NCBI RefSeq assembly: GCF_016342785.1
Contig: NZ_JAEINH010000002.1
Location: forward strand, 96,019 to 160,018
Reading direction: 5' to 3'
DNA from: Sanguibacter suaedae
Lineage (GTDB): Bacteria > Actinomycetota > Actinomycetes > Actinomycetales > Cellulomonadaceae
Length of the DNA: 64,000 nt
The notes beneath the pieces were generated by a model that worked only from the letters and a program-made list of their open reading frames with translations, made no database searches and had not been told where the DNA came from. Below, piece after piece: positions 1 through 64,000 of this stretch (position 1 is the stretch's first letter; the number at the start of each line of letters is the position of its first letter). Both the position numbers and the translations under genes were made by a program.

Positions 1-288
1 CCAGATGCGCACGTAGGTGTCCCAGACGAAGGGGTCGGGGATCCACTGCGGCGGCAGGGAGAACACGCCCTCGCGGGTCTTGAGGGAGGACGAGAGCGTC
101 CACAGGAGGGGGGCGATCATGATGACGGCCCCGATGCTCAGGGCGATCGTCGTGAGGATGTTGCCGAGACGGTAGCGGCTCTTCATGCCCCCGCCTCGCG
201 CGGTGTTGCCCTTCCCGCGGGAGAGGCCGCCGGGGATCTTCTTCACGGGGGCCACGGTCTGGGCCTGGGGCGTGATGTTGGTGGTCAT
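1..288 (-). CDS. Carbohydrate ABC transporter permease, MalG type (partial)
   Basis: Inner-membrane permease of a CUT1 sugar importer, the second of a permease pair. Only the first 96 codons are present; the gene runs off the left edge. The N-terminus is a basic cytoplasmic segment of about 40 residues (GGLSRGKG, MKSRYRLG) followed by the first membrane helix (near residues 46-65) and the typical periplasmic segment with SSSLKTREG and LPPQWIPDPF, as in MalG-like proteins. The ATG at 288 lies 14 nt downstream of the preceding permease stop, in the same direction, so the two are co-transcribed with the binding protein. No ATPase gene is visible; in many actinobacteria a shared MsiK-type ATPase encoded elsewhere serves such systems. 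The substrate is inferred from the divergent arabinan hydrolases. Confidence 0.85.
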   Translation of the reverse strand, partial: MTTNITPQAQTVAPVKKIPGGLSRGKGNTARGGGMKSRYRLGNILTTIALSIGAVIMIAPLLWTLSSSLKTREGVFSLPPQWIPDPFVWDTYVRIW

Positions 289-302
289 TTTCCGTACCCC
301 GC

Positions 303-1295
303 TCAGTCGATCGAGAACGAGTTGCGGGCGTTCACCCGGAACTGGATGGCGGTGATCACGAAGACGATCAGTCCGAGGACGACCGACATCGCGGAGGCGT
401 ACCCCATCTGCAGGTTCTCGAAGGCCTTCTGCCAGATGTACCAGACGATGGTCGCGGAGCTGAACTCCGGTCCGCCGGTGGGCGTCATGATGTTGATCTC
501 GATGAAGATCTGCGAGCCGGCGATGACGCTCGTCACGACGAGGAAGAAGGTCACCGGTCGCACCATCGGGAGCGTGATGCTGCGGAACTGCTGGAAGGCG
601 TTGGCACCGTCGAGGGCGGCGGCCTCGTAGAGGGACCGGGGCACCGACTGGATCGCGGCGAGGTAGAGGAGCATCGAGTACCCGAGGCCCTTCCAGACGG
701 CCATGATGATCAGGGCGGGCTTGACGGTGTCCTTGTCCATGAGCCAGTTGGGTCCGTCGATCCCGAAGATCGCGAGGACCTGGTTCACGAGGCCGAAGTC
801 GCCGTTGTAGGCCCACTGCCACAGGATGGCGATCGCGGCGAGCGACGAGATCACGGGGATGTAGTAGACGGTCCGGAAGAACGTGGTGCCGGCCATCTTG
901 CGGTTGAGGGCCAGCGCGAGGGTGAGGGCGAGCACCAGCCCGATCGGGATGCCGATCATGAGGAAGAACGTGTTGTACAGCGACTTGAGGAAGTAGGGGT
1001 CGCCGAACATGCGTGTGAAGTTGTCGAGCCCGATGAACTGCGGGTCGCTCAACCCGTTCCAGCTGGTCATCGACGCGTAGATCGAGTAGGCCAGCGGGTA
1101 CAGGGTGAACAGGAGGAAGCCGACGAGCGGCACGGCCACGAAGGCGAGCGCGACCCGGTGCTCACGGCGGTGGAGCCTGGAGCGCCTGGGGCGCGCGGGC
1201 GGTGTCGTGCCCGCGGTGTCCGTGGGCTTCGTGCCGGCGGGCGCGGTGGCCGGTGCGGCGGTTCGTGCGCGTGTCTCAGCGCTGGGGTGCGCCAT
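303..1295 (-). CDS. Sugar ABC transporter permease, MalF type
   Basis: First permease (330 aa) of the CUT1 importer. A Pro/Thr/Arg-rich cytoplasmic tail of about 45 residues leads into helix 1 (VALAFVAVPLVGFLLFTLYP). The permease signature loop EAAALDGANAFQQFRSITLPM, which contacts the ATPase, is clear in the C-terminal half, and about six membrane segments are visible. The frame is open for another 141 codons upstream, but that stretch is Arg/Pro shadow overlapping the binding-protein gene; the ATG at 1295 has a GGGAG ribosome site at good spacing and fits the family length. Genes lie in the order binding protein, MalF, MalG. A strong hairpin precedes this gene and could lower permease output relative to the binding protein. 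Confidence 0.9.
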   Translation of the reverse strand: MAHPSAETRARTAAPATAPAGTKPTDTAGTTPPARPRRSRLHRREHRVALAFVAVPLVGFLLFTLYPLAYSIYASMTSWNGLSDPQFIGLDNFTRMFGDPYFLKSLYNTFFLMIGIPIGLVLALTLALALNRKMAGTTFFRTVYYIPVISSLAAIAILWQWAYNGDFGLVNQVLAIFGIDGPNWLMDKDTVKPALIIMAVWKGLGYSMLLYLAAIQSVPRSLYEAAALDGANAFQQFRSITLPMVRPVTFFLVVTSVIAGSQIFIEINIMTPTGGPEFSSATIVWYIWQKAFENLQMGYASAMSVVLGLIVFVITAIQFRVNARNSFSID

Positions 1296-1385
1296 CGCAG
1301 TCTCCCTCGAGTGCGTCGAGCGGTGGGACCGGTGGGGCCGGCGGGGTGGGGGGGGCCACCGGGGGGGGGGCGGCGGCGGGGTGGT

Positions 1386-1420
1386 CCCGGTGCGCCGGGC
1401 GCCGGGCCGGGCGCACCGGG
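1386..1420 (-). other. Intercistronic stem-loop between binding protein and permease genes
   Basis: An 11-bp perfect inverted repeat (CCCGGTGCGCC at 1386-1396 and its complement at 1410-1420) with a 13-nt loop lies in the 164-nt gap between the binding-protein stop and the first permease. The same gap holds G runs of 8 and 10 on the plus strand (1348-1355, 1361-1370), so C runs in the transcript. In sugar-transport operons such hairpins commonly protect the upstream binding-protein message and reduce downstream translation; that role is inferred here. Confidence 0.6.
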
Positions 1421-1459
1421 GTGGTGCGGGTGGTCCGGGCCGTGACGGCCCGGTGCGGA

Positions 1460-2809
1460 TCAGTTGCCGTTGGCGGCAGCGGCCTGCTCTGCCTGGGCGT
1501 TCGCGTCGTCCAGGAAGGCCTGCATCTTCGGCTGCGCCTCCTTGAGGTACTCGGCGGCGGTCACCTTGCCGTCGAGGACCGGCTGGATGTTGGTGAAGAG
1601 CTCGTCGTACCACTCGCCGTTGTACGTGTTGTTCGCGGGGAGCGCCCGCCCGTACTCCTCGACGATCTGGAGGAACTCCTGCTTGTTCGCGGGCTTGGTC
1701 TCGGAGTCGTCGACCCACTCCTGCGCCATGTCCTTGAGGTTCGGGATCTGGATCCCGGCGTCGATGAGGGTCTGCTGGGCGTCGACGTCCGCGGTGAGGT
1801 ACTCCGCGAGCTCGACGGCCTCCTCCGGGTGCTTCGTCGAGTTCGACACGGCGATGCCGAGCGTCCCGATCCAGGTCGAGGTCTCGCCGTTGTCACCGAC
1901 GGGGTAGGGGATGAGGTCCCAGTCGAAGTCGAGCTCCTCGTAGGTGCTCACGTCCCACGGGCCGACGGGGAAGAAGCCGATCTCCCCCTTCATCCACCGC
2001 TGGTAGGTGTCGAGCGTCTGGGCCTCGCCGACGGACGGCGTCACGCCCTCGACGTTCTGCAGGTCCGCGAACCACTGGAGGGCCTCGGCGAACTCGGGGG
2101 TGTCGACGGTGACCTCGGTGCGGTCCTCGTTGAGCCAGTCGCCACCGTTGCCCCACACGAAGGGCTGGAGGTTCCACTGGACGTTGAGGCCGGTGCCCCA
2201 CTGGTCGAGCTTGCCGTCGCCGTTCGTGTCCTTGGTGAGCTGCTTGGCGACGTCGACGAACTCGTCGAGCGTGTAGGGCTGGTCCGGGTCGGGCAGCGGG
2301 ATGCCGGCTTCCTCGAACATCGTCTTGTTGTACCCGAAGGAGAACGGTCCGACGTCCTTGGGGAGGGCGTAGATGGAGCCCTGGCCCTGGAGCGTGCCGT
2401 CGAAGCGGTAGCTGTCGACGCCGTACTCCCAGATGTTCTCGAGGTCGATCGTGTCGGAGCTCTCGACGTACTCGGTGATGTCCTTGACGACGCCGTTGTT
2501 CACGTAGCCCTGGACGTCACCGGGGGCGATGTAGAAGACGTCGGGGACCTGGCGGCCGGTGATCGCCGCCTTGAGCTTGGTGTTGTAGTCGTCGGCGGTG
2601 GTGACGATGATGTCGACCTCGACGTCGTTGGCCTCCTCGAACGCCGCCACGGCCTTCTCGTAGGCGGCCTTCTCGTCCTCGCCACCGCGGAACATGAAGG
2701 TGAGCTTCTTGGTGCCGTCGTCGCTCGCGCTGCCGGAGCAGCCGGCCACGAGCATGCTGGCGGCGATCACGGTGCCCGCTACGGCGGACGTCAGACGTGA
2801 CTTCTTCAT
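1460..2809 (-). CDS. Extracellular sugar-binding lipoprotein of CUT1 ABC transporter
   Basis: 449-aa family 1 solute-binding protein that captures an oligosaccharide outside the membrane and delivers it to the two permeases. The N-terminus is a lipoprotein signal peptide ([12 protein letters not shown]...) ending in the lipobox LVAGC, with the lipidated Cys at about residue 24 and a Ser/Asp-rich tether. Family patterns include a mature start [25 protein letters not shown] and a C-terminal Ala/Gln-rich helix. The ATG at 2809 is preferred over the adjacent GTG at 2812 because the GAGG site is 7 nt before it. It is the promoter-proximal gene of the operon and is divergent from the GH27-GH51-GH43-GH127 operon, which suggests arabino-oligosaccharides as ligand; galactosides cannot be excluded. 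Confidence 0.92.
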
Positions 2810-2970
2810 CACGGATCCTCTCGATTCCCAGTGGGATGTGCGAGGTCTGGCTGGTCCTTCGTGCCACTCGGTTCCCGGCGCAGCACCACGGAGTGCTGCG
2901 GTCGGGAGGAGTTCATGCCGTCCTCGGGGGACGGTACACAGGGCGTCAGGGTCGTCCTTGACCTCTCCGA

Positions 2971-2986
2971 TTTACATCGTTGGAGA
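2971..2986. promoter_or_regulatory. LacI-type operator copy, transporter side
   Basis: TTTACATCGTTGGAGA matches the perfect palindrome at 3114-3129 at 13 of 16 positions, including the central CGTTG. It lies 162 nt upstream of the binding-protein start, where it could be the transporter operon's own operator or support looping with the other site. The match was seen by eye. Confidence 0.55.
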
Positions 2987-3080
2987 CAAGGTGACACACG
3001 GGAGGTCGCTCGGTCAAGGCGACAAGGTCACGAACGTTCAACGACGGAGATCCTCGCCGCCGCAGAGCGTGTCCGAGGTG

Positions 3081-3110
3081 TTGACGACGCCCTCAGGGCT
3101 GGGGCATGAT
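3081..3110 (+). promoter_or_regulatory. Promoter of the glycosidase operon
   Basis: TTGACG at 3081-3086 (5/6 to the -35 consensus) and CATGAT at 3105-3110 (4/6 to the -10 consensus) are spaced by 18 nt. The start of transcription would fall inside or next to the palindromic operator at 3114-3129, the usual arrangement for direct repression. Confidence 0.55.
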
Positions 3111-3113
3111 CCG

Positions 3114-3129
3114 TCTACAACGTTGTAGA
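3114..3129. promoter_or_regulatory. Perfect 16-bp LacI-type operator
   Basis: TCTACAACGTTGTAGA is a perfect palindrome with the central CG typical of LacI-family operators. It sits just downstream of the -10 box and 21 nt before the GH27 start codon. No LacI-type regulator is encoded in this window, so the cognate protein probably lies left of position 1 or elsewhere. Confidence 0.75.
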
Positions 3130-3150
3130 TGCCGGCGAAGGAGCTGAGCC

Positions 3151-4506
3151 ATGACGACCCGACCCGAGGTCGCCCCCACACCACCCATGGGGTGGAACTC
3201 CTGGGACTGCTACGGCACCACGGTGACCGAGGCCGAGGTGCTGGCCAACGCCGAGTTCATGGCGGAGCACATGCTCCACGCCGGCTGGGACACGGTCGTC
3301 GTCGACATCCAGTGGTACGAACCGACCGCACGCGCGGGTGGGTACAACGACTCACCGCCCGTCGAGCTCGACGGGTACGGCCGCCAGGTCCCGGCCGTCA
3401 ACCGCTTCCCCTCCGCCGCGGCCGGTGCCGGCTTCGGGCCGCTCGCCGACGCCGTGCACGCCCTGGGTCTCAAGCTCGGCGTGCACGTCATGCGCGGCAT
3501 CCCCAGGCGCGCGGTCGAGCTCGACCTGCCCGTCCTCGGCACGTCCTCGACGGCCCGCGACGTCGCCGACACGTCGTCCGTGTGCTCCTGGAACCCCGAC
3601 AACTACGGTCTCGACCACAGCCACCCCGGCGCCCAGGCGTACTACGACTCCCAGGTGGCTCAGCTCGTCGCGTGGGGGGTCGACCTCATCAAGGCCGACG
3701 ACATGCTCGCGCCGTACCACGACGCCGAGATCGCGGCCTACGCCCGCGCGATCGAGCGGGCCGTCGCGAGCCCGGCACGCGGCGGTCGACCCGTCGTCCT
3801 CAGTCTGTCCCCAGGGACGCACCTGTCCACCGCGCACCTGCCCCACCTGCGGGAGAACGCCACCATGTGGCGGGTCTCCGACGACCTCTGGGACCGGTGG
3901 GAGGACGTCCGCGCGCAGTTCACGCGCATGGCCCGCTGGGCACCCCACCAGCGCCCCGGGGCGTGGGCCGACGCCGACATGCTGCCCCTCGGACGCATCG
4001 GCATCCGGGCCGAGCGCGGCGAGGACCGCCCGTCCCGGCTCACCGGCGACGAGCAGCGCACCCTCCTCACCCTGTGGTGCGTCTCCCGCTCCCCGCTCAT
4101 GATGGGCGGCGATCTTCCCACCACCGACCCCGGGACCATCGCGATGCTCACGCACCGCGACCTGATCGAGCTCCTCCAGCACTCCACCGACGGCCAGGAG
4201 GTCCTCCGCGAGGGCGACCTCGTCGTCTGGACCGCCCGTGGAACGTCCGGTGGCGCCGACGGCGCGCGGTACGTCGCCGTCTTCTGGACGGGTGACGAGC
4301 CGACCACCGTCCGCCTCCCGGCGTCGAGCGTCGGCCTCCCGACCGTCCCGGGGAGCCGCGGCACCGAGCTGTGGACAGGGGACGACGTCACCACGACTCC
4401 CGCCCAGGGACCCACCACCAGCCAGGCCGAGCTCGTCCTCGACGTCCCGGCGCACGGCGTCCGCCTCGTGCGCGCCGACCACCCGGGCACGACGTCGCAG
4501 CACTGA
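3151..4506 (+). CDS. GH27 family glycosidase (alpha-galactosidase or beta-L-arabinopyranosidase)
   Basis: 451-aa cytoplasmic glycoside hydrolase of family 27; no signal peptide. The (beta/alpha)8 domain starts at PPMGWNSWDCYG (about 11-22). The likely nucleophile is D183 in LIKADDM and the acid/base D245 in RVSDDLWD, with a small C-terminal beta domain. The usual NIDDCW segment reads VVDIQWYEP and the usual KYDxC reads KADDM, so this is a divergent subgroup. Family members remove alpha-galactose, and some actinobacterial members remove beta-L-arabinopyranose; the arabinan-specific neighbours favour the second activity, but specificity cannot be settled from sequence. It is the first gene of the operon, with AAGGAG 7 nt before the ATG. 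Confidence 0.85.
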   Translation: MTTRPEVAPTPPMGWNSWDCYGTTVTEAEVLANAEFMAEHMLHAGWDTVVVDIQWYEPTARAGGYNDSPPVELDGYGRQVPAVNRFPSAAAGAGFGPLADAVHALGLKLGVHVMRGIPRRAVELDLPVLGTSSTARDVADTSSVCSWNPDNYGLDHSHPGAQAYYDSQVAQLVAWGVDLIKADDMLAPYHDAEIAAYARAIERAVASPARGGRPVVLSLSPGTHLSTAHLPHLRENATMWRVSDDLWDRWEDVRAQFTRMARWAPHQRPGAWADADMLPLGRIGIRAERGEDRPSRLTGDEQRTLLTLWCVSRSPLMMGGDLPTTDPGTIAMLTHRDLIELLQHSTDGQEVLREGDLVVWTARGTSGGADGARYVAVFWTGDEPTTVRLPASSVGLPTVPGSRGTELWTGDDVTTTPAQGPTTSQAELVLDVPAHGVRLVRADHPGTTSQH

Positions 4507-4554
4507 CACGTCCCGACCACCACCGACGACCCAGCACGTACCGCTAGGAGAACC

Positions 4555-6072
4555 ATGCTTCCCGTCACCCTCACCCTCGACCCCGCGTTCACCGTCGGTC
4601 CGGTCCGTCGTCGCACCTTCGGGTCGTTCGTCGAGCACCTCGGCCGGTGCGTGTACACCGGCATCCACGACCCCGAGCACCCCACCGCCGACGAGAACGG
4701 GTTCCGCGGCGACGTCATCGACATGACCCGCGAGCTCGGCATCTCCACCGTCCGCTACCCGGGCGGGAACTTCGTCTCCGGGTACCGGTGGGAGGACGGC
4801 ATCGGCCCCCGCGACCAGCGCCCCACCCGCCTGGACCTCGCCTGGCACTCCTCCGACCCCAACCTCGTGGGCGTCGACGAGTTCATGGACTGGGCGCGCA
4901 AGGCGGGCGTCGAGCCCATGATGGCCGTGAACCTCGGCACCCGCGGCATCCAGGAGGCCCTCGACCTCCTCGAGTACTGCAACGTGCCCGGCGGCACCCA
5001 CTTCTCCGACATGCGCCGGGCCAACGGCCACGAGGAGCCCTACCGCGTGAAGATGTGGTGCCTCGGCAACGAGATGGACGGCCCGTGGCAGATCGGCCAC
5101 AAGACCGCTGAGGAGTACGCGCGCCTCGCCACCGAGACCGCGCGCGCCATGCGGATGATCGACCCGACGATCGAGCTCGTCGTCTGCGGGTCGTCGTCGT
5201 CCGACATGCCGACCTTCGGGTCCTGGGAGGCGACGGTGCTGCAGGAGTCCTACGAGTTCGTCGACCACATCTCCGCCCACGCGTACTACTGGGAGGAGGA
5301 CGGCGACCTCGCGTCGTTCCTCGCGTCCGCGGTGGACATGGACCACTTCATCGAGTCCGTCACCGCGGCCGCCGACTACGTGCGCGCCGCGGGCAAACAC
5401 ACGAAGCGCATCAACATCTCCTTCGACGAGTGGAACGTCTGGTACCAGAAGCGAGCCGAGTCCGTCCCGCCCAAGGGCGACGACTGGCCCGTCGCGCCCG
5501 TCCTCCTCGAGGACCGGTACAACGTGGCCGACGCCGTCGTCGTGGGGAACCTGCTCATCTCCCTGCTGCGCAACACCGACCGCGTGCACGCGGCGTCGCT
5601 CGCGCAGCTCGTCAACGTCATCGCCCCGATCATGACCGAGCCCGGTGGGCGCAGCTGGCGGCAGACGACCTTCCACCCGTTCGCCCAGGCGTCGCGTCAC
5701 GCCGTGGGTGACGTCCTCCAGGTGGGGATCGACGCCCCCACCTACGGGACCGCCCGCTTCGGCGACGTGCCCGTGGTGGACGCCGTCGCCACCCGTGACC
5801 CGGAGACCGGCGCGGTCGCGCTCTTCGCGGTGAACCGGTCGCTCACCGAGACGGTCGGCCTCACCGTCGACGTGCGGGCGCTCACCGCGGCGGGAGGGGC
5901 GCTCGAGGTCGTCGAGTCCACCACCCTGTCCAACCCGGACCACACGTGGTTCGCCACCGCCGACGACGACACGTCCGTGCTGCCGCGGATCAACGACACC
6001 GCGGAGGTCGTCGACGGCATCCTCACCGTCGAGGTCCCGCCCGTCTCCTGGACCATGGTCCGGCTCGGCTGA
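4555..6072 (+). CDS. abfA: GH51 alpha-N-arabinofuranosidase
   Basis: 505-aa intracellular exo-arabinofuranosidase that releases L-arabinose from arabino-oligosaccharides. The catalytic (beta/alpha)8 barrel carries the acid/base E173 in CLGNEMDG and the nucleophile E292 in FDEWNVWY, both in the family's canonical positions, and RYPGGNF near residue 65; a C-terminal beta-sandwich follows. Length equals that of typical GH51 enzymes, and there is no signal peptide, so the enzyme acts on imported substrate. The ATG is preceded by TAGGAGAA. It follows GH27 by 48 nt with no promoter visible between them. The assignment is firm; whether the preferred linkage is alpha-1,5, 1,3 or 1,2 cannot be told. 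Confidence 0.96.
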   Translation: MLPVTLTLDPAFTVGPVRRRTFGSFVEHLGRCVYTGIHDPEHPTADENGFRGDVIDMTRELGISTVRYPGGNFVSGYRWEDGIGPRDQRPTRLDLAWHSSDPNLVGVDEFMDWARKAGVEPMMAVNLGTRGIQEALDLLEYCNVPGGTHFSDMRRANGHEEPYRVKMWCLGNEMDGPWQIGHKTAEEYARLATETARAMRMIDPTIELVVCGSSSSDMPTFGSWEATVLQESYEFVDHISAHAYYWEEDGDLASFLASAVDMDHFIESVTAAADYVRAAGKHTKRINISFDEWNVWYQKRAESVPPKGDDWPVAPVLLEDRYNVADAVVVGNLLISLLRNTDRVHAASLAQLVNVIAPIMTEPGGRSWRQTTFHPFAQASRHAVGDVLQVGIDAPTYGTARFGDVPVVDAVATRDPETGAVALFAVNRSLTETVGLTVDVRALTAAGGALEVVESTTLSNPDHTWFATADDDTSVLPRINDTAEVVDGILTVEVPPVSWTMVRLG

Positions 6073-6090
6073 CCTGATCCTCCACCACAC

Positions 6091-6127
6091 CGGTCGGTGT
6101 GCGGGCAGCCGGCCCGCGCACCGACCG
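6091..6127 (+). terminator. Strong hairpin after the GH51 gene
   Basis: A 16-bp stem (6091-6106 with 6112-6127, one G-U pair) with a 5-nt loop lies 18 nt after the GH51 stop and 33 nt before the GH43 start. No T-run follows. It may be a partial intra-operon terminator or an mRNA-stabilising structure; no obvious new promoter follows it. Confidence 0.55.
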
Positions 6128-6160
6128 ACCGCCGTCCGCGTAGTCGTCGAAGGAGACGTC

Positions 6161-7303
6161 ATGCCCCGCCCCAGCACAACCCGCAGCGCCCTCCGGGGTG
6201 CGTCGCCCCGCCCGTCCCGCAGGGCGGTGTCCGTGCTCGCCCTCACCGCGCTCCTCGCGGGGTGCGCAGGAGGGACGGACGCGGACGACGCCGACGTGGG
6301 CCCGGCCGCGACGGCCCTCGAGGTCGGCGGCGACGTCCGCACCCACGACCCGGCGCTCGTCGTCGACGGCCAGGGGACGGACGACGAGTCCGACGACGTC
6401 TGGTACGTCTACTCGACCGGCGACGGGCGGGTCGGTCTCGGGGCGCCCCAGGTGCGCCGCTCCACGGACGCCGGAGCCACCTGGGAGTACGTCGGCGAGG
6501 TATGGACGCCCGCGGACGAGCCGTACTGGGCGCGCGAGGCGGTCCAGGGGGTCGACAACTTCTGGGCGCCCGAGGTGTACGAGCACGACGGCACCTACTA
6601 CCTCTACTTCTCGGCGTCCACCTTCGGGTCGAACACCTCGGTCATCGGGCTCTACACCAGCCCCACCCTGGACCCGGACGACCCCGACTACCGCTGGGAG
6701 GACCAGGGCGAGGTGTGGCGCTCCGACGGTTCCTCTCCCTACAACGCCATCGACCCGGGGATCGTCGAGGACGCGGACGGCACACCGTGGATGGCCTTCG
6801 GGTCGTTCTGGGACGGGTTGTTCATGGTCGAGCTCGAGTGGCCGTCGGGCAAGCCCGTGGGGAGCACGCCGGAGGAGCCGGCCGGGACGGCCGAGCCGGT
6901 CCACCTCGCCGACCGCGGGTTCGGGGACAACGCCATCGAGGCCCCGTACGTCCTCGAGCGGGACGGCTGGTACTACCTGTTGTTCTCGCGCGACTCGTGC
7001 TGCAAGGGCACGGACAGCACGTACAACATGGCGGTCGGCCGCTCCGAGTCCGTCACGGGTCCGTACGTGGACGCCGACGGCGTGCCGCTCCTCGAGGACG
7101 GCGGGACGTCGCTGCTGGCGACGGACGGTGCCATGATCGGTCCCGGCGGTCAGTCCGTGTCGGCGGGACGCCTGGCGTTCCACTTCTACGACGAGGCGCT
7201 CGGCGGCGACTTCCGGCTCGCCGTCCGCGAGCTCGCGTGGACCGACGACGGCTGGCCCGTCGCCCGTACCGCCACAGAGCTCGCGGCCGCCGCCGAGGAC
7301 TGA
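6161..7303 (+). CDS. GH43 lipoprotein, arabinan endo-1,5-alpha-L-arabinosidase-like
   Basis: 380-aa lipid-anchored glycosidase, the only exported hydrolase of this locus. A long basic leader precedes the hydrophobic core and lipobox LLAGC (Cys at about 36). The five-bladed propeller catalytic residues of GH43 are visible: base D63 in THDPALV, pKa-modulating D198 in NAIDPG, and acid E260 in AIEAPYV. GSFWDGLFM resembles the GSFWxG segment of endo-arabinanases. It would cut arabinan at the cell surface to oligosaccharides for the ABC importer. GAAGGAG precedes the ATG. Exo-acting or xylan-debranching activity is possible within GH43, so the endo-arabinanase call is moderately sure. Confidence 0.87.
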   Translation: MPRPSTTRSALRGASPRPSRRAVSVLALTALLAGCAGGTDADDADVGPAATALEVGGDVRTHDPALVVDGQGTDDESDDVWYVYSTGDGRVGLGAPQVRRSTDAGATWEYVGEVWTPADEPYWAREAVQGVDNFWAPEVYEHDGTYYLYFSASTFGSNTSVIGLYTSPTLDPDDPDYRWEDQGEVWRSDGSSPYNAIDPGIVEDADGTPWMAFGSFWDGLFMVELEWPSGKPVGSTPEEPAGTAEPVHLADRGFGDNAIEAPYVLERDGWYYLLFSRDSCCKGTDSTYNMAVGRSESVTGPYVDADGVPLLEDGGTSLLATDGAMIGPGGQSVSAGRLAFHFYDEALGGDFRLAVRELAWTDDGWPVARTATELAAAAED

Positions 7304-7362
7304 CGCCGCGCCCTGCACGTTCCACACCCGATCCGCTCGAGGCGAGGAAGCCGAGAACCCCC

Positions 7363-9321
7363 ATGCGTCCCACGAACACCACCGACCCCCGTCCCGTCAC
7401 CGCGGCGGGCCCCGTCGCACCCCGACGCACGGACCTCCTCGCCGAGGTCCCCCTGCCCGGCAGGTCGGTGCGCCTCGACCCCGAGGGGTACCTCGGCCGC
7501 TGGCAGGACCTCAACGCGACCGCGACCATCCCGCACAGCATGCGCATGCTCGAGGAGTCGGGGACGCTCGACAACCTCCGCCGGGTGGTCGGACGCGCCG
7601 ACGGCGACTTCACCGGCTACCACTTCGCCGACTCCGACGTGCACAAGCTCCTCGAGGCGATCGGGTGGGAGATCGCCCGCACCGGCACCCGGGACTTCGA
7701 CGAGTTCCTCGCCGCGACGGTCGCCCTCCTCGAGGAGGTCCAGGACGACGACGGGTACCTCGACTCCCACTTCCAGGGGACGGGCGGGCCCGGTGAGCCC
7801 CGCGAGCGGTTCGCCGACCTGCGCTGGGGGCACGAGCTCTACTGCGCCGGGCACATGATCCAGGCCGCGGTCGCGCTGAGCCGCGCGGGACGCGGCGACC
7901 TCCTCGTCATCGCCCGACGCACCGCCGACCTCCTCGTCCGGCGCGCCGCCGAGCGCGGCGTGCCCGACGTCGACGGGCACCCGGAGGCGGAGACCGCGCT
8001 CGTCGAGCTCTACCGGCACACGGGCGAGCAGGCCTACCTCGACCTCGCGGAGCAGATGATCGAGGCCCGCGGGCGGGGCGGCCTCGGGCCGGACCGCCTC
8101 GGTCCCCACTACTTTCAGGACCACGCCCCGGTCCGCGACTCCACGGAGGCCACGGGCCACGCCGTCCGCCAGCTCTACCTCGACGCGGGCGTCACCGACC
8201 TCTACACCGAGCGCGGCGACCGCACGCTCCTCGAGGCGATGGTCGGCCAGTGGGAGACCGCGCACCACGAGAAGATGTACGTCACTGGCGCCATGGGCTC
8301 GCGGCACTTCGACGAGTCGTTCGGCGACGCGTACGAGCTCCCGCCGGACCGTGCGTACGCGGAGACGTGCGCGTCGATCGCGGACGTGCAATGGAGCTGG
8401 CGGATGCTCCTCGTGGACCGGGACGCCCGGTACGCGGACGCGATGGAACGTGCCCTGCACAACTCCATCAGGTCCTCGCTCTCCCAGGACGGCACGGCCT
8501 TCTTCTACTCCAACCCCCTGCACCTGCGGGCCGGGCACCGCGAGGAGGAGAACGCCCCCTCGCGCCGGACCCCCTGGTACCGCTGCGCGTGCTGCCCGCC
8601 GAACATCGCGCGGCTCGTGGCGTCCCTCGCGGAATACGTCGCGACGTCGTCCGCGGACACGCTGTCCGTGCACCTCTACGGCGCCGCGCGGATCGACGTG
8701 CCCGCGCATCTCGGCACCGGTCACCTCGTCGTGCGCACCGCCTACCCGCAGGACGGCGACGTGCACGTCGTCCTCGACGGCGAGCTCCGCCCCGGCACCC
8801 ACCTCGCGCTGCGCGTGCCGGCCTGGGCCCGGGACTGGACGCTCACCGTCGACGGCACACCCTCCGACGCGGTCCGTGGGCCCGACGGCTACGTCACGGT
8901 CGACGCGGGGTTCGGCGAGGTCCGCCTCGTCCTGCCCATGCCCGTGGACCTCGTCGTGGCGCACCCCCGCGTGGACGCCGTCCGCGGGTGCGTGGCCATC
9001 ACCCGCGGGCCGGTCGTGTACTGCCTCGAGCAGGCGGACCACGAGGACGTCCCGGTCGAGGACCTGCGACTGCGTCTCGACGGACCCCTCGACCTCGGGG
9101 AGCCCGCCCCCGGCGGGCTGCCGACGGTGCGCGCTGCCGGCGCGATCGCCGCCCCGGCGGACGGTCCGGGGGCGCTCTACACCCTCGTCGGGCAGGACGC
9201 TGCGACCCCGCTGCTCGATGACGTCACCGTGACCGCCGTCCCCTACGCGGACTGGGGGAACCGGGAGACCGGCCCGATGCGCGTCTGGGTTCCCGTCGTG
9301 CACCCAGGCTCCACCGCGTAG
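7363..9321 (+). CDS. GH127 beta-L-arabinofuranosidase
   Basis: 652-aa cytoplasmic enzyme of family 127, which uses a zinc-bound cysteine as nucleophile. The zinc ligands and catalytic residues known from Bifidobacterium HypBA1 are present: E325 in AYELP (acid/base), E334 and C336 in AETCAS, and the CACCPPN motif at 408-414 that supplies the nucleophilic Cys and another ligand. The frame is open far upstream, but that part only shadows the GH43 gene; the ATG at 7363 follows a GAGGCGAGGAAG stretch and fits the family length. It lies 59 nt after GH43 in the same operon. Known members hydrolyse beta-arabinofuranosides as found on plant hydroxyproline-rich glycoproteins, which extends the substrate range of this locus beyond alpha-linked arabinan. 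Confidence 0.93.
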   Translation: MRPTNTTDPRPVTAAGPVAPRRTDLLAEVPLPGRSVRLDPEGYLGRWQDLNATATIPHSMRMLEESGTLDNLRRVVGRADGDFTGYHFADSDVHKLLEAIGWEIARTGTRDFDEFLAATVALLEEVQDDDGYLDSHFQGTGGPGEPRERFADLRWGHELYCAGHMIQAAVALSRAGRGDLLVIARRTADLLVRRAAERGVPDVDGHPEAETALVELYRHTGEQAYLDLAEQMIEARGRGGLGPDRLGPHYFQDHAPVRDSTEATGHAVRQLYLDAGVTDLYTERGDRTLLEAMVGQWETAHHEKMYVTGAMGSRHFDESFGDAYELPPDRAYAETCASIADVQWSWRMLLVDRDARYADAMERALHNSIRSSLSQDGTAFFYSNPLHLRAGHREEENAPSRRTPWYRCACCPPNIARLVASLAEYVATSSADTLSVHLYGAARIDVPAHLGTGHLVVRTAYPQDGDVHVVLDGELRPGTHLALRVPAWARDWTLTVDGTPSDAVRGPDGYVTVDAGFGEVRLVLPMPVDLVVAHPRVDAVRGCVAITRGPVVYCLEQADHEDVPVEDLRLRLDGPLDLGEPAPGGLPTVRAAGAIAAPADGPGALYTLVGQDAATPLLDDVTVTAVPYADWGNRETGPMRVWVPVVHPGSTA

Positions 9322-9328
9322 CGCCACC

Positions 9329-10087
9329 GTGGACCCCGTCGTCACCGTTCTCGCCTCCGAGGGGGCAGGGACGGCCGTCCTGCTCCTCCTCGGAGTGGGG
9401 GTGTCCGCGAACGCGACGCTCACCGACACGTTCGGGCGAGGTGGTGGCTACCTCATGGTGGCCCTCGGGTGGAGCCTCGGGGTGTTCGCCGGCGTGTACG
9501 TGGCGCACCCGTCGGGCGCGCACCTCAACCCGGCCGTGACGCTCGCCATCACGGCGCAGAGCCTCCTGCCGGGTGGGCCCACCGAGCTCGCCCCCGGGAT
9601 CCCGGTGAGCCTCGTGACCGTCCTGGCGTATCTCGTCGCCGAGCTCGGGGGAGCGTTCGCCGGGGCGGTCGCGGCCTGGGCGGTGTACCGGCCGCACTTC
9701 GACCGGCACCCCGAGCCGCGAGAGACGCTCGGTGCCCTGGCGACAGCACCTGCCGTCCGGTCCGGTCCGTCGAACGTCCTCGGCGAGGGGGTCGCGACGT
9801 TCGTGCTCGTGCTCGTGCTCCTCGTCCTGGCCCGCACGCCCACCGAGCTGGGGCCGCTCGCCTCGGCGCTCGTCGTCCTCGCTGTCGGGTTGGGGCTCGG
9901 GGGGACCACGGGGTGGGCGATCAACCCGGCCCGCGACCTCGCGGGCCGTCTCGCCCACGCGGTGCTGCCCATCGCGGGCAAGGGGCCCAGCGACTGGGCC
10001 TACGCCTGGGTGCCCGTCGTCGGGCCCGTCGCCGGCGGTGTCCTGGGCGGGCTGGCCGCGCACGCACTGGGGGCCGTGGGCGGTTGA
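9329..10087 (+). CDS. MIP/aquaporin family channel (glycerol facilitator-like)
   Basis: 252-aa six-helix channel. Both half-helix signatures are intact: HLNPAVT (N67) and INPARD (N199). The Asp after the second NPAR is the usual mark of the glycerol-facilitator branch rather than water-only channels. The GTG start lies 7 nt after the GH127 stop, so it probably belongs to the glycosidase operon, though no good ribosome site is visible and coupled translation is likely. A polyol or small-solute channel is an unusual last gene for an arabinan locus; it could move a by-product or arabitol, but this is speculation. Confidence 0.88.
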   Translation: MDPVVTVLASEGAGTAVLLLLGVGVSANATLTDTFGRGGGYLMVALGWSLGVFAGVYVAHPSGAHLNPAVTLAITAQSLLPGGPTELAPGIPVSLVTVLAYLVAELGGAFAGAVAAWAVYRPHFDRHPEPRETLGALATAPAVRSGPSNVLGEGVATFVLVLVLLVLARTPTELGPLASALVVLAVGLGLGGTTGWAINPARDLAGRLAHAVLPIAGKGPSDWAYAWVPVVGPVAGGVLGGLAAHALGAVGG

Positions 10088-10108
10088 GGCGTCAGCGGGC
10101 GCAAGGTG

Positions 10109-11053
10109 TCAGGCGCCGAACCGCCGGCGCAGCGTCCGGGTCGCCGACCGCGCCGCGGACCGCGCGACGAGACCGCCCGCCCAGGCGACGCCGGCCCAGC
10201 TCGCGGTCTTCAGGCCGCGCTTGGCCGCACGCCGACGACCGCGGAACTCGCGCACCGGCCAGCCCACGGTCTTCGCGTGCCGCCGGAGCCTGGGGTCGGG
10301 GTTGATGGGGCAGGGGTTGCCCACCGTGGACAGGAGCGGCACGTCGTTCATGGAGTCGCCGTAGGCGGACGACGCGGCGAGGTCGAGCCCGAGCCGCTCC
10401 GCGAGCGCAAGGACCGCGTCCGCCTTCGCCTGCCCGTGCATCATGTCTCCCACGAGGCGTCCGGTGTAGAAGCCGTCGTCGTGCTCCGCGACCGTCCCGA
10501 GAGCACCGTCGGCGCCGAGTCGCCGGGCGATGAGGTCACCGATCTCGACGGGCGTGGCGGTGACGAGCCACACCTGGTGGCCGGCGGAGAGGTGCGCGTC
10601 GAGGAGCCGTTGGGTCCCGGGGAAGATCCGGAGGGCGAGGACCTGGTCGTACACCTCCTCGCCGATGGCGACGACCTCGGCGACCGAGTGGCCGGTCATG
10701 AGGTGCAGGGCGCGTGAGCGCACCTCGTCGATCTGCTGGCGGCTCTCGCCGAACGCGAGGTACCGGGCCTGCTGGAAGAAGAAGTTGACGATGTCACGCT
10801 TGCGGAAGAAGCCGCGCCGGTAGAGGCCCATGGCGAGGTGGAAGGAGCTGGCCCCGCGGATGATCGTGTTGTCGACGTCGAAGAACGCGGCGACGGGGGA
10901 CAGGCCGGCAGCCGGTTCCTCGGGCGTGGGCTCGACGGGTCCGGCGGTCGCGGCGTCCGGCCGGCGCTCCGACGGTCCGTCCGTGGCGAGCCGCGCGGCG
11001 GCGACATCCGCCACGGCCTCGGGGGATCCTGTCTCCGGTTCGTCGTTGCGCAC
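10109..11053 (-). CDS. HAD-IB family hydrolase (SerB/GPDP-like phosphatase)
   Basis: About 314 aa. HAD motif I is FDVDNTI, motif II is LVTATP, and motif III/IV is the K of GQAKADAV with AYGDSMNDVPLL, the subfamily IB pattern shared with phosphoserine phosphatase-like enzymes of actinobacteria. The substrate is unknown; homologues are often annotated as acyl-phosphate or phosphoserine phosphatases. The C-terminus is a basic, possibly membrane-contacting tail (RRRAAKRGLKT). The start is set at GTG 11053 because a TACAGT -10 box on the minus strand (11061-11066) lies 7 nt before it, implying a leaderless transcript; an in-frame GTG at 11062 is the alternative. It converges on the aquaporin gene and is divergent from the glutaredoxin-like gene. 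Confidence 0.85.
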   Translation of the reverse strand: MRNDEPETGSPEAVADVAAARLATDGPSERRPDAATAGPVEPTPEEPAAGLSPVAAFFDVDNTIIRGASSFHLAMGLYRRGFFRKRDIVNFFFQQARYLAFGESRQQIDEVRSRALHLMTGHSVAEVVAIGEEVYDQVLALRIFPGTQRLLDAHLSAGHQVWLVTATPVEIGDLIARRLGADGALGTVAEHDDGFYTGRLVGDMMHGQAKADAVLALAERLGLDLAASSAYGDSMNDVPLLSTVGNPCPINPDPRLRRHAKTVGWPVREFRGRRRAAKRGLKTASWAGVAWAGGLVARSAARSATRTLRRRFGA

Positions 11054-11060
11054 GGTCACC

Positions 11061-11081
11061 ACTGTAACCAGCCCCTACCGT
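11061..11081. promoter_or_regulatory. Divergent leaderless -10 boxes (HAD-IB and glutaredoxin-like gene)
   Basis: On the minus strand TACAGT (11061-11066) is 7 nt before the HAD-IB GTG. On the plus strand TACCGT (11076-11081) is 7 nt before the ATG at 11089. Neither gene has a Shine-Dalgarno sequence, so both messages probably start at or near the start codon. Confidence 0.55.
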
Positions 11082-11088
11082 TGGTCCC

Positions 11089-11376
11089 ATGAACGGTGAC
11101 GGACGGGTGGTAGACGCCGAGGTGACGGAGGACGACGCGACGGCGCGGACCGTCCTCTACTCTCGCGAGGGGTGCCACCTGTGCGAGGAGGCGCTGGCGG
11201 TCGTCGAGCGGGTGTGCGCGGCGGTGGGGGAGAGCTGGGCCGTGGTGGACGTCGACTCGACGCAGGCGTTGCGCGAACGGTACGGCGAGTACGTCCCCGT
11301 GGTCGAGGTGGACGGTGTACAACAGGGGTTCTGGCGCATCGACGGGGAGCGCCTGGTGCGCGCGCTCGCGCGCTGA
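11089..11376 (+). CDS. Glutaredoxin-like / DUF836-type thiol protein
   Basis: 95-aa small thioredoxin-fold protein. The redox motif is C29-H-L-C32 in SREGCHLCEEA, followed by the cis-proline region YVPVVEVDG. Proteins of this type are found next to rex in many actinobacteria; the exact thiol substrate is unknown. It probably has a leaderless start. The rex gene follows after 18 nt on the same strand, so the two are likely co-transcribed, linking a thiol-redox protein with an NADH/NAD+ sensor. Confidence 0.85.
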   Translation: MNGDGRVVDAEVTEDDATARTVLYSREGCHLCEEALAVVERVCAAVGESWAVVDVDSTQALRERYGEYVPVVEVDGVQQGFWRIDGERLVRALAR

Positions 11377-11394
11377 GCGCGGACGGGGGACGGC

Positions 11395-12093
11395 GTGGTC
11401 GGCACCGGCAGGGACATGCCCCCGGCGAGCGTGGCTCGCCTCCCGGTGTACCTGAGGGTCCTGGACGACCTGGCCGCGTCGGGGGTGCGGGGTGCGTCGT
11501 CGGCGGAGCTCGCGGACCTCGCGGGCGTGGGCCCGGCGCAGCTGCGCAAGGACCTCAGCCACCTGGGCTCGCACGGCACGCGGGGCGTCGGCTACGACGT
11601 GGTGCGGTTGCGCGACCTCGTGGGTGCGGCGCTGGGGGTGGGGGAGCGCTCTGCCCTGGCCATCGTGGGCGTGGGGAACCTGGGGCGTGCGCTGGCCCGG
11701 TCGGCGGGGTTCGCATCGCGAGGCTTCGTGGTGTCGGCGCTGCTCGACGCGGACCCGGCCGTGGTGGGCACCGTCGTGGGTGGCGTGGCGGTGGACGACG
11801 TGGCCGACCTGGGTCGCGTGGTCGCTGCCCGGGGGGTGTCGATCGCGGTGGTGGCGACGCCGGCGGCGGCGGCGCAGGGCGTGTGCGACGCGGTGGTGGC
11901 TGCGGGCGTCCGGGAGATCCTCAGCTTCGCGCCGTGCGCCCTGCAGGTGCCGCCCGGGGTGGTGCTGCGGTCCGTGGACCTGGCGTCCGAGCTGCAGATC
12001 CTCGCCTTCCACGCCAGGGCCCGTGCGGCGCGTGCGGCTCGTCCGGCCACGGGCGCGACGGGCCCGGGACGCGGTGGCGTCCCGGGCCCGTGA
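11395..12093 (+). CDS. rex: Redox-sensing transcriptional repressor Rex
   Basis: 232-aa NADH/NAD+-responsive repressor. The N-terminal winged helix (about 15-75) contains the recognition region LADLAGVGPAQLRKDLSHLG. The Rossmann domain starts at LAIVGVGNLGRAL, with the GxGxxG dinucleotide motif, and ends in a C-terminal domain-swap helix (SVDLASELQILAFHAR). The family represses respiratory genes when NADH is low relative to NAD+ and releases them when NADH rises. The GTG start follows GACGGGGGA. Its best candidate target here is the menJ-nuo operon, which carries a TTTGTGA-N6-TCACAAA site. A perfect 15-bp hairpin overlaps its last codons. Confidence 0.94.
   Translation: MVGTGRDMPPASVARLPVYLRVLDDLAASGVRGASSAELADLAGVGPAQLRKDLSHLGSHGTRGVGYDVVRLRDLVGAALGVGERSALAIVGVGNLGRALARSAGFASRGFVVSALLDADPAVVGTVVGGVAVDDVADLGRVVAARGVSIAVVATPAAAAQGVCDAVVAAGVREILSFAPCALQVPPGVVLRSVDLASELQILAFHARARAARAARPATGATGPGRGGVPGP
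12058..12091. terminator. Convergent terminator overlapping the rex stop codon
   Basis: A perfect 15-bp stem (12058-12072 with 12077-12091) closed by a GGTG loop ends at the first base of the rex TGA and lies 14 nt from the stop of the convergent YceI gene at 12105. There is no T-run, as is common for GC-rich actinobacterial terminators. It can serve both directions. Confidence 0.75.
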
Positions 12094-12104
12094 CGGCTGC
12101 GGTG

Positions 12105-12650
12105 TCAGGCCTTGATGGCGGAGATGTCGAGCTCGATCTTCACCTTGTCGCCGACGAGCACGCCGCCGGTCTCCAGGGCCGCGTTCCACGTGAGGTCGAA
12201 GTCCTTGCGGGAGATCTCGGTGGACGCCTCGAAGCCGGCGCGCGAGTTGCCGAACGGGTCGGTCGCGATGCCGGCGAACTCGGTGAGGAGGACGACGGAG
12301 CGGGTGACGCCGTTGATGGTGAGGTCGCCCGTGACGGCGAAGTCGTCGCCGTCGGCGGCGACGGAGGTCGAGCTGAAGGACCAGACCGGGTTCTTCTCGG
12401 CGTCCCAGAAGTCGGCGCTGGTGAGGTGGGCGTCGCGGTCCGGGTTCCCGGTGCTCACGGAGGCGGCGTCGATCTCGGCGCTCACGGAGGAGTCCTCGAT
12501 GCTCTCGCCGACGACGAGGGAGCCGGAGACGACGGCAAGGGTGCCGCGGACCTTCGAGATGCCCGCGTGGCGGACGGTGAAGCTCGCGGAGGTGTGGGTG
12601 GGGTCGACGGTGTAGGTGCCGGTGACGAGGCCGGTGGGCAGTGCGGTCAT
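12105..12650 (-). CDS. YceI family protein
   Basis: 181-aa lipocalin-like protein. The YceI fold signature is complete: GTYTVDPTHTSASFTVRHAGISKVRG at the N-terminus, SVSAEIDAASVSTGN, HLTSADFWD, LTINGVTRSV and the final strand LVGDKVKIELDI. Family members bind isoprenoid-like lipids in a beta-barrel; their role in actinobacteria is unresolved. There is no signal peptide, so it is probably cytoplasmic. AGGAG lies 6 nt before the ATG. It shares a short intergenic region with a MarR regulator whose likely operator overlaps the promoter. An isoprenoid-quinone-binding role would fit the menaquinone-rich surroundings but is only a suggestion. Confidence 0.93.
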   Translation of the reverse strand: MTALPTGLVTGTYTVDPTHTSASFTVRHAGISKVRGTLAVVSGSLVVGESIEDSSVSAEIDAASVSTGNPDRDAHLTSADFWDAEKNPVWSFSSTSVAADGDDFAVTGDLTINGVTRSVVLLTEFAGIATDPFGNSRAGFEASTEISRKDFDLTWNAALETGGVLVGDKVKIELDISAIKA

Positions 12651-12701
12651 GGTGTCTCCTCGGGTCGGGTGGTCGGTGCGGTCCGGCGAAGCGTTCTCAC
12701 C

Positions 12702-12726
12702 TTCAATAGTTGAATGTTCTACTATA
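12702..12726. promoter_or_regulatory. MarR-type operator and shared bidirectional -10
   Basis: TTCAATAGTTGAA (12702-12714) is a perfect 5-bp-arm inverted repeat around TAG. Beside it, the 7-bp run at 12720-12726 reads TACTAT rightward and TATAGT leftward, so one AT-rich element can serve as -10 for both the MarR gene and the YceI gene. The repeat lies where it would block leftward initiation. It is an unusually AT-rich island for this genome. Confidence 0.65.
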
Positions 12727-12865
12727 GGTTCGTGGGAGAGCGCAAGGGGGCGTCCACAGTCTGGATCTCCCGGCTTCTTCTCGCACCCCGGGAGCGGCGG
12801 CAGGATAAGGTCCGTCTATCAGGGTGACGCGCACGGACGGCACCCACGCAGGGGGGAACTGCACG

Positions 12866-13330
12866 ATGACCGCACAGACGACCGAGGCGCTCTGGCTCTC
12901 CGACCAGGAGCAGGCCAGCTGGCGCGCCTTCCTCGAGGGCACCGCACGGCTCAGCGAGGCGCTCAACAAGGACCTCGAGATCGACTCCGAGCTCTCGCTC
13001 AACGAGTACGAGGTTCTCGTCCGCCTCTCCGAGAGCCCCACGGACAGCCTGCGCATGTCGCAGCTCGCCGACAGCCTGGCCCACTCGCGCAGCAGGATCA
13101 CCCACACGGTGCGCCGCATGGAGGAGCGCGGCCTCGTCGTCCGGGAGTCCTGCGCCGTCGACGGCCGCGGTGTGAACTGCACCCTCACCGACACCGGGCG
13201 CGCGCACCTCGTCGAGGCCGCACCCAGCCACGTGCGCTCCGTCCGTCGTCACCTCGTGGACGTCCTCACCCCGCAGCAGCTGAAGAACCTCGGCGAGGCC
13301 ATGCAGAGGGTCGCGGACGCCTGCCGCTGA
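12866..13330 (+). CDS. MarR family transcriptional regulator
   Basis: 154-aa winged-helix dimer. The pattern is canonical: LSLNEYEVLVRLSESP, the recognition helix region MSQLADSLAHSRSRITHTVRRMEERGLV, and the wing with R-E-S-C-A-V-D-G-R-G. The ATG at 12866 has AGGGGGG 9 nt upstream and gives the usual family length; a GTG at 12824 is possible but lacks a site. It is divergent from the YceI gene, and the inverted repeat between them is the likely autoregulatory operator. Ligand unknown. One Cys (ESCAVDG) in the wing and another soon after could give redox sensitivity, but that is speculative. Confidence 0.92.
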   Translation: MTAQTTEALWLSDQEQASWRAFLEGTARLSEALNKDLEIDSELSLNEYEVLVRLSESPTDSLRMSQLADSLAHSRSRITHTVRRMEERGLVVRESCAVDGRGVNCTLTDTGRAHLVEAAPSHVRSVRRHLVDVLTPQQLKNLGEAMQRVADACR

Positions 13331-13399
13331 CGGGCGCGGACGCGCCGCGTCGGGCACGCCGATGCCCGGACGGGCGGAGAAGTTTGCGACACTGGGCGC

Positions 13400-14044
13400 A
13401 TGGTCGCCACCACAGTCCACCTCGTGCGCCACGGCGAGGTCTTCAACCCTGACAAGATCCTCTACGGCCGGATCCCCGGGTACCACCTCTCCGAGCTCGG
13501 TCACCGCATGGCCGAGCGGGTCGCCGAGCACCTCTCCGGGGGCGACCACGACATCACCGTCGTCACGGCCTCGCCCCTCCAACGGGCGCAGGAGACCGCG
13601 ACCCCGCTGGCGGGCAGGCTCGGGCTCGAGCTCGGCACCGACGAGCGGCTCATCGAGGCCGGGAACCACTTCGAGGGCAAGACCTTCGGGGTGGGGGACG
13701 GGTCGCTGCGCCACCCGCAGCACTGGCCCTTCCTCCTCAACCCCTTCCGCCCGTCGTGGGGCGAGGCGTACACGGCGCAGGTCGCCCGCATGCACGCGGC
13801 CGTGCACTCGGCCCGCGAGCAGGCGGAGGGCCACGAGGCCGTCCTCGTGAGTCACCAGCTGCCCATCTGGATCGCCCGTCAGGCGTTCGAGAACAAGCGG
13901 CTGTGGCACGACCCCCGCAACCGCCAGTGCTCGCTCGCGTCGCTGACCTCGCTGCGGTTCGTGGGTGAACGCCTCGTCGGGCTCCACTACACCGAGCCCG
14001 CCGCGGACCTGCTGCCCGGAGCCAGCCAGGTCTCCGGCGCCTGA
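13400..14044 (+). CDS. Histidine phosphatase family protein (phosphoglycerate mutase-like)
   Basis: 214-aa branch-1 histidine phosphatase. The catalytic motif is LVRHGEV (phosphorylated His 11), with a second-site arginine in TASPLQRAQET and the second catalytic His in VLVSHQLP. Substrate not predictable; the family ranges from phosphoglycerate mutases to broad phosphatases. It is the usual first gene before the TlpA-CcdA-ResB-CcsB cluster in many actinobacteria. The ATG follows a weak -10-like GACACT by 6 nt, so it may be leaderless; no ribosome site is visible. Confidence 0.9.
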   Translation: MVATTVHLVRHGEVFNPDKILYGRIPGYHLSELGHRMAERVAEHLSGGDHDITVVTASPLQRAQETATPLAGRLGLELGTDERLIEAGNHFEGKTFGVGDGSLRHPQHWPFLLNPFRPSWGEAYTAQVARMHAAVHSAREQAEGHEAVLVSHQLPIWIARQAFENKRLWHDPRNRQCSLASLTSLRFVGERLVGLHYTEPAADLLPGASQVSGA

Positions 14045-14079
14045 GCGTCGCGCACGTCACACACGCCGGGACCATGCCC

Positions 14080-14112
14080 TCCCAGTCATCTCCCAGTCCG
14101 ATCGGGGATAGT
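14080..14112 (+). promoter_or_regulatory. Promoter of cytochrome c maturation operon with 11-bp direct repeat
   Basis: TCCCAGTC occurs at 14080-14087 and again at 14091-14098, exactly 11 bp apart, the spacing used by OmpR/PhoP-type response regulators. The repeats cover the -35 position of the GATAGT box at 14107-14112, which lies 6 nt before the GTG at 14119. This suggests an activated, leaderless promoter. Confidence 0.5.
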
Positions 14113-14118
14113 GGAGCC

Positions 14119-14733
14119 GTGCCTCCTGCCTCCACCCGCCGCGCCTCCCGTTCCACCTCGGGCCCCCTGGTCGGGCTCGTCCTCGGCGGGCTCCTGCTCG
14201 CCGGGTGCGCCGCGGAGTCCGGCAGCACCTCGCCCGACGACGTCGTCGGGCAGGGCTACCAGTCGGGCGACGGCAGCCTGCGCACCTGGGCGGTCGACGA
14301 CCGCGGGGAGCCCGTGCGCCTGGTCGGCGAGGACTTCGAGGGCAACCCCGTGGACACCGGGGCGGGCGGCTCCGTCGTCGTCCTCAACACCTGGTACGCC
14401 GCCTGCCCGCCCTGCCGGGCCGAGGCCCCTGACCTCCTCGAGGTCGCGACGGGCCGTGCGGACGACGGCGTGCGGTTCGTCGGCATCAACGGCACCGACG
14501 ACGCCGGGGCCGCGCTCGCCTTCGAGCGCGAGCACGACGTGACCTGGCCGTCCATCGCCGACACGGACGGCTCCGTCATGGCCACCCTCCAGGGTGTCGT
14601 GCCCGTCCAGGCCGTCCCCACCACCGTCGTCCTCGACCTCGAGGGTCGCGTCGCCGCACGGGTGCTCGGGCAGGTCGACGCGTCGACGCTCGACGGCCTC
14701 GTCGCCGACGTCCTCGCCGAGAGCGACGGCTGA
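14119..14733 (+). CDS. TlpA/ResA-like thioredoxin lipoprotein
   Basis: About 204-aa membrane-tethered thioredoxin-fold protein that keeps apocytochrome c haem-binding cysteines reduced outside the membrane. Lipobox LLAGC gives a lipidated Cys 30, then the redox motif C96-P-P-C99 in WYAACPPCRAEAP and the cis-proline in VQAVPTT. The GTG at 14119 is chosen because a -10 box and regulatory repeats lie immediately upstream; an in-frame ATG at 14074 would place the promoter inside the gene and give an unusually long leader. It is followed by ccdA after 3 nt, the electron donor for this class. Confidence 0.9.
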   Translation: MPPASTRRASRSTSGPLVGLVLGGLLLAGCAAESGSTSPDDVVGQGYQSGDGSLRTWAVDDRGEPVRLVGEDFEGNPVDTGAGGSVVVLNTWYAACPPCRAEAPDLLEVATGRADDGVRFVGINGTDDAGAALAFEREHDVTWPSIADTDGSVMATLQGVVPVQAVPTTVVLDLEGRVAARVLGQVDASTLDGLVADVLAESDG

Positions 14734-14736
14734 CCC

Positions 14737-15600
14737 GTGACCCACCTCTCCACCGCACCCCTCCTCGCAGGGAGCGCCCCCGTCACGCCCGGGGACGTCC
14801 AGGTCCTCGCCGGGATCGGCGAGACCTTCGCGTCGACGGCATTCAGCGGCTCCATGCTCCTCGCGATCCCCGTCGCGCTCCTCGCCGGCCTCGTGTCGTT
14901 CGCGTCCCCGTGCGTGCTCCCGCTCGTGCCCGGGTACCTGGGTTACCTCAGCGGTCTGTCCGCGGCGAACGCCGGCGGCGTGGGCGCAGGGCGGTCGGGC
15001 AACGCCCCCGGGAAGTCCGCCGGCCGCGCACGGGTGCTCCTCGGGGTGTCCCTCTTCATCCTCGGCTTCACGGTCGTCTTCGTGTCGCTCGGCGTGCTCA
15101 GCGGCAGCCTCGGATCCGTCCTCACCCGGTGGGAGGACCCGATCACGAGGGTGCTCGGGGTCGTCGTCGTCCTCATGGGCTTCGCGTTCATCGGCGCCGT
15201 CCCGTTCCTCCAGCGCGAGCGTCGCCTCCACGCGAGCCCGACGGCCAGCATCTGGGGAGCGCCCGTTCTCGGCGTCGTCTTCGGGCTCGGGTGGACGCCG
15301 TGCCTCGGTCCCACCCTCGTCGCGATCAACGCTCTCGCGCTCGGCGAGGGATCCGCGGCCCGCGGCGGTGTGCTCGCGGCGGCCTACTGCCTCGGCCTCG
15401 GCCTGCCGTTCGTCCTCATCGCGCTCGGGCTGCAGTCCTCCGCACGGGCGCTCGGTGTCCTCCGCAAGCACCGCCTCGCCGTCATGCGGGCGGGCGGGGC
15501 GCTGCTGGTCCTCATCGGTCTCGCCCTCGTCTCCGGTCTCTGGGGCGAGTGGAGCCGTGCGCTCCAGGGCCTGGTGACGAGCACCGAGACGGTCATCTGA
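14737..15600 (+). CDS. ccdA: Cytochrome c biogenesis protein CcdA
   Basis: 287-aa membrane protein with about six helices that passes reducing equivalents from cytoplasmic thioredoxin to TlpA/ResA. The two conserved cysteines are in SFASPCVLPLVPGYLGYL and LGWTPCLGPTL. The GTG start is 3 nt after the TlpA stop. The stop overlaps the resB start (TGATG), so translation is coupled. Assignment is firm. Confidence 0.95.
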   Translation: MTHLSTAPLLAGSAPVTPGDVQVLAGIGETFASTAFSGSMLLAIPVALLAGLVSFASPCVLPLVPGYLGYLSGLSAANAGGVGAGRSGNAPGKSAGRARVLLGVSLFILGFTVVFVSLGVLSGSLGSVLTRWEDPITRVLGVVVVLMGFAFIGAVPFLQRERRLHASPTASIWGAPVLGVVFGLGWTPCLGPTLVAINALALGEGSAARGGVLAAAYCLGLGLPFVLIALGLQSSARALGVLRKHRLAVMRAGGALLVLIGLALVSGLWGEWSRALQGLVTSTETVI

Positions 15601-17369
15601 TGGCCCGCCGACGGGACGGCGGCTACCGGCCCGACGGGATCGACGACTCCTTCACCGACGCCCAGCCGGGAGGGGCCGACCCGCGCGACGGCGCCTCCGG
15701 GCAGGTCGCCGCACCCCAGATCGGTGCCGTGGGGCTGCTGCGCTTCGCGTGGCGGCAGCTCACCTCGATGCGCGTCGCGCTCATGCTCCTCACGCTCCTC
15801 GCGGTGGCGGCCGTCCCCGGGTCGGTCTTCCCCCAGCAGAGCCAGAGCCCTGCCGACGTCGCCCAGCTCATCGCCGACCACCCCACGGCGGGGGAGTGGC
15901 TCGAGCGCCTCGGCTTCTTCGACGTCTACGCGTCGGTGTGGTTCTCCGCGGTCTACATCCTCCTCTTCGTCTCGCTCGTCGGCTGCATCCTGCCGCGCAC
16001 CGCCGCGCACCTGCGGGCGCTGCGCTCCGCGCCGCCGCGCACGCCGCGCCGGTTCGCCCGCTTCCCCGTCGTCGACGGCTGGACCACCGACGCCGCCTCC
16101 CCGGACGAGATCGTCGACGTGGCCGCCCGGACGCTCCGCGGCCGCGTCCCGGGCCTGCCGCGGTTCCGCGTCGTCACCGGCACCGAGGCCGACGGGGCCA
16201 GGACGGTGAGTGCCGAGCGCGGGTACCTGCGCGAGTCCGGGAACCTCCTGTTCCACATGTCGCTGCTGGGCCTGCTCGTGTCCTTCGGCACCGGGCAGCT
16301 GCTCGAGTACCGCGGACAGGCGATCGTCACGGAGGGGCGAGGGTTCGCCAACGCCGTCGTCGACTACGACACGTTCGAGAGCGGTGCGCTCTTCGACGAC
16401 GGCGCCCTCGAACCGTTCTCCATGACGCTCGACCGTTTCGAGTCCGAGTTCCGGGTGAGCGACGCCAAGGCGCAGGACTTCGCGGCGTACGTCACCGTCC
16501 GGGGGAGCGACGGGAGCACCCGCCAGGAGACCATCAAGGTGAACCACCCGTTGAGCGAGGCGGGCGCCAAGGTGTACCTCCAGGGCAACGGGTTCGCTCC
16601 GGACGTCACCGTCCGTGACGCCGCGGGGGAGATCGCGTTCTCGGGTCCCGTCCCGTTCCTCCCCGAGGACGACGTGTACACGTCGCAGGGCGTCATCAAG
16701 GTCCCCGACGTGTCCACCGGCGAGCAGATCGGCCTCGTCGGGTACTTCCTGCCGACGGCGGAGGTCTCCGACGGTGGGGCGCGCTCGGTGTTCCCCCAGC
16801 CGTTCAACCCGTTGCTGGTCCTCACCGTCTACTCCGGCGACCTCGGCCTCGACGACGGCGTCCCGCAGAACGTGTACCGCCTGGAGACCGACGGCATGAC
16901 CCAGGCCGTCGAGGAGGACGGGAGCCCCGTCACCCTGCTCGTCGCGCCCGGGGAGACCGTCGACCTCCCCGACGACCTCGGCACCCTCGAGTTCTCCGCG
17001 CTGCCCCGCTTCGTGGCGCTCGACCTGCGGCACGACCCCACGCTCGTCTGGGTCCTCGTCTTCGCCCTCGGCGCGCTCCTCGGCGTGAGCGTGTCCCTCT
17101 TCACGCCGCGCCGCCGCGTCTGGGTGCGGGCCCGTACGGACTCCGCCGACGACGGGGCGACGCCACGGACCGTCGTCGAGGTCGCCGGGCTCGCCCGGGG
17201 CGACGACTCCGGCCTGCAGGGAGAGGTCGACGCCCTCGTCGCCGCGCTCCCGGGGGCGCCGGCGCACGACGCGCCGCCCGAGCCGCCCGAGGACGAGAGC
17301 GAGGGCACCCCACCGCACGACCCCACGCAGGACCACCCAGGACCCTCCACCGGAAAGGCCGACCGATGA
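15600..17369 (+). CDS. resB: Cytochrome c biogenesis protein ResB
   Basis: 589-aa subunit of the system II haem-delivery complex. A polar N-terminus of about 50 residues precedes the first membrane helices (MRVALMLLTLLAVAAVPGSVFPQ; IWFS/VYILLFVSLVGCILPR region), then a third helix (NLLFHMSLLGLLVSFG), a large extracytoplasmic domain (about 250-480) and a last helix (WVLVFALGALLGVSVSLF). The ATG overlaps the ccdA stop by one base and the TGA overlaps the ccsB start by four. The C-terminus is a Pro/Asp/Glu-rich tail of about 50 residues without recognisable fold. ResB and CcsB together transport haem and ligate it to apocytochrome c. Confidence 0.95.
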   Translation: MARRRDGGYRPDGIDDSFTDAQPGGADPRDGASGQVAAPQIGAVGLLRFAWRQLTSMRVALMLLTLLAVAAVPGSVFPQQSQSPADVAQLIADHPTAGEWLERLGFFDVYASVWFSAVYILLFVSLVGCILPRTAAHLRALRSAPPRTPRRFARFPVVDGWTTDAASPDEIVDVAARTLRGRVPGLPRFRVVTGTEADGARTVSAERGYLRESGNLLFHMSLLGLLVSFGTGQLLEYRGQAIVTEGRGFANAVVDYDTFESGALFDDGALEPFSMTLDRFESEFRVSDAKAQDFAAYVTVRGSDGSTRQETIKVNHPLSEAGAKVYLQGNGFAPDVTVRDAAGEIAFSGPVPFLPEDDVYTSQGVIKVPDVSTGEQIGLVGYFLPTAEVSDGGARSVFPQPFNPLLVLTVYSGDLGLDDGVPQNVYRLETDGMTQAVEEDGSPVTLLVAPGETVDLPDDLGTLEFSALPRFVALDLRHDPTLVWVLVFALGALLGVSVSLFTPRRRVWVRARTDSADDGATPRTVVEVAGLARGDDSGLQGEVDALVAALPGAPAHDAPPEPPEDESEGTPPHDPTQDHPGPSTGKADR

Positions 17370-18418
17370 CCATCGGTGAGATCAGCGACACCCTCGTGTG
17401 GGGGGCCGCGACCGCCTACACGATCGCGATGATCGCGTTCGCGATCGACCTGTCACGCGTGTCCGACGCGGTGGGGCGCCGCAACGCGGACCGCCGCACC
17501 GAGGCCGCGCTCGCCGTGGGTGCGGGCGCCCCCGCGGCGCGCCCCGCGAGGGCGGAGCGGCAGAGCCCCGTCGTGGCCCGTGCCGGGACCGGCCGACGCA
17601 CGACGCCCCTCGGCATCGCCATGGCGACCATGTGGGCGGGCGCCCTGATCCACCTGGGCGCCGTCGTGCTGCGCGGGGTGGCCGCGGGACGCGTCCCGTG
17701 GGCCAACATGTACGAGTTCTGGCTCACCGGCACGTTCGTCGCCGTCGCCGTGTTCCTCGTCATCCAGCTCCGGCTGGACGTCCGGTTCCTCGGCGTGCTC
17801 GTCTCGTTCCTCGTCGTGACGTTCCTCATGGTGTCGATCACGTCGCTGCACGTCGTCGCCGACGGGGTGCAGCCGGCCCTGAACAGCTACTGGCTCGTGA
17901 TCCACGTGGGCGTCGCGGTCGGCGCGACGGGCGTCTTCACGATCGCGTTCGCAGTGAGCGCGCTGCAGCTGCTGCGCGACTCCCGCGACGGCGGCTCGAC
18001 CCTCCTGCACGGCGAGGGCACGGTGGTCCGCGGCCGCACCGTCGCCGCGTGGCGGTGGCTCGACTGGAAGTTCCTCGACGCCATCCCCAACCCGGTGGCC
18101 CTCGAGGCCTTGAGCTTCCGCATCAACGCGGTCGGGTTCGTCCTGTGGACCTTCACCATCATCGGCGGGGCGATCTGGGCCGACGGCGCCTGGGGACGTC
18201 CGTGGGGGTGGGACCCCAAGGAGGTCTGGAGCTTCGTCGTGTGGGTCGTCTACGCCGCCTACCTCCACGCCCGCACGACGCGCGGCTGGTCGGGGCGTCG
18301 TGCCGCGTACTTCGTGCTCGCCGGCTACGCGTGCGTCCTGTTCAACTTCACGGCCGTGAACATCCTCTTCGAGGGGTTGCACTCGTACGCCGACGTCCCG
18401 GACCGACCGGGCATCTGA
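17366..18418 (+). CDS. ccsB: Cytochrome c biogenesis protein CcsB/ResC
   Basis: 350-aa polytopic haem handling protein. The tryptophan-rich haem-binding WWD motif is present as WGRPWGWDPKEVWSF, with flanking histidines (about H188 in LVIHVGVAVGA, and others) as likely haem ligands. About eight membrane helices are seen; a variable Arg/Ala-rich loop occupies residues 35-75. The start overlaps the resB stop (ATGA). It is the last gene of the maturation operon and converges on the PLDc_N protein gene 4 nt later, around a short CTGACCGGTCAG palindrome. Confidence 0.95.
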   Translation: MTIGEISDTLVWGAATAYTIAMIAFAIDLSRVSDAVGRRNADRRTEAALAVGAGAPAARPARAERQSPVVARAGTGRRTTPLGIAMATMWAGALIHLGAVVLRGVAAGRVPWANMYEFWLTGTFVAVAVFLVIQLRLDVRFLGVLVSFLVVTFLMVSITSLHVVADGVQPALNSYWLVIHVGVAVGATGVFTIAFAVSALQLLRDSRDGGSTLLHGEGTVVRGRTVAAWRWLDWKFLDAIPNPVALEALSFRINAVGFVLWTFTIIGGAIWADGAWGRPWGWDPKEVWSFVVWVVYAAYLHARTTRGWSGRRAAYFVLAGYACVLFNFTAVNILFEGLHSYADVPDRPGI

Positions 18419-18422
18419 CCGG

Positions 18423-18917
18423 TCAGACCGGCGGCGCACCGTCCCCGCGGCCGGGCGCCCCATCACGGCGGGGGTCGTCGTCCTCAGGGTCGTCCTGGTC
18501 GCCCGTCGTCCCAGCGGTGTCGTCCGGCGGCGTGCTCGGGTCGGCGGGGCCGGTCGCGCCCGGCTTCGCGCCCGTGGCGCCCGGCGTCCCGTTGCGTCGC
18601 TGCTCACGCTCGAGCCGCCACAGGAAGTCGGGGTCGTCGTCGGGGGCGACGGGGCCGCTCGGTCGACGCCGTGCCCTCCCTGCTCCCGGCATCCCGCGAC
18701 GCGCTGGTCCGGTGGCGGTCCCGCCGGCGGCCTGGGCTCGGCGTGAGCGCGAGAAGACGATCCAGGCGATCGGCCCGAAGTAGGGCAGCAGCACGATGAT
18801 CACCAGCCACAACCAGCGGGGGATGTCACCGCGGTCGCGCGAGTCGCTGGTCGCGAAGTCCGAGAACGCGTAGACGAGGAGGGCGAAGGCGGTGAGGACG
18901 GCGAGGACGCGGAGCAT
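18423..18917 (-). CDS. PLDc_N domain membrane protein
   Basis: 164-aa protein with two N-terminal membrane helices (LRVLAVLTAFALLVYAFSDF and IPRWLWLVIIVLLPYFGPIAWIVFSR), the Pfam PLDc_N pattern that normally begins cardiolipin synthases, followed by a disordered Gly/Pro/Asp-rich cytoplasmic tail. No phospholipase D catalytic HKD motif is present, so this is the stand-alone form with unknown role. It is commonly found beside menA and DUF4229 in actinobacteria. The message is probably leaderless: TACGCT is 6 nt before the ATG on the minus strand. Confidence 0.88.
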   Translation of the reverse strand: MLRVLAVLTAFALLVYAFSDFATSDSRDRGDIPRWLWLVIIVLLPYFGPIAWIVFSRSRRAQAAGGTATGPARRGMPGAGRARRRPSGPVAPDDDPDFLWRLEREQRRNGTPGATGAKPGATGPADPSTPPDDTAGTTGDQDDPEDDDPRRDGAPGRGDGAPPV

Positions 18918-18947
18918 CTCTACAGCGTAAGCGTTTACGCTGAGGAG
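18918..18947. promoter_or_regulatory. Back-to-back bidirectional leaderless promoter
   Basis: The whole 30-nt gap between two divergent start codons is an almost perfect palindrome plus spacers. AGCGTAAGCGTTTACGCT (18924-18941) pairs at 8 of 9 positions. Read rightward, TACGCT (18936-18941) is 6 nt before the GTG at 18948; read leftward, TACGCT (18929-18924) is 6 nt before the ATG at 18917. The two -10 boxes are mirror images, so a polymerase could fire either way but hardly both at once. Confidence 0.7.
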
Positions 18948-19277
18948 GTGCCCTTCGTCCTCTACTCCGCGCTCCGCCTCGTCCTCCTCGTGCTCGTGGG
19001 AGCCGTGCTCTACGCGGTGGGGTTCCGGACGTGGCCGCTCGTGCTCGTCTCCGCCCTGGTGGCGCTCATGCTGTCCTACCTCCTGCTGGTCCGCCCTCGG
19101 GCCGCGGCCGCCGAGTACCTCGCGGTGCGCCGGGAGCAGCGCGCGGGAGCGCGTGCCCGCGCGGTCGACGCCGACGAGTCGGCGGAGGACGCGGCGTTCG
19201 ACCGGGAGCCGACCGGCCCGGTCTCGGGGAAGCGGGGCCCGTCGGCGTCGTCAGATGGCGAGCCCGAGCGCGAGTAG
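18948..19277 (+). CDS. DUF4229 domain-containing membrane protein
   Basis: 109-aa protein with two hydrophobic helices (FVLYSALRLVLLVLVGAVLYA and WPLVLVSALVALMLSYLLLV), then a charged tail of about 55 residues; this is the actinobacterial DUF4229 pattern, function unknown. The GTG start is preceded by GAGGAG, which is also the 6-nt spacer after the TACGCT box, so the ribosome site may not be transcribed. The 3' end overlaps the convergent menA gene by 27 nt. Position next to menA is conserved in relatives, but no functional link is shown. Confidence 0.88.
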   Translation: MPFVLYSALRLVLLVLVGAVLYAVGFRTWPLVLVSALVALMLSYLLLVRPRAAAAEYLAVRREQRAGARARAVDADESAEDAAFDREPTGPVSGKRGPSASSDGEPERE

Positions 19278-20120
19278 CGCGCCGTAGGACAGCTCGTAGA
19301 GACCGGTCGCGGCGAGCACCGGCACGAGGAGCCTTCCCCGGGCCCCCGCGACGACCGGGATGCTCAGGAGCACGGCCGGCAGCGCGAGCCCCAGGACGAT
19401 GACCGTCCAGGGGTTCCAGAACGCACACAGCGCCCCGAGGAGCAGGGGCAGCCAGACGAGCGCGAGGAAGGTCCGTCGGGCCCTGTGGTCCCCCAGGCGG
19501 ACGGCGAGGGTGCGCTTGCCGACCTCGGCGTCGGTGGGGATGTCACGGATGTTGTTCACCATGAGCAGGGCGCACGCGATGAGGCCCACACCCACCGCGC
19601 CCAGCACGGCGGGCCACGTCACGCGGTCCACCTGGGTGTACGTGGTGCCGAGGACCGCGACGAGACCGAAGAAGACGAAGACGCCGACCTCGCCGAGGCC
19701 CCGGTAGCCGTACGGGTTAGACCCGCCCGTGTACGTCCATGCGGCGACGACGGCGAGGACCCCGACGGCCAGCAGCCACCAGTGGCCGCTCACGAGGACG
19801 AGCACGAGCCCGGCGAGCGACCCGACGCCGAACGCGGCGAACGCTGCGCCCTTGACGGCGCGCGCGGGGGCGGTCCCGGACGCGGTGAGACGCAAGGGGC
19901 CCACCCGGTCGAGGTCGGTGCCGCGGACCCCGTCGGAGTAGTCGTTGGCGTAGTTGACGCCCACCTGGAGGGCGAGCGCGACGGCGAGCGCCAGGAGAGC
20001 GGGGACGAGCTCGAAGCCGCCCACCTGGGCGGCCGCGCCCGAGCCCACGAGGACGGGGGTCGCGGCAGCGGGGAGGGTGCGGGGGCGGGCCCCGGCCACC
20101 CACTCGGACGTCGTGGCCAT
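19251..20120 (-). CDS. menA: 1,4-dihydroxy-2-naphthoate polyprenyltransferase MenA
   Basis: 289-aa UbiA-superfamily membrane enzyme that attaches the polyprenyl tail to dihydroxynaphthoate. The first Asp-rich motif is NYANDYSDGVRGTD (about 55-68) and the second is the NNIRDIPTDAEVGKRTLA segment; about eight helices follow the family pattern. The frame is open upstream for 118 codons, but the ATG at 20120 with GGAG 5 nt before it begins the typical MATTSEWVAGARPRTLP N-terminus. Prenyl donor would be made by the synthase at 51 kb. The gene converges on DUF4229. Confidence 0.95.
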   Translation of the reverse strand: MATTSEWVAGARPRTLPAAATPVLVGSGAAAQVGGFELVPALLALAVALALQVGVNYANDYSDGVRGTDLDRVGPLRLTASGTAPARAVKGAAFAAFGVGSLAGLVLVLVSGHWWLLAVGVLAVVAAWTYTGGSNPYGYRGLGEVGVFVFFGLVAVLGTTYTQVDRVTWPAVLGAVGVGLIACALLMVNNIRDIPTDAEVGKRTLAVRLGDHRARRTFLALVWLPLLLGALCAFWNPWTVIVLGLALPAVLLSIPVVAGARGRLLVPVLAATGLYELSYGALLALGLAI

Positions 20121-20209
20121 GGGGCTCCGTTCGGTGTGGTCGGTCGGGGGACCAGTCTGCCAGCCCTGCGCCGACGCGCTCGACGTGGCAGGGAAGCGTG
20201 ACGGGCGGC

Positions 20210-21310
20210 TCAGTGGCGCGGCCCGAGCCGCGCGGCCGCGAGGTCCGCGGCCGCCCGGCGGTCGACCTTGCCGGGGCCGCGCAGCGGGAGGGCGGGGACG
20301 ACGACGAGCTCCCGGGGCGCCGCCGGGCGCCCGAGGTGGGTGGTCACGTGGTCCCGGAGGTCGGTGAGGAGGGGGGCCGTCGCACCGGGGGAGAGGGTCG
20401 CGACCGCCGCGACCTCGGCGCCCCACCGCTCGCTCGGGAGGCCGACGACGCAGACCTCCGCGAGCCCGCCCCACCCGCCGAGAAGGCGTTCGACGGCGGC
20501 CGGGGCGACGTTCACGCCGCCGGTGACGACCACGTCGTCGGCGCGCCCGAGGACGCGCAGGTGAGGGCGCCCGTCGGTGACGGTGACCTCACCGAGGTCC
20601 TGGGTGCGCAACCACCGTGTCCCGTCGTCGACCACGAACGCCGCGGCGGTGGCGACGGGGTCGTCGACGTAGCCGTCGGCGAGGACGGGGCCGGCGATCT
20701 CCACCCGGCCGTCGCGGACCCGGACGTCGACGCCGTCGAGGGGGACCCCGTCGTAGACGCAGCCCCCGGCGGTCTCGGTCATCCCGTACGTGGTGACGAC
20801 CCGGACGCCCGCGGCCCGGGCGGCGTCGAGGAGCGCGGAGGACGCGGCCGCGCCGCCGACGAGCACGGCGTCGAGCCGGCCCGCCGCGGCGAGACCGGCG
20901 CCGGTGCCCGTGGCAGCGTCGTCGAGGAGACGGTGCAGCTGTGTCGGGACCAGCGACGTGTAGGTGCGCCGCCCGGAGAGGCTCGCGCAGGCGGCGGCGA
21001 ACGCGTCGGGCCGGAAGCCCTCCGCGAGGTCCACGACGACGGGCGTGGTCCCGGCGATCGCGCAGCGGGCGATCACCTGGAGTCCGGCGACGTGGGTGGT
21101 CGGGAGGGCGAGGACCCACCGACCGTGCCCGCCGAGGCGCGCGGCGGTGGCCTCGCCGGACGCGCGCAGGGCCTCGACGGGGAGCCGGACGTGACGAGCC
21201 TTCCCGGTGGAGCCGGAGGTGGGCAGCACGACGTGCGCCCCGGTGGTGACGTGACGACCGCCACGGAGGAGGGCCACGATCTCATCCGGTCCTGTGGGTG
21301 TGCCGCTCAC
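20210..21310 (-). CDS. menE: o-Succinylbenzoate--CoA ligase MenE
   Basis: 366-aa short-form acyl-CoA ligase that activates o-succinylbenzoate. The AMP-binding P-loop is TSGSTGKARHV (about 31-41), the substrate/AMP motif TYGMTETAGGCVYDG, the hinge GRADDVVVTGGVNV, and the C-terminal Lys in GPGKVDRRA. The length is short compared with general acyl-CoA ligases but usual for actinobacterial MenE. The GTG at 21310 has TACCCT 6 nt upstream and is probably leaderless. menA lies downstream on the same strand after 89 nt with its own ribosome site. Confidence 0.93.
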   Translation of the reverse strand: MSGTPTGPDEIVALLRGGRHVTTGAHVVLPTSGSTGKARHVRLPVEALRASGEATAARLGGHGRWVLALPTTHVAGLQVIARCAIAGTTPVVVDLAEGFRPDAFAAACASLSGRRTYTSLVPTQLHRLLDDAATGTGAGLAAAGRLDAVLVGGAAASSALLDAARAAGVRVVTTYGMTETAGGCVYDGVPLDGVDVRVRDGRVEIAGPVLADGYVDDPVATAAAFVVDDGTRWLRTQDLGEVTVTDGRPHLRVLGRADDVVVTGGVNVAPAAVERLLGGWGGLAEVCVVGLPSERWGAEVAAVATLSPGATAPLLTDLRDHVTTHLGRPAAPRELVVVPALPLRGPGKVDRRAAADLAAARLGPRH

Positions 21311-21316
21311 CTCCCC

Positions 21317-21338
21317 AGGGTAGGGGCGTGCCTACAGT
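21317..21338. promoter_or_regulatory. Divergent -10 boxes for menE and the DUF3048 gene
   Basis: Minus-strand TACCCT (21317-21322) is 6 nt before the menE GTG, giving a leaderless start. Plus-strand TACAGT (21333-21338) is about 58 nt before the DUF3048 GTG, which instead has a normal GAGGAG site. Confidence 0.55.
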
Positions 21339-21396
21339 GATCGGGACACCGCCGCGGTCCGTCCGTGGTCCGAGCGCGTCCCGAGGAGAACCAGCC

Positions 21397-22503
21397 GTGC
21401 ACCCCCGAACCCGTGGCCCGGTCGTCGGCCGCCCCCGCCCCCGACGCGGGGTCCGCCGAGCGGGCGCCCTCGTGCTCGTCCTCGCCCCGGCCCTGGTGCT
21501 CGGTGCGTGCTCCGGCGACCCCGACCCCGTGGTGACGCCCACCGAGACGGTGACCGCCGAGGCGCAGGCCGCCAAGGTCGCGCCGCCGGAACCGGTCGTG
21601 CCGCCCACGTGGGCGCTGACCGGCGTGCAGTCCGGCGAGATCGTCGACCGTCCCGCGCTGGCCGTCAAGGTGGAGAACTCCCGTGAGGCCCGCCCGCAGA
21701 CGGGGCTGGAGCAGGCGGACGTCGTGTGGGAGGAGATCGTCGAGGGGGGAGTCACGCGGTACGTGGCGGTCTACCACTCGCAGCTCCCCGAGACGGTCGG
21801 GCCCATCCGCTCGGTGCGGCCCATGGACGCGGGGATCGCTGCCCCCCTCGGTGGGCTCGTCGTCTTCTCGGGCGGGACGCCGCCCTTCGTGCAGTCGGTG
21901 CGCGACGCCGGGCTGCAGGTGGTGAGCCACGACGAGGGGGCGTCGGGGTTCTACCGTGTCTCCGCCCGTCGTGCCCCGCACAACGTCTACGGCACCACCC
22001 AGACGTTCCTGTCGCAGGCCGAGGCGGGCCGTGCCACGCCAGGGGCGCAGTTCGTCTTCGCCCGGGACGCGGCGCGCTCGACGCCCGCTGTGGCGGGGAG
22101 CCCGGTCTCGGGCGTCGACATCTCGATGTCGTCGTACTCGAAGCCCTCCTGGTCGTGGGACGAGGCGACCGCCGCCTACCAGCGCAGCGAGAGCGGCACC
22201 CCGGCGGTGGCCGCGAGCGGGACGCGGCTGGCGGCGACGAACGTCGTGGTGCTGCGCGTCGAGCTCTACGACACGCAGTACACGGACCCGGCGGGCGCGC
22301 GGGTCCCGGAGACCCAGATGATCGGGTCGGGAGAGGCGCTGGTGCTCTCGGGCGGCAAGGGCGTGACCGTGTCGTGGAGCAAGCCCGACGCGGCGAGCCC
22401 GGTGGCGCTCACGGATGCGGCGGGGCAGCCCGTGAAGCTCGCGCCGGGCAACACGTGGGTGGAACTCGTACCGACGGGGTCGGGCTCGTACACGACCCGG
22501 TGA
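21397..22503 (+). CDS. DUF3048 domain lipoprotein (YerB-like)
   Basis: 368-aa exported protein. The basic N-terminus is followed by a hydrophobic core and lipobox VLGAC with a Cys at about 34, then a Pro/Thr linker. The DUF3048 N-terminal domain begins at RPALAVKVENSREARPQTGLEQADVVWEEIVEGG, followed by HSQLPETVGPIRSVRPMD and the C-terminal DUF3048_C domain (VLSGGKGVTVSWSK ... WVELVPTG). Role unknown; homologues are YerB-like envelope proteins. The GTG at 21397 with GAGGAG 8 nt upstream is preferred to earlier in-frame starts that overlap menE. Confidence 0.9.
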   Translation: MHPRTRGPVVGRPRPRRGVRRAGALVLVLAPALVLGACSGDPDPVVTPTETVTAEAQAAKVAPPEPVVPPTWALTGVQSGEIVDRPALAVKVENSREARPQTGLEQADVVWEEIVEGGVTRYVAVYHSQLPETVGPIRSVRPMDAGIAAPLGGLVVFSGGTPPFVQSVRDAGLQVVSHDEGASGFYRVSARRAPHNVYGTTQTFLSQAEAGRATPGAQFVFARDAARSTPAVAGSPVSGVDISMSSYSKPSWSWDEATAAYQRSESGTPAVAASGTRLAATNVVVLRVELYDTQYTDPAGARVPETQMIGSGEALVLSGGKGVTVSWSKPDAASPVALTDAAGQPVKLAPGNTWVELVPTGSGSYTTR

Positions 22504-22710
22504 CGCGCCCGCCCCGCCAGATCACACGAAGGTCACGGGGCGACCACGGCAAGGTAACGATCTGGGCGGGCTCGGGGTGAAAAGGGTCCCTGCCAGGACC
22601 GGCACGACGCGCCCTCCTCCGCAGGGCTGACCCGATGACGAGGGGCTCCACCCCAGGGGGGAGGCCGCGCACCGCCAGGACCCACCGCTGGCCCGACGTG
22701 CGGGACGGGC
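22504..22710 (+). other. 207-nt gap with potential RNA structure
   Basis: No credible gene. GCCCCGCCAGATC (from about 22512) can pair imperfectly with GATCTGGGCGGGC (from about 22558), enclosing a smaller GGTC...GACC hairpin. It could be the DUF3048 terminator or the leader of the small membrane protein. I do not recognise a known riboswitch in it. Confidence 0.3.
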
Positions 22711-22965
22711 ATGTCCAGGCACCCTGGAGGTATGGCAACAGTCATCCACCACAGCACCCCGGTCAGGCTCGTCGGCCCGGCCACCCCGCGCAGCGTGACC
22801 TCCCAGCAGGTCACGTCCTACGACGCCCAGGCCGAGCCCAGCCGCGCCGCGTCCGTCGTCCCCGTCCTCATCGCCTTCGGCGCGCTCGTCGCGCTCGCCC
22901 TCGGGGCGGCCGTCTTCGGCCGCGAGGTCGTCGAGCTCGTCGGAGGGCTCCTCGCCGGCGAGTGA
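22711..22965 (+). CDS. Small hypothetical membrane protein
   Basis: 84 aa (77 if translation starts at the ATG at 22732). A polar N-terminal half is followed by one membrane helix (VVPVLIAFGALVALALGAAVFG) and a short C-terminal tail ending in LLAGE. I do not recognise a family. The coding frame shows the strong GC third-position bias of its neighbours. For the first ATG only a weak GGGACGG stretch precedes it; for the second, GGAGG is adjacent and too close. It converges on menB. Confidence 0.6.
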   Translation: MSRHPGGMATVIHHSTPVRLVGPATPRSVTSQQVTSYDAQAEPSRAASVVPVLIAFGALVALALGAAVFGREVVELVGGLLAGE

Positions 22966-22991
22966 TCGGAGCCGCCCCCGGCCGAGCCCCG

Positions 22992-23960
22992 TCAGAAGTA
23001 GCGGGGGAAGGGCGACCAGTCGGGGTCCCGGCGCTCGAGGAACGCGTCACGCCCCTCGACGGCCTCGTCCGTCATGTACGCCAGACGGGTCGCCTCCCCG
23101 GCGAACACCTGCTGCCCCGCGAGACCGTCGTCGGCGAGGTTGAAGGCGAACTTGAGCATCCGGATCGCCTGCGGCGACTTGGTCGCGACGGTCCGGGCGT
23201 ACTCGAGGGCGAGGTCCTCGAGGTCGGCGTGGTCCGCGACCTCGTTCACGGCGCCCCACTCGTAGGCGTCCTGCGCGGAGTACTCGCGGGCGAGGAAGAA
23301 CACCTCGCGGGCGCGCTTCTGCCCCACCTGGCGGGCGAACAGCGCGGAGCCGTAGCCGCCGTCGAACGAGCCGACGTTCGCGTCGGTCTGCTTGAACCGG
23401 CCGTGCTCGCGCGACGCGATCGAGAGGTCCGCCACGACGTGCAGCGAGTGCCCTCCACCGGCGGCCCACCCGTTGACCACCGCCACCACCACCTTCGGCA
23501 TGGTGCGGATGAGGCGCTGCACCTCGAGGATGTGCAGCCGGCCGGCCTGCGCGGGGTCGATCGCGTCGGCCGCCTGCCCCTCCGGAGCCGTCGGGTCGCC
23601 GGTCGTGTACCGGTACCCGTCGCGGCCGCGGATCCGCTGGTCCCCGCCCGAGCAGAACGCCCAGCCCCCGTCCTTGGCGCTGGGGCCGTTCCCCGTGAGG
23701 AGGACGGTCGCGACGTCCGACGTCATGCGCGCGTGGTCGAGGACGCGGTAGAGCTCGTCCACCGTGTGGGGCCGGAAGGCGTTGCGCACCTCCGGCCGGT
23801 CGAACGCGACGCGCACGACGGGCAGGTCGCGCTCCACCCCGTCGCCCGTGCGGTCCACGCCGCGGTGGTACGTGATGTCGGTGAGGTCCTCGAACCCGCT
23901 GACGGTGCGCCACCGGCGCGGGTCGAAGGTCTCGGACACGGTCTCGGGGAGGTCGCTCAC
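22992..23960 (-). CDS. menB: 1,4-dihydroxy-2-naphthoyl-CoA synthase MenB
   Basis: 322-aa crotonase-fold enzyme that closes the naphthoate ring. Typical segments are VRNAFRPHTVDELYRVLDHAR, the oxyanion-hole region WAFCSGGDQRIRGRDGY, NGWAAGGGHSLHVVADL, FKQTDANVGSFDGGYGSA and the final ERRDPDWSPFPRYF. It belongs to the longer actinobacterial type with an N-terminal extension of about 45 residues. The GTG start at 23960 has TAGGCT 6 nt upstream on the minus strand and no ribosome site, so a leaderless transcript is likely. It is divergent from a TetR regulator. Confidence 0.96.
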   Translation of the reverse strand: MSDLPETVSETFDPRRWRTVSGFEDLTDITYHRGVDRTGDGVERDLPVVRVAFDRPEVRNAFRPHTVDELYRVLDHARMTSDVATVLLTGNGPSAKDGGWAFCSGGDQRIRGRDGYRYTTGDPTAPEGQAADAIDPAQAGRLHILEVQRLIRTMPKVVVAVVNGWAAGGGHSLHVVADLSIASREHGRFKQTDANVGSFDGGYGSALFARQVGQKRAREVFFLAREYSAQDAYEWGAVNEVADHADLEDLALEYARTVATKSPQAIRMLKFAFNLADDGLAGQQVFAGEATRLAYMTDEAVEGRDAFLERRDPDWSPFPRYF

Positions 23961-23966
23961 CCCGCC

Positions 23967-24038
23967 AGCCTAGACGCGCGCCCCGCGTAACACTCCGGAC
24001 ACGTCGGAAACGCCGCCGCCACACGTCGTGGGTACCGT
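23967..24038. promoter_or_regulatory. Divergent leaderless -10 boxes for menB and tetR-type gene
   Basis: Minus-strand TAGGCT (23967-23972) is 6 nt before the menB GTG; plus-strand TACCGT (24033-24038) is 7 nt before the regulator's GTG at 24046. The 60 nt between holds CGGACACGTCGGAAACGCCG but no perfect operator palindrome that I can see. Confidence 0.5.
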
Positions 24039-24045
24039 CAGCGGT

Positions 24046-24627
24046 GTGACCACGGCCCCACGCAGACAGTCCCGCGGGCTCGCCCGCCGGGACGCCATCA
24101 CCTCCGCCGCTGCGGACCTCGTCCTCGAGCTCGGGCCCGGGGCCCTGACGCACCGGACCATCGCGACCCGGGCCGGAGTGCCGCTCGCCTCGACCACGTA
24201 CTACTTCAGCTCGCTCGACGACCTCGTCGCCGAGGCGGGGGCGCTCCTCGCCGCACGCTGGTCCGCCCACGCGGTGACGGTCGCCACCGGCGTCGAGGGG
24301 CCCGTGCCCGTCGCCGACCAGGCGCGCCTGCTCGCTGCCGCCGTCCTCCCCGACGGTGACGAGCACGCGGTCCGCGGCCACTACGAGCACCTCGTCGCCG
24401 CCGGTCGGAGCGCGGCGCTCGCCGCCGCGTACGCCGACGCCCGCTCCTCGCTCGACGCGGTCGTCGGCGCCCTGGTGCGCACGCTGGGGCTCAGGGTCCC
24501 GGCCGAGCTCGTCGTCGCCGTCGTCGACGGGGCCGCCGTCACCGCGCTGAGCGAGGGGCACGACGTCCACGAGCGCGCACAGTCCCTCCTGCGCGCGGTC
24601 CTCGGCTCTCCCGTGCGGAGCGCCTAG
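24046..24627 (+). CDS. TetR family transcriptional regulator
   Basis: About 193 aa. The N-terminal HTH reads RRDAITSAAADLVLELGPGALTHRTIATRAGVPLASTTYYFSS in pattern, with the TetR-typical YYFSSLDDL ending; the rest is an all-helical ligand domain with Ala-rich helices. Ligand unknown. The GTG at 24046 is chosen because TACCGT lies 7 nt upstream; a GTG at 24028 would fall upstream of the promoter box. It sits between menB and menC, so control of menaquinone genes is possible but unproven; menC begins 9 nt after its stop with its own -10 box inside the end of this gene. Confidence 0.88.
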   Translation: MTTAPRRQSRGLARRDAITSAAADLVLELGPGALTHRTIATRAGVPLASTTYYFSSLDDLVAEAGALLAARWSAHAVTVATGVEGPVPVADQARLLAAAVLPDGDEHAVRGHYEHLVAAGRSAALAAAYADARSSLDAVVGALVRTLGLRVPAELVVAVVDGAAVTALSEGHDVHERAQSLLRAVLGSPVRSA

Positions 24628-24630
24628 GGT
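24625..24630 (+). promoter_or_regulatory. Leaderless -10 box of menC
   Basis: TAGGGT overlaps the TAG stop of the upstream TetR gene and is 6 nt before the menC GTG. The menC gene has no ribosome site, in contrast to menD, whose ATG has GAGGGAG. Confidence 0.5.
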
Positions 24631-24636
24631 GGTCGG

Positions 24637-25599
24637 GTGCACGTCTACTCCAGCCCCCTGACCACGCGGTTCCGTGGCCTCGACTCCCGCGAGGGCGTGC
24701 TGCTGCGCGGCCCGGCCGGGTGGGGCGAGTTCTCGCCCTTCTGGGAGTACGACGACGCCGAGGCGCTCGCCTGGTGGCGGGCGGCGCGGGAGGCCTGCGA
24801 CGACGGGTGGCCGCCGCCCGTGCGCACTCGTGTCCCCGTGAACGTCACCGTCCCCGCGACCACGCCCGAGCGGGCGCACGCGATCGTCACCGCATCGGGC
24901 GGGTGCACGACGGCGAAGGTCAAGGTCGCGGAGCGCGGCCAGGACGTGGGCGAGGAGATCGCCCGCCTCGAAGCTGTCCGTGATGCGCTGGGGTCCGCCG
25001 GACGCATCCGGGTGGACGCGAACGGCGCCTGGGACGTGCCCACCGCCCTCGACCGGCTGCGTCACCTCGACCGTGCTGCCGGGGGCCTCGAGTACGTCGA
25101 GCAGCCCTGCCCCGACGTCGCCGGCCTCGCCGCGGTGCGGCGTGCCACCCACGTGCCGGTGGCCGCCGACGAGTCGATCCGCCGCGCCGAGGACCCCTAC
25201 GCGGTGGTCCGCGCCGAGGCCGCCGACGTCGTCGTCCTCAAGGTCCAGCCCCTCGGCGGCGTGCGGGCCTGCCTCGAGCTCGCCGAGCGGATCGGGCTGC
25301 CCGTCGTCGTGTCGTCCGCCCTCGAGAGCTCCGTGGGGCTCGCGGCCGGCGTCGCGCTCGCCGCGGCCCTGCCGGACCTGCCGCACGCGTGCGGTCTGGC
25401 GACGTCCCAGCTCCTCGCCCGCGACGTCGTCCCCGATCCCCTCCTGCCCGTCGACGGGCACCTCGAGGTCCGCCGACCGGAACCCGACGCGGACTCGCTC
25501 GCCGCGACGGACGCCGGCTCGGTGGATCCCGCCCGGGCCCAGGCGTGGCGCGACCGGGTGGCCCGCGTCGAGCGGCTCGCCGCCGAGGGAGCAGCATGA
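24637..25599 (+). CDS. menC: o-Succinylbenzoate synthase MenC
   Basis: 320-aa enolase-superfamily dehydratase. The catalytic Lys pair is in TAKVKV and VVLKVQP; the metal ligands are Asp in RVDANG, Glu in YVEQPCP, and Asp/Glu in VAADESI. The length and the N-terminus VYSSPLTTRFRGLDSREG match the actinobacterial MenC type. The start is GTG, probably leaderless. Its TGA overlaps the menD ATG (ATGA), so the two are translationally coupled; MenD and MenC act two steps apart in the pathway. Confidence 0.95.
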   Translation: MHVYSSPLTTRFRGLDSREGVLLRGPAGWGEFSPFWEYDDAEALAWWRAAREACDDGWPPPVRTRVPVNVTVPATTPERAHAIVTASGGCTTAKVKVAERGQDVGEEIARLEAVRDALGSAGRIRVDANGAWDVPTALDRLRHLDRAAGGLEYVEQPCPDVAGLAAVRRATHVPVAADESIRRAEDPYAVVRAEAADVVVLKVQPLGGVRACLELAERIGLPVVVSSALESSVGLAAGVALAAALPDLPHACGLATSQLLARDVVPDPLLPVDGHLEVRRPEPDADSLAATDAGSVDPARAQAWRDRVARVERLAAEGAA

Positions 25600-27446
25600 C
25601 CGACACCCCGGCACCTGCGCTCCCGCCGTCGCTCGAGAACGCCCGCGAGCTCGTCCGGTCGCTCGTGACCCTCGGCGTGCGCGAGGTCGTCCTCGCTCCG
25701 GGGTCGCGCAGCGCACCGCTCGCCTACGCGCTCGCGCTCGCCGTCCGCGACGACGCCCGGCTGCGGCTCCACGTCCGCGTCGACGAGCGCGACGCGGGCT
25801 TCCTCGCCCTCGGCCTCGCCCGGGCAGGTCTCGACGGCGCCGGGGCGAGGCCGGGGCGGCCCGCGCCGCCGGTGGCGGTCGTCACGACGTCCGGGACGGC
25901 GGTGGTGAACCTCCACCCGGCCGTGCTCGAGGCCCACCACGCAGGCGTCCCGCTGCTGCTCCTCACCGCGGACCGCCCGCACGAGCTCCGCGGCACCGGG
26001 GCGAACCAGACCGCCGACCAGGTGGACGTCTTCGGCCACGCCGTGCGCCTCGCCGTCGACGTCCCCGCCCCGTCCGGCCGCGACGGGGAGCTGCGCGACC
26101 TGCGGGCCGTGGCCAGCCGCGCCGTCGCCGCGGCCTCCGGGACCCGCAGCGCGGACCCCGGGCCCGTGCACCTCAACCTCGCGTACCGCGACCCGCTCGC
26201 CCCCTCGGCCGACGGGCTGGCACGCTGGGTCGCCACGGACCGGTCGGGGCACGCCCCGGGAACGACGACCGGACTCGCCACCGTCGTCCCCGCAGCACCG
26301 CCCGGAGACGCCGTCGCACGCGATCGCGCCCCGGTGGTGACCACGGGTGCGCCGGCGGACGTCGTCGCCCTCGCCGATGAGCCCGCCACCGTCGTCGTCG
26401 CCGGCGACGGTGCGGGACGCACGGCCCGTGCGCTCGCCGAGGCGCGCGGCTGGCCGCTCCTCGCGGAGGCGTCGTCCGGTGCGGCCGGCGGCACCGCGCT
26501 CGTCGCCGCGCACCGGCTCGTCCTCGGGGTGCCGGAGGTGGCCGGCCGCGTCCGGCAGGTCGTCGTCCTGGGTCGACCCACCCTGTCCCGCCCGGTCCAG
26601 GCGCTCCTCGCTGCACCGGACGTGCGGGTCGTCGTCGTCGAACCGGCCCGGCCGCAGTGGGTCGACGCGTCGCGCACGGCCGACGTCGTCCTCACCGGCG
26701 TCCCCCGGGAGTGGCTCGACACGGACCCGGGCGCTGCGGGCGGGGCCTGGGCCGCGACCTGGGCGGCCGCCTCGCGAGCCGCCCGGGCCGCCGTCGACGA
26801 GCACCTCGCAGGGCGGTCTGCCCTCGACGGCCTCGCCGTCGCGTCCGCCGTCGTCGACGCCAGCACACCCGACGACGTCCTCGTCCTCGGGTCGAGCAAC
26901 CCCGTCCGTGACCTCGACCTCGCAGCACGGTGGGCGGAGCCCCCCACCGTGGTCGCCAACCGCGGCCTCGCGGGCATCGACGGCACCGTGTCCACGGCGC
27001 TGGGGGTGGCGCTCGCCGTCTCCCGCGACGTGCCGGGCCGCACCACGCGGGCGCTGCTGGGCGACCTCACCTTCCTCCACGACGTCGGCGGACTGCTCCG
27101 GGGGCCCGGAGAGCCCCAGGCCAGGCTGCAGCTCGTCGTCGTCAACGACGACGGCGGGTCGATCTTCGCGACCCTCGAGCACGGGCGGCTCCCCGACCGC
27201 GAGCTCTTCGAGCGCGTGTTCGCCACCCCGCACGGCGCCGACCTCGCGCACCTGTGCGCCGGCTACGGCGTCCCCCACGAACGCGTGGACGACGCCCGGC
27301 GGCTGCACGACGTCCTGGCCCGCCCTGCCGACGGCGTGAGCGTCGTCGAGGTCCGCGTGGACCGCAGCACCAGGCACGACGGCGGGCTTCCCCTCGCGGA
27401 CGCGGTGCGCGCCCGGGTGGCCGCTGCGCTCCGCGACGTGCCCTGA
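25596..27446 (+). CDS. menD: 2-Succinyl-5-enolpyruvyl-6-hydroxy-3-cyclohexene-1-carboxylate synthase MenD
   Basis: 616-aa thiamine-diphosphate enzyme that adds succinic semialdehyde to isochorismate. N-terminal domain: VLAPGSRSAPLAYAL, HVRVDERDAGFLALG with the catalytic Glu, and LTADRPHELRGTGANQTADQ. The C-terminal ThDP-binding domain has NRGLAGIDGTVSTALG and the metal motif LGDLTFLHDVGGLL...VVNDDGGSIF. The upstream open frame is shadow of menC. ATG overlaps the menC stop; GAGGGAG precedes it. MenH, which acts next, is not in this window. Confidence 0.96.
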   Translation: MTDTPAPALPPSLENARELVRSLVTLGVREVVLAPGSRSAPLAYALALAVRDDARLRLHVRVDERDAGFLALGLARAGLDGAGARPGRPAPPVAVVTTSGTAVVNLHPAVLEAHHAGVPLLLLTADRPHELRGTGANQTADQVDVFGHAVRLAVDVPAPSGRDGELRDLRAVASRAVAAASGTRSADPGPVHLNLAYRDPLAPSADGLARWVATDRSGHAPGTTTGLATVVPAAPPGDAVARDRAPVVTTGAPADVVALADEPATVVVAGDGAGRTARALAEARGWPLLAEASSGAAGGTALVAAHRLVLGVPEVAGRVRQVVVLGRPTLSRPVQALLAAPDVRVVVVEPARPQWVDASRTADVVLTGVPREWLDTDPGAAGGAWAATWAAASRAARAAVDEHLAGRSALDGLAVASAVVDASTPDDVLVLGSSNPVRDLDLAARWAEPPTVVANRGLAGIDGTVSTALGVALAVSRDVPGRTTRALLGDLTFLHDVGGLLRGPGEPQARLQLVVVNDDGGSIFATLEHGRLPDRELFERVFATPHGADLAHLCAGYGVPHERVDDARRLHDVLARPADGVSVVEVRVDRSTRHDGGLPLADAVRARVAAALRDVP

Positions 27447-27454
27447 CGGATTCG

Positions 27455-27471
27455 CAGGCAACGTCCAGGCA
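27455..27471 (+). promoter_or_regulatory. 11-bp direct repeat upstream of the HtrA gene
   Basis: CAGGCA at 27455-27460 recurs at 27466-27471, and a weaker CAAGGC follows at 27476. The 11-bp period is the helical spacing of OmpR-family regulator boxes. Envelope-stress two-component systems (MprAB, CseBC types) control htrA-like genes in actinobacteria, so a similar site is plausible here. Confidence 0.4.
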
Positions 27472-27535
27472 GGACCAAGGCCTGTCACAGACCGGCGGTG
27501 TTGAGTGGGGTCCAGCCGAAGGAGGGTGAACCCCG

Positions 27536-28942
27536 ATGACCACACCGCACCACACCGGACCCGGACCGGTCCCGCGACCGCCCCAGGACGTCCCCACGAC
27601 ACAGCTGCCCCGCGTCGGGCACACGACGGGCCCGTGGTCCGCGACGACCGCGACCGCGGAGACCGCCGCACCCGTCACGACCGGCCCCCGGCGCCGCGGC
27701 GTGCTGCTTCCGGTGACCGCCACCGCGTTCACCGCCGCGCTCCTCGCGAGCCTGGGGACGGCGGCAGCGACCGGGGCGTTCGACACGACCGCCGACGGCG
27801 CGCAGGGGACCGCCGTGTCGTCGACCTTCGCCACCCTCGGGCAGGACGGGTCGACCGTCACCGTGCCCGTCGCCTCGTCCACGGTGACGAACCCCGACTG
27901 GCAGGCCGTCACGGACGCCGTCGCCCCCGCCGTCGTGTCCATCCAGGTGACCACGGACGCCGGCTCCGGGGTCGGGTCCGGCGTCGTCCTCTCGGACGAC
28001 GGCCAGATCCTCACCAACAACCACGTCGTGGAGGGCGCCGTCGACGACACCGTCCAGGTGGTCCTCGCCGACGGGCGCGTGTACTCCGCGACCATCACGG
28101 GGCTGGACCCGTCGACGGACCTCGCGGTCGTGCAGCTCACGGACGCCCCCGACGACCTGGTGGCCGCCGTCTTCGGTGACTCCGACGCCGTCGAGGTCGG
28201 TGAGCCCGTCATGGCGATGGGCAACCCGCTGGGGCTGTCGAACACGGCGACCACGGGCATCGTGTCGGCGGTCGACCGCCCCGTCTCCACCGCCACGACG
28301 TCCGGCGACGCGCCCGTCGTGACGAACGCCGTGCAGATCGACGCCGCGATCAACCCGGGCAACAGCGGTGGTCCGCTCTTCAACGCGAGCGGCGAGGTCA
28401 TCGGGATCTCGTCGTCCATCGCGACCATGTCGTCCGGGGCGTCGTCCCAGGGCGGCTCGATCGGACTCGGGTTCGCGATCCCCTCGAACCTCGCCACGAG
28501 CATCGGGGCCCAGCTCGTCGAGGACGGCACCGCGGAGCACGCGTTCCTCGGGGTGTCCCTCAGCGACGGCACCGGGACCGCGGACGGCACCACCCGTCAG
28601 GGGGCCGTCGTCGAGCAGGTGAGCGCCGGGTCCCCGGCCGCCGAGGCGGGCCTCGAGGAGGGCGACGTGGTCGTCGCGCTCGACGGGAAGGTCGTCACGG
28701 GTGCCGAGTCGCTCACCGGCTTCGTCCGTGCGCAGTCCGCCGACACCGAGGTGACGCTGACGATCACGCGGGACGACGAGGCCCTCGACGTCCCCGTGAC
28801 CCTCGCGACCAAGGTCGAGGAGGCCACCTCGAACGAGGGATCCACCGACGACGGGTCGAGCGGCGGGTTCCCCGGCCGCAGCGGCTCGGACGACCCCGGC
28901 GCGATCCCCGACCTCGGCCAGCTGCTGCCCGGCCGCGGCTGA
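27536..28942 (+). CDS. HtrA/DegP-like membrane-anchored serine protease
   Basis: 468-aa S1C protease for envelope protein quality control. Residues 1-54 form a Pro/Thr-rich cytoplasmic tail, and 55-78 a membrane anchor. The trypsin-like domain has the catalytic triad H163 (TNNHVVEG), D195 (STDLAVVQL) and S277 (GNSGGP). One PDZ domain follows (about 345-435; FLGVSLSDG, AGLEEGDVVVALDGK), then a Ser/Gly-rich tail. GAAGGAGGG precedes the ATG by 9 nt. A 16-bp hairpin terminator follows. An 11-bp direct repeat upstream may mark response-regulator control. Confidence 0.94.
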   Translation: MTTPHHTGPGPVPRPPQDVPTTQLPRVGHTTGPWSATTATAETAAPVTTGPRRRGVLLPVTATAFTAALLASLGTAAATGAFDTTADGAQGTAVSSTFATLGQDGSTVTVPVASSTVTNPDWQAVTDAVAPAVVSIQVTTDAGSGVGSGVVLSDDGQILTNNHVVEGAVDDTVQVVLADGRVYSATITGLDPSTDLAVVQLTDAPDDLVAAVFGDSDAVEVGEPVMAMGNPLGLSNTATTGIVSAVDRPVSTATTSGDAPVVTNAVQIDAAINPGNSGGPLFNASGEVIGISSSIATMSSGASSQGGSIGLGFAIPSNLATSIGAQLVEDGTAEHAFLGVSLSDGTGTADGTTRQGAVVEQVSAGSPAAEAGLEEGDVVVALDGKVVTGAESLTGFVRAQSADTEVTLTITRDDEALDVPVTLATKVEEATSNEGSTDDGSSGGFPGRSGSDDPGAIPDLGQLLPGRG

Positions 28943-28991
28943 CCCCACAGCTCCTCGCGCGGCGCTCCCCCCAGGTGCGGCGCGAGGGTCC

Positions 28992-29033
28992 CGACGGCCG
29001 ACGCTCCTCCACCCCCGGGAGCGTCGGCCGTCG
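28992..29033. terminator. Bidirectional terminator between HtrA gene and menF
   Basis: A perfect 16-bp stem (28992-29007 with 29018-29033) with a 10-nt loop lies 50 nt after the protease stop and 16 nt from the menF stop. No T-run follows on either strand. Confidence 0.8.
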
Positions 29034-29048
29034 TCGTGCACCCGGCGG

Positions 29049-30386
29049 TCAGCCGAGGGCGTGGCGCATCGGTTCGAGCTTCGCCTCCGTCTCGGCGAGC
29101 TCCGCCTCCGGGTCGGAGGCGGCGACGACGCCGCAGCCGGCGAACAGCCGCAGCCGGTGCGGGTCCTCGGGGTCGAGGGCGGCCGAGCGCAGCGCGATGC
29201 CCCACTCGCCGTCCCCGTCACCACCGACCCATCCCACCGGGCCCGCGTACCGTGCCCGGTCCATGCCCTCGAGCTCGCGGATGGCGGCGCCCGCGGCCGC
29301 GGTGGGCGTCCCGCACACGGCGGCCGTCGGGTGGAGGGCGGCCGCCAGCGCGAGGCTCGACGGTGCACCGTCGGTCCCGGGGCACAGGACGCCGGTGACG
29401 TCGGTGGCGAGGTGGAGCACGTTGGGCAGGTGCAGCACGAAGGGCACCTCGGGCACGTTGAGCGACTGGCAGAACGGCTCGAGCGCCTGCGCGACGGACG
29501 CCACCGCGTACTCGTGCTCCTCGAGGTCCTTGGAGGAGTGCGCGAGGGCGGCCGCGCGGGCGAGGTCCGCCTCCTGGCCACCCGTGCGGCGGATGGTCCC
29601 GGCGAGCACGCGCGACGTGACGAGACCCTTCTCGCTGCGCACGAGGAGCTCCGGGGTGGCCCCGACGAGCCCGTCGACGCTGAACGTCCAGCACCCGGAG
29701 TACTCGTCGGCGAGGCGGCCGAGCACCCAGCGCAGGTCGAGCGGCTCGGTGGTCCGCGCGACGACGTCGCGGGCCATGACGACCTTCTCGAGGTCACCGC
29801 GCCGGATCCGGGCGACGGCTTCCTCGACGGCCGCCATCCAGGCGTCGTCCGCGACGGACCCCTGCGTGTAGGTGATCGTGCCGGGCGGCTCCGCAGGGCC
29901 GTCCGCGGTGTGTGCCGTGACGTCCTCCAGGGTGCGGTGCGCGGGCAGGGTCGCCACCGACCCGACGGTGCTCACCGTCGTCACCCACGCACGGCCGCCG
30001 CGGCGGCCCACCACCACGCGCGGCACCACGAGGACGCCGCCGGCCGCCGACCGGTCGTCGAACGCGAAGGACCCGAACGCGACGGGCCCCGACCCGGGCA
30101 GCCAGACCTCGTCACGGACGATCGCCCGCTCGCGCAGCGCCGCCCACGCCCTCTCCGCGTCGGCGAAACGGTCGGGTCCGGAGGTCTCCACGCGCGCCGC
30201 CTCGCCCCAGGCGACGAGGCCGTCCCCGCGCCGCACCCACGCGAGGGGCGCGTCCCGGGGGAGCAGCCGGACGAGGGCGCCCGGGTCCGCGTCGAGATCG
30301 TCGACGGCCGTGGTGCGGACCACGAGGGTGGCCGGTCCCGGCTGCGTCGTGCCGCGAGGGGGTGCGGCGTCGGGCTGCGTGCTCAT
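29049..30386 (-). CDS. menF: Isochorismate synthase MenF
   Basis: 445-aa chorismate-utilising enzyme, first step of menaquinone synthesis. The C-terminal chorismate-binding domain shows EKVVMARDVV with the catalytic Lys, GATPELLVR, SRVLAGTIRR, SSKDLEEHEYAV, and ALHPTAAVCGTPT...GPVGWVGGDGDGEWGIALRSA, the isochorismate/salicylate synthase pattern. The ATG at 30386 (MSTQPDAA) is preferred: TAGGCT lies 8 nt before it on the minus strand, and earlier in-frame starts overlap menG's upstream region. It is divergent from menG. A salicylate synthase is unlikely given the men genes around it. Confidence 0.92.
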   Translation of the reverse strand: MSTQPDAAPPRGTTQPGPATLVVRTTAVDDLDADPGALVRLLPRDAPLAWVRRGDGLVAWGEAARVETSGPDRFADAERAWAALRERAIVRDEVWLPGSGPVAFGSFAFDDRSAAGGVLVVPRVVVGRRGGRAWVTTVSTVGSVATLPAHRTLEDVTAHTADGPAEPPGTITYTQGSVADDAWMAAVEEAVARIRRGDLEKVVMARDVVARTTEPLDLRWVLGRLADEYSGCWTFSVDGLVGATPELLVRSEKGLVTSRVLAGTIRRTGGQEADLARAAALAHSSKDLEEHEYAVASVAQALEPFCQSLNVPEVPFVLHLPNVLHLATDVTGVLCPGTDGAPSSLALAAALHPTAAVCGTPTAAAGAAIRELEGMDRARYAGPVGWVGGDGDGEWGIALRSAALDPEDPHRLRLFAGCGVVAASDPEAELAETEAKLEPMRHALG

Positions 30387-30394
30387 GGCTCCCA

Positions 30395-30476
30395 AGCCTA
30401 CGACCGGCAGCGGCAGCAGCGTGCCGCTGCTGGCCGGTCCTCGCTGTGACGTCGCGCGGCCCCCGGGTGAGAGCAT
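30395..30476. promoter_or_regulatory. Divergent -10-like boxes for menF and menG
   Basis: Minus-strand TAGGCT (30395-30400) is 8 nt before the menF ATG. Plus-strand GAGCAT (30471-30476) is 6 nt before the menG ATG; it keeps only the A2 and T6 positions, so the menG box is weak. Confidence 0.4.
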
Positions 30477-30482
30477 GGAGCC

Positions 30483-31175
30483 ATGTCACGAGCCAGCCTG
30501 GACAAGAAGCCCACCGAGGTCGCCTCGATGTTCGACGGCATCGCGCAGCGCTACGACCTCACGAACGACCTGGTGTCGCTCGGTCAGGACCGGCGGTGGC
30601 GCCGGGCGACGGTGCGTGCCGTGGGGGCGCGCCCGGGCGAGCGGGTCCTCGACCTCGCGGCCGGGACCGGGACGTCGAGCGAGCCGTTCGCGGACGCCGG
30701 CGCACGCGTGGTGCCGTGCGACTTCTCGTTCGGGATGCTCGCCGTCGGCAAGGAGCGCCGTCCGGACCTCGCGTTCACCGCGGGCGACGCCACGAGCCTG
30801 CCGTTCGCGGACGCGTCGTTCGACGCCGTGACCATCTCGTTCGGGCTGCGCAACGTCGTGGACACCGCCGCGGCCCTCACGGAGATGCGACGCGTGGTGC
30901 GCCCGGGCGGGCGCATCGTCGTGTGCGAGTTCTCCCAGCCCACGTGGGCACCGTTCCGCACCGTCTACTCGGAGTACCTCATGCGTGCGCTCCCGAGGGT
31001 CGCGGGCGCGGTGACCGGCGACGCGGGGTCGTACGAGTACCTCGCGGAGTCCATCCGCGCCTGGCCCGACCAGGAGGGCCTCGGGCGGCTCATGCTCGCC
31101 TCGGGCTGGCGGTCGGTGGGGTACCGCAACCTCACCGGCGGGATCGTGGCGCTGCACCGCGGCACCAACCCGTAG
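30483..31175 (+). CDS. menG: Demethylmenaquinone methyltransferase MenG (UbiE)
   Basis: 230-aa SAM-dependent methyltransferase, the last ring-modifying step. The UbiE signature appears as [17 protein letters not shown] at the N-terminus; SAM motif I is [10 protein letters not shown]; motif [17 protein letters not shown]; then [19 protein letters not shown] and the C-terminal [21 protein letters not shown]. The spacing and length are typical. A perfect 18-bp hairpin follows 37 nt after the stop. Confidence 0.96.
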
Positions 31176-31212
31176 GCCAGCACCAGGCCCGGACGACGTC
31201 CCCGGCCCGGCG

Positions 31213-31252
31213 CGACGACGGCCGCCTCCCGTGCGGGAGGCGGCCGTCGTCG
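31213..31252. terminator. Bidirectional terminator between menG and GH6 gene
   Basis: A perfect 18-bp stem (31213-31230 with 31235-31252) closed by a GTGC loop lies between the convergent menG (stop 31175) and cellulase gene (stop 31321). Confidence 0.85.
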
Positions 31253-31320
31253 TGCGTGCCGGTACGTGTCAGCGGGCGGTCGTGCGTTCGCCCACCGTGG
31301 TCACAGGACCGTGCTGCGCG

Positions 31321-32685
31321 TCACCAGGACGCGTTGCGTGCGAGCTCCAGCGCCATGTCCTGCCACCACTGGCCCGCGCCGGGACCGCCGTTGCAGGCGC
31401 CGTCGCTCTCGCCGGGGAGCTTGACCCACAGGAGCGCGGCGAGGTTGGAGCCGTCCTCGACGAGGCGGGGCTGCTCGCCGAGGGCGCGCCCGCGGGGGTT
31501 GCACCACTCGCCGTTGGACCCGTTGCCGTTGCGCGAGGTGTCGATGACGTACGACGCGCCGCCGGTGAGCGCCGAGATCTGCTCGCCGTAGGCCTTCGAG
31601 TCGGCCGTGGTCTGGTAGTTCGACGTGTTCAGGGCGAAGCCCTCGGCGTGGGCGAACCCGACCTGGTTGAGCAGGTCGGCGGCCTTGGCGGGGGAGTGCC
31701 ACCCGGAGTGCCCGATGTCGATGAACACGCGGCCGCCGGCCTCGGTGAGCTTCTGCGCGGCGTGCTTGAGGTATCCGACGCGGTCGCCCTGGCCGTCGCA
31801 GTCGCCGAGCATGGCGAGGCCGTCGGGCTCGAGGACGATGAGGGGCGAGCCCTGGATCCCGGAGGCCACGGTGTCGATCCACCGGGCGTACTCGCTGGTG
31901 GCGACGCCGCCGCCGGAGTGGTTGCCGCAGTCGCGCCCGGGGATGGCGTAGATCGCGAGCGACGTCGTCTGACCTGCCGCGAGGGCGCGGCCGGTGTGGT
32001 CGGAGACCATCTGGCGGGTCTCGTCGGCGCTCGCCCAGTCGCCGACCCACACGGTCTGCGGCGTGAGGGCGATCTTCTCGAGCAGCTGCTTGTCGGTGCC
32101 GGAGGCGGACGTCCAGGCGTCGTACGCCTGGGTGTCGGTGTCCACGTAGAGCCCGCCGGTGGGCGCCGGGTCCACGGGGCCGGGGTCGGTGGTCGGTTCC
32201 TCGGTGGGTTCCACGGTGGGCTCGGCGGTCGGCTCGTCGGTGGGGTCCGGCGTGGGCTCGGGGGTGGTGACCGACCCGGTGCACGGGGTTCCGTTGAGCG
32301 TGAAGGCCGTGGGGACGGTGTTCTGGGTGCCCCAGGTGCCGATGAAGCCGAAGCTCGTGCTGGCGTCGGTGCCGAGCGTGCCGTTGTAGGGGGCGTTGGT
32401 GACGGTGACCGCTGCGCCGGACTGGCTCGCGGTGCCGTTCCACAGCTGGTTGACCTGCTGGCCGTCGGCGAACGTCCAGCCGACGGTCCACGAGGTGACG
32501 GCGGGGCCGAGGTTCGTCACGGTGACGCTGCCCTGGTACTGGCCGCCCCACTGGCCGGAGACCACGTAGTCGACCTGGCACCCGGGGGCGGCGGTCGCGG
32601 ACTGCGACGTCGCGATGCCGCCGATGCCGGCGAGGGCGACGGCGCCTGCCGAGAGCAAGGCGGTTCGCCTCGTTCTGTTGAGCAT
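31321..32685 (-). CDS. Secreted GH6 endoglucanase/cellulase with N-terminal CBM2
   Basis: 454-aa exported cellulase. The signal peptide carries a Tat-like TRRTALL motif and ends near residue 33 (SATAA). CBM2 spans about 36-135, bounded by the paired C36 and C135 and with surface tryptophans in SGQWGGQYQG, SWTVGWTF and IGTWGTQ. A Pro/Thr/Glu linker covers 139-175. The GH6 domain (176-454) has the proton donor D252 in IPGRDCG and the conserved Asp D288 in VLEPDG. The size fits endoglucanases such as Cellulomonas CenA rather than exo-enzymes with long loops. ATG 32685 has GGAG upstream; longer starts would put charged residues before the signal. Confidence 0.94.
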   Translation of the reverse strand: MLNRTRRTALLSAGAVALAGIGGIATSQSATAAPGCQVDYVVSGQWGGQYQGSVTVTNLGPAVTSWTVGWTFADGQQVNQLWNGTASQSGAAVTVTNAPYNGTLGTDASTSFGFIGTWGTQNTVPTAFTLNGTPCTGSVTTPEPTPDPTDEPTAEPTVEPTEEPTTDPGPVDPAPTGGLYVDTDTQAYDAWTSASGTDKQLLEKIALTPQTVWVGDWASADETRQMVSDHTGRALAAGQTTSLAIYAIPGRDCGNHSGGGVATSEYARWIDTVASGIQGSPLIVLEPDGLAMLGDCDGQGDRVGYLKHAAQKLTEAGGRVFIDIGHSGWHSPAKAADLLNQVGFAHAEGFALNTSNYQTTADSKAYGEQISALTGGASYVIDTSRNGNGSNGEWCNPRGRALGEQPRLVEDGSNLAALLWVKLPGESDGACNGGPGAGQWWQDMALELARNASW

Positions 32686-33103
32686 GGGAGTTCTCCACTC
32701 TGAGGTGTGTCGGTGTCGATCGTCGTGGGTCGGATCGTGCCACGCCAGGGGGAGGCGCGGCAGAGGCACGGGATCCCTGAAACCTTTCGCGACCAACGGG
32801 TCGCACTTGACGATCCGGACGTGTCAGGAGGGTCGGGACCTTCCGGGCACGGTGTCGATCGTCCGCGACCGATGTGTGCATGACGTGGAGGAGAGGTAGA
32901 GGCGCCGGGGAGGAGCGGTGGGTGGTCTCGGTGCGGCCGGGGAAGGCCGCAGGTCACGAAGCAAGGGATGCCTAAGCAGACAGGGTGGGTGTGCGTGGGT
33001 AGAGTGACGGAGATGTTTGTGACGGGGTTCACAAACTGGGGGGCTGTGGTGCGTGCACCACCGTCTCCGGTCGACGACGCGCAGCGCGACAGAGAGCGGA
33101 GAG
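32686..33103. promoter_or_regulatory. 418-nt divergent region between GH6 gene and menJ-nuo operon
   Basis: No credible gene. It contains a 14-bp direct repeat CGGTGTCGATCGTC at 32711-32724 and 32850-32863, a small GAAACCTTTC inverted repeat near 32778, and the TTTGTGA-N6-TCACAAA site with a -10-like box nearer menJ. I do not see the TGGGAGCGCTCCCA box used by CebR/CelR cellulase regulators, so how the cellulase gene is controlled remains open. Confidence 0.5.
33000..33035 (+). promoter_or_regulatory. menJ-nuo promoter with Rex-type (or CRP-type) operator
   Basis: A -10-like TAGAGT is at 33000-33005. TTTGTGA (33016-33022) and TCACAAA (33029-33035) form a perfect 7-bp-arm inverted repeat with a 6-nt spacer, placed over or just after the expected transcription start. 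It matches the Rex operator pattern TGTGA-N6-TCACA described in Streptomyces, where nuo is a Rex target; the CRP/GlxR consensus has the same arms and spacing, so the binder cannot be decided from sequence alone. Confidence 0.7.
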
Positions 33104-34399
33104 ATGAGACTCAGGGGCACGGATGACGCAGACGTCATCGTCGTGGGTGCGGGGCCGGCCGGCTCCGCCGCCGCCCACTACGCCGCCGCCGCCGGTCTCG
33201 ACGTCCTCCTCCTCGAGAAGTCCTCCTTCCCGCGGGACAAGATCTGCGGCGACGGGCTGACGCCCCGCGCCGTCGCCGAGCTCGTCCGGATGGGCGTCCC
33301 CGTCCGCGAGGAGGACGGCTGGATCCGCAACATCGGTCTCCGCGCCGTCGCCGGCGGGCGCTCCTACGAGTTCCCCTGGCCCGAGCTCCGGTCCTACCCG
33401 TCCTACGGGCTCGCCCGCTCCCGCATGAACCTCGACCAGACCCTCGCCGAGCACGCCCGCAGCACCGGCGCCAAGCTCCTCGAGCGCACCTCGGTCACCG
33501 GGGCCGTCGTCGACGAGCGCACCGGCCGGGTCGCCGGGGTGACCGCCCGCCCCGTCGACGACCGCGGACGCCGTGCCGGCGACGAGGTCACGTACCGGGC
33601 CCCCGTCGTCATCGCCGCCGACGGGGTGTCCGCCCGCATCGCCACGTCCCTCGGCCTCGAGAAGGACCACCGGCGCCCCATGGGCGTCGCCGTCCGCACC
33701 TACTTCCGCAGCCCCCGCCACGACGACCCGTGGATGGAGTCCCAGCTCGAGCTCTGGGACGGCGCGCCCGGGAAGTCCGCCCTCCTGCCCGGCTACGGGT
33801 GGATCTTCGCCCTCGGCGACGGCACCGTGAACGTCGGCCTCGGCTCGGTGTCCTCCACCGCCGCCGCCACGAAGATCGACTACAAGGCCCTCTTCGCGCG
33901 CTGGATGGAGAACGTCCCCGAGGAGTGGGGCTTCACCCCCGAGAACCAGGTCGGACCCGTCCGCGGGGCCGCGCTGCCCATGGCCTTCAACCGCAAGCCC
34001 CTCTACCGCAGCGGCCTCATGCTCGTCGGCGACGCCGGCGGCATGGTCAGCCCCTTCAACGGCGAGGGCATCGCCTACGCGATGCAGGCGGGACGCACCG
34101 CGGCCGACGCCGTCGCCCAGGCCCGCGCCCGCACCACCGACCACGCCCGCGAGCGTGCCCTCGCCACCTACCCCGAGATCATGCGCCGCGACCTCGGCGG
34201 CTACTACACGCTCGGCCGGTACTTCGTGCGGCTCATCGAGCACCCGCAGGTCATGCGGATCTGCACCACCTACGGCCTGCCGCGCCCCCTCGTCATGAAG
34301 TTCGTCGTCAAGCTCCTGTCCGACTGCTACGAACCCCACGGTGGCGACGTCGTCGACCGCGTCATCGCGGGACTCTCCAGGATGGTGCCGTCAGCATGA
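33104..34399 (+). CDS. menJ: Geranylgeranyl reductase family flavoprotein (MenJ-like)
   Basis: 431-aa FAD-dependent reductase that, in mycobacterial MenJ, saturates one isoprene unit of menaquinone. The FAD fold opens with VIVVGAGPAGSAAAHYAA (about 10-27); the CGDGLTPRAV segment, the substrate-cavity stretch PLYRSGLMLVGDAGGMVSPFNGEGI with the GD motif, and the C-terminal helices are all typical of the family. The ATG at 33104 follows GCGGAGAG. Its TGA overlaps nuoA (ATGA), so it is the first gene of the complex I operon. A phospholipid geranylgeranyl reductase is the alternative, but linkage to nuo favours quinone modification. Confidence 0.88.
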   Translation: MRLRGTDDADVIVVGAGPAGSAAAHYAAAAGLDVLLLEKSSFPRDKICGDGLTPRAVAELVRMGVPVREEDGWIRNIGLRAVAGGRSYEFPWPELRSYPSYGLARSRMNLDQTLAEHARSTGAKLLERTSVTGAVVDERTGRVAGVTARPVDDRGRRAGDEVTYRAPVVIAADGVSARIATSLGLEKDHRRPMGVAVRTYFRSPRHDDPWMESQLELWDGAPGKSALLPGYGWIFALGDGTVNVGLGSVSSTAAATKIDYKALFARWMENVPEEWGFTPENQVGPVRGAALPMAFNRKPLYRSGLMLVGDAGGMVSPFNGEGIAYAMQAGRTAADAVAQARARTTDHARERALATYPEIMRRDLGGYYTLGRYFVRLIEHPQVMRICTTYGLPRPLVMKFVVKLLSDCYEPHGGDVVDRVIAGLSRMVPSA

Positions 34400-34758
34400 C
34401 AAATCCGTACGTCCCTCTCCTCGTCCTCATGGGCATCGCGATGGTGCTCGCCCTCGGCGGCGTCGCCGCGAGCGCCGTCATCGGGCCCAAGCGGTACAAC
34501 CGGGCCAAGCTCGACGCGTACGAGTGCGGCATCGAGCCCACCCCGCACGCCCTGGGCGGGGGCCGCTTCCCCGTGAAGTACTACCTGGTCGCCATGACCT
34601 TCATCATCTTCGACATCGAGGTCGTGTTCCTCTACCCGTGGGCGGTGGACTTCGCGTACCTCGCGACCTTCGGGCTCGTGGCGATGCTCGCGTTCCTCCT
34701 GCTCATCACGGTGCCGTTCGTCTACGAGTGGCGTCGAGGTGGTTTCGAATGGGTGTGA
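34396..34758 (+). CDS. nuoA: NADH-quinone oxidoreductase subunit A
   Basis: 120-aa three-helix membrane subunit that helps form the quinone access region of complex I. Typical segments are KLDAYECGIEPTPHALGGGRFPVKYYLVAMTFIIFDIEVVFLYPWA. The ATG overlaps the menJ stop by four bases. The tail FVYEWRRGGFEWV is usual. A 54-nt gap with an Arg/Asp-codon-like repeat of GACCGGACC leads to nuoB. Confidence 0.97.
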   Translation: MTNPYVPLLVLMGIAMVLALGGVAASAVIGPKRYNRAKLDAYECGIEPTPHALGGGRFPVKYYLVAMTFIIFDIEVVFLYPWAVDFAYLATFGLVAMLAFLLLITVPFVYEWRRGGFEWV

Positions 34759-34812
34759 CGGTGGCGCGACCAGCCGACCGGACCGACCGGACCGACGAAA
34801 GGGACTGACACC

Positions 34813-35364
34813 ATGGGGATCGAGGACGCTCCCTCAGGATTCCTCCTGACGACCGTCGAGGACCTGGCCGGGTACTTCCGCAAGGGCTCGCTGTGGCCCG
34901 TGACGTTCGGCCTCGCGTGCTGCGCCATCGAGATGATGGCGGCGGGCGCCAGCCGGTTCGACCTCTCCCGGTTCGGGATGGAGGTGTTCCGGGCGTCGCC
35001 GCGCCAGGCGGACCTCATGATCGTGGCCGGGCGGGTGAGCCAGAAGATGGCACCCGTCGTCCGCCAGGTCTACGACCAGATGGCCGAGCCCAAGTGGGTG
35101 CTCTCCATGGGCGTCTGCGCGTCCAGCGGCGGCATGTTCAACAACTACGCGATCGTCCAGGGCGTCGACCACATCGTGCCCGTGGACATCTACCTCCCCG
35201 GCTGCCCGCCCCGCCCGGAGATGCTCATCAACGCCATCCTCGAGCTGCACAAGCAGATCCAGGACGAGCCGCTGGGTGTCAACCGCGAGAACACCGCCCG
35301 CGAGGTCGAGCGCGCCGCGCTCGCGGCCACCCCGACCCACCAGATGAAGGGGCTCCTGCGGTGA
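34813..35364 (+). CDS. nuoB: NADH-quinone oxidoreductase subunit B
   Basis: 183-aa peripheral-arm subunit that carries the terminal [4Fe-4S] cluster N2 beside the quinone. The four cysteine ligands are C36 and C37 (GLACCAIEM), C102 (GVCASSGG) and C131 (LPGCPPRPE). GAAAGGGAC precedes the ATG. The stop overlaps the nuoC GTG by four bases. Confidence 0.98.
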
Positions 35365-36215
35365 GCGACGGCACGAGGACCGGGGGAGCTCCCGGGGACG
35401 ACGCCAGGACCACCGGGCCGGGGCTCGACGGGCGGCAGGACGCCAGGGTCGACGTCACGCCGGGTGGCGACGTCGCGGCGACGCCCACGCCCGAGGAGGA
35501 GCGGCGTACCAGCCTGTTCAGCCCGGAGAGGCCGCTCGAGGTCGTCGAGGTGCGGACCGGCATGTTCGGGGTCCACGGGTCGGGGGACACGTCCGGGTAC
35601 GGCGGTCTCACCCGCCAGGTGACGATGCCGCGCTCGAGCCCGCGCCCGTACGGCGGCTGGTACGACGACGCGGTGGACGTGCTCGCGGAGGTCCTCGACG
35701 AGGCCGGCGTCGCGTTCGACGCTGCCGTCGAGTCGGTCCTCGTCGACCCGCCTGCCGGGACGAGCAGCACCACGGAGCTCACGCTGCACGTGCGGCGCGA
35801 GCACCTCGTGGAGGTCTGCCGGGCGCTGCGCGACGACCAGGACCTGCGGTTCGAGCTGAGCCTGGGCGTCTCCGGCGTGCACTACCCGCACGACGAGGGC
35901 CGCGAGCTCCACGCCGTGTACCACCTGACGTCGGTGACCCACGGGCGGAGCCTGCGCGTCGAGGTCTCCGTGCCCGACGCGGACCCGCACATCCCCTCGA
36001 CCACGACCGTCTACCCGACGAACGACTGGCACGAGCGCGAGACGTGGGACTTCTTCGGGATCGTCTTCGACGGGCACCCGGCGCTCGCGCGCATCGAGAT
36101 GCCCGACGACTGGCCGGGCCACCCGCAGCGCAAGGACTACCCGCTCGGCGGGATCCCCGTGGAGTACAAGGGCGCCACGGTGCCCCCGGCCGACCAGAGG
36201 AGGTCGTACTCATGA
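35361..36215 (+). CDS. nuoC: NADH-quinone oxidoreductase subunit C
   Basis: 284-aa peripheral subunit, separate from NuoD. The 30-kDa core (about 120-275) has the family signature [21 protein letters not shown] and the C-terminal [16 protein letters not shown]. The first 60 residues are a Gly/Asp/Thr-rich extension with no predicted fold, so the protein is longer than the usual 200-250 aa. GTG start overlaps the nuoB stop; its own TGA overlaps the nuoD ATG, which has AGAGGAGG ahead of it. Confidence 0.96.
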
Positions 36216-37564
36216 GCCCCACGACGCAGGGTGCGCCGCACGCCACCCGGCCACCGCTCGACGAGCAGGGCGTCCCGTCGTTCGAGTCCTCCGGCGGGGA
36301 CTGGGACGCGATCGCCGCGGAGGCGGTCGAGCTCGGCGAGGAACGCATCGTCGTGAACATGGGTCCGCAGCACCCGTCGACCCACGGGGTGCTGCGTCTC
36401 ATGCTCGAGATCGACGGGGAGACGGTCACCGAGGCGCGGTGCGGCATCGGCTACCTGCACACGGGCATCGAGAAGAACATGGAGTTCCGCAGCTGGACGC
36501 AGGGCGTGACGTTCTGCACCCGCATGGACTACCTGGCGCCCTTCTTCCAGGAGGCCGGGTTCTGCCTCGGCGTCGAGCGGCTCCTCGGGGTGGCGGACGA
36601 CGTCCCCGAGCGCGCCCAGGTGATCCGGGTGCTCCTCATGGAGCTCAACCGCGTCGCCTCCCACCTCGTGTGCCTCGGCACGGGTGGCAACGAGATGGGC
36701 GCCACGACGGTGATGACCGTCGCGTTCACGGCCCGCGAGGAGATCCTGCGGATCTTCGAGATGATCACCGGGCTGCGCATGAACCATGCGTTCATCCGGC
36801 CGGGCGGCGTGGCGCAGGACGTCCCGGCGGGCCTCACGGAGGAGTTCCGCCGCGTGGACGGCGAGGTCCGCAAGTACCTCACGCAGCTGTCCGACCTCAT
36901 GCTCGCCAACCCGATCTTCCGCTCGCGCCTCGTGGGCACCGGGCACCTGAGCCTCGCCGGGTGCATGGCGCTCGGCATCACCGGACCGGTGCTGCGGTCC
37001 GCGGGCCTGCCCTACGACGCCCGCAAGGCGAAGCCGTACTGCGGCTACGAGACGTACGACTTCGACGTGCCGACGTCCACCGACGCCGACGCGTACTCGC
37101 GCGTCGTGCTCCGCCTCGAGGAGTGCTACCAGTCGCTGCGCATCGCGGCGCAGTGCGTGGAGCGCCTCGACGCGTCCGTCGGGGAGCCCGTCATGGTGGC
37201 GGACAAGAAGATCGCGTGGCCCGCGCAGCTGGCCATCGGGACGGACGGCATGGGCAACTCCCTCGACCACATCAGGGAGATCATGGGGACCTCGATGGAG
37301 TCGCTCATCCACCACTTCAAGCTCGTCACGGAGGGCTTCCGGGTCCCCGTGGGCCAGGTGTGGCAGTCCGTCGAGGCGCCGCGCGGCGAGCTCGGGGTGC
37401 ACCTCGTGTCCGACGGCGGGACGCGCCCGTACCGGGCGCACTTCCGGGACCCGTCGTTCAACAACCTCCAGGCCGTGTCGCTCATGTGCGAGGGCGGGCA
37501 GGTGGCCGACGTCGTCGTCGCCGTCGCGTCCCTCGACCCCGTCCTCGGAGGAGTGGACCGATGA
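36212..37564 (+). CDS. nuoD: NADH-quinone oxidoreductase subunit D
   Basis: 450-aa 49-kDa subunit forming most of the quinone-binding cavity. Recognisable segments are [55 protein letters not shown] and [13 protein letters not shown] near the C-terminus. Residues 1-45 are a variable extension. ATG start overlaps the nuoC stop, and the TGA overlaps the nuoE ATG. Confidence 0.98.
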
Positions 37565-38484
37565 CCGCAGGAACCCAGCCGACCGCCCCCGGCGGTCCGC
37601 GCCCGACGGGCACCCGGTACGACGCGGAGACCCTCGAGCGCCTCACCCGGGACGCCCGGGAGATCGTGTCCCGCTACCCGGACCCGCGCTCGTCGCTCCT
37701 GCCGATGCTGCACCTGGTGCAGTCGCAGGACGGGTACGTCTCGCGCGACGGGATCCTCTTCTGCGCGCAGATGCTCGCCATCACCCCGTCGGAGGTGTCG
37801 GCCGTCGCGACGTTCTACTCGCAGTACAAGCGTCGCCCCAACGGGCGGTACACGGTGGGCGTGTGCACCAACACGCTGTGCGCGATCATGGGCGGCGACG
37901 AGATCTTCGCCGAGCTCTCCGACCACCTGGGCATCGGGCACGACGAGACCACCGAGGACGGTGCGGTCACCCTCGAGCGGGTCGAGTGCAACGCGGCCTG
38001 CGACTACGCCCCGGTGATGATGGTCAACTGGGAGTTCTTCGACAACCAGACGCCGCAGAGCGCGACGGCCGTCGTCGACGACCTCCGCCTCGGCAAGGAC
38101 GTCGTGCCCACCCGCGGAGCCCTGTCGGTGTGCGACTTCAAGGCGATGTCCCGCGTCCTCGCGGGCTTCCCCGACGGACGCGCCGACGAGGGCGTCGGTG
38201 CGGGCCCCGCCACGACGGAAGGGACCCGCCTGGCCCGTGAGAAGGGCTGGGAGGCACCGTCGAGCGCTGCGGACTCCGGCCCCGAGGAGTCGCCGACCGC
38301 CGACGCGGCAGGGTCCGGGGCCGAGGTCCCGCCCGCCACCGGCGGCGAGCAGTCGAGCGCCGAGCGCACGCCCACCACGGGGGCCGACTCGTCGAGCGAC
38401 ACCCCCACGAGCACCGACAAGCCCGACACCGCCCCGGTGCAGCCCGCCGACGAGCCCGTGTCCGAGCCGGAGGAGAAGAAGTGA
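37561..38484 (+). CDS. nuoE: NADH-quinone oxidoreductase subunit E
   Basis: 307-aa thioredoxin-like subunit binding the [2Fe-2S] cluster N1a with ligands C102, C107, C143 and C147 ([23 protein letters not shown]). The core ends near residue 215. The remaining ~90 residues are an acidic Ser/Thr/Pro/Glu tail, absent from the 160-240-aa homologues of most bacteria, probably disordered. The stop overlaps the nuoF GTG. Confidence 0.97.
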
Positions 38485-39836
38485 GCACACCACTCGCACC
38501 GGTCCTCAGCGCCTTCTGGGACGCCGAGCGGTCCTGGACCCTCGACACGTACCTCGCCCACGGCGGGTACGAGGGCCTCCGCGTCGCCCTCTCGCAGGAC
38601 CCCGCGACGGTCGTCCAGACCGTCAAGGACTCCGGCCTGCGCGGCCGCGGGGGCGCAGGGTTCCCCACGGGCATGAAGTGGGGCTTCCTGCCCGCGCCCG
38701 ACGGCGGCCCGCGGTACCTCGTCGTCAACGCCGACGAGTCCGAGCCCGGGACGTGCAAGGACATCCCGCTCATGATGGCCTCGCCCCAGCTGCTCGTCGA
38801 GGGCGTCGCCATCACGTCGTACGCCATCGGGTGCAACCACGCGTTCATCTACGTCCGCGGCGAGGTGCTCCACGTCTACCGTCGCCTCCTGCGTGCGGTC
38901 GAGGAGGCGTACGCCGCCGGGTACCTCGGCAAGGACGTCCAGGGGTCGGGGTTCGACCTCGACGTCACCGTCCACGCCGGCGCCGGGGCCTACATCTGCG
39001 GCGAGGAGACGGCTCTCCTCGACTCCCTGGAGGGGTTGCGCGGCCAGCCGCGCCTCAAGCCACCGTTCCCCGCGGTCGCCGGCCTCTACGCCCGGCCCAC
39101 CGTCGTGAACAACGTCGAGTCCGTGGCGTCCGTCCCGCAGATCGTCGCCCGCGGAGCCGAGTGGTTCACCTCCATGGGCACCGAGCGCTCGGCCGGCCAC
39201 GGCCTGTTCTCGCTGTCCGGCCACGTGACCCGCCCCGGGCAGTACGAGGCCCCCCTGGGCATCACGCTCCGCGAGCTCCTCGACATGGCGGGCGGAGTGC
39301 GCGGCGGCCGCCGGCTGAAGTTCTGGACGCCCGGCGGATCGTCCACGCCGATCTTCACCGAGGAGCACCTCGACACGCCCCTCGACTACGAGTCCGTGGC
39401 GGCCGCCGGGTCGATGCTCGGCACCCGCGCCCTGCAGATCTTCGACGAGACCACGTCGGTGGTGCGCGCCGTGACCCGGTGGACGGAGTTCTACGCCCAC
39501 GAGTCGTGCGGCAAGTGCACCCCCTGCCGCGAGGGCACCTACTGGCTCAAGCAGGTCCTGCGCCGCATCGAGGCCGGGCAGGGCACCCAGGGCGACATCG
39601 ACACGCTGCTCGACACGTGCGACAACATCCTCGGCCGTGCGTTCTGCGCGCTCGGGGACGGCGCGACGTCGTGCATCACGTCCGCGGTGAAGTACTTCCG
39701 CGAGGAGTTCGAGGCCGGCATGCACACCCCCGCGAGCGAGCTGTTCCCGCCCGAGGCGTCGGCGCTCTTCGAGTACACACCCACCCAGCGCGAGCGGTCC
39801 GGGGCCCTCGCGGGCTCCGGCGCAGGAGGCCACTGA
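38481..39836 (+). CDS. nuoF: NADH-quinone oxidoreductase subunit F
   Basis: 451-aa NADH-oxidising subunit. The NADH/FMN site includes [30 protein letters not shown] and [16 protein letters not shown]. The [4Fe-4S] cluster N3 uses the cysteines of [16 protein letters not shown] and the later [15 protein letters not shown] start overlaps nuoE, and the TGA shares one base with the nuoG ATG. Confidence 0.98.
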
Positions 39837-42520
39837 TGAGCGACCCCACGGACGGTGTGACCTTCACGATCGACGGGGTCGAGACGACGGTGCCCAAGGG
39901 CACCCTCGTCATCCGCGCCGCCGAGGACCTCGGCATCCAGATCCCCAGGTTCTGCGACCACCCCCTCCTCGAGCCCGCCGGCGCGTGCCGCCAGTGCCTC
40001 GTGGACGTCTCCGCCCCCGACCGCGAGGGCAACGTCCGCCCCATGCCCAAGCCCCAGGCGTCGTGCACGCTCGAGGCCACGCCCGGCATGGTCGTGCGGA
40101 CGCAGCACACGTCGGAGGTCGCGGACAAGGCGCAGCAGGGCGTCATGGAGCTCCTGCTCATCAACCACCCCCTCGACTGCCCGGTCTGCGACAAGGGCGG
40201 CGAGTGCCCCCTGCAGAACCAGGCGATGAGCAACGGGCGCCCGACCAGCCGGTTCGTCGACGTCAAGCGCACCTTCCCCAAGCCCATCGCGATCTCCACC
40301 GAGATCCTTCTCGACCGGGAACGCTGCGTCCTGTGCCAGCGGTGCACGCGCTTCTCCAAGCAGATCGCCGGCGACGCCTTCATCGACCTCCAGAAGCGCG
40401 GGGCGATGCAGCAGATCGGGCGGTTCGACCCCGAGGTCCTCGGTTTCGCCGACGACGCCGTGGCGCTCGACGCCGCGGGCCCCAGCCCCACAGGTGCCCC
40501 CGACCCGCTCGCCGTGTCGGACGTCCACGCGGGAGGACCGGTCACGTCGGGCATCGACGCCCCCGTGGGTGCCGCCGAGCCCGACGAGTCCGGCGCACCG
40601 TTCGCGTCGTACTTCTCCGGCAACACCGTGCAGATCTGCCCCGTCGGCGCGCTCACCGGCGCCGCCTACCGGTTCCGGTCGCGGCCCTTCGACCTCGTGA
40701 GCACCCCGGCCGTCGCCGAGCACGACTCGTCGGGCTCCGCCATCCGCGTCGACCACCGCCGGGGCACCGTCATGCGGCGCCTCGCGGGCGACGACCCGGC
40801 GGTCAACGAGGAGTGGATCACCGACAAGGACCGCTTCGCGTTCACCTGGCAGCGCGCCGCAGACCGCCTCACCACCCCCATGGTCCGCGAGCGCGGGGAG
40901 GACGGGTTCCGCGGTGAGCTGCGTCCCGCCAGCTGGCTCGAGGCCCTCGACGTCGCGGCCCGCGGCCTGCGCGCCGCAGCCACCGCCGACCGCCACTCCG
41001 ACGGCGGCGTGGGTGTCCTCGCCGGGGGCCGGCTCACCATCGAGGACGCCTACGCGTACGGCAAGCTCGCCCGCGTCGCGCTCGGCACCAACGACGTCGA
41101 CCACCGGGCCCGCGTCCACTCCGCGGAGGAGGAGGCGTTCCTCGGGCACGCCGTCGCCGGGACCGGCATGGGCGTGACCTTCGGCGACATCGAGCACGCG
41201 AGCGTCGTGCTCCTCGTCGGGCTCGAGCCCGAGGAGGAGGCCGGCGTCGTGTTCCTCCGCCTCCGCAAGGGTGCCCTCGAGCACGGCCTGCGCGCCTTCT
41301 CGGTGGCCCCCTACGCGACACGAGGGCTGCAGCGTCTCGGGGAGCACGGCGGCACGCTCGTCGCGGCCGCACCGGGCACCGAGGCCGAGGTGCTCGACGC
41401 TGTGGGCAGCGAGGACGAGCTCGCCGACCTCGCCGACGCCCTCACCTCCGCCGACCCCGGGCGCGCGGTCGTCCTCGTCGGCGAGCGCCTCGCTGGCGTG
41501 CACGGTGCGTACTCCGCCGCGCTGCGGCTCGCGGAGCGCACCGGCGCCCGGGTCGCATGGGTGCCCCGCCGCGCGGGTGAGCGTGGAGGGGTCGAGACGG
41601 GCACGCTCCCGACGCTGCTCCCCGGGGGCCGACCGGTCGCCGACGCCGCGGCCCGAGTCGACATGGCGGCCGTGTGGGGCGTCGAGTCGCTCCCGCAGGC
41701 TCCCGGCAGGGACACCGCGGGCATCCTCGAGGCGTTGTCCTCCGGGCAGCTGCGCGGCGTCGTCGTCGGCGGGCTCGAGCTCGCCGACCTCCCCGACCCC
41801 GTCGGGGCCCGCGCCGCCCTGGAGGTCGCGGACGTCGTCGTGTCCCTCGAGGTCCGCGAGAGCGACGTGACGGCCCTGGCCGACGTCGTCCTGCCCGTGG
41901 CGCCGCCGTCGGAGAAGGCCGGGGCGTACTGGAGCTGGGAGGGGCGCGTGCGGCCCTTCGGCCAGGCCCTGGAGTCGACCGCGATGGCGGACCACCGGGT
42001 CATCGACGCCCTCGCGGACGCCCTGGGTGTGGACCTCGGGCTCGGGACGCTCGACGCCGTCCGGGCCGAGATCGACCAGCTCGACCGGTGGGACGGCGAG
42101 CGCGTCCCCGCGCCGCAGGTCGAGCCGCTCGAGCCGCCGCGCATCGCGCCCGGACAGGCGGTCCTCGCCGGGTGGCGGATGCTCCTCGACTGCGGGAGCC
42201 TCCAGGACGGCGAGGCCTTCCTCGCCGGGACCGCCAAGCGACCCGTCGCCCGCGTCTCCTCCGGCACGGCGGGCACCGTCCTCGGTGCCGACGGTCGTGC
42301 GCTGCGCGACGGCGACCTGCTCTCGGTCTCCACCGAGCAGGGGACCGTGACGCTCCCGGTGGTCCTCACCGCGATGCCCGACCACGTGGTGTGGCTCCCG
42401 CTCAACTCCCCGGGCTCGACGGTGCACCGGACCCTCGGTGCCGCGCCGGGCGACCTCGTCCGGCTCGCCGCCGGGGTCGTCAGCCCGTCCGCCGACGTCG
42501 TCGAAGGGCAGGACGCGTGA
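39836..42520 (+). CDS. nuoG: NADH-quinone oxidoreductase subunit G
   Basis: 894-aa largest subunit. The N-terminal ferredoxin domain carries N1b ([15 protein letters not shown]), then the His-ligated N5 cluster ([19 protein letters not shown]) and the N4 cluster ([11 protein letters not shown]...ICPVGALT). The rest is a molybdopterin-oxidoreductase-like fold without a cofactor. An insertion of about 50 residues (Pro/Ala/Asp-rich, near 205-255) interrupts the domain before the last N4 ligand. The length is in the range of actinobacterial NuoG. The start overlaps nuoF and the end overlaps nuoH. Confidence 0.97.
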
Positions 42521-43842
42521 TGGTCGACTTCTCGAACGACACGATCTGGACGTACGTCGTCAAGGCCGTGCTCATCATCGTCTTCCTCCTCACCAGCGTG
42601 CTCGTCGCCATCTGGTTCGAGCGCAAGGTCGTGGCCCGGATGCAGGTGCGGCCCGGACCCAACGTCCACGGGCCGTTCGGTCTGCTGCAGTCCCTCGCCG
42701 ACGCGATGAAGCTGCTCCTCAAGGAGGACATCACCGTCCGGGCGGCCGACAAGTTCGTCTACCTGCTGGCCCCCATGATCTCGGTGTTCTGCTCGCTGCT
42801 CGTCTTCGCGGTCATCCCGCTGGGACCGCAGGTGACCATCCCGTTCACGGACATCTCCACCCCCGCGCAGCTCACCGACTTCCCCGTCGCGGTCCTCTAC
42901 ATCCTCGCCTGCGCGTCTCTCGGGGTGTACGGCATCGTCCTCGGCGGGTGGGCGTCGGGCTCCACGTACCCCCTGCTCGGTGCGGTGCGCTCCACGGCCC
43001 AGGTCATCAGCTACGAGCTGGCCATGGGGCTGTCCCTCGTGAGCGTGTTCATCATGGTCGGCTCGATGTCCACGAGCGAGATCGTGGCTCATCAGCAGGA
43101 CTACTGGCTCATGCTGCCGCTGCTCCCGGCGTTCGTCATCTACGTCATCTCGATGATCGGCGAGACCAACCGCCTGCCGTTCGACCTCCCGGAGGCCGAG
43201 GGCGAGCTCGTGTCCGGGTACATGACCGAGTACTCGTCGATGAAGTTCGCGTGGTTCTTCCTCGCGGAGTACATCAACATGATCAACGTCTCCGCGATCG
43301 CGACCACGCTGTTCCTCGGCGGGTGGCGAGCCCCGTGGCCGCTGTCGGCGGTCGGCGACGGCATGCTCAACGAGGGCTGGTGGCCGATCCTGTGGTTCCT
43401 CGCGAAGATGTGGGGCTTCATGTTCCTCTTCGTGTGGATCCGAGGCACCCTGCTGCGCCTGCGCTACGACCAGTTCATGAAGTTCGGCTGGAAGGTCCTC
43501 ATCCCCTTCGCGCTCGGGTGGATCGTGTGCGTCGCGGTGGTCCGCGGCGTCCGCGAGTTCCAGGGCTGGGACCTGCAGGCCGTCGGCATCGCGATCTTCG
43601 TGGTCGCCGCGGTGACGCTCCTCGTCGTCCAGCTGATCCCCGAGCGCACGCCCGAGCCCACCGCACCGCCGGAGCCGGAGGCGTTCGACGCCTTCGCCGG
43701 CGGCTACCCCGTCCCGCCGCTGCCCGGCCAGCGGCTCCCGGCGTCCCCGCGTGCGGGGCGCCCCGCACGCGCCGGCATCGGTGCCGCACCGGCACCCGAC
43801 GAGCCCACCGCACACGCAGGCAAGGAGGCCCACGATGAGTGA
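42520..43842 (+). CDS. nuoH: NADH-quinone oxidoreductase subunit H
   Basis: 440-aa membrane subunit with eight helices that forms the quinone entrance and links to the peripheral arm. Signatures: [54 protein letters not shown]. About 75 C-terminal residues after the last helix are a Pro/Ala-rich tail not needed in shorter homologues. ATG shares one base with the nuoG stop; the adjacent GTG at 42517 is an alternative. The end overlaps nuoI by 8 nt. Confidence 0.97.
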
Positions 43843-44512
43843 AGATCCGACGCCGTACGAGCCGCTCGTCGAACCACCGACGGGCATCAAGGGGCTCTTC
43901 GCCCCCGTCGCCGGGTTCGGGGTGACGTTCTCGTCGATGTTCCGCCCGACGGTCACCGAGCAGTACCCGTTCGAGAAGGTCCCCACCAAGCCCCGCTACC
44001 ACGGGCGCCACCAGCTCAACCGGTACGCGGACGGGCTCGAGAAGTGCATCGGGTGCGAGCTGTGCGCGTGGGCGTGCCCCGCCGACGCCATCTACGTCGA
44101 GGGCGCGGACAACGCCGACCTCCCCGACGGTGGCCACATGTCGCCGGGGGAGCGGTACGGGCGGGTCTACCAGATCAACTACCTGCGCTGCATCTTCTGC
44201 GGGCTGTGCATCGAGGCGTGCCCGACGCGGGCCCTGACGATGACGAACGAGTACGAGCTCGCGGGCCCCACCAGGGAGGGTCTCATCTGGGAGAAGGAGG
44301 ACCTCCTGGCGCCGATGCGCGAGGGGATGCTCGCCGCACCGCACCCCATGGTGCCCGGCACGGAGGACACCCAGTACTACCGGGGCGAGGTGAGCGGCGC
44401 CGTCGCCGAGCAGGTCGAGTGGGTGGCGTCGCACCGCCCCGAGGACCCGACGCTCCGCGGTGCCACCGCACCCGCGGCGCAGGCGGGCACCACCGACGGG
44501 ACGGTCGCCTGA
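43835..44512 (+). CDS. nuoI: NADH-quinone oxidoreductase subunit I
   Basis: 225-aa ferredoxin-like subunit with two [4Fe-4S] clusters, N6a and N6b, ligated by [12 protein letters not shown] and [12 protein letters not shown]. The amphipathic N-terminal helix that sits on the membrane is seen near residues 20-40. The start has CAAGGAGG and overlaps nuoH. A C-terminal ~30-residue Ala/Thr-rich tail is variable. Confidence 0.98.
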
Positions 44513-45309
44513 TGGCCAGCGGAGCGGAGGCCGTCCTCTTCTGGTGCCTCGCGCCGCTCATGGTGATCGCGGCCCTCGGGCTCGTCCTGGCCCGCAAGGC
44601 CGTGCACGCGACGCTGTGCGTCGTGTTCGTCATGGTGTGCCTCGCGGTCCTCTACGTCGCCCAGGAGGCGCCGTTCCTCGGCATCGTCCAGGTGGTCGTG
44701 TACACGGGCGCCGTGATGATGCTCTTCCTCTTCGTCATCATGCTCGTGGGCGTCGACGCCTCCGACTCCCTCGTGGAGACCATCCGCGGGCAGCGCCTGG
44801 TGGGATGGCTCCTCGGCCTCGGCCTCGGCGCCGTGCTCGTCGGTGTCCTCGGCCGGGTGGCGTTCCCCGAGGGCGTCGGCCTCGAGGTCGCGAACGAGGT
44901 GACCAACCCGGTCGGGCTCGCCCGCATCCTCCTCAGCGACTTCGTGTTCGCCCTCGAGATCGTCGGCATCCTCCTCGTCACCGCGGCCATCGCGGCACTG
45001 ACCCTCACGCACAAGCAGCGGCTCACGGCCCGCGTGGGACAGAAGGAGATGGCCGACGCCCGCGTCGCCGGCGGTGGCTCCCTCACCCCGCTCCCGGCAC
45101 CCGGCGTCTACGCGCAGCGCAACGCCATGGACGTCCCCGCGCTCGACGCCCAGGGCAGGCCCCTCGAGTCGTCGGTGTCCCGCGTCCTGCGGGTCCGCGG
45201 ACAGGAGCGCAGCGCGCCCGTCGACCCGCAGATCCGCCGGCTCGACGACCCGGGACCGGCAGGTCCGGCCGTCGACCCGCCCGCACGCACCACCGAGGAG
45301 GAGAGCTGA
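44512..45309 (+). CDS. nuoJ: NADH-quinone oxidoreductase subunit J
   Basis: 265-aa five-helix membrane subunit with the conserved bulged helix 3 ([23 protein letters not shown]). Residues 170-265 form a long soluble tail rich in Pro, Arg and Asp, which is uncommon; most NuoJ proteins stop soon after the last helix. The ATG overlaps the nuoI stop by one base. Confidence 0.96.
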
Positions 45310-45310
45310 C

Positions 45311-45610
45311 ATGGACCTCAGCAACTACCTCGTCCTCGCGTCCGTGCTGTTCACCATCGGGGCGGCCACCGTCCTGCTGCGGCGCAACGCGATCATCGTC
45401 TTCATGGGCATCGAGCTCATGCTCAACGCGTCGAACCTCGCGTTCGTCACGTTCGCCCGCATGCACGGCGACCTCACCGGGCAGGTCGTGGCGTTCTTCG
45501 TCATGGTCGTCGCGGCCGCCGAGGTCGTCGTCGGCCTCGCCATCATCGTGTCCATCTTCCGCACCCGCGGGTCGGCGTCGGTCGACGACGCCAACCTGCT
45601 GAAGAGCTGA
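45311..45610 (+). CDS. nuoK: NADH-quinone oxidoreductase subunit K
   Basis: 99-aa three-helix subunit homologous to Mrp antiporter MnhC. The two membrane glutamates needed for proton transfer are visible in [15 protein letters not shown] and in [15 protein letters not shown]. The ATG follows the nuoJ stop by one base with GAGGAGAG upstream. Confidence 0.98.
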
Positions 45611-45624
45611 GAGGAGCGGTCGGA

Positions 45625-47565
45625 GTGGACACCGCACTGTTCGACGCTGCCTGGTTGCTCGTCGCCATCCCCCTGGCCGGGGCCGCCGTCCTGCTGCTCG
45701 CCGGCCGCCGCGCCGACGGGTGGGGGCACTGGGTCGGGGTCCTCGCCTCGGCGGCGAGCCTCGTCCTCGGGCTCGCCCTCCTCGTCTCCCTGCTGGGGCG
45801 CGACGCCGCCGACCGGGTGGTCGACGTCGACCTGTTCCGGTGGATCGACGCCGGGCCGCTCGTCGTCGACGCGGGGCTGCGCGTCGATCCGTTGAGCCTG
45901 ACGTTCGTCCTCCTCGTGACGTTCGTGGGGACCCTCATCCACGTGTACTCCGTCGCGTACATGGAGCACGACGCGGACCGTCGGCGGTTCTTCGCGTACC
46001 TCAACCTCTTCGTCGCCGCGATGCTCACCCTCGTGCTCGCCGACTCCTACCTCCTGCTCTTCGTCGGGTGGGAGGGCGTGGGCCTGGCGTCCTACCTGCT
46101 CATCGGGTTCTGGAACCACGTCCCCGCGAACGCGAGCGCCGCCAACAAGGCGTTCGTCGTCAACCGTGTGGCCGACGTCGGCATGATCGTGGCCCTCATG
46201 CTCATGTTCGCGACGTTCGGCGCCGTGGACTTCGACACCGTCCACGCCGGGGCTGCCGCGAGCACCGACACCGCGCTCCTCACCGCGCTCGGTCTCGTGC
46301 TCCTCGTCGCCGCGTGCGGCAAGAGCGCCCAGTTCCCCCTCCAGTCCTGGCTCGGCGACGCCATGGCCGGACCCACGCCCGTGTCCGCCCTCATCCACGC
46401 GGCGACCATGGTCACCGCCGGCGTCTACCTCGTGGTCCGGTCCGGCCCGATCTTCACCGAGGCGCCCGTCGCGCTCCTCGTCACCGCGATCGTCGGTGCC
46501 GTCACGCTGCTCTTCGGTGCGGTCGTCGGTTGCGCCAAGGACGACGTGAAGAAGGCCCTCGCGGCATCCACGATGTCGCAGATCGGCTACATGATGCTCG
46601 CTGCGGGCCTCGGCCCCATCGGGTACGCCTTCGCGATCTTCCACCTCCTCACCCACGGCTTCTTCAAGGCCGGGATGTTCCTCGGCGCCGGGTCCGTCAT
46701 GCACGGCATGAAGGACGACGTCGACATGCGCCGCTACGGCGCGCTCTCCACCGCCATGCGCGTCACCTGGCTGACGTTCGGCGCCGGCTGGCTCGCCATC
46801 CTCGGCATCCCGCCGTTCTCCGGCTTCTGGAGCAAGGACAAGATCATCGAGTCCGCGTTCGCGGCCGACGGCGGCCACGGGTGGCAGCCCTGGGTGTTCG
46901 GAACGGTCGCTCTCGTGGGTGCCGGCATCACGGCGTTCTACATGTCGCGCCTGTTCTTCATGACGTTCCACGGCGAGCGGCGCTGGGCCACCGAGCTCAC
47001 CGCCGGCGACCGCGAGGCGGGCGTCCCCGAGCGCCACCCGCACGAGTCGCCGCTCCTCATGACGGCCCCCATGGTCGTCCTCGCGGTCGGGTCCCTCGGC
47101 CTCGGTGGCGCCCTCGCGATCGGCGGCGGCTTCGCCACCTGGCTCGAGCCCGTCACCGGCCACGTCGAGCACCACGACCCGGTCCTGCCGATCCCCGTGA
47201 TCATGGTGGCGACCATCGTGCTCGTCCTCGTCGGGGCGTTCCTCGCCTGGCGGCAGTACGCCGCCGCACCCGTGCCCGTGGTCGCGCCCCGCGGCAGCGT
47301 CCTCACGCGGGCCGCCCGCGCGGACCTCCACCAGGACGCGGTGAACGAGAACCTCGTCATGCGCCCCGGGCAGTACCTCACCCGGTCGCTCGTCTACGGG
47401 GACAAGAAGGTCGTCGACGGGGGAGCGATGGGGGTCGGCGGTCTCCTCGCCGTCCTCGGGGCAGGCGTGCAACGCCTGCAGAACGGATACGTCCGGTCGT
47501 ACGCGGCCATGATGCTCGCGGGGTTCGGTGTGCTTCTCGTCGTCGTCCTGACCGTGTGGAACTGA
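45625..47565 (+). CDS. nuoL: NADH-quinone oxidoreductase subunit L
   Basis: 646-aa antiporter-like proton-pumping subunit at the distal end of the membrane arm. Key stretches: [18 protein letters not shown] with the essential Glu, [33 protein letters not shown] with the Lys, and [21 protein letters not shown] with the broken-helix Lys/His. The long lateral helix follows, with the last membrane helix near the C-terminus ([15 protein letters not shown]). GTG start, GAGAGGAG upstream. Confidence 0.98.
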
Positions 47566-47578
47566 GAGGGACGGGACC

Positions 47579-49147
47579 ATGACCATCGATCCGAACTTCC
47601 CGTGGCTCACCGTGCTCGCGGTGGTGCCGCTCGTCGGCGCCGCCGTGCTGTGGGCGCTCCCCAGAGGCTCCGCCCGCCTGGCCAGGCCGGTAGCCCTCGC
47701 GGTGGCGCTCGTCGAGGTCGTCCTCGTCGCGCTCGCCGTCGCCGCGTTCGACACGTCCCGGGCGGGTGAGCACCAGCTCGCCGAGACCCACGCGTGGATC
47801 CCGCAGCTGGGCGCCAGCTACGCGGTGGGCGTCGACGGCGTCGGCCTCCTCCTCGTCGCGCTGAGCGTCGGCCTCGTCCCGCTCGTCGTCGGCGCCGCGT
47901 GGCGCGAGCAGGGCGACGGGTCCGACGGCGGCCACCGCCTGCGGCACTACCTCGCGCTCGTCCTCGTCCTCGAGACCTTCATGGTCCTCGTCTTCGCCGC
48001 GCGCGACGTGTTCCTCTTCTACGTCGTGTTCGAGGCGATGCTCGTCCCCGTGTACTTCATGATCGGCGGGTTCGGCGACGGTGCGCGCCGTCGCTACGCG
48101 GCCATCAAGTTCCTCGTGTTCTCCCTCGTGGGCGGGCTCGTCATGCTCGCCGCCGTCGTCGCCCTGTACGTCCAGGGGCCGGGCGGCGAGCAGGGCTTCC
48201 TCACCGACTCCCTCACGGGGGTCGCGCTCGACCCGACGACGGAGCGCTGGCTGTTCCTCGGCTTCTTCCTCGCGTTCGCCATCAAGGCGCCGATGTTCCC
48301 CGTGCACACGTGGCTTCCCGACGCGGCCGAGCACGCCCCCGCGGGGACGTCCGTGCTCCTCGTCGGCGTCCTCGACAAGGTCGGCACCTTCGGGATGCTC
48401 ACGCTGTGCCTGCCGCTGTTCCCCTCCGCGTCGCGGTGGGCCGCTCCCGTCGTCATCGTGCTCGCCGTGGTGTCCATCCTCTACGGCGCGCTCCTCGCCC
48501 TCGGGCAGAAGGACCTCATGCGGCTCGTCGCGTACACGTCCGTGTCGCACTTCGGGTTCATCGTCCTCGGGATCTTCGCGTTCACGCAGGTGAGCGTCTC
48601 CGGGGCGTCGCTCTACATGGTCAACCACGGCCTCTCCACGGGGCTGCTGTTCCTCGTCGCGGGCTTCCTCGTGCTGAGGTCCCGCGGGGGACGGTCCCGC
48701 GACGTCGACGGGTTCGGCGGCATGCAGCGCGTCACGCCCGTCCTCGCCGGGGTGTTCCTCGTGGCCGGCCTCTCCGCGCTGTCGCTGCCCGGCCTGTCCA
48801 CCTTCGTCTCGGAGATCATGGTCCTCGTCGGGACCTACGGCCGGAACCACCCCGCAGCGATCGTCGCCGCCACGGGTGTCATCCTCGCCGCGCTCTACGT
48901 GCTCCTCACGTACAAGCGCGTCTTCACCGGGCCGGTCCGTGCCGAGCTCGCCGACGCCCCGGACCTGTCGGCCCGCGAACGCTGGGTCGCCGCCCCGCTC
49001 GTCGTGGCCCTGCTGCTCTTCGGGTTCCTCCCCGGCCCCCTGCTCGACCTCGTCCGTGACCCCGCGGCCGTCACCCTCGAGGACGTCGGCGTCGACGACG
49101 TCGCCGGGACCGCCGCCGAACCGACCACCGAGGGGAGCGACTCATGA
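47579..49147 (+). CDS. nuoM: NADH-quinone oxidoreductase subunit M
   Basis: 522-aa antiporter-like proton-pumping subunit. The essential Glu is in FYVVFEAMLVPVYFMIG, the central Lys in LAFAIKAPMFPVHTWLPDAAEHAPAGTSVLL, and the later Lys in LGQKDLMRLVAYTSVSHFGF. Fourteen helices fit. AGAGGGACGGG precedes the ATG; the TGA overlaps the nuoN ATG. Confidence 0.98.
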   Translation: MTIDPNFPWLTVLAVVPLVGAAVLWALPRGSARLARPVALAVALVEVVLVALAVAAFDTSRAGEHQLAETHAWIPQLGASYAVGVDGVGLLLVALSVGLVPLVVGAAWREQGDGSDGGHRLRHYLALVLVLETFMVLVFAARDVFLFYVVFEAMLVPVYFMIGGFGDGARRRYAAIKFLVFSLVGGLVMLAAVVALYVQGPGGEQGFLTDSLTGVALDPTTERWLFLGFFLAFAIKAPMFPVHTWLPDAAEHAPAGTSVLLVGVLDKVGTFGMLTLCLPLFPSASRWAAPVVIVLAVVSILYGALLALGQKDLMRLVAYTSVSHFGFIVLGIFAFTQVSVSGASLYMVNHGLSTGLLFLVAGFLVLRSRGGRSRDVDGFGGMQRVTPVLAGVFLVAGLSALSLPGLSTFVSEIMVLVGTYGRNHPAAIVAATGVILAALYVLLTYKRVFTGPVRAELADAPDLSARERWVAAPLVVALLLFGFLPGPLLDLVRDPAAVTLEDVGVDDVAGTAAEPTTEGSDS

Positions 49148-50922
49148 TCGCCCAAGCCGCCAGCACGTTCGTGCCACCAGAGGTCCAGTGGTTCGCGCTC
49201 GTGCCGCTCATGGTCGTCCTGGGCGCGGGCGTCGTGGGGGTGCTCGTCGAGTCCTTCGTGCCGGCCCGTGCCCGGCGTCCCGTCCAGACGGTCCTCACCC
49301 TGGGTGCGCTCGTCGGGGCGCTGGCCGTCCTCGTCGTGCAGGGCTGGCAGTGGTTCGGGCCGGAGGGCACCGGTCAGGTCCTCGTCCTCGGCGGGTCGAT
49401 GGTGCTCGACGGCTTCTCGGTGGCGCTCCAGGGCACCATCCTCCTGTGCGCGTTCCTCGCGGTGCTCGTCGTCACCGACCGCACGAGCGCCCGCCAGGAC
49501 GCCTTCGCGCCCAGCGCGGCCGCCATCCCCGGCTCGGAGTACGAGGAGCTCGCCCGCCGTCGTGGGCTCGAGCAGACCGAGGTGTACCCCCTCCTGCTCT
49601 TCGCCGTCGGCGGCATGCTCGTGTTCCCGGCCGCCGGGGACCTCGTGACCATGTTCGTCGCCCTCGAGGTCCTGTCCCTGCCGCTGTACGTCCTGGCGGG
49701 GATGGCCAGGCGGCGGCGCCTGCTCTCCCAGGAGGCGTCCTTCAAGTACTTCGTGCTCGGCGCCTTCGCGTCCGCGCTCTTCCTCTTCGGGACCGCCCTG
49801 CTCTACGGGTTCTCAGGGTCCGTGCGTCTCGACGGCATCGCGCGGATGTCACTCACCGTCGCGCAGGACGCCCCGGGCCTGCCCGAGGGCTGGGTGCTCC
49901 TGTGGCTCGTCGGCATCCTCCTCGTCCTCGCGGGGCTGCTCTTCAAGGTCGGCGCGGTGCCCTTCCAGGCGTGGACGCCCGACGTCTACCAGGGCGCCCC
50001 GACCCCGATCACGGGATTCATGGCGGCCTGCACCAAGGTCGCGGCGTTCGGTGCACTCGTGCGCGTCGTCTACCTCCTCGTCGTCAACGCGCCGCCCGAG
50101 GCGTTCGACGCCGTCAAGGCCGCCCTGTGGACGGTGGCGGTCGCCACCATGCTCGTCGGCGCCGTCGTGGGCGCCACGCAGACGGACGTCAAGCGCATGC
50201 TCGGCTACTCGTCGATCGCCCACGCCGGGTTCCTGCTCGTCGCGCTCCTCGGGTTCAACGCCCAGGGCGTCCGCGCCGTGGTGCTGTACCTCCTCGTGTA
50301 CGGCGTGAGCACCGTCGGCGCGTTCGCCGTCGTCACCCTCGTCCGCGAGGTCGGGCCCGGGGGAGAGGTCGTCGGGGAGGCCACGCACCTCGGGCAGTGG
50401 GCCGGCCTCGGCCGACGCAGCCCGCTGCTCGCCGCGAGCTTCTCGCTGTTCCTCCTGTCGTTCGCCGGGATCCCCCTCACCGCGGGGTTCATCGCCAAGT
50501 TCTCCGCGTTCGAGGCCGCCGTGCGCGGCACGCCGTACACGGGCAGCGCCACGGCGCTCGTCGTCGTCGGGGTGATCGCCTCCGCCATCGCGGTGTTCTT
50601 CTACGTGCGCGTCGTGGTCATCATGTTCTTCTCCCGGACCGTCGAGGGCGACGGGTCCACGGTCGCCGTGGGGGCGGGCAGCGCCGAGGACGCCGACGGC
50701 CGCGGTGCGACGGCCGAGGAGCCGGAGCCCCACGCCACCCAGCAGGGCACGCCCCAGCGGTCGTCCGTGGTCGTCGCGGAGGGCGCGCCGGCCGTCACCG
50801 TCGTCCGCTCCGAGTGGGGGAGCCTGGTGACGGTGGCCGTGGCGGTCGTCACGGTCCTGCTCGTCGGCGTCTTCCCCCAGCCCGTCCTCGACCTCGTCGA
50901 CGGCCTCACCAGGCTCGGGTGA
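49144..50922 (+). CDS. nuoN: NADH-quinone oxidoreductase subunit N
   Basis: 592-aa third antiporter-like subunit. Typical segments: FVALEVLSLPLYVLAGM with the Glu, LLFKVGAVPFQAWTPDVYQGAPTPITGFMAACTKVAAF with the Lys, and TDVKRMLGYSSIAHAGFLLVALLGF. A soluble loop of about 60 residues (near 500-565) before the last helix makes it longer than the ~490-aa E. coli protein. It is the last nuo gene; about 95 nt separate it from the polyprenyl synthase, which has its own -10 box. Confidence 0.97.
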   Translation: MIAQAASTFVPPEVQWFALVPLMVVLGAGVVGVLVESFVPARARRPVQTVLTLGALVGALAVLVVQGWQWFGPEGTGQVLVLGGSMVLDGFSVALQGTILLCAFLAVLVVTDRTSARQDAFAPSAAAIPGSEYEELARRRGLEQTEVYPLLLFAVGGMLVFPAAGDLVTMFVALEVLSLPLYVLAGMARRRRLLSQEASFKYFVLGAFASALFLFGTALLYGFSGSVRLDGIARMSLTVAQDAPGLPEGWVLLWLVGILLVLAGLLFKVGAVPFQAWTPDVYQGAPTPITGFMAACTKVAAFGALVRVVYLLVVNAPPEAFDAVKAALWTVAVATMLVGAVVGATQTDVKRMLGYSSIAHAGFLLVALLGFNAQGVRAVVLYLLVYGVSTVGAFAVVTLVREVGPGGEVVGEATHLGQWAGLGRRSPLLAASFSLFLLSFAGIPLTAGFIAKFSAFEAAVRGTPYTGSATALVVVGVIASAIAVFFYVRVVVIMFFSRTVEGDGSTVAVGAGSAEDADGRGATAEEPEPHATQQGTPQRSSVVVAEGAPAVTVVRSEWGSLVTVAVAVVTVLLVGVFPQPVLDLVDGLTRLG

Positions 50923-51005
50923 GGGGTGCACCACGCCCGTCGGCGGCTTCGTCACACGGACGCCTCTCCCCGGGTGTCCGTGCCACGACCGACGCGCTCA
51001 GCGGC

Positions 51006-51011
51006 TAAGTT
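51006..51011 (+). promoter_or_regulatory. Leaderless -10 box of the polyprenyl synthase gene
   Basis: TAAGTT is 6 nt before the GTG at 51018, and no ribosome site is present. A 7-bp inverted repeat (50955-50961 with 50976-50982) upstream could be a weak terminator for the nuo operon. Confidence 0.5.
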
Positions 51012-51017
51012 CTTCCT

Positions 51018-52040
51018 GTGACTACTGCTGCCGCCGGGTTCCCTCTCCCGGACCCCGAGCTCGCCGAGCGGCTCTCGACCCGGCTCGCGCTGGTCGAGGA
51101 ACGACTCCGGGACTCCGTGACCAACACCGACGCGCTCGCGGACCGGGCGTCGCGTCACCTCGTGAACGCCGGCGGGAAGCGCCTCCGACCTCTCCTCACG
51201 CTGCTGTGCGCGGAGCTCGGCGACTCGGGGCGCCCCGAGGTCATCGACGCCGCCGTCGTCGTCGAGCTCACCCACCTGGCGACGCTGTACCACGACGACG
51301 TCATGGACTCCGCGCCGCTGCGCCGGGGCGCTCCCGCGGCCCACGAGGTGTGGGGCAACTCGGTCGCGATCCTCACGGGCGACCTCCTCTTCGCCCGCGC
51401 GTCCGTGACCGTCGCGGGCCTCGGCCCGGACGCCGTCCGGCTCCAGGCGGAGACCTTCGAGAGGCTCTGCCTCGGGCAGCTCCACGAGACGGTCGGCCCG
51501 ACCGGGGACGCCGACGCCGTGCAGCACTACCTCCAGGTCCTCTCGGACAAGACCGCGTCGCTGCTCGCCACCTCGGCACGCTTCGGGGCGAAGTTCGCGG
51601 GATGCCGGCCCGCCGTCGTGGAGATCGTCGCGAACTACGGCGAGAAGCTCGGGGTGGCCTTCCAGCTCGCGGACGACGTCATCGACCTCACGTCCGACGG
51701 CACCGTCACGGGCAAGACGCCGGGCACGGACCTCCGCGAGAAGGTCCCCACCATGCCGGCGCTGCTGCTGCGCAGCCGGGTGGCGTCCCCCGACGGCACC
51801 GAGACGGGGACGCCCGCGGACGCCGCGCTCGTGGCGCTCCTCGACGGTGACCTCACGTCGGACGAGGACCTCGCGACGGCCGTCGATGCGCTCCGCGGGC
51901 ACGACGTGGTCGCGGAGACGCGCGCGCAGTCCGTCGCGTGGGCGAGGGACGCCGTCGCCGAGCTCGCGCCGCTGCCGTCCGGCCCCGTCAAGGACGCGCT
52001 CGTCTCGTTCGCGGAGGCCCTCGTCGACCGGACGGCGTGA
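51018..52040 (+). CDS. Long-chain polyprenyl diphosphate synthase (menaquinone side chain)
   Basis: 340-aa trans-prenyltransferase. The first Asp-rich motif is YHDDVMD (D93, D94, D97) with downstream SAPLRRGAPAAHEVWGN; the second is AFQLADDVIDL near residue 218; GGKRLRPLL is the substrate-phosphate motif at 52-60. The residues before the first Asp motif are Ala/Thr/Leu rather than bulky aromatic (LATLYHDDVMD), which suggests a longer-than-geranylgeranyl product such as hepta- to nonaprenyl diphosphate. Position after nuo and near men genes fits MenA substrate supply. Single-subunit type. Confidence 0.93.
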   Translation: MTTAAAGFPLPDPELAERLSTRLALVEERLRDSVTNTDALADRASRHLVNAGGKRLRPLLTLLCAELGDSGRPEVIDAAVVVELTHLATLYHDDVMDSAPLRRGAPAAHEVWGNSVAILTGDLLFARASVTVAGLGPDAVRLQAETFERLCLGQLHETVGPTGDADAVQHYLQVLSDKTASLLATSARFGAKFAGCRPAVVEIVANYGEKLGVAFQLADDVIDLTSDGTVTGKTPGTDLREKVPTMPALLLRSRVASPDGTETGTPADAALVALLDGDLTSDEDLATAVDALRGHDVVAETRAQSVAWARDAVAELAPLPSGPVKDALVSFAEALVDRTA

Positions 52041-52071
52041 CCGTGGTTCCCGGGGTCCGCGTCAATCACCC

Positions 52072-52117
52072 TGGGGAGTACTCCCCATCGCCGTCCCCGA
52101 GCGGGAGAGCATACGGT
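52072..52117 (+). promoter_or_regulatory. Perfect 16-bp palindrome and promoter of the phospho-signalling cluster
   Basis: TGGGGAGTACTCCCCA (52072-52087) is a perfect palindrome. A TACGGT -10-like box lies at 52112-52117, which places the palindrome's centre at about -44 from the expected start, the usual position for an activator next to the -35 region. It precedes the PP2C gene by about 110 nt. The regulator is unknown. Confidence 0.6.
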
Positions 52118-52197
52118 CGGAGGACGACGGTGGTCGAGCGCTCGACACCCAGCGCAGTCCTCGCGTCGACCGGAGAGGCGGGGAGGTGAGCGACCGA

Positions 52198-52998
52198 GTG
52201 GACGTCATGCACGCTGTGAGCACCCTGCGCTGGGGCGCCACCACTCACGCCGGCCGACGCAGGTCGGCAAACGAGGACTCCTTCCACGCCGCGCGAGGCG
52301 TGTACTTCGTGGCAGACGGGATGGGTGGGCACGAGGCCGGTGCTCGGGCGAGCGCCACGGCCGTCGCCATCCTCTGCGCCCTCGGCGAGAGCGAGAACGC
52401 CACCTCCGACGACGTCCGTGCCGCGGTGAGCGACGCGCACCGCGCGGTGTCGCGGATCGCGACCCGCCCGGGGAAGGGCGCGGGGACCACGCTCTCGGGT
52501 GCGGTGGTCGTCCAGCACGACGGGGTCCCGTCCTGGCTCGTGACGAACGTCGGCGACTCCCGCACCTACCGGTTCGTCGACGGTGTCCTCACCCAGCTCA
52601 CCGTCGACCACTCGCTCGTGCAGGAGCTCCTCGCCGACGGCGCGGTCACCGCCGAGGAGGCCCGCACCTACGCGCGGCGTCACGTCATCACCCGGGCGCT
52701 CGGCGGACTCGTGGAGCCCGAGGTGGACTGCTGGTACCTGCCCATGGTGCCCGGGGAGCGGCTGCTGATCTGCTCGGACGGGCTCACGGACGAGGTCTCG
52801 CCCGGGTGCATCGACGAGGTCCTGCGCACGCAGCCCCACCCGCAGCTCGCCGCCGACCAGCTGGTCAACTATGCGCTGCTCGCCGGAGGGCGGGACAACA
52901 TCACGGTGGTCGTCGTGGACGTCGACGGCGGTCCCTCGCGCGGCACGGGCGAGCACGGGTCACGGTTCGGTCGCCACAGTTCCGTTCTGTCGGCGTAA
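52198..52998 (+). CDS. PP2C-family Ser/Thr protein phosphatase
   Basis: About 266-aa soluble metal-dependent phosphatase that would reverse phosphorylation by the kinase at 54.6 kb. Motifs: RRSANEDSF (metal Asp), VADGMGGHEAG, NVGDSRTYRF, LLICSDGLTDEV and GGRDNITVVVVD. No membrane segment, unlike PstP-type housekeeping phosphatases, so it is a stand-alone cytosolic form. Start is uncertain: the GTG at 52198 has GGGGAGG 11 nt upstream; the GTG at 52186 and ATG at 52207 are alternatives. It lies 54 nt upstream of the FHA gene in the same direction. Confidence 0.93.
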   Translation: MDVMHAVSTLRWGATTHAGRRRSANEDSFHAARGVYFVADGMGGHEAGARASATAVAILCALGESENATSDDVRAAVSDAHRAVSRIATRPGKGAGTTLSGAVVVQHDGVPSWLVTNVGDSRTYRFVDGVLTQLTVDHSLVQELLADGAVTAEEARTYARRHVITRALGGLVEPEVDCWYLPMVPGERLLICSDGLTDEVSPGCIDEVLRTQPHPQLAADQLVNYALLAGGRDNITVVVVDVDGGPSRGTGEHGSRFGRHSSVLSA

Positions 52999-53002
52999 CC
53001 GC

Positions 53003-53008
53003 TACCGT
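53003..53008 (+). promoter_or_regulatory. -10-like box of the FHA-kinase genes
   Basis: TACCGT lies 5 nt before the GTG at 53014 and about 44 nt before the ATG at 53053 that I prefer as start. It could give the FHA and kinase genes a promoter apart from that of the phosphatase gene. Confidence 0.4.
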
Positions 53009-53052
53009 CCGGAGTGCTCCGAGACCCCCTGCGAGAGAGTGACGAGGTGCTG

Positions 53053-54591
53053 ATGTCGGTCCGGTACGCCCCAGGGCGGGCGTTCGCGCTGGTCCATCCC
53101 GGCCTCGTCGTCGTCCTCGACGAGAGCGCCGGGCACGCCCGTGCCCGGGACCTCTGGGCGGCGCTGGGTGCGCTGCCCGCCGACCGTGGGATGGCTCAGG
53201 TCCTCGACGCCGTCACGGAGAGCCTCGACCCCACGTGGCGCGCTCTGCCGTCGTTCGCGGTGGTCGTCGACGTGCTCGACGCGGGTCTCGTGCACGTCGC
53301 CGCCCGTGGGGACCTCGTCGTCGAGGTCCTCGGCGACGAACCCCCGACGCTGGTCGCCGGCAAGGACGTGACGACATGGACGGAGCAGCGCCACGAGGCT
53401 CCCCACGGTCTCGTCGTCCGAGGGGCGGATGCGGTCGGAGCGCCCGCCGGCGACGACGCACTGCTGCTCGCGAGCGGGATCGTCACGGCCTCGCACGTCG
53501 CGTGGGGAAGCGCGGGGTCCGCGGGCGACCTGGACGGCACCGCGGTCACCGACGCGCCGACCGAGGTGACTCCGGTCCCGGTGGCTGCGTCGAAGGAGGT
53601 CGCCGAGGACGTGCCGGCTGCCGAGGGCGTGGTCGAGACGCTCGAGGTCGAGGTCGAGGACGTCCCCGAGGTCCCCGAGGCCCCCGAGGCCCCTGAGGTC
53701 CAGGACGCACCTGAGGCGCCGGACGACGACCTGGGGCTCCCCGACGGGTTGGACCCGGCCGAGCAGGCGGAGCTCGAGTTCGGCAAGACGCTCGCCGACT
53801 TCCCCGACGACCTCGACCCGGCCGATCACGACCCCGTCGCCGCACCCGGCGCGCCTCCGCCCGACGACGACCTCGACGACCTCGACGACAGCACCGTCCT
53901 CTCGCCGGGTGGGCCGCCCGTGGTCCCCCCGCCGGCCGGCCGGCCGGCCCCCTCGGGCTCCCCGGGTCCGGTCCCCCCGCCGCCACCCCCTCCGGTCGAG
54001 TACGGCGTCGTCGTGCCGCCCGGCAGCCCCGGGTTCACGGCAGGCGTGTACGACCCCCCCGCCGCACGGGGGGCTCTCCCGCCCCCTGCAGCCGCTCCCG
54101 CAGGACCGCCGACCCCTGCGGACCCGGCCGGGCCGGGGCCGCAGATCCTCGCCCGCTCGTGCTACTTCGGCCACCCGAACCCGCCCGTCCGGATGACGTG
54201 CGCGCGGTGCGGCGGCGGTCTCAGCCCCAACGCCGAGCTCGTGGAGCGTCCGGCGCTCGGCAGGGTGCGGTTCTCCCACGGCGAGGTCGTCGAGCTCGGC
54301 CGGCACGTCGTCGTCGGGCGATTCCCGCAGGAGCAGGCAGGGTCCGGCGCCCGTCCGCACCTGGTGTCCGTCGAGAGCCCGAGCCAGGACGTCTCGCGCT
54401 CCCACCTGGAGATCCGGCTCGAGGGGTGGCACGTGCTCCTCGTCGACCTCGACACCGTGAACGGGACCACTCTTCTCCGCGCCGGACAGGCACCGCGTCG
54501 CCTGCACCCGCTCGAGCCGACGCTCGTCGCCGACGGGGACGTCGTCGACCTCGGTGACGGCGTCGTCCTCACCTTCGAGGGCGTCGTATGA
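53053..54591 (+). CDS. FHA domain protein with zinc-ribbon-like segment and PP2C-like N-terminus
   Basis: About 512 aa in four parts. Residues 1-150 form a beta-rich domain whose segments (AGLVHVAARGDLVVEVLG, DDALLLASGIV) line up loosely with PP2C strands but lack the metal-binding aspartates. Residues 165-365 are an acidic then Pro-rich linker. Residues 370-391 hold Cys/His spaced as CYFGH and CARC, like a zinc ribbon. The C-terminal FHA domain (about 400-512) has GR, SRSH and NGT motif residues for phosphothreonine binding. The ATG has GAGG upstream; a GTG at 53014 is possible. The stop overlaps the kinase ATG, so both are made together. Confidence 0.85.
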   Translation: MSVRYAPGRAFALVHPGLVVVLDESAGHARARDLWAALGALPADRGMAQVLDAVTESLDPTWRALPSFAVVVDVLDAGLVHVAARGDLVVEVLGDEPPTLVAGKDVTTWTEQRHEAPHGLVVRGADAVGAPAGDDALLLASGIVTASHVAWGSAGSAGDLDGTAVTDAPTEVTPVPVAASKEVAEDVPAAEGVVETLEVEVEDVPEVPEAPEAPEVQDAPEAPDDDLGLPDGLDPAEQAELEFGKTLADFPDDLDPADHDPVAAPGAPPPDDDLDDLDDSTVLSPGGPPVVPPPAGRPAPSGSPGPVPPPPPPPVEYGVVVPPGSPGFTAGVYDPPAARGALPPPAAAPAGPPTPADPAGPGPQILARSCYFGHPNPPVRMTCARCGGGLSPNAELVERPALGRVRFSHGEVVELGRHVVVGRFPQEQAGSGARPHLVSVESPSQDVSRSHLEIRLEGWHVLLVDLDTVNGTTLLRAGQAPRRLHPLEPTLVADGDVVDLGDGVVLTFEGVV

Positions 54592-56213
54592 GGGCTCGCC
54601 GCCCACCGTCCGTGCCACCGCAGATCGACGGGTACGAGTATCGGCGAGTCATCGGGTCGGGCGGCTTCGCGGACGTCTTCCTCTACCAGGAGCACCGGCC
54701 ACGCCGGCTGGTGGCCATCAAGGTCCTCCTCCCGCAGTGGTCCGACGACGCCACCAAGCACGCGTTCTCCGCGGAGGCGGACCTCATGGCCTCGGTGTCC
54801 GGCCACCCGTCGATCGTGACGATCTTCGACAGCGACGTCACCGTCGACGGCAGGCTCTACCTCGCCATGGAGTACTGCCCGCGTCCCAACCTCTCGTCCC
54901 GCTACAAGCAGGAACGACTGAGCCTCGCGGAGGCCCTGCGGATCGGTGTCCAGATCTCGGGTGCCGTGGAGACGGCGCACCGGCTCGGCATCGTGCACCG
55001 CGACATCAAGCCTGCGAACATCCTGGTCACCGCGTACGGACACCCCGCGCTCACCGACTTCGGGATCTCCGCGACCATCGAGCAGAGCGAGTCGGGCGCC
55101 GACGGCATGTCCGTCCCGTGGTCCCCCCCGGAGAACCTCGCGGCGGTGCCGCGCAGCGGGGTGACCAGCGACGTCTGGTCGCTCGCCGCCACCGTCTACA
55201 CACTCCTCGCCGGGCGGTCCCCCTTCGAGGTGCCCGGCGGCACCAACACCCAGTCCGCGCTCGTCGACCGCATCACCCACGACCCACTCCCGCCGATCGG
55301 CCGGGGCGACGTCCCCGGGTCCCTCGAACGAGTGCTCGCCGTGGCCATGGCCAAGCACCCGGGCATGCGGTACCCGACGGTGCTCGAGCTCGGCCGCGCG
55401 CTCCAGCAGGTGCAGACAGAGCTGTCGCTCGCCACGACCGCCATCGACATCATCGAGGACCCCGCGACGGCCGGCTCGGAGGTCGTGGCCCTCCCTGCAC
55501 GCCCGGACGACGTCGACGGGGGCACCAGGATGCGGCTGGCCACCGACCGGGTGCACCCCGCGTACGGCGTGACGCACAGCAGCGAGCCCGCCAGGCCGGC
55601 AGCGCTCGCCCGCCTCGTCGACGGCGTGTCCACGTCCCAGGACGTCGGGTCCGACTCGGCGTCGACCAGCTACGGGTCCCTCCACGGGGTGCCGTACGTC
55701 CCCACGGCGACGACCTCGTCCCCCACGACCTCGACGGATGCTCCGGCGACGGGTTCGGGTGCGCGGAGCATCGGGTACGGGGTCCCTGCGGGAGCTGCCG
55801 CCCACCCCGAGGTGATCACGGACCGTCCCCGGGGCAGGCGGCGGGGGGCCACCGCCCTCGCGGTCGTCGCCGTCGTCCTCGGCGGCCTGGGTGGAGCGCT
55901 CCTCCTCGACGCGCTGATCGGTGGCGGGGTCCCGGATGCGGACGTCCCGACGCCCGCCGGTCTGGAGGGCGCCGCGAGCGGGAGCGTCGCGGTCTTCACG
56001 TGGTCCAACCCGGACGCGCAGGACGGCGACTTCTACGCGTACCGCCCCGTCGACGCGTCGGGTGACGGTGGCGAGAGCACCCCCTTCAGGCAGACCTCCG
56101 CCCTCACGGCGTCGATCAGCACGTCCGGCCGGGACGGTGCCCCGTGCATCGAGGTGACGGTGGTGCGCGACGGGCGCACCTCCGAGGTCCCCGCCCGGGA
56201 GTGCCTCGGATGA
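54588..56213 (+). CDS. Transmembrane Ser/Thr protein kinase
   Basis: 541-aa Hanks-type kinase. Kinase domain about 14-280: glycine loop GSGGFADVF, ATP Lys K45 (VAIK), catalytic HRDIKPANI with D139, DFG with D157, and a PPE in place of APE. The activation loop has several Ser but no Thr, unusual for bacterial kinases that autophosphorylate on Thr. A Ser/Thr/Pro-rich juxtamembrane region (about 300-415) and one helix (about 420-445, ALAVVAVVLGGLGGALLL) precede a ~95-residue outer domain that looks fibronectin III-like and ends with a likely disulfide (PCIEV...RECLG). There are no PASTA repeats, so it is not PknB. Coupled to the FHA gene by ATGA. Confidence 0.93.
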   Translation: MRARRPPSVPPQIDGYEYRRVIGSGGFADVFLYQEHRPRRLVAIKVLLPQWSDDATKHAFSAEADLMASVSGHPSIVTIFDSDVTVDGRLYLAMEYCPRPNLSSRYKQERLSLAEALRIGVQISGAVETAHRLGIVHRDIKPANILVTAYGHPALTDFGISATIEQSESGADGMSVPWSPPENLAAVPRSGVTSDVWSLAATVYTLLAGRSPFEVPGGTNTQSALVDRITHDPLPPIGRGDVPGSLERVLAVAMAKHPGMRYPTVLELGRALQQVQTELSLATTAIDIIEDPATAGSEVVALPARPDDVDGGTRMRLATDRVHPAYGVTHSSEPARPAALARLVDGVSTSQDVGSDSASTSYGSLHGVPYVPTATTSSPTTSTDAPATGSGARSIGYGVPAGAAAHPEVITDRPRGRRRGATALAVVAVVLGGLGGALLLDALIGGGVPDADVPTPAGLEGAASGSVAVFTWSNPDAQDGDFYAYRPVDASGDGGESTPFRQTSALTASISTSGRDGAPCIEVTVVRDGRTSEVPARECLG

Positions 56214-56226
56214 CGGTGGCGCCCGA

Positions 56227-56232
56227 TAGAGT
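56227..56232 (+). promoter_or_regulatory. -10-like box upstream of the FHA-like/HTH gene
   Basis: TAGAGT lies 13 nt after the kinase stop and 94 nt before the ATG at 56326. The 112-nt gap suggests the last two genes of the cluster have an additional promoter. Confidence 0.4.
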
Positions 56233-56325
56233 GCGTCGAGCCGGTGACGACTGGTGGAGCCGCAGCAGGACAGGCGGAGGAGCACCGTCGTCGACGGACG
56301 ACACGGACCGAGGAGCATGCACGCG

Positions 56326-57021
56326 ATGACCGAACTTGCGATCGACTACTGCGGGGAGTGGTTCCGCCCGAGCGTCGACGAACCGTTCGACATCGGCCGG
56401 GAGGCCGACCTCTCGGTCGACGACAACCCGTACCTCCACCGACGGCTGCTGCGCATCACGCACAGCGACGGGATCTGGTGGATCGCGAACGTGGGGTCGC
56501 TCATCTCGGTGACCATCTGCGACGCGAGCGGCGGGGTCCAGTCGTGGCTCTCCCCGGGCAACCGTCTGCCCATCGTCTTCAAGCTCACGACGATCGTCTT
56601 CACCGCGGGCCCCACGACCTACGAGATCCTCGCGCACCTCGAGGGCTCGCCCTACGAGGAGGTCCTCACGGACGACCCGCTCGTGGGGGAGACCACCATC
56701 GGCGTCATCTCGTTCACGACGAGCCAGAAGCAGCTCATCATCGCGCTGTGCGAACCGATGCTCAAGCGTGACGGCGCCGGCCTCAGCGAGATCCCCTCGA
56801 CGGCTGAGGCGGCGAGCCGGCTGGGGTGGGCGACCACGCGGTTCAACCGGAAGCTCGACAACGTGTGCGACAAGCTCGACCGCATGGGCGTCAAGGGGCT
56901 GCGTGGCGGACCCAAGCAGCTCGCCACGAACCGTCGGGCGCGCCTCGTCGAGTACGCGGTGACGTCGCGCCTCGTCACCGCCGCCGACCTCCCGCTGCTC
57001 GACGTCGAGTCCGATGACTGA
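56326..57021 (+). CDS. FHA-like/winged-helix protein, putative phospho-responsive regulator
   Basis: About 231 aa with two domains. The N-terminal ~110 residues resemble a divergent FHA sandwich: FDIGREADLSVDDNPYLHRR holds the GR motif and HR in place of SxxH, then VTI and beta strands to YEILAHLEG. Residues 130-205 are helical and resemble a winged or LuxR-like HTH (TSQKQLIIALCEPML, STAEAASRLGWATTRFNRKLDNVCDKL, then GVKGLRGG). I do not know a named family, and no function is shown. The order is opposite to EmbR, where the HTH comes first. ATG 56326 is chosen because GAGGAG at 56310 is 10 nt upstream; the ATG at 56317 is too close. Confidence 0.75.
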   Translation: MTELAIDYCGEWFRPSVDEPFDIGREADLSVDDNPYLHRRLLRITHSDGIWWIANVGSLISVTICDASGGVQSWLSPGNRLPIVFKLTTIVFTAGPTTYEILAHLEGSPYEEVLTDDPLVGETTIGVISFTTSQKQLIIALCEPMLKRDGAGLSEIPSTAEAASRLGWATTRFNRKLDNVCDKLDRMGVKGLRGGPKQLATNRRARLVEYAVTSRLVTAADLPLLDVESDD

Positions 57022-57499
57022 GGGCGACGAGACGCTCGAGTACCCGTCCGACGCCTTCCCCGCACCTCCCCGCCTGGCGATGGTCCGCCCGGTCGGCTGG
57101 GTAGCGCTCGCGGGCGTCGGGCTCCCGCTCGCCGTCGCCCAGGAGGTCCCTGCCGGGCAGTTCCGGCCCAACGTCCTCGTCACGGTCCAGCGGTTCGGTG
57201 TGGGGCACACGGTGGCGGACTCCCGGTCTGCTCTGGCGAAGCGGCTCAAGGCGCTGCCGAAGTTCACGGAGACCCTCCGTGAGGACGCTGCGGAGATGCT
57301 CGGGAGCACGGGGCTCCGCGTCGAGGGCTACTTCTCGGACGGCAAGGGCGGGACGCTCGTCCAGGCGGTCCGCACGGTCGTGCTCGAGAACGGTCCGGTG
57401 GTCGACGTCGTCGAGACGACCGGTACCTGCGCCGGGTCGCAGGTGGAGAGCGCCTTCGCGGACATCCGGCGGATCCAGGACAGCCTGACCCTGCGCTGA
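57014..57499 (+). CDS. Hypothetical protein, LpqN/LpqT-like fold suspected
   Basis: 161-aa soluble protein whose start overlaps the FHA-like/HTH gene by 8 nt, so the two are coupled. After a 25-residue acidic start it shows a pattern of alternating strands with one helix: WVALAGVGLPLAVAQ, FRPNVLVTVQRFGVG, LREDAAEMLGSTGLRVEGYF, LVQAVRTVVLENGPVVDVVETTG, and a final helix (VESAFADIRRIQDSLTL). This resembles LpqN/LpqT and DUF1795-type mixed alpha/beta proteins, but it has no signal peptide or lipobox. The similarity is by pattern only. A hairpin terminator follows after 16 nt. Confidence 0.6.
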   Translation: MTEGDETLEYPSDAFPAPPRLAMVRPVGWVALAGVGLPLAVAQEVPAGQFRPNVLVTVQRFGVGHTVADSRSALAKRLKALPKFTETLREDAAEMLGSTGLRVEGYFSDGKGGTLVQAVRTVVLENGPVVDVVETTGTCAGSQVESAFADIRRIQDSLTLR

Positions 57500-57515
57500 A
57501 CCCACCCCGCACCAC

Positions 57516-57539
57516 CGGCGTCCGCATGATGGGACGCCG
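57516..57539 (+). terminator. Terminator of the phospho-signalling cluster
   Basis: An 8-bp perfect stem (57516-57523 with 57532-57539) with an 8-nt loop, 16 nt after the last stop. A TTTTT run follows at 57556-57560, 17 nt beyond the stem. Confidence 0.6.
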
Positions 57540-57588
57540 TATCCACCTGGCGAGATTTTTGTCAGTCTGGTACGGGTGCGAGTGACCC

Positions 57589-57594
57589 TACACT
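57589..57594 (+). promoter_or_regulatory. -10 box of the fprA gene
   Basis: TACACT lies 56 nt before the GTG at 57650. No good -35 is seen at 17 nt. The gene has a ribosome-site-like GGAAGG about 11 nt before the start. Confidence 0.45.
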
Positions 57595-57649
57595 CGGACA
57601 CCTACACCGAGATGTTCTCGATGATCCCAACCGGAAGGCACGAAATTCC

Positions 57650-59032
57650 GTGAGCACTGACCGTCAACTGCGCGTGGCCATCGTCGGGGCGGGGCCGGCC
57701 GGCATCTACGCCGCTGACATCCTCACCAAGACGGATCTCGACGTCTCGATCGACCTCTTCGAACGCCTCCCCGCGCCGTTCGGGCTCGTCCGCTACGGCG
57801 TGGCGCCGGACCATCCGCGCATCAAGCAGATCATCACCGCGCTCCACAAGGTCCTCGACCGCGGCGACATCCGGCTGCTGTCCAACGTCGACTACGGCAT
57901 CGACGTCAAGCTCGACGAGCTCCGCGAGTTCTACGACGCCGTGATCTTCTCCACCGGCGCCATCGCCGACGCGAGCCTCGACGTCCCGGGCGTGGAGCTC
58001 GACGGCTCCTACGGAGCCGCCGACTTCGTCTCCTGGTACGACGGGCATCCCTACGTCCCCACGACGTGGCCGCTCGAGGCCGAGTCGGTCGCCGTCGTCG
58101 GTGCCGGCAACGTCGCCCTCGACGTCGCCCGCATCCTCGCGAAGCACGCCGACGACCTCCTCGTCACGGAGATCCCCAAGAACGTCTACGAAGGTCTCAA
58201 GGCGTCCCCCGTGAAGGACGTCCACGTCTTCGCGCGCCGCGGTCCCGCCCAGGCGAAGTTCTCCCCGCTCGAGCTCCGCGAGCTCGGTCACGTCCCCGAC
58301 GTCGACGTCATCGTCTACCCGGAGGACTTCGAGTTCGACGACGGCTCCCTCGCCGCCATCGGCTCGTCCAACCAGACCAAGCAGGTCGTGAAGACCCTCA
58401 CGGACTGGACTCTCAACGACCCGTCGACGTTCACGGCGTCCCGCAGGCTCCACCTCCACTTCCTCCACGCCCCCGCCGAGATCCTCGACACGGACGGCGA
58501 CGGCAAGGTCGACGCGCTGCGCACCGAGCGAACCCAGCTCAACGGCGACGGGACGGTCACCCGCACCGGCGAGTACCAGGAGTGGCCCGTGCAGGCCGTC
58601 TACCGCGCCGTCGGGTACTTCGGGTCGCCGCTGCCGGAGCTGCCCTTCGACGACCACAAGGGCGTCATCCCCAATGTCGAGGGGCGCGTCATCGACATCG
58701 ACGGCCGGCCCGTCGACGGCGTCTACTGCACGGGCTGGATCAAGCGGGGCCCCGTCGGTCTCATCGGGCACACCAAGTCCGACGCGTCCGAGACGGTCCG
58801 CAACCTCGTCGAGGACAGCCAGAGGCCGGACTTCGCCTCCGCCACGCAGCCCGCGCCCGCGGCCGTCACGGACTTCCTCCGGGAGCGCGGCGTGCAGGTC
58901 GTCGAGTGGTCCGGGTGGCAGCTGCTCGACGCGCACGAGCGCGCGCTCGGCGAGGCCGAGGGGCGCGAGCGCGTCAAGGTCGTCCCCCGCGAGGAGATGA
59001 TCGACATCGCGCTCGGCGCCCGTCGCGACTGA
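57650..59032 (+). CDS. fprA: NADPH-ferredoxin/adrenodoxin-type reductase (FprA-like)
   Basis: 460-aa flavoprotein that passes electrons from NADPH to ferredoxins. FAD-binding Rossmann motif VAIVGAGPAGIYAAD (9-23), then ERLPAPFGLVRYGVAPDHP typical of adrenodoxin reductases, NADP motif VVGAGNVALDVAR near residue 150, FARRGPAQAKFSPLELRELG, and the FAD-contact segment VYCTGWIKRGPVGLIGHTKSDA. The length matches mycobacterial FprA without the fused ferredoxin domain. GTG start. No ferredoxin gene is adjacent. A 15-bp hairpin follows. Confidence 0.94.
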   Translation: MSTDRQLRVAIVGAGPAGIYAADILTKTDLDVSIDLFERLPAPFGLVRYGVAPDHPRIKQIITALHKVLDRGDIRLLSNVDYGIDVKLDELREFYDAVIFSTGAIADASLDVPGVELDGSYGAADFVSWYDGHPYVPTTWPLEAESVAVVGAGNVALDVARILAKHADDLLVTEIPKNVYEGLKASPVKDVHVFARRGPAQAKFSPLELRELGHVPDVDVIVYPEDFEFDDGSLAAIGSSNQTKQVVKTLTDWTLNDPSTFTASRRLHLHFLHAPAEILDTDGDGKVDALRTERTQLNGDGTVTRTGEYQEWPVQAVYRAVGYFGSPLPELPFDDHKGVIPNVEGRVIDIDGRPVDGVYCTGWIKRGPVGLIGHTKSDASETVRNLVEDSQRPDFASATQPAPAAVTDFLRERGVQVVEWSGWQLLDAHERALGEAEGRERVKVVPREEMIDIALGARRD

Positions 59033-59046
59033 CCGACGAGTGCCAC

Positions 59047-59089
59047 GGACCCCCGTGCTCGCCCCGACAGGGAACGAGCGCGGGGGTCC
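59047..59089 (+). terminator. Terminator after fprA
   Basis: A 15-bp stem (59047-59061 with 59075-59089, one G-U pair) and 13-nt loop, starting 15 nt after the fprA stop and followed by TGTCGTT. Confidence 0.8.
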
Positions 59090-59168
59090 TGTCGTTGAAC
59101 CAGGTGGGCACGTGTCGTCCCAGGGTGCCGGTCCAGGGCGCCCCGGCGCGTGACGAGGAGTGATGCTC

Positions 59169-60047
59169 GTGGGCCACCGGCACTTCAACGGCCTGAAGAC
59201 CGCTGCGCTGTTCGGCGTGATGTGGGCGGTCCTCCTCGGCCTCTGGGCCGCCGTGGGGCAGGGCAACGGCACGATGCTCGTGCTGTTCTGCGGGATCGGT
59301 CTCGCGGGGACCGCGTACACGTACTGGAACTCGGACAAGCTCGCCATCCGCGCCATGCGGGCGCGCCCCGTGAGCGAGATCGAGCAGCCGGAGATGTACC
59401 GCATCGTCCGCGAGCTCTCGATCGCCGCACGGCAGCCCGTGCCACGCCTCTACGTGTCGCCGACCATGGCGCCCAACGCCTTCGCGACGGGCCGCAACCC
59501 CCAGAACGCCGCCGTGTGCTGCACGGAGGGCATCCTGCAGCTCCTCGACGCGCGAGAGCTGCGCGGGGTCCTCGGCCACGAGCTCATGCACGTCTACAAC
59601 CGGGACATCCTCACGTCCTCCGTCGCGGCAGCGTTCGCCGGTCTCATCACCGGCCTGGCCCAGTTCCTCATGTTCTTCGGCGGCAGCCGTGAGCGCGGCG
59701 GCAACCCGTTGGCGGCCCTCGCGATGGCGCTCCTCGCGCCGCTCGCAGCGACGCTCGTCCAGCTCGCCATCTCCCGGACCCGGGAGTTCGACGCCGACGA
59801 GGACGGCGCGACCCTCACCGGCGACCCGCTCGCTCTCGCGTCTGCGCTGCGCAAGCTCGACTCCGGGACCAAGCGCGCCCCGCTGCCCGAGAACCCCGAC
59901 CTCGTGGACGTCTCCCACCTCATGATCGCCAACCCGTTCCGTGGGGCGGGCGTCGGTCGCCTCTTCGCGACGCACCCGCCGATGACCGAGCGGGTCGCCC
60001 GTCTGGAGCGGATGGCGGGCGCCCGCGGCCCGGTGGCCCGCTCCTGA
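59169..60047 (+). CDS. htpX: HtpX-like M48 membrane metalloprotease
   Basis: About 292-aa integral-membrane protease for turnover of damaged membrane proteins. The zinc motif is H137-E138-L-M-H141 in [12 protein letters not shown], and the third ligand is the Glu of [13 protein letters not shown]. Two N-terminal helices (about 10-50) and two more after the zinc motif fit the family, as does HFNGLKTA at the start and [12 protein letters not shown] at the end. The GTG at 59169 has GAGGAG 8 nt upstream; the ATG at 59163 is only 2 nt from it. Confidence 0.93.
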
Positions 60048-60110
60048 GGCGCGTTCCTGCCCCGGGTGCCGAGCGCCAACCCGTGTGATCCTGACGGAGG
60101 TGGTGCGGGC

Positions 60111-60932
60111 TCAGCGGGCGAGGAGGGCCTCCAGGACGCGCGCGACGCCGTCCTCGTCGTTGCTCGAGGTGGTGTCGGTAGCGGCGGCGAGCACCTCGGG
60201 GTCGGCGTTCGCGACGGCGAACGAGCGGCCTGCCCACCGCAGCATCGGCAGGTCGTTGGGCATGTCCCCGAAGGCCCACACGTCCGCGGCGGGGACGTCG
60301 TGCGTGGTGCACCAGCGGGCGAGCGCCGCCGCCTTGGTGACGCCCGGTGCGGTCATCTCGGCGAGCCCGGCGGCACCGGAGTGCGCCAGCAGGGCGCGGT
60401 CGCCGACGGTCGCGAGGACGTCGGCGAGGAACGCGGCCCGGGGGAGCCCCGGGTGGCGGGCGAGGAGCTTCCCGACGGTGGGCGCGCCGGGCGCGTCCAG
60501 GGCGCTCTCGACGGGGGACACGAGGACGCCCTCGCTGCCGGGGATGTCATCGGCGTCGTCGACGTCGAGGAACCCCGGGTCCAGGACCGCGCCGTCGGGA
60601 CCCTCGAGCCCGAGGGCGACACCGGGGGCTGCGCCCCGGAGGTCCGCCACGATGGCCCGCAGGCCGGACGGGTCGAACCCGTGGACAGCGCTCACGGCGC
60701 GCGTGGCGACCTCGTACACGCAGGCACCGTTGAGACAGATGATGTGCCCGTGCCCTCCGACGGCGTCCGCCAGCCCCGGGAGCCATCGTGGTGGGCGCGC
60801 GGTGACGAAGACGACCTCGATGCCCTCCCGCTCCACGTCGCGCAGGGCGCGGCGTGTGCACGGGGAGAGCGTGCCGGCCGACGTCAGGAGGGTCCCGTCG
60901 AGGTCCGTGGCGACCAGGCGCGGTCGTGTCAC
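60111..60932 (-). CDS. Cof-type HAD-IIB family hydrolase
   Basis: 273-aa sugar-phosphate-phosphatase-like protein. HAD motif I is ATDLDGTLL (D10, D12), motif II VTARP, motif III the Lys in [11 protein letters not shown], motif [14 protein letters not shown]; the IIB cap lies between. Substrate not predictable. GTG start overlaps the yajQ stop by four bases (GTGA), so it is translationally coupled to YajQ. It converges on htpX with a 63-nt gap that holds no clear hairpin. Confidence 0.9.
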
Positions 60933-61423
60933 CGGTAGTTGGTGAACTGCACCGCGAAGTCGAGGTCGGCGCCCTTGAGGAGCGTCTGGACCGCCTGGAG
61001 GTCGTCGCGCGACTTGCTCGTCGCCCGGACCTCCTCACCGGTGATCTGGGTCTTCACGCCCTTGGGGCCCTCGTCACGGATGAGCTTCGTGATCTTCTTG
61101 GCGTTCTCGCCGGCCAGCCCTTCCTTGAGGACACCCTCGAGGCGGTACTCCTTGCCCGACGGGCGCGGCTCGTCGTCGCCGGTGTCGAAGGCCTTGAGCG
61201 AGATCCCGCGCTTGATGAGCTTCGTCTGGAAGACGTCGAGGACGGCGAGGACGCGCTCGGAGGAGTTGGCGACGAGCACGATCTTCTCGCCGCTCCAGCT
61301 GATCGACGCGCCGACGTTCTTGAAGTCGTACCGCTGCGCGATCTCCTTGGACGCCTGGTTCAGGGCGTTGTCGACCTCCTGGCGGTCGACCTTGCTGACG
61401 ATGTCCATCGACGAGTCGGCCAT
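60929..61423 (-). CDS. YajQ family nucleotide-binding protein
   Basis: 164-aa protein with two ferredoxin-like halves. N-terminus [36 protein letters not shown], central [23 protein letters not shown] and C-terminal [21 protein letters not shown] match the family throughout. Some YajQ homologues bind cyclic di-GMP and act with transcription factors; the general role is unresolved. GAGGAG precedes the ATG. A palindrome over the -10 box suggests regulated transcription. Confidence 0.94.
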
Positions 61424-61446
61424 GACGGGGCTCCTCACGGGTAGAG

Positions 61447-61468
61447 ACGGTGGGCTGGTCCCACCGTA
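61447..61468 (-). promoter_or_regulatory. yajQ promoter with overlapping palindrome
   Basis: ACGGTGGG (61447-61454) and CCCACCGT (61460-61467) form a perfect 8-bp-arm inverted repeat with a 5-nt spacer. The minus-strand -10 box TACGGT (61463-61468) lies within one arm, so a protein binding here would block initiation; in RNA it could also fold as a leader hairpin. Confidence 0.5.
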
Positions 61469-61522
61469 TCGGATGCCGTGGCACGCGTCGGTGACCTCTC
61501 GGCACGCGGTGCCGTCCGCGAC

Positions 61523-62485
61523 CTACGGCTCGCGGGCGAGGTCCCGCGCGGCCAGCCGCGAGGCGCGGACCGCGTGGAGCGCGTCGGTGCTGAGGACGAC
61601 CAGCGCGAGCCACACGAGCCCGAAGCCCACCCAGCGGACGGCGGGCATCTCCTCACGGAAGACGAGCACCCCGATGAGGAACTGCAGGAGCGGGGCGACG
61701 TACTGGAGCATCCCCATGACGCGGAGGGGGAGCACGCGGGCGGCCGCCCCGAAGGTCAGGAGCGGCAGGGCGGTCACGACGCCGGTGGAGGCCAGCAGGA
61801 GGGCGTGCGGGACGCCGCCGCCGGTGAGCGAGCTCGACCCCTGGGCGGTGAGCCAGACCAGGTAGCCCAGGGCGACGGGGAAGAGGACCGTGGTCTCGAC
61901 GGCGAGCCCGGGCAGCGCCGCGACGGACGGGCCCACGCGGTTCTTGATGAGCCCGTACACCCCGAAGGACCCGGCGAGGGCGAGGGAGATCCAGGGCACC
62001 CGACCGAGCCCGGCCGTGATGACCACGACGGCCACCGTGCCGACAGCCACCGCGACCCACTGCGCGGGCCGCAGCCGCTCCTTGAGGACGAGGACCGCGA
62101 GGAGGACGGTGACGAGCGGGTTGATGAAGTACCCGAGCGCGGCGTCCACCACCTGGTCCGTGGTGATGCCGTACACGTAGACGATCCAGTTGGTGGCGAC
62201 GAGCACCGCGGCGAGGGCCAGCGTGAGCAGGAGGCGGCGGTCGCGCAGGACCGCCGTGTAGGCGCCGAACTGACGGACGACGGCGAGGAGCAGCGCGCAC
62301 AGGACGAGGCTCCACACCACGCGGTGGGCGATGATCTCGAGGGCGCTCGCGGGCTGGAGCAGGGGGAAGTACAGGGGGAGGACGCCCCACATCGCGTAGG
62401 TGGTGACGCCGAGGAGCAGGCCCCAGCGCTCCGCGGGCGGTCTGACTCCGCCCTGCGGGAGGGGACGGCCGAGGGGTTCGCGCAC
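61523..62485 (-). CDS. rarD: EamA family transporter RarD
   Basis: 320-aa ten-helix transporter of the drug/metabolite superfamily. The RarD pattern is clear: GVTTYAMWGVLPLYFPLL, EIIAHRVVWSLVL, TNWIVYVYGITTDQVVDAALGYFINPLVTVLLAVLVLKERL and GMLQYVAPLLQFLIGVLVFREEMP. Substrate unknown; E. coli RarD is linked to chloramphenicol sensitivity. The GTG at 62485 has TAGGGT 6 nt upstream on the minus strand and no ribosome site. A short 6-bp hairpin at 61500-61514 may end the transcript. Confidence 0.93.
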   Translation of the reverse strand: MREPLGRPLPQGGVRPPAERWGLLLGVTTYAMWGVLPLYFPLLQPASALEIIAHRVVWSLVLCALLLAVVRQFGAYTAVLRDRRLLLTLALAAVLVATNWIVYVYGITTDQVVDAALGYFINPLVTVLLAVLVLKERLRPAQWVAVAVGTVAVVVITAGLGRVPWISLALAGSFGVYGLIKNRVGPSVAALPGLAVETTVLFPVALGYLVWLTAQGSSSLTGGGVPHALLLASTGVVTALPLLTFGAAARVLPLRVMGMLQYVAPLLQFLIGVLVFREEMPAVRWVGFGLVWLALVVLSTDALHAVRASRLAARDLAREP

Positions 62486-62491
62486 GTGCTC

Positions 62492-62497
62492 ACCCTA
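62492..62497 (-). promoter_or_regulatory. Leaderless -10 box of rarD
   Basis: TAGGGT on the minus strand, 6 nt before the GTG, the same arrangement as at menC, menB and menE. Confidence 0.5.
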
Positions 62498-62631
62498 CGG
62501 GTGGCGGCGCACAGCGCTCGGTGCTGCAGCCGATTTCCGCCTGGGGCCTCGCTCTTGTATTGTGGGCTCGCTCCCGAAGGTTCGTACCGGCTCGCCGGTG
62601 CGCTCTCGACGGAGTGCTGGAGAACTGGCCT

Positions 62632-62713
62632 GGCAGCTTGCCCGAGCGGCCAAAGGGAGCTGACTGTAAATCAGCCGCGTCATGCTACGGGGGTTCGAAT
62701 CCCTCAGCTGCCA
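62632..62713 (+). tRNA. tRNA-Tyr (GTA)
   Basis: 82 nt with the long variable arm of class II tRNAs. Acceptor stem GGCAGCT pairs with AGCTGCC; the anticodon loop is CTGTAAA with GTA; the T-arm GGGGGTTCGAATCCCT is regular; discriminator A. CCA is not encoded. Upstream TATTGT at 62558-62563 may be its -10 box. Confidence 0.96.
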
Positions 62714-62717
62714 CCCT

Positions 62718-62751
62718 TGAGAGGCGCCGTCCCCAGGGACGGCGCCTCTCA
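62718..62751 (+). terminator. Terminator after tRNA-Tyr
   Basis: A perfect 15-bp stem (62718-62732 with 62737-62751) with a 4-nt loop, beginning 4 nt after the tRNA end. Confidence 0.85.
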
Positions 62752-62818
62752 GCATCCGGGTTCACGTCCTAGGGCGTGCGTCTCACGAGCGGATTTCGCT
62801 CCGAGCGCCGTGTGCATG

Positions 62819-62824
62819 TACAGT
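62819..62824 (+). promoter_or_regulatory. -10 box of tRNA-Thr
   Basis: TACAGT lies 10 nt before the tRNA 5' end; TTCGCT at 62795-62800 is a weak -35 candidate with 18-nt spacing. Confidence 0.5.
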
Positions 62825-62834
62825 TTTCCGCGCT

Positions 62835-62906
62835 GCCCCCGTAGCTCAGTGGTAGAGCGCAGTCTTGGTAAGACTGAGGTCATGGGTCCGATTCCCATCG
62901 GGGGCT
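62835..62906 (+). tRNA. tRNA-Thr (GGT)
   Basis: 72 nt. Acceptor stem GCCCCCG pairs with CGGGGGC; D-arm GCTCAGTGGTAGAGC; anticodon stem CAGTC/GACTG with loop TTGGTAA, anticodon GGT; T-arm regular; discriminator T. CCA is not encoded. Confidence 0.96.
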
Positions 62907-62971
62907 CTGTTGGTGTGAAGGCGCTCGGCGTGGGAACATCTTTCCCTCGTCGAGCGTTGCGACATCGATGC

Positions 62972-63048
62972 GGCGGGGTAGCTCAGTTGGTCAGAGCGCA
63001 CGGCTCATAATCGTGAGGTCGCGGGTTCGAGCCCCGCCCCCGCTACCA
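62972..63048 (+). tRNA. tRNA-Met (CAT), CCA encoded
   Basis: 77 nt including an encoded CCA. Acceptor GGCGGGG pairs with CCCCGCT (first pair G-U); anticodon loop CTCATAA with CAT; T-arm GCGGGTTCGAGCCCCGC. It lacks the unpaired first acceptor position and the three G-C pair stack typical of initiator tRNA, so it is taken as elongator Met; a tRNA-Ile with modified CAU anticodon is less likely. Confidence 0.93.
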
Positions 63049-63130
63049 GTACTGAACACAACGCGTGCCGGCCGGCGGTGCGCGACAACGAAGCACGTTG
63101 CGCCCCGGCGGCGCGAGAGGTGGCAAGACC

Positions 63131-63301
63131 GTGGCAAGCAAGAGTGCAGACGTTCGCCCGAAGATCACGCTGGCATGCGTGGACTGCAAGGAGCGCAACT
63201 ACATCACCAAGAAGAACCGTCGGAACAACCCCGACCGTCTCGAGCTGGCAAAGTTCTGCCCGCGCTGCGGCAAGCACACCGCTCACCGCGAGACCCGCTG
63301 A
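63131..63301 (+). CDS. rpmG: 50S ribosomal protein L33
   Basis: 56-aa ribosomal protein of the zinc-binding (C+) type: CVDC near residue 16 and CPRC near 43 give the four ligands. Family segments include [34 protein letters not shown] in pattern. The GTG start has GAGAGG upstream. Position between tRNA-Met and the MaoC-like genes is conserved in actinobacteria. The four-Cys form may be exchanged for a Cys-free paralogue under zinc limitation; none is visible here. Confidence 0.96.
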
Positions 63302-63329
63302 TCCTCTCGGACAGGTTCACGCAGAAGCG

Positions 63330-63803
63330 ATGACTTCCTCCACGGTCAACCTCGACTACGTCGGGCGCGAGTATCCGGCAGCCGCTCCGTACTCGGTCGG
63401 CCGTGAGAAGGTCAGGGAGTTCGCCTCCGCTGTCGGTTCGACCCACCCCGCGCACCACGACGTGGTCACTGCGCGGGGTTTGGGCTATCCGGACCTGGTC
63501 GCCCCGCCGACGTTCGCGGTGATCATCGCGCAGCGCGCGGAGGCCCAGTACATCGAGGACCCCGCGGCCCGCGTCGACTTCACGCGGGTGGTCCACGCGG
63601 ACGAGCGGTTCACGCACCACCGGCCCATCCACGCCGGCGACGAGCTCGTCACGGTGCTCCACGTCGACTCGATCACGGAGCGGGCGGGCCTGGCCATGGT
63701 CACCACCCGCTGCGAGATCTCGGCGGTGGTTGCCGAGCAGGCCGCCACGGAGCCGGTCGCGACCGTGGTGTCCACCCTCGCGGTGCGAGGAGAGGGACTG
63801 TGA
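63330..63803 (+). CDS. MaoC-like (HadA-type) dehydratase, FAS1-like N-terminal domain
   Basis: 157-aa hot-dog-fold protein. GREYPAAAPYSVGREKVREFASAVGS and the conserved YPDLVAPPTFAVII identify the DUF4442/FAS1-like dehydratase N-domain group that contains mycobacterial HadA. This subunit lacks the catalytic Asp-His pair; the partner gene supplies it. The TGA overlaps the next GTG (GTGA), as in hadAB. The organism probably lacks mycolic acids, so the substrate is open; a role in fatty-acid or polyketide dehydration is possible. Confidence 0.88.
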   Translation: MTSSTVNLDYVGREYPAAAPYSVGREKVREFASAVGSTHPAHHDVVTARGLGYPDLVAPPTFAVIIAQRAEAQYIEDPAARVDFTRVVHADERFTHHRPIHAGDELVTVLHVDSITERAGLAMVTTRCEISAVVAEQAATEPVATVVSTLAVRGEGL

Positions 63804-64000
63804 CGGAGCAGGGGCCCGGCCGCCCCAGCCTCGCATCCCTGTCCGTCGGTGACGCGGTCGGCTCCCGCACGGTCGAGGTGGACCGCGCGCGGCTCGTCCG
63901 GTACGCCGGTGCGAGCGGGGACTTCAACCCCATCCACTGGAACGACGAGCTCGCCCGCGGAGTCGGTCTGCCCGGGGTCATCGCCCACGGGATGTTCACG
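63800..64000 (+). CDS. MaoC-like (HadB-type) hydratase, partial
   Basis: First 67 codons of a hot-dog hydratase; the gene continues beyond the right edge. The hydratase-2 motif is visible: YAGASGDFNPIHWND carries the catalytic Asp and His, followed by GLPGVIAHGMFT. The GTG overlaps the stop of the preceding subunit. Together they form a HadA/HadB-like heterodimer. Confidence 0.9.
   Translation, partial: MTEQGPGRPSLASLSVGDAVGSRTVEVDRARLVRYAGASGDFNPIHWNDELARGVGLPGVIAHGMFT

Follow-up and report, generated by a model that had tools for sequence, protein, structure and literature searches.

Organization of the gene cluster

The 64-kb window of the Sanguibacter suaedae genome (the whole stretch of DNA analyzed) contains a cassette of five genes located on the same strand, preceded by a palindrome and followed by terminator-like hairpins. 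All five open reading frames, already proposed in the first-pass annotation, were found in the ORF listing. The features are the following:

52072..52087, no strand assigned: 16-bp perfect palindrome TGGGGAGTACTCCCCA; putative operator for the FHA-HTH regulator (from positional conservation and occurrence upstream of WXG100 genes)
52112..52117, plus strand: predicted -10 box TACGGT, separated from the palindrome by 24 bases (TANNNT at offset 40)
52186..52998, plus strand: PP2C-type Ser/Thr phosphatase, 270 aa; alternative start at 52198 or 52207
53053..54591, plus strand: FHA protein (gene 2), 512 aa if the start is 53053
54588..56213, plus strand: membrane Ser/Thr kinase (gene 3), 541 aa
56317..57021, plus strand: FHA-HTH protein (gene 4), 234 aa; the start could be 56326; transcription activator as predicted from models
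57014..57499, plus strand: LpqN-like protein (gene 5), 161 aa
57516..57552, plus strand: weak terminator-like hairpins (hairpin and terminator scans)

The phosphatase matches PF13672 (3.7e-10, Pfam search) and a Stp1-type model at 9.6e-56, although under the cut-off of that model. The product of gene 2 contains a CxxxH...CxxC ribbon-like motif and a C-terminal FHA domain (PF00498, 2.7e-7) in which the canonical GR, SRxH and NGT residues are all present (alignment, n=12). Gene 3, overlapping gene 2 by 4 bp, encodes a kinase (PF00069, 2.1e-39) with intact AIK, HRDIKPAN and DFG motifs, a single hydrophobic, transmembrane-like stretch near residue 422 and an outer domain of about 90 residues that is FN3-like by eye only. 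The PASTA family was absent from the Pfam matches of the kinase, in agreement with the non-PASTA outer domain described previously. Genes 4 and 5 overlap by 8 bp. The LpqN-like assignment of gene 5 holds for its relatives in L020 and L009, which match PF10738 (Lpp-LpqN) at 1.3e-7 and 1.5e-10, respectively, but neither for the L001 relative, which does not match PF10738, nor for the window protein itself, with no significant match in the Pfam search, this family included, and no signal peptide seen by eye.

Hairpins do exist where a terminator had been annotated, but they are weak: the one at 57516-57539 has an 8-bp stem with no T run directly 3' of it, and a single 5-pair terminator-like site (57535-57552) was found with 0.3 expected. 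A sigma-70 scan revealed no promoter-like site.

Conservation and history of the locus

The FHA-HTH protein was found in 104 of the 248 genomes sampled in the order; in at least 77 of these 104, a kinase lies no more than 3 kb upstream of the FHA-HTH gene. Kinase HRD and DFG motifs were present within 2.6 kb upstream in 71/80 loci by a motif check; an earlier per-locus kinase count was based on tblastn matches and missed some kinases. The neighborhood is widespread beyond the species as a four-gene core (PP2C, FHA, membrane kinase and FHA-HTH) that recurs throughout the order, but the complete five-gene layout was found only in the S. suaedae window, L001 and L128. The regulator has been kept in L002, where the kinase is gone, and in L006, where both kinase and PP2C are gone. 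In other genera LpqN, where found with FtsK-WXG100, is located some 5-7 kb downstream.

In relatives, one locus flanked by idsA and fprA brings together the signalling genes and those for Ig/FN3, MoxR, DUF58, transglutaminase, FHA-FtsK ATPase, WXG100 and LpqN-like proteins. The gene order in L149 is idsA-fn3-moxR-duf58-tgm-RDD/FHA-PP2C-FHA-STPK-FHAHTH-FtsK, and L020 carries the stretch from tgm to HtpX with FtsK-WXG-LPQ. The S. suaedae cassette has lost the fn3-to-RDD/FHA stretch and FtsK-WXG, and neither FHA-FtsK ATPase nor WXG100 genes were found among the ORFs of 49.5-60.5 kb. Judged from gene content and order, the cassette is what this genus retains of a more extensive PFNA/type VII secretion locus. 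A free-standing novel pathway was rejected because the locus history shows this larger ancestral locus, and the set first described as a self-standing circuit is by origin a remnant of it.

The best FtsK matches in the S. suaedae genome (35% and 30%) are on other contigs, none of them at E≤1e-90. The FtsK on contig C18 was considered as a relocated ATPase and rejected, as the copy adjoining FHA-HTH scores lower than a separate gene in G001-G004. Contig C4 carries a second PP2C-FHA-kinase triad, where kinase, fn3, AAA, DUF58 and transglutaminase genes are all present with PP2C and FHA; an Ig/FN3 protein is encoded on C4, none being found beside the window cassette.

Predicted structure of the FHA-HTH protein

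Sequence searches with the FHA-HTH family against Pfam and PDB gave nothing useful: the gene 4 product has no Pfam match at E≤1, and one of the 42 family members matches, at only E 0.079. The structural model contains an FHA fold at about residues 2-111 and a LuxR/NarL-like HTH in the C-terminal domain, so that both folds expected from the first reading of the 56.3-57.0 kb product were predicted. Fold comparison of the model aligned 95 residues of the FHA part (model residues 3-110) with 6ccd (Z 12.9, rmsd 2.3), and the FHA domain of EmbR (2fez) was among the best matches (Z 12.6). When the HTH part was modelled alone (pLDDT 86.8), LuxR-type HTH chains appeared in 50 of the 50 fold matches listed, with moderate Z; the best listed were VqmA and DegU (Z 8.9, rmsd 1.9, 71 residues aligned), with the four-helix GerE-like fold. 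Foldseek by itself gave nothing below E 0.1 for the HTH part (best 0.12), with LysR- and MntR-type HTHs ranked first. The initial suggestion of a write-erase-read set with a DNA-binding member is supported. An apparent split of the FHA-HTH gene in G176 was rejected, being explained by an N run in the assembly.

The residues of the FHA-HTH pocket were matched by hand. GR is invariant in the 42 members and the canonical Ser position is occupied by His in all 42, while the four commonest residues at the canonical Asn position are Leu (26), Ile (13), Val (1) and Thr (1). The invariant residues of the pocket are Arg28, His41 and Arg42. The Ser and Asn that canonically read phosphothreonine are thus missing from this pocket, whereas the gene 2 FHA domain has the full set. 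In a profile comparison of the FHA-HTH family with the neighboring FHA family, the FHA parts did not align. Direct phosphothreonine reading by the FHA-HTH protein appears doubtful because of this pocket composition and the failure of the FHA parts to align.

A conserved palindrome and a predicted -10 box precede the cassette

Perfect 16-mer palindromes are common in the window (13 in 64 kb, versus 4.3 expected from base composition). A chance origin of the one at 52072-52087 was nevertheless rejected because it is kept in place and also found at WXG100 genes. Its position is conserved in the four Sanguibacter-type loci viewed, L128 having one mismatch to the pattern, and the -10 box is retained with it in all four despite differing flanks. 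The palindromic promoter annotated at first is a real palindrome, but it is better read as a putative operator that is followed, after 23-24 bases, by a predicted -10 box; it points to target genes, which the first annotation lacked.

The gene losses in S. suaedae, L002 and L006 and the second triad on C4 could also indicate a degenerating remnant with no present regulatory function in this genus. We consider this very improbable: the regulator has 91% identity to its L001 counterpart, the kinase motifs are intact, operator and -10 box persist in 4/4 loci, and five further sites in the S. suaedae genome carry the box.

Outside the genus, an operator ahead of the PP2C operon in L130, L132 and L152 was rejected, as the matches lie within the end of a conserved upstream coding frame, whose translation there is AYWGVFPT or GYWGVFPT in each of these loci. 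In the Jonesia loci L006 and L143, which keep the regulator, no site was found in the locus at ≤2 mismatches.

The site at WXG100 genes co-occurs with the FHA-HTH gene

The 18-bp pattern ATGGGGASNNSTCCCCAT was fixed first and then applied to regions fetched later, a site being called with ≤1 mismatch and ≤300 bp upstream of a WXG gene. To find WXG genes, an HMM was started from five seeds and refined iteratively on ORFs, those of the first-set test loci among them, without use of the sites; loci with no WXG match were excluded from the counts (3/14 and 15/20 negative, 13/60 positive). Nine of the loci in set UNL lay no more than 25 kb from FHA-HTH and the other 11 were distant from it, and set UNL2 had three loci (G255, G044 and G210) within 5 kb of it.

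Among the WXG-bearing FtsK loci, 32 of the 47 from FHA-HTH-positive genomes (15/17, 13/18 and 4/12 per set) had the site upstream of WXG100 genes, compared to 0 of the 16 from negative genomes (0/11 and 0/5). The other 15 positive loci had no site at ≤1 mismatch, and when ≤2 mismatches were allowed two of the 16 negative loci matched too. In the five genera having both states, the site was found in 14/17 versus 0/8 loci (p 1.5e-4, a value that ignores shared ancestry). Of the 50 exact WXG-upstream sites, 31 had the motif TANNNT at offset 39 or 40, compared to 0-1 in 12 control windows; after thinning of near-identical sites it was present in 24/31. The site of L230, one of the 50, runs into the end of the FtsK frame.

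FtsK loci more than 25 kb from FHA-HTH had the site in 11/19 cases versus 0/16 negatives (p 1.9e-4, again ignoring shared ancestry), distributed as 9/10 in the first set and 2/9 in a more divergent FtsK set. These distant sites bear on the proposal of a generic Ser/Thr kinase module for envelope stress that is tied to type VII secretion only by a chance gene neighborhood. This proposal would account for the 36 of 104 FHA-HTH genomes in which the kinase is present and FtsK is not matched within 25 kb (same strand, E≤1e-90), but the sites at remote FtsK-WXG loci speak against it, and we regard it as improbable.

Of the 27 sites in the S. suaedae genome, six (the PP2C site and five others) carry a -10 box at the fixed offset and 21 do not, including those of a WXG100 pair on C17. 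Besides the PP2C site, one of the eight exact sites has the box at offset 39-40. There are exact sites upstream of clpB and of a flagellar-type sigma gene as well, and other sites are near type VII-type and pilus-type genes. The clpB, flagellar-type sigma, AIM24, SAF and hydrolase genes are not claimed as targets because the -10 box is missing at that offset. The clpB and sigma sites and the scarcity of boxed exact sites would be compatible with another regulator, co-inherited with the locus, that binds the palindrome, while FHA-HTH has a different site of action or affects the secretion ATPase solely at the post-translational level, the more so as palindrome binding by FHA-HTH is a prediction. 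This alternative seems unlikely, although less so than the two above: in the negative genomes sampled, FtsK and WXG genes are present without the site (≤1 mismatch), 10/14 of the first-set negative genomes retain a kinase match at E≤1e-60, and the FHA-HTH protein has a fitting domain type and adjacency.

Proposed regulatory mechanism

We infer that ATGGGGASNNSTCCCCAT is the site through which the FHA-HTH protein switches on type VII substrate genes as well as, in this genus, the operon that encodes it. The cassette would represent the signalling genes of an ancestral locus of the PFNA/type VII (T7SSd-like) kind, and gene 4 would encode a transcription activator whose input domain is FHA and whose DNA-binding domain is of the LuxR/NarL type. 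A regulator dimer is predicted to bind ATGGGGASNNSTCCCCAT centered some 43 bases ahead of the predicted transcription start, a spacing that corresponds to the class II geometry of LuxR-type activators. The genes for WXG100 and WXG-like proteins, and probably some LpqN-like genes, would be switched on. The activity of the regulator would be set by the kinase outer domain as sensor, the canonical FHA protein as reader and PP2C as eraser. In this genus the linked ATPase and WXG100 genes have been lost and the regulator has survived; it would also drive its own PP2C-FHA-kinase-regulator-LpqN operon in a putative positive feedback. The explanation as a whole, a type VII-derived cassette whose activator works via this site on type VII substrate genes and its own operon, is considered probable. 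Its computed elements are conservation, folds, the history of the locus, the co-occurrence of site and regulator and the promoter spacing, from which binding, activation and phospho-input are inferred. A wider generalization is put forward tentatively, with more doubt than confidence: an equivalent, for Ser/Thr kinases, of the two-component response regulator, in which the output of the membrane kinase would be a dedicated FHA-LuxR factor with a fixed class II operator that controls type VII substrate genes across Micrococcales, with a new non-canonical phospho-ligand FHA pocket.

To our knowledge, little has been described about the activation of type VII secretion outside mycobacteria and firmicutes. 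The output of T7SSd kinases is left open in the available text of PMC11217815; the candidate regulator, the 18-bp operator, the promoter geometry and the predicted targets would make it testable in Oerskovia, Isoptericola and Brachybacterium.

Comparison with known systems

The first annotation knew of no described pathway with this composition, but relatives exist, namely PFNA (PMC8430577), T7SSd (PMC11217815) and EspM (PMC7002343). No report of an FHA-LuxR regulator, of the ATGGGGASNNSTCCCCAT motif or of type VII regulation in these genera was found in listings of open-licence PMC papers. The C-terminal fold is shared with LuxR/NarL-type HTH proteins (DegU, VraR, NarL, DosR), which use a receiver or ligand domain as input instead of FHA. 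DosR-type palindromes presumably resemble that of the cassette.

EmbR, as described in the portions available of PMC6213207, is likewise a transcription regulator with an FHA domain, and a membrane Ser/Thr kinase phosphorylates it, but it has an OmpR-like HTH, the FHA domain at the C-terminal end and cell-wall targets. EspM (MMAR_5438, Rv3863), an ESX-1 regulator that controls type VII genes and whose DNA binding has been demonstrated, is similar by modelled architecture, with an N-terminal FHA, a C-terminal HTH and a position beside a type VII locus, according to the sections available of PMC7002343 and PMC11005418. It differs from the FHA-HTH protein in being longer (its C-terminal fragment runs to aa 363), in having two HTH domains around a helical bundle and in repressing whiB6; neither a kinase partner nor an operator is given in those sections.

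The loci of relatives have parts like those of T7SSd (Garrett et al. 2024, PMC11217815): an FHA-FtsK ATPase, WXG100, a membrane Ser/Thr kinase and a large Ig-like protein. In the text available, the five T7SSd core parts include no transcription factor, PP2C or stand-alone FHA protein. The window cassette has a membrane Ser/Thr kinase, like TsdD by type, but not the ATPase (TsdC) or WXG100 (TsdA), both present in relatives such as L020; an Ig/FN3 protein, a possible counterpart of the Ig-like TsdI, is found on C4 and in the loci of relatives, not beside the cassette. The Bifidobacterium PFNA cluster (PMC8430577, available text) comprises kinase, FN3, MoxR-type AAA, DUF58 and transglutaminase, with PP2C and FHA in some species and 0 occurrences of the term WXG100; the window cassette shares only the kinase with this core, which is complete in the same genome on C4, apart from it. 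The PFNA and T7SSd literatures, unconnected in the available text of PMC8430577 and PMC11217815, are linked here.

Organization of the cassette and predicted folds of its products

The five genes that the first-pass annotation had placed on one strand at window 52072-57539 (1, PP2C phosphatase; 2, FHA protein; 3, kinase; 4, FHA-HTH protein; 5, LpqN-like protein) were found in the ORF listing with position and strand as claimed, and Pfam and NCBIfam have identified the PP2C, FHA and kinase products, the kinase being without a PASTA match in Pfam. The kinase contains the motifs GSGGFADV, AIK, HRDIKPAN and DFG and one transmembrane-like stretch at about residue 422. The cassette is preceded by a NuoN-like gene and a polyprenyl synthase gene (idsA) and followed by FprA-like and M48 (HtpX-like) genes; the names NuoN and FprA are presumed from family resemblance.

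A relative of gene 4 is encoded in 566 of 588 pattern-matched stretches of the GTDB collection, the best 80 of which were taken as the gene-4 locus set, and the closest named relatives are those of Sanguibacter gelidistatuariae (91%) and S. suarezii (86%). The alignment of 42 members has a mean column identity of 69%. In the AlphaFold2 model (mean pLDDT 80, pTM 0.50), residues 2-111 resemble FHA domains (6ccd, Z 12.9, rmsd 2.3, 95 aligned). The last 104 residues, modelled separately (pLDDT 86.8), gave LuxR/NarL-type HTH proteins in 50 of 50 among the matches listed, with Z 8.9 for VqmA and DegU and about 8 for VraR, LiaR and NarL. Both folds proposed for this protein are therefore predicted by the structure models; Foldseek alone gave nothing significant for the HTH (best E 0.12), with LysR- and MntR-type chains ranking first.

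The two FHA domains differ in their pockets. Gene 2 keeps GR, SRxH (SRNH once) and NGT in all 12 aligned members, whereas gene 4 has an invariant Gly27-Arg28 (42/42) with His41 at the canonical Ser and mostly Leu or Ile at position 63, the canonical Asn (residues matched by hand). Because only gene 2 keeps the canonical residues, it resembles a phosphothreonine reader, and gene 4 looks like a transcription factor whose FHA domain has been altered. Ahead of its FHA domain the gene-2 protein (53053-54591) also shows a CxxxH...CxxC ribbon-like motif that is invariant in the 12 members of alignment A3, and it has a long acidic and Pro-rich linker.

Distribution and history of the locus

The neighbourhood extends well beyond one species: the FHA-HTH family is present in 104 of 248 genomes of the order (42 of 85 genera), six of them weak matches from a single genus (E 1.2e-15 to 1.5e-12), and in at least 77 of the 104 the gene is preceded within 3 kb by a same-strand kinase match. 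Kinase motifs were found within 2.6 kb upstream in 71 of the 80 gene-4 loci (best 80 of 566). An FtsK match is directly downstream in 37 of 104 genomes, and 50 have one within 25 kb in either direction. The six weak matches (G125, G139 and four more, genus f14 g45; L159, L160) are distant relatives, with no other locus genes nearby in the two regions fetched. Three loci titled Sphaerisporangium, Sporosarcina and Acidobacteria MAG (L013, L045, L068) resemble those of Cellulosimicrobium or Arthrobacter and are probably mislabelled or contaminated.

In Cellulosimicrobium (L020) the order is transglutaminase, RDD-FHA, PP2C, FHA, kinase, FHA-HTH, FtsK/SpoIIIE (1494 aa, FHA domain included), WXG100-like (under Pfam's cut-off), LpqN-like, FprA and HtpX. 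Locus L149 starts with idsA, fn3, MoxR, DUF58, transglutaminase, RDD/FHA, PP2C, FHA, kinase, FHA-HTH and FtsK, and L004 continues this type of order with WXG, LpqN-like and FprA. The whole locus therefore lies between idsA and fprA, the same borders as in the window, and these gene orders indicate the loss of two blocks from the window, one running from fn3 to RDD-FHA and the other, on the opposite side, comprising FtsK-WXG100. The five-gene set described by the first-pass annotation stands as a layout shared with L001 and L128, but not as a fixed unit, since L002 has lost the kinase too; in L006, L143 (Jonesia) and L147 the FHA, FHA-HTH and LpqN-like genes alone remain. An alternative order, PP2C-FHA-kinase-FHAHTH-fn3-moxR-duf58, is found in L130, L131, L132, L134, L137, L140 and L142. 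The same assembly carries a second triad on contig C4:62113-77224 (L091, L095), with FHA, PP2C, FHA, kinase, Ig/FN3, MoxR, DUF58 and TgpA-type transglutaminase, which corresponds to the PFNA gene set of Bifidobacterium as presented in the consulted part of PMC8430577. The window kinase is 65% identical to the FHA-HTH-linked kinase of L020 and 56% to that of C4.

A palindrome that accompanies the FHA-HTH gene

The 16-bp palindrome at 52072-52087, upstream of PP2C, recurs in the same place in L001, L002 and L128 (one mismatch) amid differing flanks, and it also occurs upstream of WXG100 genes in many of the 80 gene-4 loci. The pattern TGGGGANNNNTCCCCA was fixed first and new regions were fetched afterwards.

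Sites within 300 bp upstream of WXG genes, among loci with a detectable WXG gene (number fetched; loci with a site at up to one mismatch; exact sites anywhere in the fetched regions; loci at up to two mismatches)
FHA-HTH+, FtsK directly downstream (first set): 20; 15/17; 18; 16/17
FHA-HTH+, FtsK elsewhere, 11 far and 9 within 25 kb (second set): 20; 13/18; 11; 16/18
FHA-HTH+, mostly more divergent FtsK type (third set): 20; 4/12; 3; 4/12
FHA-HTH-, first set: 14; 0/11; 0; 1/11
FHA-HTH-, second set: 20; 0/5; 0; 1/5

The reversed control pattern gave no exact site in any set. By p-values that ignore shared ancestry, the site was associated with FHA-HTH in the second and third sets together (17/30 versus FHA-HTH- loci, Fisher p 8e-5), in loci that lie on a different contig from FHA-HTH or over 25 kb away from it (9/10 in the second set and 2/9 in the third, together 11/19 versus 0/16, p 1.9e-4) and within the five genera having WXG loci of both states (f11g20, f9g18, f18g36, f19g30, f11g69; 14/17 versus 0/8, p 1.5e-4). 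When no half-site was preset, TGGGGA ranked far ahead of every other 6-N4-6 inverted repeat upstream of WXG genes in the first and second FHA-HTH+ sets (13 and 9 genes, against one for each other repeat). It also ranked first in the third set (3 genes, runner-up 2) and was absent from the FHA-HTH- sets. A kinase match (E≤1e-60) was present in 10 of the 14 first-set FHA-HTH- genomes, so the site tracks the FHA-HTH gene and not the kinase, FtsK or WXG100 genes.

Promoter geometry and candidate targets

Among 155 regions of FHA-HTH+ genomes, 68 distinct exact sites were found, 50 of them upstream of WXG genes (HMM). Outside the search pattern these 50 are preceded by A (88%) and followed by T (100%), and their inner positions are C or G (96% and 100%). 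Of the 50, many of which come from close relatives, 31 have a predicted -10 box (TANNNT) beginning at offset 39 or 40, against 0-1 in each of twelve control windows; after thinning to 31 representative sites, 24 have it. Upstream of PP2C the offset is 40 in the window and 39 in L001, L002 and L128. If transcription starts 6-7 bases past the -10 box, the palindrome centre would be about 43 bases upstream of the predicted start, which is the class II position of LuxR-type activators.

The remaining 18 exact sites include those of PP2C (L001, L002), LpqN-like genes (L140 by tblastn; L141 by eye only, without Pfam match) and small WXG-like ORFs with weak or no Pfam support (L015, L021, L024, L222). 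Matches upstream of PP2C in L130, L132 and L152 were rejected as operators because they are coding.

In the own genome, TGGGGANNNNTCCCCA gave 27 sites at up to one mismatch (9 exact; reversed control pattern, 6). All 27 were examined in both directions, and six have a -10 box at offset 39-40.

Own-genome sites with a -10 box
Window 52072-52087: PP2C operon
C3:47362: 104-aa ORF, no Pfam match
C1:56530: YbaB/WXG100-like operon, one mismatch
C17:186150: leucine-rich-variant protein gene beside the C17 EccC-type/WXG100 locus, one mismatch
C20:104922 (L182:2923): T2SSE-family ATPase gene (Tad/CpaF-like by eye), 200 bp from the site, one mismatch
C18:42799: secreted-looking protein, no Pfam match, one mismatch

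The C20 gene is perhaps a Tad pilus gene, and the regulon may extend past type VII genes. The 21 sites without the box include exact palindromes 120 bp upstream of clpB (C3:38741, L166:4242) and 90 bp upstream of a sigma-70-family gene, flagellar-type by eye (C18:56224, L169:17225), which is followed by a flagellin gene (Pfam). Two WXG100 genes belong to a separate EccC-type ATPase locus (C17:182000-201000, L092); upstream of this pair, at 132 and 189 bp, lie two one-mismatch palindromes, both without the box.

Proposed mechanism and comparison with known systems

Folds, linkage, site co-occurrence and spacing have been obtained by computation; binding, activation, phospho-input and ligand are what we infer. 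The FHA-HTH protein would most likely activate type VII substrate genes and, in the genus of the window, its own operon, and would be wired to the adjoining kinase, phosphatase and FHA reader.

In the consulted part of PMC11217815, the type VII class T7SSd has a kinase, an FHA-FtsK protein and WXG100, its core set lacking a transcription factor, and the regulator named there for T7SSi is LytR-like. EspM is an FHA-HTH regulator of ESX-1 for which DNA binding has been shown, according to the parts consulted of PMC7002343 and PMC11005418, which makes FHA-HTH regulation of type VII genes an already known kind. Within the literature searched, the LuxR-type domain, the kinase linkage, the predicted operator and the host range are new.
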